A stretch of DNA of 38,669 nucleotides from Candidatus Taylorbacteria bacterium RIFCSPLOWO2_01_FULL_45_34b (GTDB taxonomy: Bacteria > Patescibacteriota > Minisyncoccia > Phycocordibacterales > DSPV01). The position numbers and the translations under genes are program-made. The stretch covers positions 2,024-40,692 of the forward strand of contig MHRY01000013.1 in NCBI GenBank assembly GCA_001822675.1. The letters are read 5' to 3'. The notes beneath the pieces were generated by a model. The model made no database searches and was not told where the DNA came from. It worked only from the letters and a program-made list of their open reading frames with translations. This document shows positions 1 to 38,669 of this stretch, piece by piece. Every line of letters starts with the position of its first letter. Within the stretch, counting starts at the first letter, position 1.

Positions 1-1253
1 ACTGCCCGGGAGCCCCACGAAATAATACTCTCCGGCGCGCGATACAGCCCTGAAGGCACCGTAACCGAATTTTTATCCAAAGCGTCGCCACTAATTTTAA
101 GTTCAACTTCGGCGTCGATAATGCGCGTCGGCAGATTGTTGGCTATCGTAATCGTGCCACGCACATTGCCGCCGTCCGAAATGGTAACATCTTTATCTAA
201 TTGGCCATTCAAAACGAGATCAAAACTAACAAAGGGTTTTTTAATGGTAATATCCTGTGAAATAGAGAGAAGCGGCACATCAATAGTTTTGGAGAGAGCG
301 GTATTAGTCGTCCCAATAGTGAAACGAATGATTCGGTCTTCATCATCCTGACCTTCAAGTTTACCGTGGACTTTAATAATCCGCTTCTCCCCGGGTCTAA
401 GATCGCCGATTTTCCAAAGCGAATCGTTGGCGGAGGTCTGCGGATTCGCGCTTATAAACGAGAAGCCAAAACCATACTCCGCTTTAACCAACACGTTTGA
501 AAGGGTGATGGTTGAGTTGGAAGAAATAGTGAGAGATAGGTCGAACGGTTGGCCGGAATTAACTTCTTTCAAGGAATCGACGGCAAGCGAAATCGGAGCG
601 GACGAGAGCACGACTTCGTATTTTTTCTCCTTAAAGAAAACGGCGCTCGAACCTTCCACACGATACTCCAAAGAAATCATTATCTCTTTTTTCGCCCCTT
701 CTTCGCCATAGAGCACCGCTCTAATCTGCCGCTTGATATTCTCACCCGAAGCAATGACGCCGAGCAGATCATTTTCCCTAATAAGTTCACGGGTTAGGTC
801 AGTCGAAGAACGCGTGCCTTCCGGATATGTTATTTCAAGCGCGACACTCTGAAGCACCGCGTTGTTGTTGTTACTAACAATGATTTCAAGCGGCAACTCC
901 TCTCCTCCAGCAACGGATACCGGCCCAATAATCGAGATGTCAACATTCTCTGAAGAAACCACATTCGCCCCACGGTAGAAAGTAAAAAAAGCAAAAACGG
1001 CCGCGCCAAAGAAAAAAATAAGCGAAAAAGCAAGAAGCAATGTCGCGATCGGTTTTTCTTTCATACCAAGTAGTTTGTAACGCAGCTTATCGGCAAGCGC
1101 CTTCTCTTTATCATCCTGCCAATCTTCTCGAACATCTACCTTTTGTTCTGGCAGATGGGGGGCACGCTTGATGCCGAGTGCCCCGGGGTCTCTGGCATAG
1201 AGATCCTCCTCACGCTCGAGCAGTTTGCTCTTTTGATCCGCTCCATATTCCAT
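1..1253 (-). CDS. Hypothetical membrane-anchored protein with a cytoplasmic N-terminus, one TM segment and repeated extracellular beta-type domains; C-terminus runs off the window
   Basis: Open minus frame from ATG at 1253 (MEYGADQKSKLLEREEDLYARDPGALGIKRAPHLPEQKVDVRED...) through TM 'LLLASALIFFFGAAVFAFFTFY' to the window edge. Not in the ORF track because no stop lies inside the window. Confidence 0.75.
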   Translation of the reverse strand, partial: MEYGADQKSKLLEREEDLYARDPGALGIKRAPHLPEQKVDVREDWQDDKEKALADKLRYKLLGMKEKPIATLLLAFSLIFFFGAAVFAFFTFYRGANVVSSENVDISIIGPVSVAGGEELPLEIIVSNNNNAVLQSVALEITYPEGTRSSTDLTRELIRENDLLGVIASGENIKRQIRAVLYGEEGAKKEIMISLEYRVEGSSAVFFKEKKYEVVLSSAPISLAVDSLKEVNSGQPFDLSLTISSNSTITLSNVLVKAEYGFGFSFISANPQTSANDSLWKIGDLRPGEKRIIKVHGKLEGQDDEDRIIRFTIGTTNTALSKTIDVPLLSISQDITIKKPFVSFDLVLNGQLDKDVTISDGGNVRGTITIANNLPTRIIDAEVELKISGDALDKNSVTVPSGLYRAPESIISWGSRA

Positions 1254-1274
1254 ACGAAAAAGTATACCATACCA

Positions 1275-1865
1275 TTATAAATGGCTCTCTTTGAGAGATT
1301 TATTAATGGTGAAGAGAGCCTCCCGTCGAAGAGGGCTAAGAGAGCGAAGTAACTCGATATCCCAAAGCGCACTCTCGACAAAAGGCGATAGGGTTTTTGA
1401 ATCCCCAACGTATCCCAAATTGTGCAAAATCCGAAGCACCAACGCCGCTTCAGCGCTTCGAACTTCATCCAAAGTAAACACCTGGCGCTCAAAAAAAGAG
1501 CAACCATTTTCTACCATCAGAAAAAGAGGTTCATTCCGTTCTTCTTCCGGGATAAGACGGCGCAAAAGCGAAAATACTCGCGCCACGACATTTCGAAGAG
1601 AGGTGTCAGCGAGCGCGGCGTAAAAATTTTTTTGAAATACCGCGTTCACGATTTTCCAACCATTCTTACCATGAACAAGCGCCACATCGGCAAGTGAAAA
1701 ATCCTGGAGGCTGTGCCGTAATTTTGACTTGAGATACCGCACGCCTTGCGCGCTTCCACGAATAAGTCCAAGGTCCTTGGTAAACAGCGAAAACACTTTA
1801 TTCGCCTCGCCCCGAGGGGATGAATGAATAACAAATGTCCGCGTGTGGTAAATATGATGAGACAT
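1275..1865 (-). CDS. recO: DNA repair protein RecO
   Basis: N-terminal RecO OB-fold pattern 'HTRTFVIHSSPRGEANKVFSLFTKDLGLIRGSAQGVRYLKSKLRHSLQ'; 196 aa. Confidence 0.8.
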   Translation of the reverse strand: MSHHIYHTRTFVIHSSPRGEANKVFSLFTKDLGLIRGSAQGVRYLKSKLRHSLQDFSLADVALVHGKNGWKIVNAVFQKNFYAALADTSLRNVVARVFSLLRRLIPEEERNEPLFLMVENGCSFFERQVFTLDEVRSAEAALVLRILHNLGYVGDSKTLSPFVESALWDIELLRSLSPLRREALFTINKSLKESHL

Positions 1866-1871
1866 GATAGG

Positions 1872-4800
1872 CTATTTTTTAATATCAAGGATAAAAGACA
1901 TGTCATCAATCTCGACTGTCTCACCGAACGTCTCCGCAAAACGCACACCCTTAAGAAGAGTGTTTTTGATGATTTCGGATTTGTTTTTTTCAAGAAAATC
2001 CCTGCCTGCCGGAGATGTTTGGATCGTGAGCGTGGCAAAATCCGAAATGGTAAGACCACTATTTTTACGAAGTTCTTGAACACCGCGAATAAATTCTCTG
2101 ACTTTCCCCTCTTCTTTTAATTCCGCTGTCAACTCGAAATCGAGCTCTACCTCTTCTTCTTGATCTTCAGCAAAAATAACCTCTTTAACATTGATCTCAT
2201 CGGCAATCAAATCCAAAATCTGCTTGTCTGAAACTTTTAACTTTTTACTTTTCACTTTCAACTTCTTAAGAGGTTGCCTCACTTTAATTCCCGCTTTGGC
2301 TCGAAGTTCCAAAGCAATGGAAACAATCCTTCGCACTTCGGCCATGTTCTCGATGATTCCTGAATCCTGATTCCTGATTCTTGATTCTACTTTTGGCCAC
2401 GACTCAAGATGGACGCTCTCGGGGTCGGAGCCTCCGCGAAGTTTCTGATACATTTCTTCGGCAAAAAACGGAGTGAGCGGCGCCATAATTTTGGAAAGTT
2501 CGAGAAGCACAAAGTGGAGCGTTTGGAGCGCCTGCTCCCTATCCCCAGTTTTTTCTCCATTCTTGAATCCTGCCCGCCCGAACGACTGATATTGTTCAGT
2601 CGGGCGGGAATCCAAATTCCTGAATCCACCCTTAAATCTCTCTCTTGAACGGCGAAGATACCACGTCGAAAGGTCATCAATAAAATCGGCAACCGGTCTT
2701 GCGGCTCGATCAAGTTCGTAAGCTTCCAGATTAACTGTCACCTCTCTACCAAGTTGAGAGAGCCGCGCCAAGATCCAGCGATCTAAAACATTCGCATTTG
2801 GTGATTGTTTATTGGTATTTGATGATTGCTTTTTTTCTGCATAAAGCAGAAAAAAGGCTAAAACATTATCAAGTCGCTGAATAACTTTTTTCAGAATCTC
2901 GCCAACCTCTTTCTCACTAAAACAAAAATCTTGAGCGCGTGAAGCGGGTGATGCCAAAAGATAATAACGCATAGCGTCAGCACCGTATCGTTCTACCACC
3001 TCCATCGGGTCAGGGTAATTTTTAAGATGTTTTGACATCTTCTGGCCATCCTCGGCAAGCACCGTACCATTCACCACCACATGCTCATACGCGGCTCTAT
3101 CGAAAAGTCCGACAGAAAGAACGAGCGTGGAATAAAACCAGCCGCGCGTTTGGTCTAATCCTTCCGCGATAAAATCCGCCGGATAACCTTTTGGTTTTTT
3201 GAAAAATCCGCCTCTCGGATCAAACGTATCCTTATTTTCGAACGGGTAATGAACTCCCGCGTACGGCATCGATCCGGATTCAAACCAGCAATCAAACACC
3301 TCGGGAACCCGCCGCATAATACCGCCACAAGAACAAACAAAAACCACACTATCAATGTACGGACGGTGGAGGTCGAGCGCGTAATGTTCGTTATGGGGAA
3401 GCGGCACAAACGGTATTTCTTTGACTTCAGCGTTTTTGATAAAGAAGTCAGTTGTTCCTCGGGCTGTAACCGCACGGTCGAGATCGTGTCCCCCCGCGAC
3501 AGACTCAAGAAGCCACGCCGGAGAATCATGTGTTACCATTAAAATGTTTTTTCCTTCGTATCGCTTGTCGATATTATATATAAACTCACCGACTCTCTTT
3601 GCGATATCAACATAATGCTCGCCGCCCGGGCACGTTCGCTTGAATTGCTCCTCACCGCTCCGGCAATTCAAATGGTATTCGCCGATGGGGCGACCATTAA
3701 AGAGATCGGCCTTAATTTCTCTAAGACGTTCGTCGTATATAATTTTCTCTTTTGGAAACCCGATATGATCCGCGACAATTTCCGCTGTTTCTTTAGTCCG
3801 AAGAAAAGGCGAAGAAATAATAAGGTCAATCTTTTTCCCGAGAAGCGTCTTCACAGCCGCTTTAACCTGCTCTTTGCCTTTTTCCGTCAAATGATGGGGG
3901 TTGTTGGGGTAAGAACTGACCACGCCGAGCACATTGTTCTCCGCCTCGCCGTGACGCATCAGAAGATAATTGTTTCGAGGCTTCGCACTGTCTTTCAGAT
4001 CTTCAATTGAACCGACAAACTTCATCTTTTCACACTGCTCGCATTTCCAAACCGGAATAGGCGCGCCGAAGTACCGTGAGCGTGAAATCGCCCAATCTCG
4101 AATGCCGGAAAGCCAATCACCGAAACGATTCTCTCCCACTTCCCTCGGCACCCACCTGATTTTATTATTTTCCGCGATGAGCTTTTCTTTGAGAGCCGTT
4201 GTTTTGACAAACCACGACGACGAGGCGAAGTTGAGAAGCGGCGTTTCGCAGCGCCAGCAGTGTGGGTAGGAATGCGTGATTTTTTCCTTGGCAAAAAGCA
4301 AACCGCGATTGGCGATATTTTTGAGAATTTCAATATCCGCCCGAGAAGGATCGTCTTTCGGTTTTACGTCGATACCAGCGAAATCTTTGATCTCCGGAAC
4401 AAATTTGCCGTCAGTCGAGACATGCCGGATAAGCGGCAGACCTTCGAGCTCCGCCAAAGCAAGATCATCTTCACCGAAAGCTGGCGCGATATGAACAACA
4501 CCGGTGCCTTTTTCCAAGGTCACAAACGGCGCGACATACACCTTCCACGCTTTTTCGATGCCCTTGATGCGTGCATCTTTGTAATAATTAAAAACCGGTT
4601 TATAAGAAAGGTCAACAAGCTCGCTTCCTTTATATTCCTCGACAATCGTGTACTCCTCTTTTATAAGAGAAAGTTTTTCCTTGGCCAAAATATAGCGACT
4701 CTGCCCCACTGCCACTTTGACGTAGACAATGTCGGGGTGGACCGCGAGCGCCACGTTCCCCGGCAGCGTCCACGGCGTCGTCGTCCAAACCAAAAAACAA

Positions 4801-5459
4801 GTGCCCGGCTCACGGGTCAGTTCAAATTTCACATACACCGAAATGTCGGTAACGTCTTTGTAACCCTGACTGACTTCAAAATTAGAAAGGGTGGTGCCGC
4901 ATCGAGGACAGAGATGCATTGATTTGAATCCTTCGTAAATCAGACCTTTTTTATGGAGTTCTTTGAAAGCAAACCAGACGCTCTCGGTGTATCTCGCGTC
5001 CATGGTCTTGTAGTCATCATCCATATCAACCCATCGTCCGGTACGCGGAATAATTTCTCTCCACTCTTCGGCGTAGCGAAGCACTGCCTCTCTGGCCACA
5101 CGGTTGAATTTTTCAATACCGAGCGTTTCGATATCGCGCTTGGTTTTAAGCCCCAGTTCTTTTTCAACGAGATTTTCAACTGGCAATCCGTGACAATCCC
5201 AACCCCATCGTCGACGAACATGATACCCTTGCATGGTTTTGAACCGCGGGATGACATCTTTAATCGTGCCTGCCAAAATGTGCCCATAGTGAGGCAGGCC
5301 AGTCGCAAACGGCGGGCCATCATAAAAGACAAACTCGCCTTTTGGCGCTGGCTTTTCAAGCGACTTCTCAAAAATCTGTTTGCGTTTCCAAAAAGCGAGA
5401 ACAGCCTCCTCTCGTTCGGCAACCTTTAACTTTTGTGGGTTTTGTTCCTGCTCTGGCAT
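1872..5459 (-). CDS. ileS: Isoleucyl-tRNA synthetase (eukaryote-like IleS2 type) with inserted histidine-phosphatase domain
   Basis: Class I signatures 'PPFATGLPHYGHILAG' and 'KMSKHLKN', 'EVFDCWFESGSMPYA'; 1195 aa; inserted segment 'YLLMRHGEAENN...GGEHYVDIAKRV...NILMVTHDSPAWLL'. Confidence 0.95.
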   Translation of the reverse strand: MPEQEQNPQKLKVAEREEAVLAFWKRKQIFEKSLEKPAPKGEFVFYDGPPFATGLPHYGHILAGTIKDVIPRFKTMQGYHVRRRWGWDCHGLPVENLVEKELGLKTKRDIETLGIEKFNRVAREAVLRYAEEWREIIPRTGRWVDMDDDYKTMDARYTESVWFAFKELHKKGLIYEGFKSMHLCPRCGTTLSNFEVSQGYKDVTDISVYVKFELTREPGTCFLVWTTTPWTLPGNVALAVHPDIVYVKVAVGQSRYILAKEKLSLIKEEYTIVEEYKGSELVDLSYKPVFNYYKDARIKGIEKAWKVYVAPFVTLEKGTGVVHIAPAFGEDDLALAELEGLPLIRHVSTDGKFVPEIKDFAGIDVKPKDDPSRADIEILKNIANRGLLFAKEKITHSYPHCWRCETPLLNFASSSWFVKTTALKEKLIAENNKIRWVPREVGENRFGDWLSGIRDWAISRSRYFGAPIPVWKCEQCEKMKFVGSIEDLKDSAKPRNNYLLMRHGEAENNVLGVVSSYPNNPHHLTEKGKEQVKAAVKTLLGKKIDLIISSPFLRTKETAEIVADHIGFPKEKIIYDERLREIKADLFNGRPIGEYHLNCRSGEEQFKRTCPGGEHYVDIAKRVGEFIYNIDKRYEGKNILMVTHDSPAWLLESVAGGHDLDRAVTARGTTDFFIKNAEVKEIPFVPLPHNEHYALDLHRPYIDSVVFVCSCGGIMRRVPEVFDCWFESGSMPYAGVHYPFENKDTFDPRGGFFKKPKGYPADFIAEGLDQTRGWFYSTLVLSVGLFDRAAYEHVVVNGTVLAEDGQKMSKHLKNYPDPMEVVERYGADAMRYYLLASPASRAQDFCFSEKEVGEILKKVIQRLDNVLAFFLLYAEKKQSSNTNKQSPNANVLDRWILARLSQLGREVTVNLEAYELDRAARPVADFIDDLSTWYLRRSRERFKGGFRNLDSRPTEQYQSFGRAGFKNGEKTGDREQALQTLHFVLLELSKIMAPLTPFFAEEMYQKLRGGSDPESVHLESWPKVESRIRNQDSGIIENMAEVRRIVSIALELRAKAGIKVRQPLKKLKVKSKKLKVSDKQILDLIADEINVKEVIFAEDQEEEVELDFELTAELKEEGKVREFIRGVQELRKNSGLTISDFATLTIQTSPAGRDFLEKNKSEIIKNTLLKGVRFAETFGETVEIDDMSFILDIKK

Positions 5460-5475
5460 ATACCCGATAAACTTT

Positions 5476-5730
5476 TTAGCTATTAAAAAAGTTGCATAAT
5501 ACTTTCTTTATATAATTTCGACCCCATTGCGTTTTTAAATACTTTTCGCGTTGAAACGCGTCTTTTTGATTTAAAAATGCTTCGTAATAAATCAACCGTA
5601 AAGGCACTCTTCTAGCGGTGGAAGCAACTTTTTTTGCATTATGCAGTTGCAATCTTTTCCGCAAATCGCTCGTACAACCGGTATATAAGTTATGATCAGC
5701 CCTGCTCTGTAAAACATACACATACTGCAT
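5476..5730 (-). CDS. GIY-YIG nuclease family protein
   Basis: 'YVYVLQSRADHNLYTGCTSDLRKRLQLHN...LIYYEAFLNQKDAFQREKYLKT' typical of small GIY-YIG proteins. Confidence 0.9.
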   Translation of the reverse strand: MQYVYVLQSRADHNLYTGCTSDLRKRLQLHNAKKVASTARRVPLRLIYYEAFLNQKDAFQREKYLKTQWGRNYIKKVLCNFFNS

Positions 5731-5756
5731 AATGGTAGCTAAAAAGTTTCGCGGGT

Positions 5757-5789
5757 AAAAAAGCGCTAGAATATGATGATTCTAGCACT
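5757..5789 (-). terminator. Rho-independent terminator at the RT stop; identical copy at 8420-8452
   Basis: Minus strand GCTAGAAT-CATCAT-ATTCTAGC followed by GC then T6; 33 nt identical to 8420-8452. Confidence 0.8.
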
Positions 5790-6774
5790 ATTTCAGGAAT
5801 TTTGAAATTTTATTTTGCAAACCATATGCATTACCATGCTTCAATAATCCAATATATGAAATGATACTTTGAGGTGTTGGATTCTCGTTAATTCGCTTTA
5901 TCATTCTTCTTTTTGTACTTGTCCTCAAAACTCGATGTTTTGGAAAATTCACCCAGCCTAAAAAATCAACTCCAGAAGCAACTGTTTGTATGAAAACTTT
6001 GTCAGGGTGTAATTCTAGTTTTAACTTCTCATGTAGATATCTTACGATATATCGTAAGACAACTTTCAACTCTTTTTTATCTCCAGATAAAATCACAAAA
6101 TCATCAGCATACCGAATGTAGTATTTAATTTTTAAATTATGTTTAACATATTGATCAAATTCGTTCATGTAAATATTGACTAAAAGCTGGGAGGTCAGGT
6201 TACCGAGTGGTAATCCTATTCCCTTATTTGTGGAGCAAAAACTTTCTACTATATTCTGGATAAGCCACAAAATATCTTTGTTTGGTATGTATTTGTCGAG
6301 AATTTGATAAAGCAAAAAATGGTCAATGTTCGCAAAGAATTTTTTTATATCACACTTAAGCACCCACACTGTTTTTGTATTATTTTTACTAACACGAAAA
6401 AAATATCTTCTGAATGTTTCCACTGCTTTATGTGTGCCCTTCTGAAGTCGGCACGAGTACGAATCAGTCGCAAATACTCTGTCAAAAAACGGGTACAACT
6501 TTCTATACAAGGCACGATGAAGCAGTCTGTCCCTCACACTTGCCTTGTGAATATCACGGGGTTTCGGGTCAGAAATTTTGAAATGCTTATACGGTTCATG
6601 CTGATATGTCTTATCTTTAAGCTCTTGATGCAAAGAGAAAATATTGTCCATAAGCCGTAATTGAAATTCCTGTACATCCTTTTTTTTCCGCTTCCCTTTT
6701 ATAAACTCTTGCCATGCACCAAGTAAATTCTCGATAGAAATGATATCGTTATATGTATGAGCGAATTGAATCAT
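5788..6774 (-). CDS. DGR reverse transcriptase
   Basis: 'YADD' catalytic motif; DGR-type 'GLPLGNLTSQ' motif instead of QGxxxSP; N-terminus 'NLLGAWQEFIKGKRKKKDVQEFQLRLMDNIFSLHQELKDKTYQHEPYKHFKISDPKPR...DRLLHRAL...DSYSCRLQKGTH'; adjacent TR/VR pair. Confidence 0.95.
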   Translation of the reverse strand: MIQFAHTYNDIISIENLLGAWQEFIKGKRKKKDVQEFQLRLMDNIFSLHQELKDKTYQHEPYKHFKISDPKPRDIHKASVRDRLLHRALYRKLYPFFDRVFATDSYSCRLQKGTHKAVETFRRYFFRVSKNNTKTVWVLKCDIKKFFANIDHFLLYQILDKYIPNKDILWLIQNIVESFCSTNKGIGLPLGNLTSQLLVNIYMNEFDQYVKHNLKIKYYIRYADDFVILSGDKKELKVVLRYIVRYLHEKLKLELHPDKVFIQTVASGVDFLGWVNFPKHRVLRTSTKRRMIKRINENPTPQSIISYIGLLKHGNAYGLQNKISKFLK

Positions 6775-7189
6775 TCTCCTAACGATACCCCCCCCCCGAG
6801 CACTTTTTCAACAGAAACTCGTTCCCGTTATTCTTAAACTTAAAGACGCCTATGGTTTGTGGCAAAAGTATCTGGCACATTTTCCCAAAGCTAATCGTTT
6901 TACTCTTGGATCAAAAATAGACGAGGTATTTCTTGCGACCATTGAATATTGCTTCCTTGCAAGTTACGCAAACGTACAGGAAAAAATGCCCCTGCTTAAT
7001 CGTTGTATTTCAAGAGTTGACCTTCTTAAGTTATTGCTTCTCCTTGCATGGGAAATCAAAGCGCTTGATACAAAAAAATATATTCATCTCTCCGAACACA
7101 TGGTAGAAGTAGGTAGAATGCTTGGAGGCTGGAGACGTCAACTCGTAAACAAAACTCCCCTACCTAAAAAGGAAGGGGAGAAATCGTGA
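6757..7189 (+). CDS. avd: Avd-like four-helix-bundle accessory protein of the DGR; ORF interrupted at a C10 homopolymer (6788-6797)
   Basis: Track ORF 6857-7189 'WQKYLAHFPKANRFTLGSKIDEVFLATIEYCFLASY...DLLKLLLLLAWEIKALDTKKYIHLSEHMVEVGRMLGGW' is Avd/four-helix bundle. The frame extends upstream (QQKLVPVILKLKDAYGLWQK) without an in-frame ATG; an ATG at 6757 joins it only with an 11th C. Confidence 0.8.
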
Positions 7190-7194
7190 TAGTG

Positions 7195-7320
7195 GCGCAC
7201 CGCGAGGAACCGGTAGTTGCCATTCCAGTCATTGTCAAACCAATTGAGGTTGAGCTTGCGCTTCGAGTCATACTTGTCGAGGTAGAGGACGTTGCGATTA
7301 CCGTTGACCTTCGCGACGGA
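7195..7320 (-). repeat. DGR template repeat (TR), 126 nt
   Basis: Ungapped 126-nt match to 7654-7779. By manual alignment all 21 mismatches are at TR adenines (coding strand). Encodes the N-rich peptide SVAKVNGNRNVLYLDKYDSKRKLNLNWFDNDWNGNYRFLAVR. Confidence 0.95.
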
Positions 7321-7647
7321 GCTTTGTATAAAATACCTTCCAAACCACTGCCTGTCGAAAACTCCGCAGTAGTCTCAAGGCTGTATCGTATTCGTGATGT
7401 ATAGTATCACCTAGTATTTCACACCAACTGTCTCTGATTTTTTACGGAAACCAAGTGGCACTCTTCGGGAAGCCATAACCGCCCGAACTCTCACCTCTTG
7501 GGTTGCGGACAAATTACCCAAAGCCGTAACCTTGGATTTTTCATTTGTCACTTTTATTTTAGCAAAAAAAATGACCCTCCAAAACTTTTTCAAGTTTCAA
7601 AGGGTCAAAGTGCCTAAGGGCAAAACCGAGAGACAAGGTGCAGAGAA

Positions 7648-8283
7648 CTATTTGCGCACCGCGAGGAACCGGCAGTAGCCACCCCAGCCACAGTCAAACC
7701 AATGGAGGTAGAGCCGGCGCCCCGAGCCACACTCGTCGAGGTAGAGGACGTAGCGATCACCGTGGACCCGCGCGACGGAACCAAGTTCTACAATTGGAAA
7801 CTCTCTCTGCACTTGGGGATTGTGTTCCCCGAAAGCCAGAAGTTCTTCAGTCGCCGCCGGTCGGTAGCCTTCTTTATCCATTTCTTTGATGGCGTCTTCT
7901 GACGAAATGTACCGCCCGAAATGAAACAGGGCGGATTCCACCTGACGGCTTCCTATACCTTTTATCGGAAATCGCTCTTCAGTGATCTCGGAATTCGTCC
8001 AGTCGTACTTGCCCGCCCCAATCATCTCCGGAAGAGGGCGACAATTGACAGCGAACGTGTATGGAGTGATTGTAGGTTTCAGAATGGGCGGGGTAATTAG
8101 AGGAAGACCAAGAAGTGCACGAATGCCATCGCGTTTCGTTGTATCAAGACTTCCGGCCTTGGCGGCTTCGAAAACGTCGGTGATAATGCCGGAGCAAATC
8201 GCCGTCTGCAGTTCCTTGTCCGTAAGCTCTTTTTGTTGAGCAAGCTCGAGCAATTTGCCTGCCTGTTTGAGGGTTGCGTTCAT
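7648..8283 (-). CDS. DGR target (variable) protein with C-terminal VR, probable C-type-lectin/FGE-like fold
   Basis: C-terminus 'YVLYLDECGSGRRLYLHWFDCGWGGYCRFLAVRK' contains the VR. The ORF extends to 8367; ATG at 8283 (MNATLKQAG) is the more plausible start. Confidence 0.9.
   Translation of the reverse strand: MNATLKQAGKLLELAQQKELTDKELQTAICSGIITDVFEAAKAGSLDTTKRDGIRALLGLPLITPPILKPTITPYTFAVNCRPLPEMIGAGKYDWTNSEITEERFPIKGIGSRQVESALFHFGRYISSEDAIKEMDKEGYRPAATEELLAFGEHNPQVQREFPIVELGSVARVHGDRYVLYLDECGSGRRLYLHWFDCGWGGYCRFLAVRK
7654..7779 (-). repeat. DGR variable repeat (VR), 126 nt, at the 3' end of the target gene
   Basis: See TR; 21 of 31 TR adenines substituted, 0 of 95 other positions. Confidence 0.95.
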
Positions 8284-8419
8284 CGCAAGCCTTTCTGTGT
8301 TTTGCAGTCCGTGTTTAGCGGGTGCGTTGATTATCAAAACCAGCGTCATGCCGATTTCTACTGACAAAATACTAGCATAAGTAGGCTATATTTGTCAATA
8401 GCCGTTGCAGAAACGTATT

Positions 8420-8452
8420 AAAAAAGCGCTAGAATATGATGATTCTAGCACT
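8420..8452 (-). terminator. Rho-independent terminator of the 129-aa gene; identical to 5757-5789
   Basis: Same 33-nt sequence AAAAAAGCGCTAGAATATGATGATTCTAGCACT. Confidence 0.75.
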
Positions 8453-8474
8453 TTAGCGACAGAGTTTCAAAAGC

Positions 8475-8864
8475 CTATGCCTCCGACGACTGTTTCAAAA
8501 AAACGAGTGTCTGCACAAAACCGGAAACTTCACCTTCAAGATATGCCATAGTACTTATAGCTGTTACTGGATTAAACGGACGCCCCTCATCAATCTCCTT
8601 GACACATTCCGCAAGAATTTTGAGTCGTGCCAGCCACAACTCATAACGCAAAGTAAACGGCCGCATACCACCATCTTCACTACCAAAAAGCAGTAATGCT
8701 TCCTTGTAACATCGACTTACCCGTTTAGAAATCTGCTCTTGAAACTCGCGGACAAAATCGGCTCCCTCGGTACTCGTTACCTTGTCCGAGAAAACGTTCA
8801 CGAAGGTAATGGCGCTAAGAGCAGTTGACTCCGGTGTGTCCAGTGGACTCCGTTCGTATTGCAT
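8475..8864 (-). CDS. Hypothetical protein
   Basis: 129-aa ORF followed by a terminator; no family recognised. Confidence 0.55.
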   Translation of the reverse strand: MQYERSPLDTPESTALSAITFVNVFSDKVTSTEGADFVREFQEQISKRVSRCYKEALLLFGSEDGGMRPFTLRYELWLARLKILAECVKEIDEGRPFNPVTAISTMAYLEGEVSGFVQTLVFLKQSSEA

Positions 8865-8933
8865 AATAAACCTTTCGTTCAGTTTTTGTTGTTCTGTTTT
8901 ACTTATCCCTACCGATACTACAACAAGGAAAAG

Positions 8934-8965
8934 AAAAAGGCCAGAGTATTCCGACTCTGGCCTTT
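8934..8965 (-). terminator. Rho-independent terminator
   Basis: AAAGGCCAGAGT-ATTCCG-ACTCTGGCCTTT perfect hairpin, with A5 on the + strand giving T5 on minus. Confidence 0.75.
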
Positions 8966-8982
8966 GGTTTGAAGGAGTCGGA

Positions 8983-9252
8983 TCAGACTTTGATCAACTC
9001 ATGTGTACCTTTGAATTTGAAGGAACCGATAAGAAAGGAGGGAAAACCGCTCTGAATGATTCGAAATGCTCGCAAGGCCACACCATCTGCCCCATCCCAC
9101 TCAACAAAAACATGTGAGATGTTAGGGGCACCACCGTCTTTCTTGAAAAAGTCGTCCACTACACCGACGACGATTTTTCGGTCTTCGTCGCTAAGGGAAC
9201 ACCTTTGGAAACGGATAGGGATGCCGTCCAAATTAAATACCGGATTAGTCAT
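8983..9252 (-). CDS. Hypothetical protein
   Basis: 89-aa ORF followed by the 8934-8965 terminator; no family recognised. Confidence 0.5.
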   Translation of the reverse strand: MTNPVFNLDGIPIRFQRCSLSDEDRKIVVGVVDDFFKKDGGAPNISHVFVEWDGADGVALRAFRIIQSGFPSFLIGSFKFKGTHELIKV

Positions 9253-9326
9253 ACTGACTCCTGGGGTTCGTTGGTTTCACCATCAAGCCACACCCTAATA
9301 CCACTTCGAGAGCTTGTCAACAACAA

Positions 9327-11042
9327 CTACATTTTTTCGGGCGTAGGAATACCAAGAAGCGCGAGACCATTTTTTAAGACGATGGCAAAAGCAGAGACAA
9401 GTGTCAGTTTGTATGAAGCCGATTCGTTTGCAGTATCAACAATTTTTCCTTCCGCGTAAAAAGCGTTGAAGGTAGCGACGAGTTCGGTCAAATAGGTAAC
9501 GAGATGGTGCGGAGAAAATTCTTCGGCCGAGCGGGAGACGATTTCGGGGAAACGAGTGAGGAGTTTTTCGAGCGGCGTGGTCGTCCAGTCGGCAGGCATT
9601 TTTGGCTCCGCGCCTTCGCCAAAAATGCCTGCCTCTTTACCTTTTTCCAAAAGAGACTTTGCCCTAGCCAATCCATACTGGAGATACGGCCCCGAATCAC
9701 CTTCAAAAGAAATGGATTTTTCAAAATCAAAAATAATGTCGCCACCGACAGCTTGGCGTAAAATCGAATACTTGATGGCCCCAATCGCCACCTTCTCTTT
9801 AATTTCTTCCGCAAGCGCCGCATCATACCCACGATCTTTTATCTTTTCCGCAACCAGCTTTTTAATATCGTTAATTAATGACTCCGCCGTTATCACATCA
9901 CCCTTACGAGAAGACATTTTCCCTGACGGTAATTTAAGCAGACCATGAGCAAGATGTTTCGTCTTCTTTCCTATGGCTGGATAAATGAGCGACAGCACTT
10001 TCAAAAGAACACTGAAATAGCCGCTCTGTTCATTAGCCGTGATGATAATTGATTCCGAAAGATCCGGCTCGACTTCAAACTTCTTTCTATTAAGCCCGAG
10101 TTCTTTTGCTTCGTAGGTGGGCAAACCCTTGGAGTTAATAAACACCCTCGTATGTAAACCGTATTTTTCACCCCTAAACACAATAGCCCCTTCACTCTCT
10201 TCAAAAACTGCCTTCTTTAAAAATTCCAGTATCACCGCTTCACCGTCTCTTCCCTCTTTGCTTTCAAAAAAATTATAATCAAAATGAGTATCGAGTCGTT
10301 TATAAATCTCTTCAAATGCTTCGAGAGAAATTTTTCGTCCGCTGTCATAGAGAGCGTTTATTTTTTCGTCGCTCCGCTCATAGACTTTTTTATTCAATTC
10401 CTCAATTTCTTTTTTGGCCAAAACATCATCTTCATACGCAGTTGAACCTGTGGCATAGGCCTTACCCCACTTTGCCGGATTTTTCGGCTCGCCATTTTTA
10501 AGCGCCCCCCAAATAGCTTTTGCCACATGCAACCCGACATCCCCTTGCCATGTGGCGCGTTTCACCTCCGCCCCTTCGAAAGCAATAAGCCGACAAAGAC
10601 TTTCACCAATGGTATTCGACATCAAGTGGCCGATGTGAAATTCCTTGAATGGATTCGGATCGGTGAATTCCACCATCACTTTTTGCCCCGCTCGTTTTTT
10701 GTTTTTGCCAAAACCATCCCCAACTTTTATAATCTCGCTTACCTCGTTAGCAAAGTAATTTTTTGAAAGATAAAAATTAATAAATCCTGCTCCGGCAATT
10801 TCAACTCTTTCAAGGCTCAACCTTTCGGCCGCCGAAAGGTTGAGCCTTTCTTTAATCCTCTCCGCCAATTCTCTCGGCTTCATGCCAAGCTCTTTCGCGA
10901 ACACAAGGGCCACATTTGTCGAAAAATCTCCGTGACCAATATCTGCCGGATGCTCCAAAAAAACTTTCGGATTTGAAACCGAAAGAGCTTCCAATGTTTC
11001 GGAAATAAGATTCTTCAAAACTTCCTTTATCATCTCTGTCAT
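9327..11042 (-). CDS. argS: Arginyl-tRNA synthetase
   Basis: 'FTDPNPFKEFHIGHLMSNTIGESL', 'GLLKLPSGKMSSRKGDVI', anticodon-binding C-terminus; 571 aa. Confidence 0.96.
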   Translation of the reverse strand: MTEMIKEVLKNLISETLEALSVSNPKVFLEHPADIGHGDFSTNVALVFAKELGMKPRELAERIKERLNLSAAERLSLERVEIAGAGFINFYLSKNYFANEVSEIIKVGDGFGKNKKRAGQKVMVEFTDPNPFKEFHIGHLMSNTIGESLCRLIAFEGAEVKRATWQGDVGLHVAKAIWGALKNGEPKNPAKWGKAYATGSTAYEDDVLAKKEIEELNKKVYERSDEKINALYDSGRKISLEAFEEIYKRLDTHFDYNFFESKEGRDGEAVILEFLKKAVFEESEGAIVFRGEKYGLHTRVFINSKGLPTYEAKELGLNRKKFEVEPDLSESIIITANEQSGYFSVLLKVLSLIYPAIGKKTKHLAHGLLKLPSGKMSSRKGDVITAESLINDIKKLVAEKIKDRGYDAALAEEIKEKVAIGAIKYSILRQAVGGDIIFDFEKSISFEGDSGPYLQYGLARAKSLLEKGKEAGIFGEGAEPKMPADWTTTPLEKLLTRFPEIVSRSAEEFSPHHLVTYLTELVATFNAFYAEGKIVDTANESASYKLTLVSAFAIVLKNGLALLGIPTPEKM

Positions 11043-11063
11043 TTTATCACGAACTCCTTATCC

Positions 11064-11654
11064 CTACTTGCCCGCCTTTGGCATTTTGACCCATTTGTTG
11101 GCAGTCATATGCCAACTCGCCGGATCGCTTTTTTCGATAAGCTCCCAAAGTTTTTTGGCGGATTTTGTATACAATTTTTCATCCCGCACTTTTCTCCGAA
11201 ACGCTTTCCATTTTTTCGGCAAAAGCGAACCCTGTTCTTCGAATTCTTTCATCTCAATATCAACATCGAGATTGTCCGCGTCTTTCACAATCTTGGCCTC
11301 AATACTTTTCCGCTCCTCGTATTCAGAAAGAAATGTCTGACGAAGCGAATCGAGGACTGTGCCGGCGAACAAATCCTTGGCCGCGCGATGCTCGTCCGGA
11401 TCCACATAGACTTTTTGCACATAATTAAAATCACCTGTTCGAGTTTCCGCCAAATCATGCACCAAAACCATTTTAAGAATTTTGCCCTCGTCTTTCACTC
11501 CCTCGCTTCGAGCGATAATGAGCGCGAGAAACATGACCCGAACCATGTGTTCAAGGTCATTGGCAACATCCATGCCCAAAACCTGCTTCCAGCTTCGAGG
11601 TAGATTCCGAAGCGTTCCTATTTCATACAAAAATTCCACGTCTCGTTTGTTCAT
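11064..11654 (-). CDS. HD-domain hydrolase (YfbR/5'-deoxynucleotidase-like)
   Basis: 'DLEHMVRVMFLALIIA...MVLVHDLAETRTGD...KIVKDADNLDVDIEMKE'. Confidence 0.85.
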   Translation of the reverse strand: MNKRDVEFLYEIGTLRNLPRSWKQVLGMDVANDLEHMVRVMFLALIIARSEGVKDEGKILKMVLVHDLAETRTGDFNYVQKVYVDPDEHRAAKDLFAGTVLDSLRQTFLSEYEERKSIEAKIVKDADNLDVDIEMKEFEEQGSLLPKKWKAFRRKVRDEKLYTKSAKKLWELIEKSDPASWHMTANKWVKMPKAGK

Positions 11655-11664
11655 TGTTGTGTAT

Positions 11665-12276
11665 TTACTTGATTAAATTTTCCACTATTTTCATACATTC
11701 TGTTTTCACTTCTTCAAACGGCCGTCCCGCGTCAACTATTTTACTCGGGACGTGCTTAGAAAATAGGCGGTAACCCTCTCGAACAGTCCGATGAAAAGAA
11801 AGTGATTGTCTTTCAAAAAGATTGAGCTTGTTGTTTTGCGAATACTTGCGCCGAAGCCCCACTTTAGGATCGAGATCAAGAAAAATATAGAGATCCGGCA
11901 TGGCTTCCCGAAACATTACTTCTCGCATTTTAAAAAACACCCCTTCAAGATTCGCGCCATTTTGAGCATGCACCTGATACGCGAAACCGGATGAATCGAA
12001 ACGATCAGAAAGAACAAGCTTGCCCACTTTAAGCGCGGGTACAATTGAATTCAAGATCCGTTCCCTAAAACTGGCAAAAGAAAGAGCGAGCAGAACGCCT
12101 GGGTCGGCAATCTTCTTTGCATTATGTAAAAACGTGGTAAGGGTTTTGCCGAGAAAAGTATCGGAAATTTGGTTCACCATGGCACGCTTACCAAACGTCC
12201 GAGCTATTTCAGAAATGATGCTGGATTTTCCTCCTCCATCGATCCCATCGAAGACAACAAACTTGCCCTTTTTCAT
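11665..12276 (-). CDS. tmk: Thymidylate kinase
   Basis: 'KFVVFDGIDGGGKSSIISEIA...LVLSDRFDSSGFAYQ...YIFLDLDPKVGLRRK'; likely start MKKGKF at 12276 (ORF extends to 12336). Confidence 0.9.
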   Translation of the reverse strand: MKKGKFVVFDGIDGGGKSSIISEIARTFGKRAMVNQISDTFLGKTLTTFLHNAKKIADPGVLLALSFASFRERILNSIVPALKVGKLVLSDRFDSSGFAYQVHAQNGANLEGVFFKMREVMFREAMPDLYIFLDLDPKVGLRRKYSQNNKLNLFERQSLSFHRTVREGYRLFSKHVPSKIVDAGRPFEEVKTECMKIVENLIK

Positions 12277-12342
12277 ACTCGTAAGCCTATCAGGCCGAAA
12301 CAAAAAACGAAAGCTGTGTCGGCAAAAACTTTGCAAGTCTCC

Positions 12343-13527
12343 TTACCCCCGCAACACCTTGTTTATTTTTTGCGCAATTTTTCGAAAATCTTTTTCTTTC
12401 TTGCCTCGCGTGGTTTCGGCCGGAGAACCTAAGCGGATACCAGAAGGGTCAAACGGCGACCGTTTTTCTCCCGGAATGGTATTTTTGTTCACAATGATGG
12501 CGGCTTTCTCAAGTTTTGCTTCTGCTTCCTTTCCAGAAATACCTTTCCCATTCATCCACGTGTCCACGAGGACAAGGTGAGAATCGGTGCCACCTGAAAT
12601 AACTTTCCAGCCAAGTTTTTTTAATTCATCCGCTAACCCCCGCGCATTCTTCACGACCTGTTCAGCGTATTTTCTAAATGCGGGCCTAGCTGCTTCTTTT
12701 AAAGCCACTGCCACAGCCGCAATCTGACTCATGTGCGGCCCGCCCTGTAGGCCGGGGAAAACCGCTTTGTCTATAAGAGTTGAAATATCTTTTTCTCCCA
12801 TTTTTTTGTCTCGGCGAGAAAAAATAATAGCGCTGCGAGGCCCGCGAAGTGTCTTATGGGTAGTAGTGGTAACAACGTCGGCATAATCAAACGGCGAATT
12901 ATAAACACCGCCCGCAACCAGTCCAGCAAAATGGGACATATCAACCATGAGAAACGCGCCGCACGCGTCTGCGATCTCTTGGAATTTTTTGAAATCAATC
13001 ATACGTGGATATGCCGTAAAACCAGCCACAATTAAATTTGGTTTTTCTTTGAGCGCCTGTTCCTTGATGGCGTTGTAATCGAGAACCTCTGTCTCTGGAT
13101 CAACTCCGTATGAAATCTGCTGCCAGGCTTTGCCCGTCATAGAAACTTTTTGGCCATGAGAAAGATGTCCTCCGGCAGTAAGCGTCATACCCATTATCTT
13201 TCCACCGATTGGAACAAGAGCTAAATACACAGCAAGATTGGCCGGTGAACCTGAATGAGGTTGGACATTTGCGTGCCACTTATCAGCTGAAAGTTTGAAC
13301 AACTTCAGAGCTCGGTCTTTTGCTAGATCTTCGAGCGTGTCTGTGTAGGTCTGACCGCCGTAATATCTTTTACGTGGATACCCTTCGGCATACTTATTAT
13401 CAAAGATAGAACCAAGAGCTTCTAAAACATCCGCCGAGCAATAATTTTCTGATGGAATGAGATTGATGACTTTTTTTTGTCGAGCTCCTTCAGCTTTAAT
13501 AAGTTTTTTAATTTGTTTATCTTTCAT
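12343..13527 (-). CDS. glyA: Serine hydroxymethyltransferase
   Basis: 'NLIPSENYCSADVLEALGSIFDNKYAEGYPRKRYYGGQ', 'VVTTTTHKTLRGPRSAIIFSR'. Confidence 0.95.
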   Translation of the reverse strand: MKDKQIKKLIKAEGARQKKVINLIPSENYCSADVLEALGSIFDNKYAEGYPRKRYYGGQTYTDTLEDLAKDRALKLFKLSADKWHANVQPHSGSPANLAVYLALVPIGGKIMGMTLTAGGHLSHGQKVSMTGKAWQQISYGVDPETEVLDYNAIKEQALKEKPNLIVAGFTAYPRMIDFKKFQEIADACGAFLMVDMSHFAGLVAGGVYNSPFDYADVVTTTTHKTLRGPRSAIIFSRRDKKMGEKDISTLIDKAVFPGLQGGPHMSQIAAVAVALKEAARPAFRKYAEQVVKNARGLADELKKLGWKVISGGTDSHLVLVDTWMNGKGISGKEAEAKLEKAAIIVNKNTIPGEKRSPFDPSGIRLGSPAETTRGKKEKDFRKIAQKINKVLRG

Positions 13528-13730
13528 AGGAAAAAATTAGATAAGTAAAACGGAAAACAAAATTGAGTGAAAAACTTATATCATAGTAGTGTCGTGATAT
13601 TGCTATTCTACCAGCCGTTACAAAAAAGAAAAGCTAGCAAAACAACTCGCCGGCTTGTGTGAATGAACAGGTGGCCAAAAAGATCAGACAATATGTTCTC
13701 CTTATAATTAACCACAAATAACGAAAAACG

Positions 13731-13776
13731 GCAATGGAATGATAACTATGCTATAGCATAGTTATCATTCCATTGC
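13731..13776. repeat. 46-nt perfect palindrome upstream of the Cas2/PaaX-like gene
   Basis: GCAATGGAATGATAACTATGCTA|TAGCATAGTTATCATTCCATTGC, each half the exact reverse complement of the other. Confidence 0.95.
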
Positions 13777-13796
13777 TAAAAGATAAATGTTAAGAT

Positions 13797-14378
13797 GTGA
13801 TCATGGGAAAAATGGAAATTGAGGTGCAGAAGATCACTCGTAAAACAAAGATTCAGAAAATTATTCTAGCCTCTGTTGCTACTGCCGGAATTTTAAGCAT
13901 GGCCATGCTCGCCCCAAACGCCATCCAGACGCTGAAGCTTTTTGATAAAAGAAAATCTCGTACTTTTAGACAAACGCTTAATAATTCACGTCGCCGGCTT
14001 ATCCGGACAGGACTCCTTGAAAATAAAGAAGGTTTTCTAAAATTGACGGAGAAAGGTCGGCAGAAACTAGAGGAATTCGAGCGGCGAGACTACAAACTCA
14101 CCCGCCCCAAGAAGTGGGACCAAAAATGGCGAGTGCTTATTTTTGATATTCCGGAAAAAAGAAAGGGTACGCGAGAAAAAGTCCGCTTAACATTACAATC
14201 CCTCGGATTCAAACACCTCCAAGACAGCGTTTGGGTGTTTCCTTATGACTGCGAAAATTTAATCACTCTGCTCAAAGCCGACTTCAAAATCGGCAAGGAC
14301 ATGCTCTATCTTATTGTCGAAAAAATCGAAAACGATAAAAATCTTATCGACTACTTTGGTTTAGAAAAAAAGAAATAG
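13797..14378 (+). CDS. PaaX-like/Cas2-like protein: N-terminal hydrophobic segment, winged-helix region, C-terminal Cas2-like ferredoxin fold
   Basis: wHTH-like 'SRTFRQTLNNSRRRLIRTGLLENKEGFLKLTEKGRQKL' then 'KWRVLIFDIPEKRKGTREKVRLTLQSLGFKHLQDSVWVFPYDCENL'; GTG at 13797 or ATG at 13803. Confidence 0.8.
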   Translation: MIMGKMEIEVQKITRKTKIQKIILASVATAGILSMAMLAPNAIQTLKLFDKRKSRTFRQTLNNSRRRLIRTGLLENKEGFLKLTEKGRQKLEEFERRDYKLTRPKKWDQKWRVLIFDIPEKRKGTREKVRLTLQSLGFKHLQDSVWVFPYDCENLITLLKADFKIGKDMLYLIVEKIENDKNLIDYFGLEKKK

Positions 14379-14397
14379 ACCCGACCACTTCCCAAGT

Positions 14398-14439
14398 CAT
14401 GGAATAATAAGCTTGCTATAGCAAGCTTATTATTCCATG
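14398..14439. repeat. 42-nt perfect palindrome downstream of the Cas2/PaaX-like gene
   Basis: CATGGAATAATAAGCTTGCTA|TAGCAAGCTTATTATTCCATG; same 40-nt architecture as 13734-13773. Confidence 0.95.
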
Positions 14440-14529
14440 GTGGAAAATACAATTGCGCAAATTACAATATAGAGAAAGTTATTATGATGTCAATAACTAG
14501 ACATAAAATTATGTAGTATACTTTTCTCT

Positions 14530-15441
14530 ATGAAACCACTAAGCGAACGGACAATTGATTCTCAATATCAGCAATTACTCAAAGACATTCTGGAAAAAGG
14601 AGTGCGGACACCGAGCCAGCAAGGCGAGGATGCGTTGACGCTTATCGGCCCCAACCCGCTTCATTTCAAACTCGACAACGGCTTTCCAATTATCAATGAG
14701 CGAAACATGGCACCGAAGGAATCGGAGAATTTGCCGGTAACTGTCTGGCGCCAGGCCATCGCCGAAATTTGCGCTTTTATTAACGGCGTTCGAACACAAA
14801 AAAGTTTGGAAGAATTTGGCGTCTCGTGGTGGAAATCCTGGCTCACCGAAGAGAAGTGTAAAAAGCGTGGTCTCGAAACCGGCGATCTCGGTCCCGGCTC
14901 ATACGGAGCGGCTTTTCACGATTTCCCTACCGCCGAAGGTGAGAAATTCAATCAATTTAAATTTTTGATTCAGCAGATAAAAGAACAACCTCAACTACGT
15001 ACTCATTTTGTCACACCATGGATTCCGCAATACACGTATCGCGTTAAAGACCGCCAGCAAAAGGTAGTGGTTTGTCCCTGCCACGGCTGGATTCATATTC
15101 GAATCATTGATAACAAATTGACCTTGCACATGTTTCAGAGATCAGCTGATGTGCCAGTCGGTGTTCCTTCAAACATGGTTCAGTACGCCGCCCTCACCAT
15201 GGCTATCGCGCAGGCGACAGGACTTGAACCGTACGAATACGTCCACAGCTTTTCCGATGCTCATATTTATGTGAACCAGGTGCCAGCAGTCGAAACCATG
15301 CTCTCGCGCGAACCGAAAAAATTGGCGACCATGACACTTGGCCCGAAAGTGAAGGATATTTTTGAATTACGGAAGGAACATTTTACTCTGTCGGATTATG
15401 AACCGCACCCGGGAATTAAAGCGATACCCGTAGCTATCTAA
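14530..15441 (+). CDS. thyA: Thymidylate synthase (ThyA type, divergent)
   Basis: 'CHGWIHIRIIDNKLTLHMFQRSADVPVGVPSNMVQYAALTMAIAQATGLEPYEYVHSFSDAHIYVNQ'. Confidence 0.9.
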   Translation: MKPLSERTIDSQYQQLLKDILEKGVRTPSQQGEDALTLIGPNPLHFKLDNGFPIINERNMAPKESENLPVTVWRQAIAEICAFINGVRTQKSLEEFGVSWWKSWLTEEKCKKRGLETGDLGPGSYGAAFHDFPTAEGEKFNQFKFLIQQIKEQPQLRTHFVTPWIPQYTYRVKDRQQKVVVCPCHGWIHIRIIDNKLTLHMFQRSADVPVGVPSNMVQYAALTMAIAQATGLEPYEYVHSFSDAHIYVNQVPAVETMLSREPKKLATMTLGPKVKDIFELRKEHFTLSDYEPHPGIKAIPVAI

Positions 15442-15486
15442 GTAGAAAGTGTAAAGTAAAAAGTATAAAGAAGGAGAGGAAAAAAA

Positions 15487-15981
15487 ATGATTTCTATAAT
15501 TGTCGCCGCGTCGGATAATAATGTTATCGGTCATTTGAATAAACTGCCATGGTACTTGCCAAGCGATTTAAAACGCTTTTCTAAATTAACTACAGGCCAT
15601 ACGGCTCTCATGGGACGTAAGACTTTTGAGTCAATCGTGGCGAGACTCGGTCATCCTCTTCCCAATAGAAAGAATGTGGTTATAACCCGAGATAAAGGCT
15701 ATAAAGCAGAGGGCGCCGTTGTGGTAATGTCTTGGGACGAGGCGACGAAAGCGACGGCGGGCGAGGAAGTGTTTGTCAGCGGTGGTGCTGATATCTATGC
15801 CATGGCCCTCCCCTATGCCGACAAGCTTTACCTCACTCGTGTTCACTTCCAAAGCGATGGTGATGTTTTTTTACCAAAAATAGATATGAGCGAGTGGAAA
15901 GAGGTCAGCAAAGAATCTCACCCGAAAGACGAAAAAAACCAATATGATTCAACTTTTTACATATATGAACGAAAAAAATAA
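15487..15981 (+). CDS. folA: Dihydrofolate reductase
   Basis: 'ISIIVAASDNNVIGHLNKLPWYLPSDLKRFSKLTTGHTALMGRKTFESI'. Confidence 0.95.
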   Translation: MISIIVAASDNNVIGHLNKLPWYLPSDLKRFSKLTTGHTALMGRKTFESIVARLGHPLPNRKNVVITRDKGYKAEGAVVVMSWDEATKATAGEEVFVSGGADIYAMALPYADKLYLTRVHFQSDGDVFLPKIDMSEWKEVSKESHPKDEKNQYDSTFYIYERKK

Positions 15982-15984
15982 ATG

Positions 15985-16082
15985 CGACACAAATCCACGA
16001 ATTCATGCGAATAACACGAATGAAAATCCAGATTAAAGGAATCTTCATTCGCGTCATTCGTCTTATTCGTGTATTGGTGTCG
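15985..16082. repeat. Imperfect long inverted repeat built from ACGAAT/ATTCGT units
   Basis: CGACACAAATCCACGAATTCATGCGAATAACACGAATGAA versus the reverse complement of TTCATTCGCGTCATTCGTCTTATTCGTGTATTGGTGTCG. Confidence 0.75.
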
Positions 16083-16092
16083 TGTTAATTCT

Positions 16093-16593
16093 ATGAAAAA
16101 ACCTGGTCAAGAAAAAATCGAGGAGAATAAATTTATAAACATGAAAACCATCCGACGCGCCGATCAGCACGCGGTTATGGAAGAAATCAGAAAACAAGGC
16201 CACTGCCCATTCTGCCGCGAAAATTTGGCCAAGTACCACAAGAGTCCGATTCTCAAGGAAGGAAAATATTGGCTTCTCACCGACAACCAATGGCCGTATG
16301 AGAAAGTAAAACACCAGATGCTCGCTATTTATAAAACCCACGTTGAGCATATTAAAGATCTAGACCCACAAGCTGGCGCAGAATTATTTGAAATGTTCGG
16401 CAAAGTGTCAAAAGAACGAAATATGATTGGCGGCGGCGTGGCTATCCGCTTTGGTTCTTCCATTCATGGCAACTACGGCTCGTCAGTTCTCCACATTCAC
16501 GTTCATCTTGTTGAGCCAGACCTAGAGAAACTCAACGAAACCGAAGCGTGGAAATTTAAATTCGGCCAACCAAAAAATTACAGAAAAAATTAA
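16093..16593 (+). CDS. HIT-family protein
   Basis: 'GHCPFCRENL...SSVLHIHVHLVEPD' (HxHxH); start ambiguous (16069/16093/16141). Confidence 0.85.
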   Translation: MKKPGQEKIEENKFINMKTIRRADQHAVMEEIRKQGHCPFCRENLAKYHKSPILKEGKYWLLTDNQWPYEKVKHQMLAIYKTHVEHIKDLDPQAGAELFEMFGKVSKERNMIGGGVAIRFGSSIHGNYGSSVLHIHVHLVEPDLEKLNETEAWKFKFGQPKNYRKN

Positions 16594-16622
16594 AGATTCG
16601 CTTAGGGTAAAATTTCAGACTA

Positions 16623-17459
16623 CTAAAATTTCACAAAAATAATTTCAACGCCTTGGTCTTTGAGGACTGGAACACCGTCGAGCACCGCGTAACCACCAGA
16701 ATAAAAAAGACGTTTGATACCAGAATATGCAATGGATTTTGCGCAGGGCGGGCATGGGAAGGTTGAAACGTACATATCGAGACCTTGAAGTGCCAAACCT
16801 CGCCGTGCGGCCTCGGCAATAATTCCTGCTTCCGAATGAAGAGACGAGGAAAGCTCGACATGAATACCCTGGCTGAAATCGGAACGCGGATCCCCCGCCA
16901 CATAAGGCGCGTGCTCACTCGGGACATGTTTGTTATAAGTTTCTAAAATAACCTTGCCATCTTTCACAATAGCCGAACCGATACGGCGCCAGAAATCGGA
17001 GCTTTTCTTTTCCGCGCGCTCTCCGAGCGCGCGAATTATTTTCTTGTCAAATTCTTCTACAGAAATTTTTTGATCTATCTCAACTACCTGTTCGGCCTGC
17101 GATTTATGCTTGTCCCAACGCAGAAATATGGAATCAAATTCAATGTCCGTTCCTTTAAAGGATCTCTCTGCAATATCACGTGACACATCTTCATCTGGCA
17201 TGATAACTTTCGATTTCTGTAACGTGAGACCCGAAAATCCTTCCTGCTCAAGAATCTCAATGTTTTTAAAAAGTTTCCACGGCAGAAGGGATTCTTTCAC
17301 CAATTCTGGATCAAGAGCCCGAATGTCTTTAACAAGCGGCCTGTACTGTTTTGTTATTGATGTACCCAAAATATATAAAGTCTCCGCGTCTTTGTGTTTC
17401 TCAAAAAAACGCCAATAGCCTTCGTGAATAACCGGGATGTAAGCGACGATTATTTTCAT
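16623..17459 (-). CDS. Deoxycytidylate deaminase-like protein with uncharacterised N-terminal domain
   Basis: C-terminal zinc deaminase motif 'HSEAGIIAEAARRGL...STFPCPPCAKSIAYSGI'; ~130-aa N-terminal extension. Confidence 0.85.
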   Translation of the reverse strand: MKIIVAYIPVIHEGYWRFFEKHKDAETLYILGTSITKQYRPLVKDIRALDPELVKESLLPWKLFKNIEILEQEGFSGLTLQKSKVIMPDEDVSRDIAERSFKGTDIEFDSIFLRWDKHKSQAEQVVEIDQKISVEEFDKKIIRALGERAEKKSSDFWRRIGSAIVKDGKVILETYNKHVPSEHAPYVAGDPRSDFSQGIHVELSSSLHSEAGIIAEAARRGLALQGLDMYVSTFPCPPCAKSIAYSGIKRLFYSGGYAVLDGVPVLKDQGVEIIFVKF

Positions 17460-18067
17460 CCCTTGATTTCCTTTAATGCCTGCTCAACAGCTGTCATCAT
17501 TTTCGGTAAGAGCGTTTTCTCGAACTTTGACGCCATGCCGATCTGGAGCCGTCGGAGTTTTGCGCTGGTTGATGTCGTCGCTTGCGGATTGAGCACCACC
17601 ACCTTGCCACAATATTTTTTCAATCCTTGTAGTTGCCCTTTGTCATATGTTTCTTTAGTAGCAATAAGAACATCAGGACGAACCATCTTGATCAAATTCC
17701 ATTTCGGCGACTTATAGTGTTTCAAAAATACAGCGTCAACCGGCCGCAGGTGACACACCATTTCAAGTCGTTCGGCTTCCGGTACCACAGGACGATCCGG
17801 ACCTTTTCTGGCCCGCACCTTTTCATCACTATCCACACCGACAATTAAAATATCCCCGTGTTTCTTGGCCTCTCCAAAATAGCGAGCATGGCCAATATGA
17901 GCCATGTCATACGTACCCGAGGTAAGGACAATTTTCAAACCCAAACCACGGCTGTGGTTTACAAATTTTTTCATCGCCGCCTCGTTTTTGATATAGCGAT
18001 TGTCGAAATTAGTCTCATTGCTAAAAATTCCTTTATGGAAACCGTTAAAAATCATACCGCTAAGCAT
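17456..18067 (-). CDS. Adenylyl/cytidylyltransferase-family protein (RfaE/TagD-like)
   Basis: 'KIVLTSGTYDMAHIGHARYFGEAKKHGDILIVGVDSDEKVRARKGPDRPVVPEAERLEMV'; start uncertain (18067, 18055 or 17974). Confidence 0.88.
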   Translation of the reverse strand: MLSGMIFNGFHKGIFSNETNFDNRYIKNEAAMKKFVNHSRGLGLKIVLTSGTYDMAHIGHARYFGEAKKHGDILIVGVDSDEKVRARKGPDRPVVPEAERLEMVCHLRPVDAVFLKHYKSPKWNLIKMVRPDVLIATKETYDKGQLQGLKKYCGKVVVLNPQATTSTSAKLRRLQIGMASKFEKTLLPKMMTAVEQALKEIKG

Positions 18068-18146
18068 ACCGAAAAAATTTTAATACACAAGTATAAAAAA
18101 GGCGGGCCGTGGTGACTCGCCTTTCAATGTGAATACCCTAAGATAC

Positions 18147-18611
18147 CTATCTAACTTGGAGAAGTGGGACGTACTGTTGCTTTTTCCTTTGCCGAATTTC
18201 GGCAAGAAAAGCAACACCATCGCTTAGCGTTTCGTACCAACGATAAAGGCATGATTCATGCCCAACAAGATTGAGTCCTCGGTAGATTCTACCTACCTGT
18301 GGAATAAGTGCGACGCTAAGAACCCTTTTCTCAATCATATGGCTCCACGCGACCTCACCAAACCCGAGCGAGGGAAAGCTGCATAAACAAACGACGATGT
18401 CTGCGGCATGAACACATTCATCAATCTCAAATGTCTTTTCGCTTCCTGCTTCAGTGACAACTTGATCACCCTTAGCCAAATTCACGATATCAAATTTTTC
18501 CTCCTGCAAGAGCGACTGCAACTCGCTCACTTCCCGCATGAAATCGGATTTCGCCGATGCGGATTCCCGAGCATCTAAACTGACAGCAACAAACACTTTA
18601 AACACTTTCAT
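18147..18611 (-). CDS. Hypothetical protein, possibly nucleoside 2-deoxyribosyltransferase-like
   Basis: 'MKVFKVFVAVSL...FEIDECVHAADIVVCLCSFPSLGFGEVAWSHMIEKRVLSVALIP' resembles the conserved core; weak. Confidence 0.5.
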   Translation of the reverse strand: MKVFKVFVAVSLDARESASAKSDFMREVSELQSLLQEEKFDIVNLAKGDQVVTEAGSEKTFEIDECVHAADIVVCLCSFPSLGFGEVAWSHMIEKRVLSVALIPQVGRIYRGLNLVGHESCLYRWYETLSDGVAFLAEIRQRKKQQYVPLLQVR

Positions 18612-18655
18612 AAAAGAACCTTCTGTTAAACTGGCTAGAAAATACCACAAACAAC

Positions 18656-18684
18656 AAAAAACCGCAAAGTTTTCGCGGTTTTTC
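18656..18684 (-). terminator. Terminator hairpin downstream of rplK
   Basis: AAAAACCGC-aaagttttc-GCGGTTTTT with flanking A and T runs. Confidence 0.7.
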
Positions 18685-18710
18685 TTTTTCATTTCTTCCT
18701 TATACTTATA

Positions 18711-19133
18711 CTACTTGACTTCAACTCCCATCGATCGCGCCGAGCCTTCGATAATTTTCATGGCGGCGGGAACATCGTTGGCAGTCAAATCTTTCAGTTT
18801 TTTCTCGGCAATTTCTTTGATTTTGGCGCGGCTGATTGTTCCAACTTTGTTTGTCACATTTTTCCCAGATCCTTTGTCTTTGGAAATAGCTTTGAGAATG
18901 AGGTTGGTAGCTCGCGGTGTTTTGACCACGAAATCAAACGTGCGGTCTTCATACACAGAAATAACAACGGGTACCACATCCCCCATCATCTCTTTGGTAG
19001 CGGCGTTAAAGCGCGTTACGAATTCGCCGATATTCACTTTGGCTTGACCTAGCGCCGGGCCGATCGGCGGCGCAGGATTCGCCTTGCCGCCGGCGATAGT
19101 TAGCTTAAGTTGTCGAACAAGTTTTTTTGCCAT
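18711..19133 (-). CDS. rplK: 50S ribosomal protein L11
   Basis: '[44 protein letters not shown]'. Confidence 0.96.
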
Positions 19134-19253
19134 AATGGTTTAAATTACAATAACCAAGATACAATAACCAAACAATTCCCAATAATCAAGCTCCAATCTA
19201 CAAATCATAGTTTGGTTATTGAAGTTTGAGATTTATCTGGAACTTGTTTCTTG

Positions 19254-19289
19254 CCCGCCCGACTGAACGATATCAGTCGTTCGGGCGGG
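19254..19289. repeat. 36-nt palindromic element, rplK-nusG intergenic copy
   Basis: CCCGCCCGACTGAACGATATCAGTCGTTCGGGCGGG; reverse complement is 35/36 identical to 2573-2608 inside ileS. Confidence 0.9.
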
Positions 19290-19307
19290 GTGTTTGGTTA
19301 TTTTGAA

Positions 19308-19853
19308 TTAGATTTTTCTGATTTGTAGAAAATCTAATTCAACTGGTGTTTCTCGTCCAAACATTGAAACGAGCACTTTGACCTTGCCGCGATCCGCGTC
19401 AACTTCGTTCACTTTGCCTTCTAAATCCTTGAAAGGTCCGTCAACGATGGTGATCGCGTCATCAACATCAAGATCGACGGTGTGAACAATTTTGTCCGCG
19501 TTCATACGCTTGAAGAGCACGTCTACTTCGCCTTTTTCAAGCGGCACTGGGTACACTCCGGAGCCGACGAAGCCAGTCACCCGCGGAGTGTTTCGAACCA
19601 CATACCACGAATCGTCGGTCACAATCATATTGACCAGTACATAGCCGGGATAAATTTTTTCCTCCTCTTCCACCCGTTTGCCGCCTTTGACTTTTATCTT
19701 TTTCTCCGTTGGCACAAGCACTTCAAAAATCTTGTCCTCCATACCAAGTGATTCGATGCGCTGTTTTAAGTTACGCGCCACCGCGTTCTCATAACCGGCA
19801 TAGGTATGGATTGCATACCAATTTTTCTCTTTTTCAAGCTTCTGTTTCGACAT
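19308..19853 (-). CDS. nusG: Transcription termination/antitermination protein NusG
   Basis: 'WYAIHTYAGYENAVARNLKQRIESLGMEDKIFEVLVPTEKK...KIYPGYVLVNMIVTDDSWYVVRNTPRVTGFVG'. Confidence 0.96.
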   Translation of the reverse strand: MSKQKLEKEKNWYAIHTYAGYENAVARNLKQRIESLGMEDKIFEVLVPTEKKIKVKGGKRVEEEEKIYPGYVLVNMIVTDDSWYVVRNTPRVTGFVGSGVYPVPLEKGEVDVLFKRMNADKIVHTVDLDVDDAITIVDGPFKDLEGKVNEVDADRGKVKVLVSMFGRETPVELDFLQIRKI

Positions 19854-19862
19854 TGTGAAAAA

Positions 19863-20054
19863 TTAGGAGATAAATTTCGTAAGCAATTCTTGAATGCCAA
19901 GTGAAAAAAGAAAATCAAAAAAGCCAAGAAATGCCGCTGTCAAAAGCGACACAATAATAACGATAACGGTGTAGGTCATCGCTTGTTTGCGAGTCGGCCA
20001 CGAGACATGCTTAAGCTCACCTCGTGTTTCTTTGATGTATTCTGAAACTGTCAT
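19863..20054 (-). CDS. secE: Preprotein translocase subunit SecE
   Basis: 'EYIKETRGELKHVSWPTRKQAMTYTVIVIIVSLLTAAFLGFFDFLFSLGI' directly upstream of nusG. Confidence 0.92.
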   Translation of the reverse strand: MTVSEYIKETRGELKHVSWPTRKQAMTYTVIVIIVSLLTAAFLGFFDFLFSLGIQELLTKFIS

Positions 20055-20169
20055 GGGTATAAATTATATTATTGTTCCCCTTATTAAAAAAGGCCTACTG
20101 GCCAGTTTTACGAATCCATAGTACACCTTTTGTAACTGTTGTCAACGAGAGTGGACGCTAGGATTATCA

Positions 20170-20220
20170 GAACCCCGAGGTTGAACCTTGGATCCGGAGA
20201 AAGGTTCAACCTCGGGGTTC
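20170..20220. repeat. Inverted repeat, AAGGTT family, 20-bp perfect arms
   Basis: GAACCCCGAGGTTGAACCTT - GGATCCGGAGA - AAGGTTCAACCTCGGGGTTC. Confidence 0.9.
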
Positions 20221-20343
20221 TAGACCTTCCAAAAAACCCGACTGGAGAATCGCGCCAGATAATAAAGAGCGAGAAAGAAAATAGAACATGTACTAATAAT
20301 CCTTTACTGCAAGGTTGTGCTACAAGGTCGAACCTTGTAATCT

Positions 20344-21180
20344 TTAGCGAATTTCGTAAGTAATCGTCACATTCGAGACAATTTTATTCTCCCCAGTTGG
20401 AATCTCGGGCGTTGGAGCAACCCCGCCGCCACGACCATCCACATATGCTGCTTCCGCTTTCATGTAGTAGATCGGTGGATAATTTCCTGATTCAGAGAAG
20501 CTCACGATTCGAACGAGCCTCACTCCAAGATCACGCGAGAGCACTTCCGCCTTTTCTCTGGCATCATCAATTGCTTTCTTTCTAGCTTCCGCCTTGAGAG
20601 CGTCTTCATCGTCAATCGAGAAAGATAAACCGCTTAAATTCGAAACTTCAAAGGAGCCAAGACTAGCGAGAATAGACCCTGCATCGGCGACTTTTCGGAT
20701 TTTAACCTCTACCGTGTGCGTAACTGTGTAGCCGACAATAACTTGATTGACTGGGTACGGCGGATAGATGTACTCTCCGCCGACTGCCTTCGGTTCATTT
20801 TGGTATTCATACTTCGGATAGACGCTGTAATTGATTGTCTTTATGTCTTTTGCGTCAATACCGCTTCCTTTAAGAGAAGCGATGATTGCGTTCATTCTCT
20901 CGGTTACTTTTGTCTGCGCGGCCGGAACCTCTTTGGCTTCTTCTGTAATATCAAAAGTAATGTTGGCGGTATCTGGCACGGAGACTACTTCCCCTTCGCC
21001 AGAAACACTAATGACGTTCTCGGGGGAATAATCACGCCCGATTGAACCTGATAATTTAAATTCATTGATTGTCTTCGCCAAAAGAAAAAGAGAAAGTATA
21101 ACTGTAACAAGTAAAATCCCCTTCCCGACGGGACCATTTTGACCAGACGTCCATTTGCCTTCCATGTTTGTTTGTTCCAT
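20344..21180 (-). CDS. SIMPL-domain (DUF541) protein
   Basis: 'ISVSGEGEVVSVPDTANITFDITEEAKEVPAAQTKVTERMNAIIASLKGSGIDAKDIKTINYSVYPKYEY'. Confidence 0.9.
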   Translation of the reverse strand: MEQTNMEGKWTSGQNGPVGKGILLVTVILSLFLLAKTINEFKLSGSIGRDYSPENVISVSGEGEVVSVPDTANITFDITEEAKEVPAAQTKVTERMNAIIASLKGSGIDAKDIKTINYSVYPKYEYQNEPKAVGGEYIYPPYPVNQVIVGYTVTHTVEVKIRKVADAGSILASLGSFEVSNLSGLSFSIDDEDALKAEARKKAIDDAREKAEVLSRDLGVRLVRIVSFSESGNYPPIYYMKAEAAYVDGRGGGVAPTPEIPTGENKIVSNVTITYEIR

Positions 21181-21256
21181 ATTTTTATTAATAAATTAAA
21201 TAATCAAAATCAAAAAAGATACACCCAACTATTATGCTATGAAAAATTAAAAAAGA

Positions 21257-22126
21257 CTACGCTTGATTGGCCTCGATAAGATCGAGTAGGTTCTCAAAGA
21301 GTGAGGCGACGGTCATTGGGCCTACCCCGCCCGGCGTGGGCGAAATCGCCGAAACGACTCCTTTAACCTCTTCAAAATAGACATCACCGACAAGCATCCG
21401 TCCGCCAATTTCTTCTTCAAGCTTACTGCCGGGGGCTTCGTTAATCCCAACATCAACCACAACCTGCCCTTCTCTAAAAAAATTCCGCGTAAAGAAACGT
21501 GGCTTTCCAATTGCCACGATGACAATGTCGGCTGTTTTTGTTATATCGTCCAGATTGGTTGTCTTGCTGTGGCAGATCGTTACCGTCGCGTCTCTATTTA
21601 AAAGAGCGAGCGCAATCGGCTTACCAACCAAGGCCGAACGGCCAACCACGACAACTCGTTTCCCTGAAACAGAGATGTTGTATGCGTCGAGAAGCGCCAA
21701 AACTCCTCTCGCGGTTGCCGGCAGAAGCGTTTTTTTGTTTCCTTCCAAAAGCCGCTTCACATGATATGACGTCAAAGCGTCCGCATCCTTACGAGGAGAA
21801 ATCGTGTCGAGAAGCTCGCTCGAATCGAGACTTGGAGGAAGCGGAAGCTGAAGAATAACTCCATGGACACTTTTGTCATTATTTAATGACTGAATAAGCA
21901 TTTTGATTTCCTCTATTTTCACCTCTTTAGGAAGGGCGTGGTGGACGACCGAAACGCCGATTTTTTCTCCAAGTAGTTTTTTCTGGCGCACATAGGTATT
22001 CGAATCGGATAAATTTCCAATCTGAATAATAGCCAAAGACGCCGCAAAAGAAAGGGCTTTGACGCGCTCCACTAGCCGCTCTTTCATTTTCTCCTGAATT
22101 GGTTTTCCAAAAAGAATAGTAGCCAT
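21257..22126 (-). CDS. folD: Bifunctional methylenetetrahydrofolate dehydrogenase/cyclohydrolase
   Basis: 'VHGVILQLPLPPSLDSSELLDTISPRKDADALTSYHVKRLL...VVVVGRSALVGKPIALALLNRDATVTICHSKT...TPGGVGPMTVASLFENLLD'. Confidence 0.95.
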   Translation of the reverse strand: MATILFGKPIQEKMKERLVERVKALSFAASLAIIQIGNLSDSNTYVRQKKLLGEKIGVSVVHHALPKEVKIEEIKMLIQSLNNDKSVHGVILQLPLPPSLDSSELLDTISPRKDADALTSYHVKRLLEGNKKTLLPATARGVLALLDAYNISVSGKRVVVVGRSALVGKPIALALLNRDATVTICHSKTTNLDDITKTADIVIVAIGKPRFFTRNFFREGQVVVDVGINEAPGSKLEEEIGGRMLVGDVYFEEVKGVVSAISPTPGGVGPMTVASLFENLLDLIEANQA

Positions 22127-22247
22127 AACAAAAAGCACTATACCATAGAGAAGTTGATTATGTCTTTCAAACTCTCAAAAATGTCAAGGTTAAACCTTGA
22201 CATGATACCATCGTAAATCTCGCTCATTTTTGGGTTATAATAACCCC

Positions 22248-22580
22248 ATGAGCGACAAAGAAACACAAAAACATTGCATTCCCTGTGAATTAAAAACCAA
22301 ACCCTACAAAGGCAACGAGATTACTTTTCGGCTGATGGGGCTTCCAGGCTGGCACGCGGTTGACGAGCATCATATCATCAAACGATGGAGTCTTATTGAT
22401 TTCAAAAGCGCGTTGGCGTTTGTAAATAAAATTGGGGAGATTGCCGAAGCGGAAGGCCACCATCCCGATATTTCTCTTTCATGGGGACGAGTTGAAGTTA
22501 CCCTTTTTACTCATTCGATAGACGGCCTATCCGAAAATGATTTTATTATGGCAGAGTTAATAGAGGGGGTAGGAAAATAG
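22248..22580 (+). CDS. 4a-hydroxytetrahydrobiopterin dehydratase (pterin carbinolamine dehydratase)
   Basis: 'GWHAVDEHHIIKRWSLIDFKSALAFVNKIGEIAEAEGHHPDISLSWGRVEVTLFTHSIDGLSENDFIMA'. Confidence 0.9.
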   Translation: MSDKETQKHCIPCELKTKPYKGNEITFRLMGLPGWHAVDEHHIIKRWSLIDFKSALAFVNKIGEIAEAEGHHPDISLSWGRVEVTLFTHSIDGLSENDFIMAELIEGVGK

Positions 22581-22742
22581 CTGCAAAAGCTACCAAAGTT
22601 TTAAGAGGAGAAAAATAAAATATTACCAAGGACTAACCTTGGGGATAAATGAACGAATATGTTCAGACGGGCTTCCGAAGCTTCACGAGCTTTGTTCCTA
22701 TGTCAAGGTTAAACCTTGACATTAAAACAGGAAAAAATAAAT

Positions 22743-22928
22743 AAAAAGGGACCCTCTCCTGAAATCGAGAGGGTCTTGAGTGGCCGGCCAAAGCCGGTTT
22801 CGCCGTCGTTTTATTCCATTTAACTATGGCGAACACTGATCAACATGATTTTCTTCATATTTTCTTAGCCTAAAGATCGCCGACTCGAGAGACCTCCACA
22901 CGGAGTTGCTCGGAGTGACCCCAGGCCA
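22743..22928 (-). ncRNA. Candidate orphan structured ncRNA (~185 nt)
   Basis: Minus-strand promoter TTGTAT-N17-TATTAT (22962-22934), no ORF in the track, 5' GTGGCC complementary to 3' GGCCAC, terminator GACCCTCTC-loop-GAGAGGGTC then CCTTTTT. Confidence 0.5.
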
Positions 22929-23134
22929 CATTTATAATATCAAAGGTACCTTGAAAATACAACAAGCGTGGACTATTACTAAAAACTAACCTTTGGGATA
23001 AAAAACTTTAAGATAAGAAAAGTGTCCCTAAGGTCGAACCTTTCTCCAGATCCAAGGTTCAACCTTGGAAAATTTCTTTTTTATCTTTTGTTTTTCTTAA
23101 AGCTAATGGAGCTTCGGCAGCTTTTGAAGCTCTC

Positions 23135-24379
23135 CTACTCGTACCTCAAGGCATCGATCGGATTCTTGCGTGCCGCTTGGCGGGCGGGATACAAACCAAA
23201 CACAATACCAGTGACTGAAGAAACCAAAACCGCGGAGACGACTGCTGAAAATGGTAGGGCAAAAAACCATGTCGTCGCGACAATCTTTACCAAAATAACG
23301 TACACCAAACTGACCAAAAGCGCTCCGAATAAAATACCAACTACTCCCCCAACAAAGGTGAGCATGATAGATTCGAAAAGAAATTGAATGAGAATGTCGC
23401 GGTTGGTTGCGCCAAGCGCTTTACGGAGGCCGATTTCTTTTGTTCGCTCAACCACCGAGACAAGCATGATGTTCATGATGCCAATACCTCCAACAATAAG
23501 AGAGATCGAAGCGATGGCGCCGAGAAAAATCGTCATAATCGTAGTTATATTTCCAAGCAAAGACAGCGCGTCTTCTTGGGTGTTGACGGTAAAATCGTCT
23601 TTGTCCGGATCCGTAATGCGATGGTTTTGTCGGAGAATTGAAATCACCCGAGATTTGGCGAAATCGATGGTGTAGGCGTCCGCCGCCTCGACATTGACCA
23701 CGCTGTAATAATCCATGCCAAGAAGTTGTTTTTGAGCGACAGTAACCGGAATAATAATTAAATTATCCTGATCAACTCCGAAAGGGCCGAGACCTTTTTT
23801 ATCAAGCAGTCCCACAATCTTAAACGTAATATTTCTAAGCCGAACAGTTTTTCCGACCGGATCTTTCCCCCCAAAGAGCGTCGTCGCCAACTTCTCACCG
23901 ATGACCGCGACATGAGCATAGGAATCAACATCTGTGTCAGTAAAAAAACTGCCTTTCTTAAGCGCGAAATTGCGAATTTGGAAAAAGTCTTCGGTGGTAC
24001 CTTCAAAGGTAACCGTTGTGTCGTTGTTCTCAAAAACCACCTTGGCCTGACCACGCACTTCCGGCGCGGCTCTCGCAATTGACGGCTCGCGTTTGAAACT
24101 TTCAACATCTTGTTTCACCAACGTTTTAATAATCACACCTTGAACAGAGGCGGGTGAAGAAAACTTGGAACCCTTGGTCGCACCCGGGATAACAAAAATG
24201 AGATTTGAGCCGACTCCCTGCACTTGATCTAAAATAAGTTTCTGCGCGGAACTGCCGATCGACACAAGCAAAATGACCGAAGTAATACCAATGACAATAC
24301 CGAGCATGGTTAAAAGCGAGCGCACTTTGGCGTGCAATAATCCTTTAAAAGCAGTTTTGAAAGCATCGTGAAATTTCAT
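23135..24379 (-). CDS. MacB-type ABC transporter permease
   Basis: 'HAKVRSLLTMLGIVIGITSVILLVSIG' and C-terminal 'SVVERTKEIGLRKALGATNRDILIQFLFES'. Confidence 0.95.
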   Translation of the reverse strand: MKFHDAFKTAFKGLLHAKVRSLLTMLGIVIGITSVILLVSIGSSAQKLILDQVQGVGSNLIFVIPGATKGSKFSSPASVQGVIIKTLVKQDVESFKREPSIARAAPEVRGQAKVVFENNDTTVTFEGTTEDFFQIRNFALKKGSFFTDTDVDSYAHVAVIGEKLATTLFGGKDPVGKTVRLRNITFKIVGLLDKKGLGPFGVDQDNLIIIPVTVAQKQLLGMDYYSVVNVEAADAYTIDFAKSRVISILRQNHRITDPDKDDFTVNTQEDALSLLGNITTIMTIFLGAIASISLIVGGIGIMNIMLVSVVERTKEIGLRKALGATNRDILIQFLFESIMLTFVGGVVGILFGALLVSLVYVILVKIVATTWFFALPFSAVVSAVLVSSVTGIVFGLYPARQAARKNPIDALRYE

Positions 24380-24500
24380 CAGAATGAGCTTAAATTTTCA
24401 ATTTTTAATTTAAAATTTTCAATGAATTTCCAATGTTTAAATTTTCAAAATTGAGACATCTCGGGCTTTGATTGAAAATTGCAAAATTTTAAATTGAAAA

Positions 24501-25208
24501 TTATTTCAGTAGTCCCGCGTGCTGATGTCTCTCCCTAATCGGTTCATCCACTTCTATTTCTCCATCTTTGAGCCTGATCAGTCTTCGCCCGAACTCTGCT
24601 GTATAGGTCTCGTGGGTTACCAAAATGATAGTCTTACCGTTATTGTTTAGCACCTCAAGAATTTCCATGACTTGCACGCCTGAATGCGAATCAAGGTTCC
24701 CCGTAGGTTCATCGGCAAAAATAATATCCGGATCATTAACGAGCGCGCGAGCGATAGCAACCCGCTGTTTCTGGCCACCGGAGAGACGCCCCGCGGTAGT
24801 GTTAATCTTTTCGGAAAGCCCGACGGCGGCGACCGCTTTTTCAATTACGCTTTGTCGCTTTGAAATATCCATGTCTGAATACAAAAGCGGCAATTCAATA
24901 TTTTCATACACCGTTGATGTGCCGAGCAGATTGAACGCCTGAAACACAAAGCCCATCTCTTTGTTTCTAATTCTGGCCAATTCAATATCCGACAAATCGC
25001 TCATCTTACGCCCAGAAAAAGTATACTGGCCGCCGGTCGGCCGATCGAGAAAACTTAAAATGTGGAGCAAGGTGGATTTACCGGAACCAGAAGGACCCAT
25101 GATCGACACAAACTCACCTTTTTTAATCTTGCACGAAACGCCACGAAGAGCGTCTGTCTTAACTTCGCCTTCCTCGTAGGTTTTCCAGAGTTTGTCTAGA
25201 CTAATCAT
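24501..25208 (-). CDS. ABC transporter ATP-binding protein (MacB/LolD family)
   Basis: Walker A 'GPSGSGKSTLL', signature 'LSGGQKQRVAIARAL', Walker B 'IIFADEPTG'. Confidence 0.96.
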   Translation of the reverse strand: MISLDKLWKTYEEGEVKTDALRGVSCKIKKGEFVSIMGPSGSGKSTLLHILSFLDRPTGGQYTFSGRKMSDLSDIELARIRNKEMGFVFQAFNLLGTSTVYENIELPLLYSDMDISKRQSVIEKAVAAVGLSEKINTTAGRLSGGQKQRVAIARALVNDPDIIFADEPTGNLDSHSGVQVMEILEVLNNNGKTIILVTHETYTAEFGRRLIRLKDGEIEVDEPIRERHQHAGLLK

Positions 25209-26788
25209 TTCGTTTTGAGTCCGACCAAAAGCACTTGATCTCCCTCTTTTAGACCTGCGGTAATTTCAACCTTCCCTTCCGCTCCCCGAAGTCCAAGCGT
25301 TACCGGCACTTCCACCTCTTTGCCGTTTATGATTTGTTTTACAAAAGTGCCTTCGTCGTTTTCTATAATCGCAACATCGGGAAGAGTTAAAACATTTTGT
25401 TTTTCCGCGGTTTTAATTTGGACATTAGCCGTCAATCCGCTCTTCATAGGCCTCGTCTCGCCGATAAACCGAATGGTTACCTTAAAATTAACCACACCGT
25501 CAATAATAGTTTCCGCGGGATCAACTAAGGCAACAACACCGCCAAAAATTTCACCCGAATAAGCGTCGATAGTAATCGAAACAATGTCACCAACCTTAAC
25601 ACGGCCAATATCAACTTCAGGTACATTCGCTTCAATTTCATACGCGCCTTCGCTCATGATAGTGACTACAATTTCTCCAGCAGGAGTGATCTCGCCGACA
25701 TGCGGACCAATTTTTGTGACTACACCGGCAAGTGGCGCGCGAATGGTCATTTTTGCAAATTGCACCTCGTAATTAAACACTTTGGCCGAGGCCTGCTCCA
25801 CCGCGGCTTCCTCGGCGGCAATTTCTTCAGGACTGCTACCGGCGAGCGAGAGCGCCAGTTGCTGTTTAGCAAGAGTAAGCGCAGACTCTTCGCCCCGAAC
25901 AGCCGACTCTGCGGACAAAAGATTCGAGGAAGCCGTGCCAACATTCGTTCGCGCGGCGGCGATATCAGCCTTCCATCCATCAATAGTGTTTTGGCTCACG
26001 GTCGGACTTGGAGAAAGAGCGTTAACTACTCGAGACAGATCGTTTAGAAAAAATCCGATAAGAGAAAGTGTCTCCTTTGAAAGAAAAATCATGGAGGTGA
26101 TATTTGAAACGGTGAGCGTTGGAAGGGGTGCTTCGAAGTCAGATAATTTTTTCTCTAGAATTACCCGGCCGTTGATCAAACTATTTTTTAGTTCAGGGTT
26201 ATACACAAAAAAGTTAAGCTCCGGATTAGCACTACGAGGATTGCTAAAAAATTGATCGGCTTTATTCCTAACGGCATCGTCTGCTTTTGAATAGGCGTCC
26301 CTCACGCTTTCCACCAACGCTTGCTTGGAATCTTGGAGTGCTGTTTCTCCATTTCGAACTTTTACTTCTTCGACGGCAATTTCTTCAAGCCGAGTCCCTC
26401 GCCGAAGTTCGGAAAATTTTGCTTCCGCGGCCTTAAGAGAAGCTTTTGCTTCAAGAAAACCGGCATACGTCTCTTCACTGTCTTGACGAACCAATTCTTC
26501 CCCCGCCGCGACTCTCTTTCCAACAACCGTTCGAATTGCCGCGACCTTGCCCGTTTTTTCAAAAGCTAACTCGACTTCCTCAAGAGCTTTAACTTGACCG
26601 GTCAAAGTTACCACTTCCGAAACAGAGGAGCGGGAAACAGCGACAAGAGAAGCTTGATCGCCACCCTTTTTGGCAAACAGAGTGCCCAAAATGCCACCGG
26701 CCAAAAGGCCTATTCCAGCAAGAGAAATAAGGACTTTTTTAGAATAAACAGCCATAATCTGAATTAAAATGCCCCGAGAGTATAACAC
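25205..26788 (-). CDS. HlyD/MacA-like efflux periplasmic adaptor
   Basis: 'VVTLTGQVKALEEVELAFEKTGKVAAIRTVVGKRVAAGEELV...MTIRAPLAGVVTKIGPHVGE...GLKEGDQVLLVG'; overlaps the start of the ATPase gene. Confidence 0.9.
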   Translation of the reverse strand: MLYSRGILIQIMAVYSKKVLISLAGIGLLAGGILGTLFAKKGGDQASLVAVSRSSVSEVVTLTGQVKALEEVELAFEKTGKVAAIRTVVGKRVAAGEELVRQDSEETYAGFLEAKASLKAAEAKFSELRRGTRLEEIAVEEVKVRNGETALQDSKQALVESVRDAYSKADDAVRNKADQFFSNPRSANPELNFFVYNPELKNSLINGRVILEKKLSDFEAPLPTLTVSNITSMIFLSKETLSLIGFFLNDLSRVVNALSPSPTVSQNTIDGWKADIAAARTNVGTASSNLLSAESAVRGEESALTLAKQQLALSLAGSSPEEIAAEEAAVEQASAKVFNYEVQFAKMTIRAPLAGVVTKIGPHVGEITPAGEIVVTIMSEGAYEIEANVPEVDIGRVKVGDIVSITIDAYSGEIFGGVVALVDPAETIIDGVVNFKVTIRFIGETRPMKSGLTANVQIKTAEKQNVLTLPDVAIIENDEGTFVKQIINGKEVEVPVTLGLRGAEGKVEITAGLKEGDQVLLVGLKTK

Positions 26789-26850
26789 AAAAAATCGACT
26801 TCGCTAGGGGAACCCTTGCCTTGACCAAAAAGGCTGTGTTACACTTTAAA

Positions 26851-26952
26851 GTGGCAGTTCCTACAGCTTTTGGGAATTGCTGCTTCTGACCAGAGTGCGG
26901 TTCCACGATGGAACCACACGAGTCCTGCCAACTGTTTTGGCAGGATTTTTTA
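26851..26952 (+). ncRNA. Candidate small ncRNA ending in a terminator hairpin
   Basis: TTGCCT-N18-TACACT upstream; hairpins GCAGTTCC/GGAATTGCTG, GTGcGGTTCC/GGAACCaCAC; terminator TCCTGCCAA-ctgtt-TTGGCAGGATTTTTT. Confidence 0.4.
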
Positions 26953-26980
26953 TCTCTTACGATATATCGTAAGAGATAAA
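26949..26980. repeat. 32-nt perfect palindrome
   Basis: TTTATCTCTTACGATATATCGTAAGAGATAAA; its central 20 nt are identical to 6040-6059 in the RT gene. Confidence 0.9.
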
Positions 26981-27035
26981 TTTTCTATCTTCAATTCTAC
27001 GTTGCAAAACTTCGGACAACCTCCTCTTAAGACTC

Positions 27036-29699
27036 TCAAAAACTAGCGAATGAGTTCCGAAACCCTCCACTATAAAACCGGTTGAGTGAGATTCCAACAA
27101 GCGCCAAAATAAGAGCGGCGAGATCCATTCCCCGATACAAAGGAATCGGTTTTGTGGTAACAACAATGGCTGTTCCTCCGCCGCCGCCAAACAACTGGTT
27201 GGGACCTCCGAAGTCAACCGGGAATGTGGGCGTGAGTGGCGGGAAATTTGAATTCAAATTTTTCAAATCATTTTCGTTTGTCACTTCAACTACTGGAGGT
27301 TTTATAATTCGATCGATGGTGGTGGTTGCTGGGGCTTCTTCTATCTCTTCTGGCGGCTCAACTATAATCGGGATCTCCGGAATCTGGTCTGGCGCGAGAA
27401 TAATAATAGAACTCGTCGCGATATTTGAATCGGCGTTATTGCCGTAAAAGGGATTCAGGATAGGGCTCCGGCCGACAGCTTTGACTTGCGCGAAGTTTGT
27501 ATAGCGGCCCGGTGGCGCATCGGGATTAAAAAACGTGCCATAATTTACTGTAATTTCCTCGTCCGGCAAAATGGTGCCAAGATCAAAATTTTCTTGTCCA
27601 ACCACCTCCCCCGCCTCATTTTTGAGAACATCTTCCAGGACGGCATGATAAGCTGGCCCGCCTCTGTTTTCAATCGTAATTGTGTACCCGACCGTGGACG
27701 AAGCGTTCACGCCAAACGGCGCGTTATTAAGTTTTTTAACGGAAAGAGCGGCCTCGGGCGTGAAGTTAACCGTCACGCCATCCTGCGCCAAAATATTACT
27801 GTGCACTAAAAGACTGGCGTAATCCGCGTTATCAGCTGTATCGCCATCCGGTTCATATGAATAAACCCTGGCTTGATTCGCAACGTTTGTATTGCCATAT
27901 TGCGCGTCGCGGCTGATTTGCGCGCTATATGTAAATTCTTTGACCGCGCCAGCCGGAATCCCCCCCAAATCGAACCTGTCAGGGTCGGTTCCCGCCAAAG
28001 TTGATCCGGCTTGGAAACCCCTGAAAGAAACAAGTCTGCTATTAAAACGATTCTCCAAAATGACATTGGACGCATCGGCGTCACCCCTGTTTGCTATCGT
28101 AAATTTGTAGTCAACTGAGGAACCGGGCTCCACTCCTTCCGGCTTCGCCATAATTTCCGTACCCACCCAAAGATCCGGCCGGCCGAAAGCGACATTACCC
28201 GACCAATTACCGAAAATATTAAAAACAGCCAAAATCCAGTTTCTGCCAAAAATATTTGTGTTCGCAAGATTAACAATGTTGGCCGCGGCGTAAGCGTCAC
28301 CAGTCGCAACCGCGGCGCCGGAATCGCCTTTGGCCTTGTTAGCGCCGGTTAAAGCGTACACCGTGACATTATTTTTTATGCTGGCATCATTTTTGTTTGT
28401 AACGGAAATGCTTGCCCCGCTATCACTATTGTTACTTTCACTCCCATCCGTCCCGCCAGAAATCTGTTGGTTAGCGGTATCTTCATCGTACATAATCTGC
28501 AAACCTTCCTCGGTTTCCTGCCAAGACATGCCGGGGGGAGCACTGAAAACGTTCCCTGTCCAATTACCAAAAACTCGAAAAACAACAAGAAAAGAATCGG
28601 AACCGAAAAAATTTTTATTAACGCTGTTTACCACGTTGCTAGACGACACAGCTTCTCCCGTGTGAATCGAGGCGCCACCTCCTTCGGTTTCTGCTCCATT
28701 TCCGCCAGTGTCGGAAACAACACCCACTCCATTTTCCACATTGGCGCTGTTTTCACTACCAACTGAAACGGAAGACCCGCCGCCATTGCTATTTTGGTTA
28801 AGAGACGGTGCCGCCGGATTGAAAAATTTGCTCCAATACTCTTTGCCCGGCAAAACCAAATCTCCGCCCCAGTCGCCTAGATTATTGAAGGCGACGACCA
28901 TGTAGCTTGAATTGGTGATATTGGTATTAGCAATATTGACCAAGTTGACTCCAGCAAAAGCCTCGCCGGTATCTATAAAAGCATTGTCGCCCTCCGCCCC
29001 ATTACTGCCGGTTGAAGCCCTGGCAATAATATTGTTTGTGACTGAAGCGGTGGAAGATGAATTTAAATTAACGGAAGATGGAAAGAAAGCGCAATTCCCG
29101 CCACAAGGAATGGTCGGGTTGGAGTTCCCGGACATAAGAGGACGCGTATCAATTGTCCCAACTTCGCCGAATAAACCGTTAAGCAAGAGGATAAAACCTT
29201 GCGAATTAAAAATAGTAGTATTGACAACATTCGCGATGTTGACAGTCGACACCGCGTTGCCGGTTGAAACGGTTGCGTCGCCGCTATTCGAAGTGGCGCT
29301 GTTGTCGCCAGTTGAAGCCGTACCCGAAGCGTTATTTAAGACTTCGGCTTCGTTTAGAATATCGGCGCTTACCGTTGTCGGCGTCGTGGTCGCGGAAGAT
29401 TCCGAATTTTGCGCTTGCCCTTGTTCGCTTGCCGGAAGCGACTCGCCCGAAGTTTGCTCGGGAGTAGTCGAGGGGTTGGTTGCGGTGGTATTAACCACAT
29501 TCACCGCATCCGTGACCGAAACGGCGTCGCCGGTTGTAATTGTAGCATCGCCGCTTGGACTAGAAGAATTCTCGACTGGGGAGGTAGTCGTGGACGCGGA
29601 ACTCGTTGGATCTTCAGCAAAAACAAAACTAGCCGGCGTTGTCGCCAAAAGCATTGAAAACATGAGTATTCCCGACAGTTTTTTCTTGAAATTTTTCAC
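27036..29699 (-). CDS. Large secreted repeat protein with DUF11-like domains and C-terminal TM anchor
   Basis: Signal peptide, repeated 'TGdAvsxxNvVNxxNTni' units, DUF11-like 'VEPGSSVDYKFTIANRGDADASNVILEN', C-terminal 'LAALILALVGISLNRFY'. Confidence 0.85.
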   Translation of the reverse strand: MKNFKKKLSGILMFSMLLATTPASFVFAEDPTSSASTTTSPVENSSSPSGDATITTGDAVSVTDAVNVVNTTATNPSTTPEQTSGESLPASEQGQAQNSESSATTTPTTVSADILNEAEVLNNASGTASTGDNSATSNSGDATVSTGNAVSTVNIANVVNTTIFNSQGFILLLNGLFGEVGTIDTRPLMSGNSNPTIPCGGNCAFFPSSVNLNSSSTASVTNNIIARASTGSNGAEGDNAFIDTGEAFAGVNLVNIANTNITNSSYMVVAFNNLGDWGGDLVLPGKEYWSKFFNPAAPSLNQNSNGGGSSVSVGSENSANVENGVGVVSDTGGNGAETEGGGASIHTGEAVSSSNVVNSVNKNFFGSDSFLVVFRVFGNWTGNVFSAPPGMSWQETEEGLQIMYDEDTANQQISGGTDGSESNNSDSGASISVTNKNDASIKNNVTVYALTGANKAKGDSGAAVATGDAYAAANIVNLANTNIFGRNWILAVFNIFGNWSGNVAFGRPDLWVGTEIMAKPEGVEPGSSVDYKFTIANRGDADASNVILENRFNSRLVSFRGFQAGSTLAGTDPDRFDLGGIPAGAVKEFTYSAQISRDAQYGNTNVANQARVYSYEPDGDTADNADYASLLVHSNILAQDGVTVNFTPEAALSVKKLNNAPFGVNASSTVGYTITIENRGGPAYHAVLEDVLKNEAGEVVGQENFDLGTILPDEEITVNYGTFFNPDAPPGRYTNFAQVKAVGRSPILNPFYGNNADSNIATSSIIILAPDQIPEIPIIVEPPEEIEEAPATTTIDRIIKPPVVEVTNENDLKNLNSNFPPLTPTFPVDFGGPNQLFGGGGGTAIVVTTKPIPLYRGMDLAALILALVGISLNRFYSGGFRNSFASF

Positions 29700-29760
29700 G
29701 CTTCTTAAATAAAATTAACTACTCGCTGTAGACTTGAGATGTCTACAGCTTTATCGATCA

Positions 29761-30507
29761 TCAGCGCCTGAAAATTGAAAAGATATTTTTAAGGAAGTCT
29801 CGAATCGCTTCCTGGATGTTCCTGCCAAACTCCTCTCTGCCAGCAATAGCCGTATCGGCGGATGTCGCTTCTACCAAAACGTCCGGGCTGGAAGTCGTGG
29901 CGAAAGTATCGCGAGTGTCAACATCATCGGTATCATCTGTATCATCATCTTTGTCGCCCCAAAACGGCCAGAATTTTGAAAACCAACTGCCTTTTTCTTT
30001 AATCCGCGTTTCTTCTCCACTATTTTCATCTTCATCAGAAGTCGACGTAGCTACGCTAGACGTACCGCTATGGACCTCCACCTTGATCTTCGTTCTAACC
30101 GTTCCGCTGGTATTTTCAAATTCCTTTTCGACGTCCGCTTCGCCTTCGTATGAATCATAAACGTCCTCTACGACCTCGCCGTTCACTTCCGTCTTAACTC
30201 GCACTTCCGCTTTGGCGGAACCGCCTGTTATAGAGCCAGCATCTTTACCGATGGAAGTTGACGGTCTGCCAATTTGCGCCGCGTCATCACCAGAAATGTT
30301 TTGACCGCCGGAATTGGCCGAGATGGATATGTCATTGGTAATAGAAACGCCTCCGCTTCCGTCATTAAATACGGAAACTTCTGAAGATTCTTCAAGGTTC
30401 AACCTTGAAGACAACTGCGAAAAGTCCTCTCTCGCCGAAACAAAATCGGCTGTGAAAAGAGCTATTCCAAGCAAACCTATGAAAAATATCGTTCGTCGAA
30501 AACCCAT
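29761..30507 (-). CDS. Secreted hypothetical protein
   Basis: Signal peptide 'MGFRRTIFFIGLLGIALFTADFVSA'; ORF extends to 30615 but the start at 30507 fits. Confidence 0.7.
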   Translation of the reverse strand: MGFRRTIFFIGLLGIALFTADFVSAREDFSQLSSRLNLEESSEVSVFNDGSGGVSITNDISISANSGGQNISGDDAAQIGRPSTSIGKDAGSITGGSAKAEVRVKTEVNGEVVEDVYDSYEGEADVEKEFENTSGTVRTKIKVEVHSGTSSVATSTSDEDENSGEETRIKEKGSWFSKFWPFWGDKDDDTDDTDDVDTRDTFATTSSPDVLVEATSADTAIAGREEFGRNIQEAIRDFLKNIFSIFRR

Positions 30508-30650
30508 AATGTAATCGAGGGGGCAACTCTCCAATGTCCCTCGCCACCGAGCTCCTGTCACAAGCAGAAGCTCGATTCGCGAAGAGAGAAACTTATGAAA
30601 AAATAAGAAAGTCAAATTTCAGAGAAGTTTCTCAACTTCAAACACCGTTA

Positions 30651-31307
30651 TTAGATCTTGCGAACGCGAATAACGGTCGAGTTGACAACACTGCCAACAC
30701 TTGAGGTCGCCTTAGCTTCGCCTGCCGTGACCGTACCGCCATTACCACCATCGGAATCAGTGGTGCCGCCACCGGTCGTGTTGTTATCGTCCTTGTCACC
30801 GTTGATGTTGCCACTGTCCTTCACTTTGGTCGTAGCGCTGCCGCCGTCTGTTGAATTCAAACCGGTGTCAGCCAACGTACCCACCTCATTCACAACAGTG
30901 GTGTTCTTATTCTTCACACGAACATCAATATCACCCTTGCAACCGCACTCGGTCTTGACCTTAATGTCGGTTGAATTAACATCGTTCCACACGGTTGAAT
31001 CTGCCTTAGCTTTGCCTGTCGTGACCGTACCGCCATTACCACCATCGGAATCAGTGGTGCCGCCACCGGTCGTGTTGTTATCGTCCTTGTTGCCGTTGAT
31101 GTTTCCGCTATTCTTTACCTTAGTGGTTGCGCTACCGCCGTCGGCAGTATTACCGCCAGTGTATGCGCCCGTGGAGACACCATTTACAACAGTGGTGCCG
31201 CTATTCTTCACGTAAACATCAATGTCAGATGCCCAGTGAGAAGCAAAAGCTGGCGAAGCCGCAACAAACATCGCGGCCGCCGCAATTCCTGCAATAACTT
31301 TATTCAT
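30651..31307 (-). CDS. Secreted protein with two near-identical tandem repeats
   Basis: Signal peptide; 'VKNSGNINGNKDDNNTTGGGTTDSDGGNGGTVTTGKAKA' and 'VKDSGNINGDKDDNNTTGGGTTDSDGGNGGTVTAGEAKA'. Confidence 0.85.
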   Translation of the reverse strand: MNKVIAGIAAAAMFVAASPAFASHWASDIDVYVKNSGTTVVNGVSTGAYTGGNTADGGSATTKVKNSGNINGNKDDNNTTGGGTTDSDGGNGGTVTTGKAKADSTVWNDVNSTDIKVKTECGCKGDIDVRVKNKNTTVVNEVGTLADTGLNSTDGGSATTKVKDSGNINGDKDDNNTTGGGTTDSDGGNGGTVTAGEAKATSSVGSVVNSTVIRVRKI

Positions 31308-31787
31308 AATTTTTCTTTCTTATGTCTATTAATGATTCATTCCTTCCTCCGTCCCTTAAGGGAATACGGAACAAGAAAATGATGTATCGACCATGGGACT
31401 TTTTTGAAGTCCAGACCTCAACCATTTTCCTCCACAAAAGAAAAGCCCGCACTTTTTTAAAGCCTGCGGATACACACTCTTCTGTAAGATAAGGAATAAA
31501 AGGTCTTTGGCTGAAGTCTGAACTTACTTTTTCCGTAAACAAAAAACCACCCTCGCGGCGACGCGTTTTGGTGGTTCTACATGAAAAATTTTGTTTGGGA
31601 AACGTATTTCATCAGTCTTCCCTTTCATTTTGGTTTCCCCACAAAATGAAAGATATTTTAGGCTACAAATACAATTGTATAACGCCTAGATTTTATGTCA
31701 ACAATTTTTAACATGTTTTTCTTTTATGATATACTGAAAGTGGCTTGTCAAACTTTTGCGGCCAACATAGTAATAACTTCTATAAAC

Positions 31788-31867
31788 AAAAAACCCGAGA
31801 AGGGACGCTAACCTGGGAAACTGGCCCTATAGGGGCAAGTGGTTTGGCGTCCCTTCTCGGGTTTTTT
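31788..31867. terminator. Long-stem bidirectional terminator/structured RNA element (21-bp perfect arms, 38-nt loop)
   Basis: AAAAAACCCGAGAAGGGACGC (31788-31808) and GCGTCCCTTCTCGGGTTTTTT (31847-31867). Confidence 0.8.
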
Positions 31868-32003
31868 ATAATACGGAGAACTTTTTAAGTAGGCCTTGAT
31901 TCTAGGCGTCAAAAATGGTTTGTCAACCATTTTTTGAAAAAATCATTTCCAAAACACCAAGAAAAACTATTTTCTTGGAAGAAAGCTTATTTAAAAACGA
32001 ACC

Positions 32004-32645
32004 CTAGAAACGTTTTTTAAAAAGAAAGATACTCCACTGCCAGAGGATATAACAAAAAAATGAAGAAAAAAGACCGAGGAGAAAACCACCGAGAATGTCG
32101 CTCGCAAAATGAACATTGAGATACACACGGCTTGCCCCAATTAACAAAGGGATTAAGAAACAAAGAAAAAGAAGCAACTTTCTGATTTTTGAAGAAGACA
32201 CGTTTTGAAAAAAAATGAACCAGATCGAGAAAAAGAAGGCCGTACTTGATGTCGCGTGGCCGCTTGGGAAACTAAAACCACCCTCCGGAACAAAAGATGC
32301 AAGCGGTCTCTCTATCAGGAGGCCATTTTTCAAGAGCGCAGTTAGAAGATATGACAAAAAAATGGCCGCAGCAAAAAAAACTGCCGCGCTGTATCTTTTT
32401 TTACTAAACAAATAGGCAATAACGAACAGAGAAAAAATAATAATTGATGTGGTACTGCCAAGAAAAGTGAAAAAGAGCATAATGTTACTTAACGGCGGAA
32501 ACCATAAAGAAGGCGCCACGAAGGAGATAAAATGGTCTGCCACGGTAAGCGGCCCATCACTCGTCACCAAAAAAACGAGACCTGCGAAAACCGCAAGAAC
32601 AAGTGCGTCAAAAAAAACGAGGGTGGTAAAATTTCTCCTCTCCAT
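32004..32645 (-). CDS. PAP2-family phosphatase
   Basis: 'KNGLLIERP...FPSGHATSSTAFF...SRVYLNVHFASDILGGFLLG'. Confidence 0.92.
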   Translation of the reverse strand: MERRNFTTLVFFDALVLAVFAGLVFLVTSDGPLTVADHFISFVAPSLWFPPLSNIMLFFTFLGSTTSIIIFSLFVIAYLFSKKRYSAAVFFAAAIFLSYLLTALLKNGLLIERPLASFVPEGGFSFPSGHATSSTAFFFSIWFIFFQNVSSSKIRKLLLFLCFLIPLLIGASRVYLNVHFASDILGGFLLGLFSSFFCYILWQWSIFLFKKRF

Positions 32646-32649
32646 TGAC

Positions 32650-32934
32650 TTAAATCTCTACGTGATGGTGACCTTGCCCTTGGCGGTTTTTTTCTTCGAG
32701 CTGTTTTTGGAGTTCAGCAACTTCCCTATTACTCCTCTCATTCTCTCCATGAAGATGTTTTAAATTTTCTTCTTCTTTCTGTAACGCCCTTTGTTTCTTT
32801 TCAAACTGAGACTTTACTTCCTGGGTTTCAGTCCGCAGCCGCTCCACCTCCGCGGATTGTTTATGCAAATTTCTCTCCTGCTCCGCTATCTCTCTTTTAA
32901 GATGTTCGATAGCGGAAGTTATATTTGAGTTCAT
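32650..32934 (-). CDS. Coiled-coil hypothetical protein with histidine-containing C-terminus (GHHHVEI)
   Basis: Heptad-rich 94-aa ORF abutting the PAP2 gene. Confidence 0.7.
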   Translation of the reverse strand: MNSNITSAIEHLKREIAEQERNLHKQSAEVERLRTETQEVKSQFEKKQRALQKEEENLKHLHGENERSNREVAELQKQLEEKNRQGQGHHHVEI

Positions 32935-32958
32935 AGATTTATATTACTCTAATAATAA

Positions 32959-34305
32959 TTAATACGAAAACTTTTCAAAGTGGATAAAACGTCGCTCAAC
33001 TCCGAGTTCGCGAAGTATTCCGCGAACCGCGTCCATCATGGGCTTCGGGCCGCAGATGTATATTTCGCGTTCTTTGAAATCCGGAACGAGCCGAACAATC
33101 TTTTCTTTATCAATACGACCTCTTTGAAGTGGCGGCAAAACCTCGGTAGAAGCTTCAGAAATTGGGAAATACTGCCGGATTGGAAGACTCGCAAGCTCGC
33201 TTTGAAGTGGAATGTCTTTCGCCGACGAGTTGGCATAAAAAAGCACTGCATCTTTCTTTTCCTGCCCCAACGTCTCTGCAAGGGCTCGAAGCGGTGTGAT
33301 GCCAATGCCGCCAGCAATAAGGAAAAATTTCTGTTTCACCGCCTGATCCAAAGTAAAAATACCAAGCGGTCCGTCAATAATAACCTTAGCGCCAGCTTTG
33401 AGGTTTCCTAACTTTGAAGTAAAGTCCCCCAAACTTTTGACACTAACCCGAAGGCCACGGCCATTTGGCGCGGCGGAAAAGGAAAACGGGTGGGTAAACC
33501 AAAAACCTTTCCGTAAAAAAGTGAAGTTGGCGTACTGGCCAGATTTGAAACGGAATTCCTCCATGCGTCTCCCTGTTATGTAAATAGAAACGACCTCATC
33601 GCTTTCAACCACGACTTTTTCTACTGTAAACCGATGTTTGTAAAAAAGGTAGAGCGGCCGGAGAAACCGGAAAGCGATGAGGAGACCGAATATCAAGAAA
33701 TTTAGCGCGAGCCAGTAATAAAGAGCTACGCCCTCCGAGACATCACCCAATTCTATTTGGTGCCCAAAAACCAACCCAATGGCAACGTACATGAGAAGAT
33801 GAGTAAAATACCAGGTTTCGTATCGAAGCGCGCGCCGAATGGGCGCGATGGAAATGAAAATGATAAACAGAAAAATAAGAAAGGCTATAAAAGCATTGCG
33901 TACGTGTTCATAATCGGTGAAAAAAGTCATGAATTGTGACAGAAACCCAACATGATTCAACGCGCCAAAACCAAGGATAAGCATGAGCGGGTGTCCCACG
34001 ATAAAAATGGTCAGCGAGTAACCAAGCCAGCGGTGCACGATATTCATGCGATCAAAACCAAAAATCCGCTCAACGGAGGCGACTCTGCCAATAAGCACGA
34101 GCTGGATCAAAATGGCATATTCCGCTAGAAGGCCGAACAATTTCCCAAAAGCAATCAAAAGGCTTCCCTTCGGTGCCGCTCCCCCAAATGAGGCGCTAGA
34201 CCCCTGCCACCAGAAAAAGAATATGACAAAAAGGTTCACGAAAAAGAGCGCGCCGAGCACCAACCAGCCTTTGTTTTGTTTGGTGAGGGAATGGGTCATG
34301 AACAT
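32959..34305 (-). CDS. Ferric reductase-like transmembrane protein with FAD/NAD(P)-binding domain
   Basis: N-terminal TM helices with His residues, then 'FRFKSGQYANFTFLRKGFWFTHPFSFSAAP', 'FFLIAGGIGITPLRALAE', 'YICGPKPMMDAVRGIL'. Confidence 0.9.
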   Translation of the reverse strand: MFMTHSLTKQNKGWLVLGALFFVNLFVIFFFWWQGSSASFGGAAPKGSLLIAFGKLFGLLAEYAILIQLVLIGRVASVERIFGFDRMNIVHRWLGYSLTIFIVGHPLMLILGFGALNHVGFLSQFMTFFTDYEHVRNAFIAFLIFLFIIFISIAPIRRALRYETWYFTHLLMYVAIGLVFGHQIELGDVSEGVALYYWLALNFLIFGLLIAFRFLRPLYLFYKHRFTVEKVVVESDEVVSIYITGRRMEEFRFKSGQYANFTFLRKGFWFTHPFSFSAAPNGRGLRVSVKSLGDFTSKLGNLKAGAKVIIDGPLGIFTLDQAVKQKFFLIAGGIGITPLRALAETLGQEKKDAVLFYANSSAKDIPLQSELASLPIRQYFPISEASTEVLPPLQRGRIDKEKIVRLVPDFKEREIYICGPKPMMDAVRGILRELGVERRFIHFEKFSY

Positions 34306-34334
34306 AATCAGTATACTACATTGCCTCGGCCAAA

Positions 34335-34368
34335 ACAGAAAAATCCCCTATCAGGGGGATTTTTCTGT
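34335..34368 (-). terminator. Terminator hairpin downstream of the zinc-ribbon gene
   Basis: ACAGAAAAATCCCC-tatcag-GGGGATTTTTCTGT. Confidence 0.7.
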
Positions 34369-34385
34369 AAGCGTTCTAACCTTTC

Positions 34386-34502
34386 TTAGGCAATCTTAGT
34401 GCCACAACCCGGGCACGTACCATCTTCTTTCGGCGTCACTTCCATGTTGCATTTTGTGCAAAGCACTTTAGCTCCTCCTGCCGGTGTATGATCTGTAGTC
34501 AT
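34386..34502 (-). CDS. 38-aa zinc-ribbon microprotein
   Basis: Translated by hand: MTTDHTPAGGAKVLCTKCNMEVTPKEDGTCPGCGTKIA*; two CxxC pairs; missing from the track because it is short. Confidence 0.75.
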   Translation of the reverse strand: MTTDHTPAGGAKVLCTKCNMEVTPKEDGTCPGCGTKIA

Positions 34503-34621
34503 ATTTTTTACTAAATTGATAAGTGAAACTTTCCGTCACAAGTTAGTATAGCACATCAAACATCAAAAAGCTCTACTTTCTGTGAAAAATATCTGGGAAC
34601 GACATAAACTGCAAAAAAAGA

Positions 34622-34651
34622 AATGGGGTGAGCTCTGGTGCTCACCCCATA
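34622..34651 (-). terminator. Terminator hairpin
   Basis: ATGGGGTGAGC-tctg-GTGCTCACCCCAT followed on minus by TTCTTTTTTTG. Confidence 0.7.
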
Positions 34652-34666
34652 GTGGATTCGATTATG

Positions 34667-35041
34667 CTATGGTTGGAGATGTGTCTTCCCTTCACCTTCG
34701 TACATACCTTTGATGCCACGATATTGAGTCTCGTAGGCCGTAGCCGCGATGACGCAATCAAGAAGGTCAAACGCCTTTCTTTTTTCCATTAGTTCGGCAT
34801 TCTTCAAGAGAATTCCAACGTAAGACCCGCAAGTCTCAACCCTTGCAATGTATTCCTCCTGGTCTTCGGTCTCTTCGGTGATCTTCCGAACTTCAGCGCG
34901 TATTTGCTCAAAAGACCGCGCAATGTAAAAGACCTCGCGACACCATAGGACGTTAACCCTGTGGGTCGCTGTGATATTTCGAGCCTGTGGTAACTCGACC
35001 CTGCGCCAGAGAACGCAAGGAGTTCTTTTAATTAAAACATG
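34667..35041 (-). CDS. Open frame without a canonical start directly downstream of fic
   Basis: Translated by hand: ...CVLWRRVELPQARNITATHRVNVLWCREVFYIARSFEQIRAEVRKITEETEDQEEYIARVETCGSYVGILLKNAELMEKRKAFDLLDCVIAATAYETQYRGIKGMYEGEGKTHLQP*; terminator follows; no in-frame ATG/GTG/TTG near the 5' end. Confidence 0.45.
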   Translation of the reverse strand, partial: HVLIKRTPCVLWRRVELPQARNITATHRVNVLWCREVFYIARSFEQIRAEVRKITEETEDQEEYIARVETCGSYVGILLKNAELMEKRKAFDLLDCVIAATAYETQYRGIKGMYEGEGKTHLQP

Positions 35042-35054
35042 AGCTTTTGGTTGG

Positions 35055-35987
35055 TTACCTCACATCTGAGCGACCTAAAATCTTGAATCCGTCAATAATG
35101 GCTTCACACAAAAAATCTTCCAATTGGCTCTGATCCTCTTTAGTCTGAGCTTTATAGAGATATGTATAATAAAGCTGTTTTTGCTCTTGACGGATGATTG
35201 CCGGAGTAAAATTTGCACTAAGTAACATTGCGTTCATAAGCAAACGACCGACACGACCGTTACCATCCCCGAATGGATGAATCTGTTCAAATTTACTATG
35301 TACGCCGGCAGACAAAGCAATAATATCTTTGGTTTTTGGAGTTATGCGAGCCATAACTTCTGGTACAAGTTTAGGAACGCTCATATAATTTGCAGTAGGC
35401 AAATTAACACCGGTGATTCTGACTCCGTGACTGCGATAAACACCAGCATCTGGACGAACACCGTTCATAAGGATGCTGTGGAGTTTAAGTACCAGAGTTT
35501 CATCAACTTTTTCTTTCTTGGCGACGTGATCAAATAAGTAATTCAAAGCTGTCTGATGGTTTTTTGCCTCTAGTTGCTCTGTCAGACTTTTATTTGGTAA
35601 AGCGGCATTATCAAAAAGAATCGCGGCCGTATCCAGTTCGGTAAGAGTACTACCCTCAATGCTGTTGCTGTGATAGGTGAGCTTCAAAATAAATTGATCA
35701 CGGATATCCGGATTAGCTAAAATTTCATTTATAACACTTTTATGTTCTCCTGATTTTTGCCGGAGAGCCTGTTTCTTTGCTGTTAGTTGATTAGAAGGGA
35801 TTGTTTTTTGCCCAGTCACTTCCAAAAAGAGCTCGTCAATGGAAGCCTGCATTTTTGGTCTGGGACTAGATCTACCGGTCCACCAGCTGTTGAAAGCTGC
35901 AAAAGACACGCCGAATTTTTCAGCGAGCTTGGTTTGGGTTAGCCCCAACATTCTTTGAATTACTTCTAGTTTTTGACGTATAGTCAT
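35055..35987 (-). CDS. Fic-family protein with N-terminal XRE-type HTH
   Basis: Fic motif 'HPFGDGNGRVGR'; inhibitory-helix-like 'SNSIEG'; N-terminal 'LGLTQTKLAEKFGVSFAAFNSWWTGRSSP'. Confidence 0.95.
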   Translation of the reverse strand: MTIRQKLEVIQRMLGLTQTKLAEKFGVSFAAFNSWWTGRSSPRPKMQASIDELFLEVTGQKTIPSNQLTAKKQALRQKSGEHKSVINEILANPDIRDQFILKLTYHSNSIEGSTLTELDTAAILFDNAALPNKSLTEQLEAKNHQTALNYLFDHVAKKEKVDETLVLKLHSILMNGVRPDAGVYRSHGVRITGVNLPTANYMSVPKLVPEVMARITPKTKDIIALSAGVHSKFEQIHPFGDGNGRVGRLLMNAMLLSANFTPAIIRQEQKQLYYTYLYKAQTKEDQSQLEDFLCEAIIDGFKILGRSDVR

Positions 35988-36027
35988 AGATATCTTACTT
36001 TATGAGCTAATAAACATTATGTTAACA

Positions 36028-36077
36028 AACTTTATAAAGTTAGTCAAAATACTCAAACTTTATAAAGTTTGAGTATT
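36028..36077. promoter_or_regulatory. Two ACTTTATAAAGT palindromic operators upstream of HTH-fic
   Basis: AACTTTATAAAGTT (36028-36041) and AATACTCAAACTTTATAAAGTTTGAGTATT (36048-36077, 30-nt perfect palindrome). Confidence 0.65.
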
Positions 36078-36178
36078 GCTTGTACAGCCTTTCATCCTTG
36101 AAGCAAAACTTCGAAGTAGTATCGGACCCAATAAAGACCGGCCATGAGTTAGCTAATTTTTATTATAATATGTTACGT

Positions 36179-36253
36179 TGGGGTGACTATCGGGAGTTGA
36201 ACCCGAACTAAAAGCTCCACAGGCTTCTGTGCTACCGCTACACCATAGTCACC
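36179..36253 (-). tRNA. tRNA-His (GTG) with encoded CCA and G-1
   Basis: Minus strand G-GTGACTA...GAAGC-CTGTGGA-GCTTT...TTCGGGTTCAACTCCCGA-TAGTCAC-C-CCA. Confidence 0.9.
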
Positions 36254-36321
36254 ATGTATTCTGAATAATTTTGTCTACATTGTGCCTCTTTACCTTATCA
36301 CACCACGCAAAATGAGCGCAA

Positions 36322-36594
36322 TTACTTCCCATACAAATTTGAGTGCGTATACACATCAACAAATCGCACTGTGTCGATATCTACGAACTCGTACACCGCG
36401 CGAAGATCTCCGCCGATATTAATACTCCAAAAACCAGCGTACTCGCCGATCAATGGGTGATTATCAAGAAGTGGGTGAAAAGAATTCTGCTCAAACAAAA
36501 GTAGTCGTGCATCACACCTTTCTCGCTCACCAGCACGAAGTTTTTTGTATTGCTTCTTGAAGGAAGAATGGAATATGACCACTAATTTACGCAT
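36322..36594 (-). CDS. RelE/YafQ-like type II toxin
   Basis: 'IFHSSFKKQYKKL...NHPLIGEYAGFWSINIGGDLRAVYEFVD'. Confidence 0.88.
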   Translation of the reverse strand: MRKLVVIFHSSFKKQYKKLRAGERERCDARLLLFEQNSFHPLLDNHPLIGEYAGFWSINIGGDLRAVYEFVDIDTVRFVDVYTHSNLYGK

Positions 36595-36859
36595 GTAAAT
36601 ATTTGATCGCTTCTTTCATGGAAACAAACGCTGGAGAGAGATTTTGTCCGGCTTCAACGTCGGCAACAATCTTGCCGAGTCGACGTTCAAGCTTTTTGCT
36701 CATTTTACGCGGCACGGCAAAAACAATCCGGCGATCTTCAATAAAACGCTGAAGATTAGCATTAACCACAATTGAAAGCGGCAAACCAAGCTCGGCCGCC
36801 ACTTTTTGGGCTTTTTGCTTCACCTCTTTGTCTACTTTTACATTTAAAACAGTTTTCAT
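36587..36859 (-). CDS. RelB/DinJ-like antitoxin
   Basis: 'MKTVLNVKVDKEVKQKAQKVAAELGLPLSIVVNANLQRFIEDRRIVF'; overlaps the toxin start by 8 bp. Confidence 0.85.
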   Translation of the reverse strand: MKTVLNVKVDKEVKQKAQKVAAELGLPLSIVVNANLQRFIEDRRIVFAVPRKMSKKLERRLGKIVADVEAGQNLSPAFVSMKEAIKYLHA

Positions 36860-36884
36860 AACCGAAGTATATACAACGGTTATG
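36857..36884. promoter_or_regulatory. Probable TA autoregulatory operator
   Basis: Inverted repeat CATAACCG-N12-CGGTTATG overlapping the antitoxin start codon. Confidence 0.55.
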
Positions 36885-36898
36885 TGGTCGTCAACGTG

Positions 36899-37462
36899 CT
36901 ATTTGTAGTTAGGCGCGTGCTCAACAATGCCCACTTTGTGATTTGAGAGGCGAGCGAGGGCGTAGAGAATACTTGATAGACGATTAAGAAAAGCGAGGGT
37001 GTGTTCAGAAAGCGTGACTTCCCCACTCTCAACTGCTTGAATAACCCGCCGTTCGGCTTTCCTCGCAAGTGTACGCGAAACATCAAAAAGCGCGGCTTGC
37101 TCGGAGCCACCAGAAATAAAAAAGGTTTTAATCGGCGGGAGTTCTTGTTCAATCTCATCAATAAGCATTTCAAGTTCTTTAACCTTAAATTCTTCAATTT
37201 TTTTAGGCGCGCCGGCGAGTTCCGCTTGAACAATAAACAAATTTTCCTGTATGAGGTGCACTATGTCCCGAAAAAGCATACCGTCTTCGCCAATTCGAAA
37301 GGCCCATTCCGCCGCCGAGACTTTGCACAAACCGAGAAATGAATTGAGTTCATCCATGGCGCCAAGAGCTTCTGTTTGACACGAAGCTTTAGAGATTCGC
37401 TCTCCGGGAAGCGAATTAAATACTTTAGTGGTGCCACTGTCCCCTTTGCGTGTATAAAGCAT
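36899..37462 (-). CDS. Cob(I)alamin adenosyltransferase, PduO type
   Basis: 'MLYTRKGDSGTTKVF...GAMDELNSFLGLCK...FFISGGSEQAALFDVSRTLARKAERRVI...LNRLSSILYALAR'; ORF extends to 37504. Confidence 0.93.
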   Translation of the reverse strand: MLYTRKGDSGTTKVFNSLPGERISKASCQTEALGAMDELNSFLGLCKVSAAEWAFRIGEDGMLFRDIVHLIQENLFIVQAELAGAPKKIEEFKVKELEMLIDEIEQELPPIKTFFISGGSEQAALFDVSRTLARKAERRVIQAVESGEVTLSEHTLAFLNRLSSILYALARLSNHKVGIVEHAPNYK

Positions 37463-37748
37463 AAAGAATAGCTTCCTAGCGCCTGCCCGACTGAATACAG
37501 TCATTCCAGGCGGGCTTCGGAAGCTTCATAATCTGCAAAAGCTTTTAGATGAGAGAAGAAAGTTCAGACCCCTCCTTATCTTTTAAGCTCTCGAAGCTAG
37601 TGCAGCTTTTGAAGCTACTGTAGCTCCAAGCTATTTTTAGAGATTACTCCTCCAAAAGTAAATTGCAAGAAGAATTTTCTCTCTGATACCTTCCACCTCA
37701 CCCTTACTTAGCCGGATGGGATTTTTGGTAGCGACTGGAAAAATTGAC

Positions 37749-37820
37749 ACCCTCGGCAGGATTCGAACCCGCAAGTCCTCATTAGATATAGAGGCAGTTT
37801 ATCCGTTAGCTTACGAGGGC
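37749..37820 (-). tRNA. Divergent tRNA-Arg(TCT)-like gene with enlarged anticodon loop, no encoded CCA
   Basis: GCCCTCG acceptor, GCGGG-TTCGAAT-CCTGC T-arm, CGAGGGT; anticodon region CCTC-TATATCTAAT-GAGG. Confidence 0.65.
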
Positions 37821-38160
37821 AAGATAAAGAAACGCGCAAGGGCGTTGAACAATCTTTATTTTCTTTTCCTCGTAAGCGAAAACATAATTGTATATTAGCA
37901 AAAACAGATAAGCCCTGCAATGCAAATACTATGAGTCAAAATTGGTTCTGATTTCGCACCTCCTCCTCGGCGAAAAAACCCTCCGTCCCGCCGAAGGCGG
38001 GAATCCGAATTCGTTTGGAAAATCAGACGAAACAGCGTGGGCGTGCCTTCGGCACGCCCACTCCTTGGTTGGTTCTCAACCGTTGAGTTCCTTATTGGTG
38101 TCTGTAATTATACACTTTGCGCGAACTTTTTTCGAGCGGAAACTGAACGGATGAATCAGC

Positions 38161-38305
38161 CCCGCCACCGCCTCGCAGAGCCTCGGCGGACACCAAAGAA
38201 AAATGTTCCTTACTTTTCGGATTTGCGCGCGACCAATTTCTTCTAAAAAGGAAAGGACATTTTTCTTTGGTGCTCTGCCCTAGAAGCTTCTGGGCAGGTG
38301 GCGGG
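38161..38305. repeat. Nested long inverted-repeat element
   Basis: Outer arms CCCGCCACC (38161-38169)/GGTGGCGGG (38297-38305); inner arms CACCAAAGAAAAATGT (38191-38206)/ACATTTTTCTTTGGTG (38257-38272). Confidence 0.85.
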
Positions 38306-38505
38306 ACTAATGCGGACTCGGTTTTACGAAAACTATTTTTTGGGGAAAGGATTTCGCAAAACTTCGGCTGATTTGTTTTTGAATTTGGATGTCGCAAATG
38401 GAAAAGGAGGGGATTGGGGAGGAATCCTCCGCTTGCTCCGCTGTTTTCTTTTGGCGAATTTCGGGCGGGATTATTTGTAAAGACATCAGTTAATAATCCA
38501 GTGAC

Positions 38506-38669
38506 TTATCCTAGGATTTTTCTGTACAATGCAAGCGTTTTTTCAATCATCGTGTCAGACCTAAATTGCTTTGCAGTTTCTCTGATGGCTAATGCTAAAC
38601 GATGTCTCAAAGCTGTGTCGTTTAGTAAAAGTTTTATTTTTTCTTCAGCTTCTTCGATAGTATGAACAA
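38506..38669 (-). CDS. C-terminal fragment, probably a GT4-type glycosyltransferase; runs off the window
   Basis: Minus-frame '...VHTIEEAEEKIKLLLNDTALRHRLALAIRETAKQFRSDTMIEKTLALYRKILG*'. Confidence 0.5.
   Translation of the reverse strand, partial: VHTIEEAEEKIKLLLNDTALRHRLALAIRETAKQFRSDTMIEKTLALYRKILG

Follow-up and report, generated by a model that had tools for sequence, protein, structure and literature searches.

The locus at positions 5757–8452 of the window (the whole 38,669-nt stretch of contig MHRY01000013.1 analyzed here, from Candidatus Taylorbacteria bacterium RIFCSPLOWO2_01_FULL_45_34b) raises a question: why should a diversity-generating retroelement (DGR) that bears the marks of recent use carry an accessory gene, Avd, that is out of frame with its own conserved start codon? 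The TR (7195..7320, minus strand) and the VR (7654..7779, minus strand) were aligned without gaps over 126 nt. All 21 mismatches fall among the 31 coding-strand (minus-strand) adenines of the TR, and none at the other 95 positions; on that strand, the changes are A>G (13), A>C (4), and A>T (4), and the identity ends abruptly beyond each edge of the match. One-sided, adenine-only change between TR and VR is the hallmark of DGRs. The strictly A-directed divergence claimed in the original prediction was thus exact, and the recent activity that it proposed is supported, because TR and VR do not have a single non-A difference. The element is, with near certainty, a DGR of the Patescibacteria type. 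A 6-bp stem begins within the final bases of the VR; BPP-1 requires a stem-loop just downstream of its VR.

The DGR-type reverse transcriptase (RT) was also as predicted. It is encoded at 5788..6774 on the minus strand (328 aa from the ATG at 6774), matched RVT_1 (8.4e-25), and contains YADD and GLPLGNLTSQ; the motifs of DGR RTs are YxDD and LPxGxxxSQ. No DGR-RT model was found among the NCBIfam matches of this protein, and a group II intron model of NCBIfam matched it below that model's cut-off. On the minus strand, the order of the parts is target, TR, antisense Avd, RT; Avd is therefore head-to-head with the RT, on the strand opposite that of RT, TR, and target. The element had been called complete, and it does have all of its parts; in the assembled sequence, however, the conserved ATG and Avd are in different frames (OFF).

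That the VR forms the C-terminus of a protein of ca. 211 residues was confirmed down to the final residues: the target gene (7648..8283, minus strand) encodes 211 aa from the ATG at 8283. For the family of this protein, which had been put forward as a check, Pfam gave nothing (zero matches), and a C-type-lectin-like C-terminal domain is predicted from the AlphaFold model (mean pLDDT 80.4), for which all 50 Foldseek matches listed were C-type-lectin-like, albeit weak (best E 0.061, none ≤0.001). A sequence search of the PDB returned three weak matches (best E 0.078), which were taken as chance. A terminator-like hairpin lies downstream of the target gene (7572..7607, minus strand), and a promoter-like site, TTGACA-18-TAGTAT, was located by consensus match only at 8369..8398 (minus strand). 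Two identical copies of a 34-bp imperfect palindrome (5756..5789 and 8419..8452) surround the element as direct repeats; the 33-bp core of the palindrome was found nowhere else in the genome when up to 3 mismatches were allowed. Flanking palindromes were considered as a general DGR boundary and rejected: a repeat was found in 4 of 78 loci, and two of these (L020 and L059) were artefacts that fall inside the RT gene's own end.

The genome assembly (777,556 bases in 50 contigs, 91% complete) contains further DGR parts. Another VR of the same TR, the search for which had been suggested, was found on contig C35, inside a 229-aa gene (L009 5631–6320). It differs from the TR at 18 of 114 comparable bases; TR adenines account for 16 of these, and the other 2 are at the far 5' edge. 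No stem was seen by eye after this VR. The C35 target gene sits just past groES/groEL-like genes and has a 12-N gap within its VR. A second DGR is located on contig C42 (L010 2671–5117). Its RT is 51% identical to that of the window, and it has its own antisense Avd behind nine C's, i.e. the same design; it also has a TR-like stretch, and the neighboring target gene has N's at the expected place of the VR. Two target-like genes, on C42 (L010 7262–8056) and C25 (L015, C25:6148–6366), have 3' ends that are 90% identical with clustered differences, and no TR for this pair was found in the assembly. By eye, the promoter and leader of the window target (8300–8398; TTGACA, then GTAGAAATCGGCATGACGCTGGTTT) look like those of the C25 target (L015 ~1010–1070). 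There is also a weak third Avd-like match at C16:3800–4102 (L236; E 1.6e-4). The original prediction had overlooked the second VR and the second DGR, as well as the antisense orientation of Avd and a poly-C tract at 6788–6797.

This tract is where Avd loses its frame. The conserved ATG at 6757, which lies opposite a His codon of the RT, opens a leader (6757..6787, plus strand) that reads MSELNHSPND up to a C10 homopolymer (6788..6797, plus strand), the proposed site of frame switching by slipped-strand mispairing. On the RT strand, the tract is a G10 run located 13 nt upstream of the RT ATG. The Avd body (6797..7189 with its stop codon, plus strand) is in frame +1 relative to the ATG. It matched the bAvd profile above its cut-off (2e-12) and DivGenRetAVD below the curated cut-off (5.2e-18; 65.3 bits vs. 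80). In the body frame, no ATG, GTG, or TTG precedes the family-matching region, and the frame runs into a stop 9 codons upstream of the body. The Avd-like ORF reported beside TR and VR therefore stands as a family match, but it is on the opposite strand and has no in-frame start codon. Judged from the sequence, Avd is OFF in this assembly; 9 or 12 C's would restore the frame. Only four C/G runs of at least 8 bases occur in the whole genome: one at this junction, one at the C42 junction, and two in intergenic positions (C18 and C32).

The junction was surveyed in relatives in two ways. The RT-based sample comprised 87 loci. Besides the window and C42, it took in 5 loci from same-family genomes and the best 80 of the 423 that belong to named genomes; one genome was sampled per species. 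Two loci (L075 and L091) were left out because no antisense Avd was found, the RT being at the locus start, so that 85 were counted; L101–L106 were also omitted, being fragments of the same or further RTs or, in the case of L104 and L105, having a same-strand Avd. The best 80 loci were from Patescibacteria wherever a lineage was named (Zambryski-, Yanofsky-, Nomura-, Adlerbacteria, and others), and the window RT is 60–68% identical to theirs, with the exception of L090 (59%). A non-triplet simple repeat with a unit of 1, 2, or 4 bases is present at the RT/Avd junction in 83 of the 85 loci: poly-C of at least 7 in 76, a dinucleotide (CT or CA) in 5, and a tetranucleotide (AACC or ACGA) in 2. 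The two repeat-free loci, L042 and L099, both have an in-frame ATG. In the 668,048 bases of these loci, 75 C/G runs of at least 8 are at the junction and 2 are elsewhere. The units differ between L062, with (AACC)10, and L080, with (ACGA)9, which are 87% identical over 800 nt. Among all junctions, no near-identical loci that differ in tract length alone were found; the sole 100% identical pair, L040 and L191, is evidently one genome taken twice. Among 17 loci of viral RT relatives, Avd was matched in 9, antisense in the four closest and same-strand in the other five, and a junction repeat was present in 0 of the 9.

The second sample was independent of the RT. The NCBI Avd model was applied to 379 genomes of the phylum, 181 of which matched, and the first 110 by rank among the matches listed were taken (30 that were given as loci, followed by 80 more). 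Ninety-one were head-to-head with an RT; 10 with another RT arrangement and 9 without an RT were left out, and L191, the duplicate of L040, was retained in these counts. A repeat is present in 45 of the head-to-head Avds: an ATG is in frame in 12 of them, 2 have a different start codon, and 31 lack a start. Of the 46 repeat-free Avds, 45 have an in-frame ATG and 1 a GTG (in-frame ATG 12/45 vs. 45/46, Fisher p 1.2e-13). The units seen at junctions were C, CA, CT/TC, GA, AACC, ACGA, and AGGAC, and one G run was found at a locus that is not head-to-head (L127). No unit of 3 or 6 bases was present at any junction examined. A function of the tract through its own sequence, as poly-G RNA or a proline run, was considered and rejected, because units of 1, 2, 4, and 5 bases take the place of poly-C. 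Three repeat-free head-to-head Avds with an in-frame ATG (L164, L166, and L207) have what seem to be decayed CA or C tracts and are perhaps locked ON.

The reading that we prefer, to which we assign a probability of roughly 80% on the strength of sequence comparisons, is that the DGR mutator is under the control of a phase-variable switch (a contingency locus), in which slippage of the repeat would toggle Avd and, with it, mutagenesis. The TR transcript would be copied into cDNA by RT and Avd, with errors at its adenines, and replacement of the VR by this cDNA would diversify a lectin-like surface in both the 211-aa target and the C35 target. Translation of Avd would start at the ATG within the antisense of the RT start and proceed through the C tract into the body. 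Slipped-strand mispairing during replication would add or remove repeat units, placing the body in or out of frame; in-frame cells would make Avd and mutate, and out-of-frame cells would not, retaining the gene and the ability to revert. We infer three elements of this scheme: that slippage occurs in living cells, that mutagenesis ceases with Avd OFF (as is known for BPP-1), and that switching is of benefit.

The leader appears to be translated, to judge by its constraints. The Avd ATG lies opposite an RT His codon, which 13 of the 85 loci lack at that position; in the 72 loci with this codon it is always CAT (72/72), while the CAT:CAC ratio at the remaining His codons of these RTs is 693:460 (p 7.5e-16). 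Between the ATG and the tract, the frame of the ATG is free of stops in 68 of 71 loci, compared to 13 and 14 for the two alternative frames, although this stretch partly overlaps the RT coding sequence, itself a constraint. Relative to the conserved ATG, the body is in phase 0, 1, or 2 in 8, 36, and 27 of the 71 loci; the in-frame fraction (8/71) is below one third (p 2.4e-5). The number of ON loci varies with the ATG chosen, being 21 of 85 if any ATG within 75 nt is used. A shortage of in-frame loci fits selection for the OFF state and is not predicted by neutral slippage. On the RT tree, phase changes numbered 30 (shuffled mean 28.1) and tract-length changes 34 (shuffled 32.7), as at random; changes of repeat type were clustered (6 vs. 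8.9 shuffled, with 0 of 300 shuffles as low). The absence of phylogenetic signal counts as weak support, given how far apart the RTs are (deep divergence, median end branch 0.39).

The same phases bear on programmed ribosomal or transcriptional slippage, which would yield a fixed, small share of Avd from an out-of-frame gene and would require no heritable switch. Homopolymers can slip in both transcription and translation, and the body is out of frame by the conserved ATG in 63 of the 71 loci, as this explanation would have it. It calls for a single fixed phase, however, and phases 1 and 2 are both common, which is why it was not adopted as the main reading; moreover, CA, AACC, ACGA, and AGGAC units typify DNA slippage rather than slippery heptamers, and Avds without a repeat are in frame in 45 of 46 cases. 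We consider it improbable, if the best of the alternatives.

The condition of the OFF loci accords with a reversible switch. Among 11 pairs of OFF Avd bodies, differences at codon positions 1, 2, and 3 numbered 211, 138, and 525, a pattern which shows, at the level of codons, purifying selection on bodies that are out of frame. An A-directed TR/VR pair was found in 68 of the 85 loci, at a near-constant distance from the RT, and none was detected in the other 17. Of these pairs, 51 belong to loci whose conserved ATG leaves Avd OFF; they are changed at 851 of 1362 A sites, compared to 25 of 3228 non-A sites; the latter count is low partly by construction, as the scan admitted at most 1 non-A mismatch per pair. 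Inactivation of Avd in BPP-1 drops retrohoming to ~1e-9, according to an excerpt of PMC12875486. Since Avd is needed for retrohoming in that reconstituted system, OFF loci with A-mutated VRs were probably ON formerly.

An alternative that is slightly less probable than programmed slippage in our estimation places the function of the tract on the RT strand, as part of a 5' leader or as promoter spacing, with Avd starting non-canonically after the tract. In the window, a weak promoter-like site, TTGAAA-18-TATCGT (6782..6811, minus strand), has the G10 run in its spacer. Of 109 poly-C loci (L191 being left out of this count), 28 have a −10-like TANNNT immediately after the tract, compared to 0–12 at offsets of 1–39, and an RT ATG is absent between the tract and the RT body in 28 of 83 loci; because of the latter, the tract may also belong to the coding or control sequence of the RT. 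Against an exclusive role of this kind, no conserved TTG was found upstream of the tract in the poly-C loci, and the conserved Avd ATG, the open leader, and the in-frame ATG of repeat-free Avds would be left unexplained. A role on the RT strand may hold alongside the Avd switch. In its broadest form, the combination would place targeted hypermutation under the control of localized hypermutation across much of Patescibacteria, with the junction repeat setting the Avd frame and also tuning RT transcription through the adjoining −10-like box. We put this forward tentatively, as a possibility with the odds against it; if it were true, a single slippage event would switch both mutator proteins and produce a burst of A-directed diversification in a small fraction of cells. 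That the DGR is an ordinary one, its Avd having decayed to a pseudogene or its frame having been broken by errors in sequencing or assembly, is very improbable: homopolymers are error-prone and the sources are metagenome assemblies, but the tract is at one position in 83 of 85 loci across many projects, the Avd bodies are intact and under purifying selection, and di-, tetra-, and pentanucleotide repeats take its place.

If the phase-variable switch is real, automatic gene calls might miss or truncate Avd in many such genomes. The regulation of natural DGRs is called "an exciting frontier" in the 2026 paper excerpted above (PMC12875486), and a frame switch in Avd would be an answer, for uncultured bacteria, that is both concrete and open to test: tract lengths can be counted in existing metagenome reads and compared with VR diversity. 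Neither phase variation through repeats nor the occurrence of DGRs in bacteria of this kind is new. In open-access titles and abstract openings, no work was found that joins the two, and an earlier description elsewhere is possible; for Patescibacteria and phase variation, the same scope yielded only work on archaeal DNA methylation. In the available part of PMC10053308, the phase variation discussed is that of the Bordetella host surface, not of the DGR.

One point of reference is the DGR of Bordetella phage BPP-1 (mtd-avd-TR-brt), which likewise has RT, Avd, TR, VR, and A-directed change. Its target has a lectin-like fold, as is predicted for the window target, and in both the VR is at the end. 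In BPP-1, avd is ahead of the TR and on the same strand (PMC12875486, in excerpt), whereas in the window it is antisense, lies between TR and RT, and is behind a frame-shifting repeat. The DGRs of Candidate Phyla Radiation bacteria and DPANN archaea are of the same kind, with several per genome, and the excerpt of PMC10907252 that describes them does not mention a frame switch in Avd. With the SSR contingency loci of Haemophilus, Neisseria, and Campylobacter, the locus shares the principle that tract length decides between ON and OFF, and it has features by which SSR phase-variable genes are recognized: a non-triplet repeat near the 5' coding end, a frame set by the length of the repeat, and relatives in mixed states. 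The lav gene of NTHi is mostly OFF (PMC9022572, in excerpt). Those loci are mostly concerned with the cell surface or DNA modification, while the gene switched in the window would be part of a targeted mutator. A further likeness is to phase-variable DNA methyltransferases (phasevarions), in which, as far as the excerpted literature describes them, one tract likewise switches a system of wide downstream effect; the output of a phasevarion is methylation, and that of the window element would be sequence change in chosen genes.

Follow-up and report, generated by a model that had tools for sequence, protein, structure and literature searches.

A gene for a Cas2/PaaX-type protein bracketed by near-perfect palindromes recurs in Parcubacteria and may form part of a REP/RAYT-like system

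The closest known system to the locus described here is that of REP elements and the REP-associated tyrosine transposases (RAYT/REPtron, REPIN) (PMC2817692, PMC3116915). RAYT orthologs are reported to hold their position while the repeats change yet remain palindromic (PMC2817692), and the position of the gene considered here is likewise conserved. Our best reading is that a protein of the Cas2/PaaX type takes the place of the Y1 transposase in a REP/RAYT-like system and that it probably represses its own gene; movement and catalysis we infer.

Cas2 and the C-terminal domain of PaaX have a common ferredoxin-like fold, and Cas2 works with Cas1 on DNA ends. The hosts of the gene described below are Parcubacteria, which are tiny and uncultured. 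An earlier note on this DNA put the unit forward as a candidate undescribed mini-element, and our literature searches likewise returned no paper on such a system, its novelty being provisional in that most subscription journals lay outside their reach.

The locus and its protein

We analyzed a window of 38,669 nucleotides (the whole stretch of DNA under study, to which all coordinates refer unless a contig is named) from Candidatus Taylorbacteria bacterium RIFCSPLOWO2_01_FULL_45_34b. The features of the locus are as follows.

12343 to 13527, minus strand: glyA, the upstream neighbor, in conserved synteny.
13731 to 13776, no strand: upstream palindrome, 46 nt, perfect, with 23-nt arms, no loop and the center CTATAG; matched by the covariance model of the family.
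13791 to 13796, plus strand: putative -10 box TAAGAT, 6 nt 5' of the ATG, spaced as in relatives.
13803 to 14378, plus strand: gene for the winged-helix (wHTH) plus Cas2/PaaX_M-type protein, 191 amino acids from the ATG (193 from the GTG at 13797).
13953 to 13985, plus strand: codons 51-61, covering the N-terminal portion of the recognition helix as predicted (helix 52-68 of the model), with the strongest covariation with the palindrome arms.
14145 to 14147, plus strand: codon for Asp115, invariant across the 81 aligned homologs.
14398 to 14439, no strand: downstream palindrome, 42 nt, perfect, with 21-nt arms, no loop and the center CTATAG.
14530 to 15441, plus strand: thyA, the downstream neighbor, in conserved synteny.
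15487 to 15981: folA, 3' of thyA.

The earlier note had described two perfect palindromes bracketing one gene, with differences between them compensated in such a way that symmetry survives, and both observations held. Perfect palindromes with arms of 21 nt or longer have a chance expectation of about 1e-8 at the base composition of the window, and every change by which the two palindromes differ is mirrored in the opposite arm. The spacing given for the gene was correct for the stop codon (14376-14378), which lies 19 nt ahead of the downstream palindrome, and for the GTG at 13797, which lies 20 nt past the upstream one, but the conserved start of the family (protein M-G-x-x-E) is the ATG at 13803, 26 nt past the palindrome. 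The spacing of TAAGAT, 6 nt before this ATG, suggests a leaderless mRNA, and the upstream palindrome would at this locus overlap the -35 region.

The inferred product of the gene matched PaaX_M (68.1 bits, cut-off 24) and no other family in a Pfam search, that is, without a match to Y1_Tnp (PF01797). Among NCBIfam models it exhibited a weak match to cas2 over about 37 of 96 positions (25.8 bits, cut-off 24.5) and scored 43.7 bits with the PaaX equivalog model, far under the cut-off of 264.55. When an AlphaFold2 model based on 81 homologs (mean pLDDT 76) was compared with the PDB by Foldseek, the best match was E. coli PaaX, followed by Cas2 and Rv0674, with modest E-values (1.4e-3 at best). 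The sequence profile agrees with the match to a PaaX-type fold (PaaX, 8a39; Rv0674, 3kfw), and profile and structure model both place the PaaX_M domain behind an N-terminal winged helix. Position 115 is Asp in 81 of 81 homologs, whereas E. coli PaaX (8a39) and Rv0674 (3kfw) both have another residue where it aligns. We take Asp115 to correspond to the catalytic Asp of Cas2, and its retention is compatible with, rather than proof of, a role in processing. The gene is under strong purifying selection (dN/dS about 0.05-0.15, with dN about 0.11-0.17 and dS greater than 1). One locus (L117) has a single in-frame stop in the gene; we make no claim of pseudogenes for other, seemingly broken copies, in which the flagged stops mostly proved to be the gene's own stop codon where the match ends.

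Elsewhere in the window, we noted an open reading frame of 328 codons resembling a reverse transcriptase (5788-6774); a gene for a secreted protein with repeated NTxxGGxAxTxxxxSGNxN-like units, beside other Ser/Thr-rich secreted proteins (30651-31307); and tandem palindromic sites, CAAACTTTATAAAGTT, at 36018-36077, which are operator-like and lie just 5' of an HTH-Fic gene (35055-35987).

Recurrence of the unit and matching of protein to palindrome

The gene family is present in 118 of the 297 sampled genomes of the order (about 40%), in 1-11 copies each, and the named matches in the genome collection were all to Parcubacteria. The architecture recurs in these relatives: at the scoring threshold, 70 of 80 homologous loci have at least one flanking palindrome and 36 have one on both sides, compared with a background in which 2.7% of 3040 windows reach the threshold; the other 10 loci have no flanking palindrome above it. 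Within 200 nt of the gene, strict palindromes reach 66 times the density found elsewhere (1.125 versus 0.017 per kb, 80 loci). Copies from four genomes (G252, G085, G112, and G108) mostly repeat the pattern, and paralogs that are 75-81% identical in DNA bear quite different arms. We also considered carriage by phages or plasmids and rejected it: phages yielded no matches, plasmids only distant relatives of PaaX, and a viral contig one distant relative.

The two palindromes of one element agree at 32.7 of 40 positions, whereas those of different elements agree at 17.2 of 40, even when the elements are paralogs within one genome, and in 44 of 55 cases no palindrome matched better than the partner in the same element. 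Similarity of the outer arms tracked similarity of the HTH region of the protein (rho 0.364, reached in 0 of 200 permutations), as compared with a rho of 0.10 for the Cas2 domain. Partial correlations with the outer arm were 0.354 for the HTH region given the Cas2 domain (0 of 300 permutations) and -0.05 for the Cas2 domain given the HTH region. The top covarying columns are residues 57, 54, 58, 51, 49, and 61, at the start of model helix 52-68, and several of them are spaced i, i+3, i+4, as on one face of a helix. Since it is the predicted recognition helix, rather than the Cas2 domain, with which the outer arms covary, recognition of its own palindromes by the protein is very probable; this covariation is the strongest evidence for it. 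It is what would be expected if, as the earlier note suggested, the wHTH/Cas2-like protein binds these palindromes. With the many paralogs each having a distinct address, residues 51, 54, 57, 58, and 61 set against the outer arm would give a natural specificity code.

Solo palindromes, inheritance, and rival explanations

Solo palindromes that match the elements' own are found throughout G003, G252, G085, and G108, and matching palindromes number zero in G002, a gene-free congener of G003. We examined 44 of the solo copies from these four genomes and found that 18 were in a tandem setting, 11 in a convergent setting, and 7 in a divergent setting, with 4 more lying within short, dubious open reading frames and 4 at contig ends; many thus lie outside promoters. 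In the source genome (G000), the family of the window has one clear solo copy, 95% identical to the downstream palindrome (G000:C18:11974-12013), and the palindrome family of a paralog on contig C21 has about five. At three syntenic sites, solo palindromes of G003 are missing from G002, where divergence hides the exact junctions.

Co-occurrence of palindrome and protein, proposed as a check on the original claim, was borne out in related genomes. A covariance model found a match in 63 of 118 genomes with the gene and in 17 of 179 without it (odds ratio 10.9, p 7e-17), figures to be read with the model having been built from gene-linked, selected palindromes, with the elements' own flanking palindromes included in the counts for gene-bearing genomes, and with the genomes being related, not independent. 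The gene is present in 30 of the 32 genomes having at least five strand matches, every palindrome being counted on both strands. An exception is G079 (L329-L341), which has at least 20 such palindromes of at least three families and in which a PaaX_M gene was not found. We note that one palindrome of the type lies in that genome within a thyA-folA-palindrome-glyA region.

Other Taylorbacteria genera, one Ryanbacteria contig, and genomes from several further families have the glyA-gene-thyA-folA order in whole or in part. Because this order is common to several lineages, the gene at the window locus is, as judged from synteny, old and mostly vertically inherited. The same conservation speaks against a recent mini-insertion at this locus; the earlier note had entertained a hairpin-ended mobile element. 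Target-site duplications showed no clear excess over shuffled pairs, and we saw no sign of hairpin ends or of cleavage. Empty glyA-thyA sites, which it proposed to look for in relatives, were found in part: G002 has glyA, a thyA-like gene, and folA close together with both the gene and the palindromes absent, while the gene order itself is conserved in several lineages. At two other sites of G003, the gene and both palindromes are jointly absent from the syntenic region of G002, too diverged for exact junctions to be drawn, and for one pair of Nomurabacteria elements homology runs as far as the outer palindrome edges and stops there. No excision or insertion junctions were seen at the loci compared. 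Of the immediate neighbors of the gene, 125 of 192 are unrelated to any other. The system would be both mobile and old, at different levels.

The upstream palindrome extends over the -10 box of what appears to be a leaderless promoter in 35 loci, and in 20 of these the -10 sequence is a match of 5/6 or better located 6 nt ahead of the ATG. This overlap makes autoregulation by the protein plausible, in keeping with the autoregulated locus envisaged in the earlier note. It also lends weight to the most durable of the rival explanations, namely that the protein is purely a regulator of transcription, with the gene-side palindromes as autoregulatory operators, the solo palindromes as its regulon, and nothing that moves. 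The fixed spacing of the upstream palindrome over the -10 box, the PaaX-type architecture, and the conserved glyA-gene-thyA-folA order all suit such a regulator, and coevolution of HTH and arm would be expected of an operator too. However, there is an equally matched second palindrome downstream, and since 33 of 76 neighbors on that side are convergent, this palindrome is not explicable as the operator of the next gene. (Operators of adjacent genes were in any case rejected as a general account, given that the neighbors are mostly unrelated and often convergent.) The settings of the solo palindromes, their variation between congeners at syntenic sites, the retention of Asp115 where two aligned PaaX-type structures lack an Asp, and a near-perfect symmetry across 38-50 nt that exceeds the needs of an operator likewise count against regulation alone, which we consider unlikely.

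A second explanation, which we judge highly improbable, is that Y1 transposases of the IS200/RAYT type encoded in the same genomes spread the palindromes in trans, with the PaaX/Cas2-like gene serving as passenger or regulator. Y1_Tnp genes were indeed present in seven of seven genomes tested, including G079, with its palindromes and no PaaX_M gene found; but G002 has Y1_Tnp genes as well and zero such palindromes. Moreover, when 12 Y1 loci were scanned with the covariance model the only match was the own palindrome of the element on contig C24, several Y1 loci bear other, looped hairpins, and the arms follow the HTH of the PaaX/Cas2-like protein.

Finally, the arms bear on whether the palindromes act as DNA or as RNA. 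Mismatches between arms, read on the gene-sense strand, comprise 62 G:T and 62 A:C; RNA pairing would favor G:U, so this equality argues against RNA hairpins, and we regard constraint on the palindromes as DNA, not RNA, as strongly supported by the mismatch pattern. All 44 palindromes in the alignment behind the covariance model have a C....G center, asymmetric centers (CGACCG/CGGTCG) occur in mixed orientation, and 98% of cells in the alignment are paired, which is not independent support because the aligned sequences were chosen for symmetry. Bidirectional terminators are palindromic, and the palindromes are intergenic and often convergent, but the notion that they are terminators or other RNA hairpins of neighboring genes is scarcely credible given the equal mismatches, the lack of a T-run at the gene-linked palindromes (by inspection), the covariation of the arms with the HTH of the protein, and an Rfam search in which no family reached its gathering score and sub-threshold matches were to unrelated hairpin families only.

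Other repeats deserve mention. A separate family of dispersed palindromes, TCTTACGATATATCGTAAGA, is represented in the window at 26949-26980 and partly at 6035-6064, with about ten copies in the source genome and six in the gene-free G002; because of its presence in the latter we set it aside. One copy adjoins a TrpR/YerC-like gene (G000:C19:970-1359), and the family may therefore be the operator of that regulator. Hairpins of the GGTTCAACCTT type, looped or near-loopless, occur at 10812-10848 and 20169-20221, resemble those that adjoin Y1_Tnp genes in L351 and L352, and are probably, on that resemblance, the REPs of a genuine RAYT system. The source genome, at 0.78 Mb, has seven Y1_Tnp genes, a RAYT complement that seems rich for so reduced a genome.

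A candidate REP/RAYT-like cycle and its relation to known systems

We place the probability that the gene and its two palindromes are inherited together as a single unit of a REP/RAYT-like system at roughly 0.6. In such a system the protein would bind the palindromes as a symmetric oligomer through its recognition helix, and, given the position of the upstream palindrome over the -10 box, binding there should repress the gene's own promoter. The Cas2-type domain, with its retained active-site Asp, may nick or otherwise process the palindromes, and processing would cause or aid their copying to new intergenic sites. For the gene, vertical inheritance would be the rule, with an occasional move or duplication. 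Fold-back template copying, the binding of a symmetric dimer, or the two together could maintain the near-perfect symmetry. A REP/RAYT-like cycle would be the simplest account of paired and solo palindromes alike. More tentatively, as a possibility that we rate below even odds, a single nuclease of the Cas2 fold, directed by its own winged helix and needing neither Cas1 nor a transposase, might copy perfect palindromes to sites across the genome and so represent a new class of minimal mobile or repeat-amplifying system. Each paralog would then have its own palindrome address, and several orthogonal families would thus exist in one cell.

The likeness to PaaX (8a39; Rv0674, 3kfw) lies in a wHTH followed by a Cas2-like domain and in the best fold and sequence matches. 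The window protein differs in having 191 amino acids and no PaaX-type C-terminal region (full-length PaaX has about 300), in failing the equivalog cut-off, in keeping the Cas2-type Asp, and in being bracketed by two palindromes. With Cas2 it shares a ferredoxin-like domain, a conserved Asp ending the first strand, and a weak profile match, but its Cas2-like domain is joined to a wHTH at the N terminus, and no cas1 adjoins the gene. The earlier claim that cas1 is missing stands for the window, in which a reading of the open reading frames revealed neither cas1 nor a CRISPR array, and for six other genomes (G002, G003, G079, G085, G108, and G252), in which no Cas1 homolog was found. It does not stand for the source genome, which has one Cas1 homolog with in-frame stops on another contig (L355, G000:C21:25052-25696), which may be the remnant of a CRISPR adaptation gene or else a gene end plus a neighboring frame.

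The resemblance to RAYT/REP extends to a small gene between two palindromic repeats, coevolution of gene and repeat, dispersed intergenic copies, and a correlation of repeat presence with gene presence (G079 excepted). On the other hand, the protein is of the Cas2/PaaX type, without a Y1 domain and without homology to RAYTs; the parcubacterial palindromes are fully symmetric and loopless, with an invariant C....G center and no GTAG tag; the repeats of RAYT systems are in inverted orientation, whereas the symmetric palindromes here are orientation-free; and genuine Y1 genes with looped hairpins of their own coexist in the same genomes. Thus, although the system would function as REP/RAYT does, it falls outside that group, the Y1 domain, the tag, and the loop all being absent. 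If our reading is right, a Cas2-type protein operates outside CRISPR in a repeat-spreading or palindrome-processing system in 118 of 297 genomes, which would assign the Cas2 fold a stand-alone role and provide an apparently non-homologous parallel to RAYT/REP.
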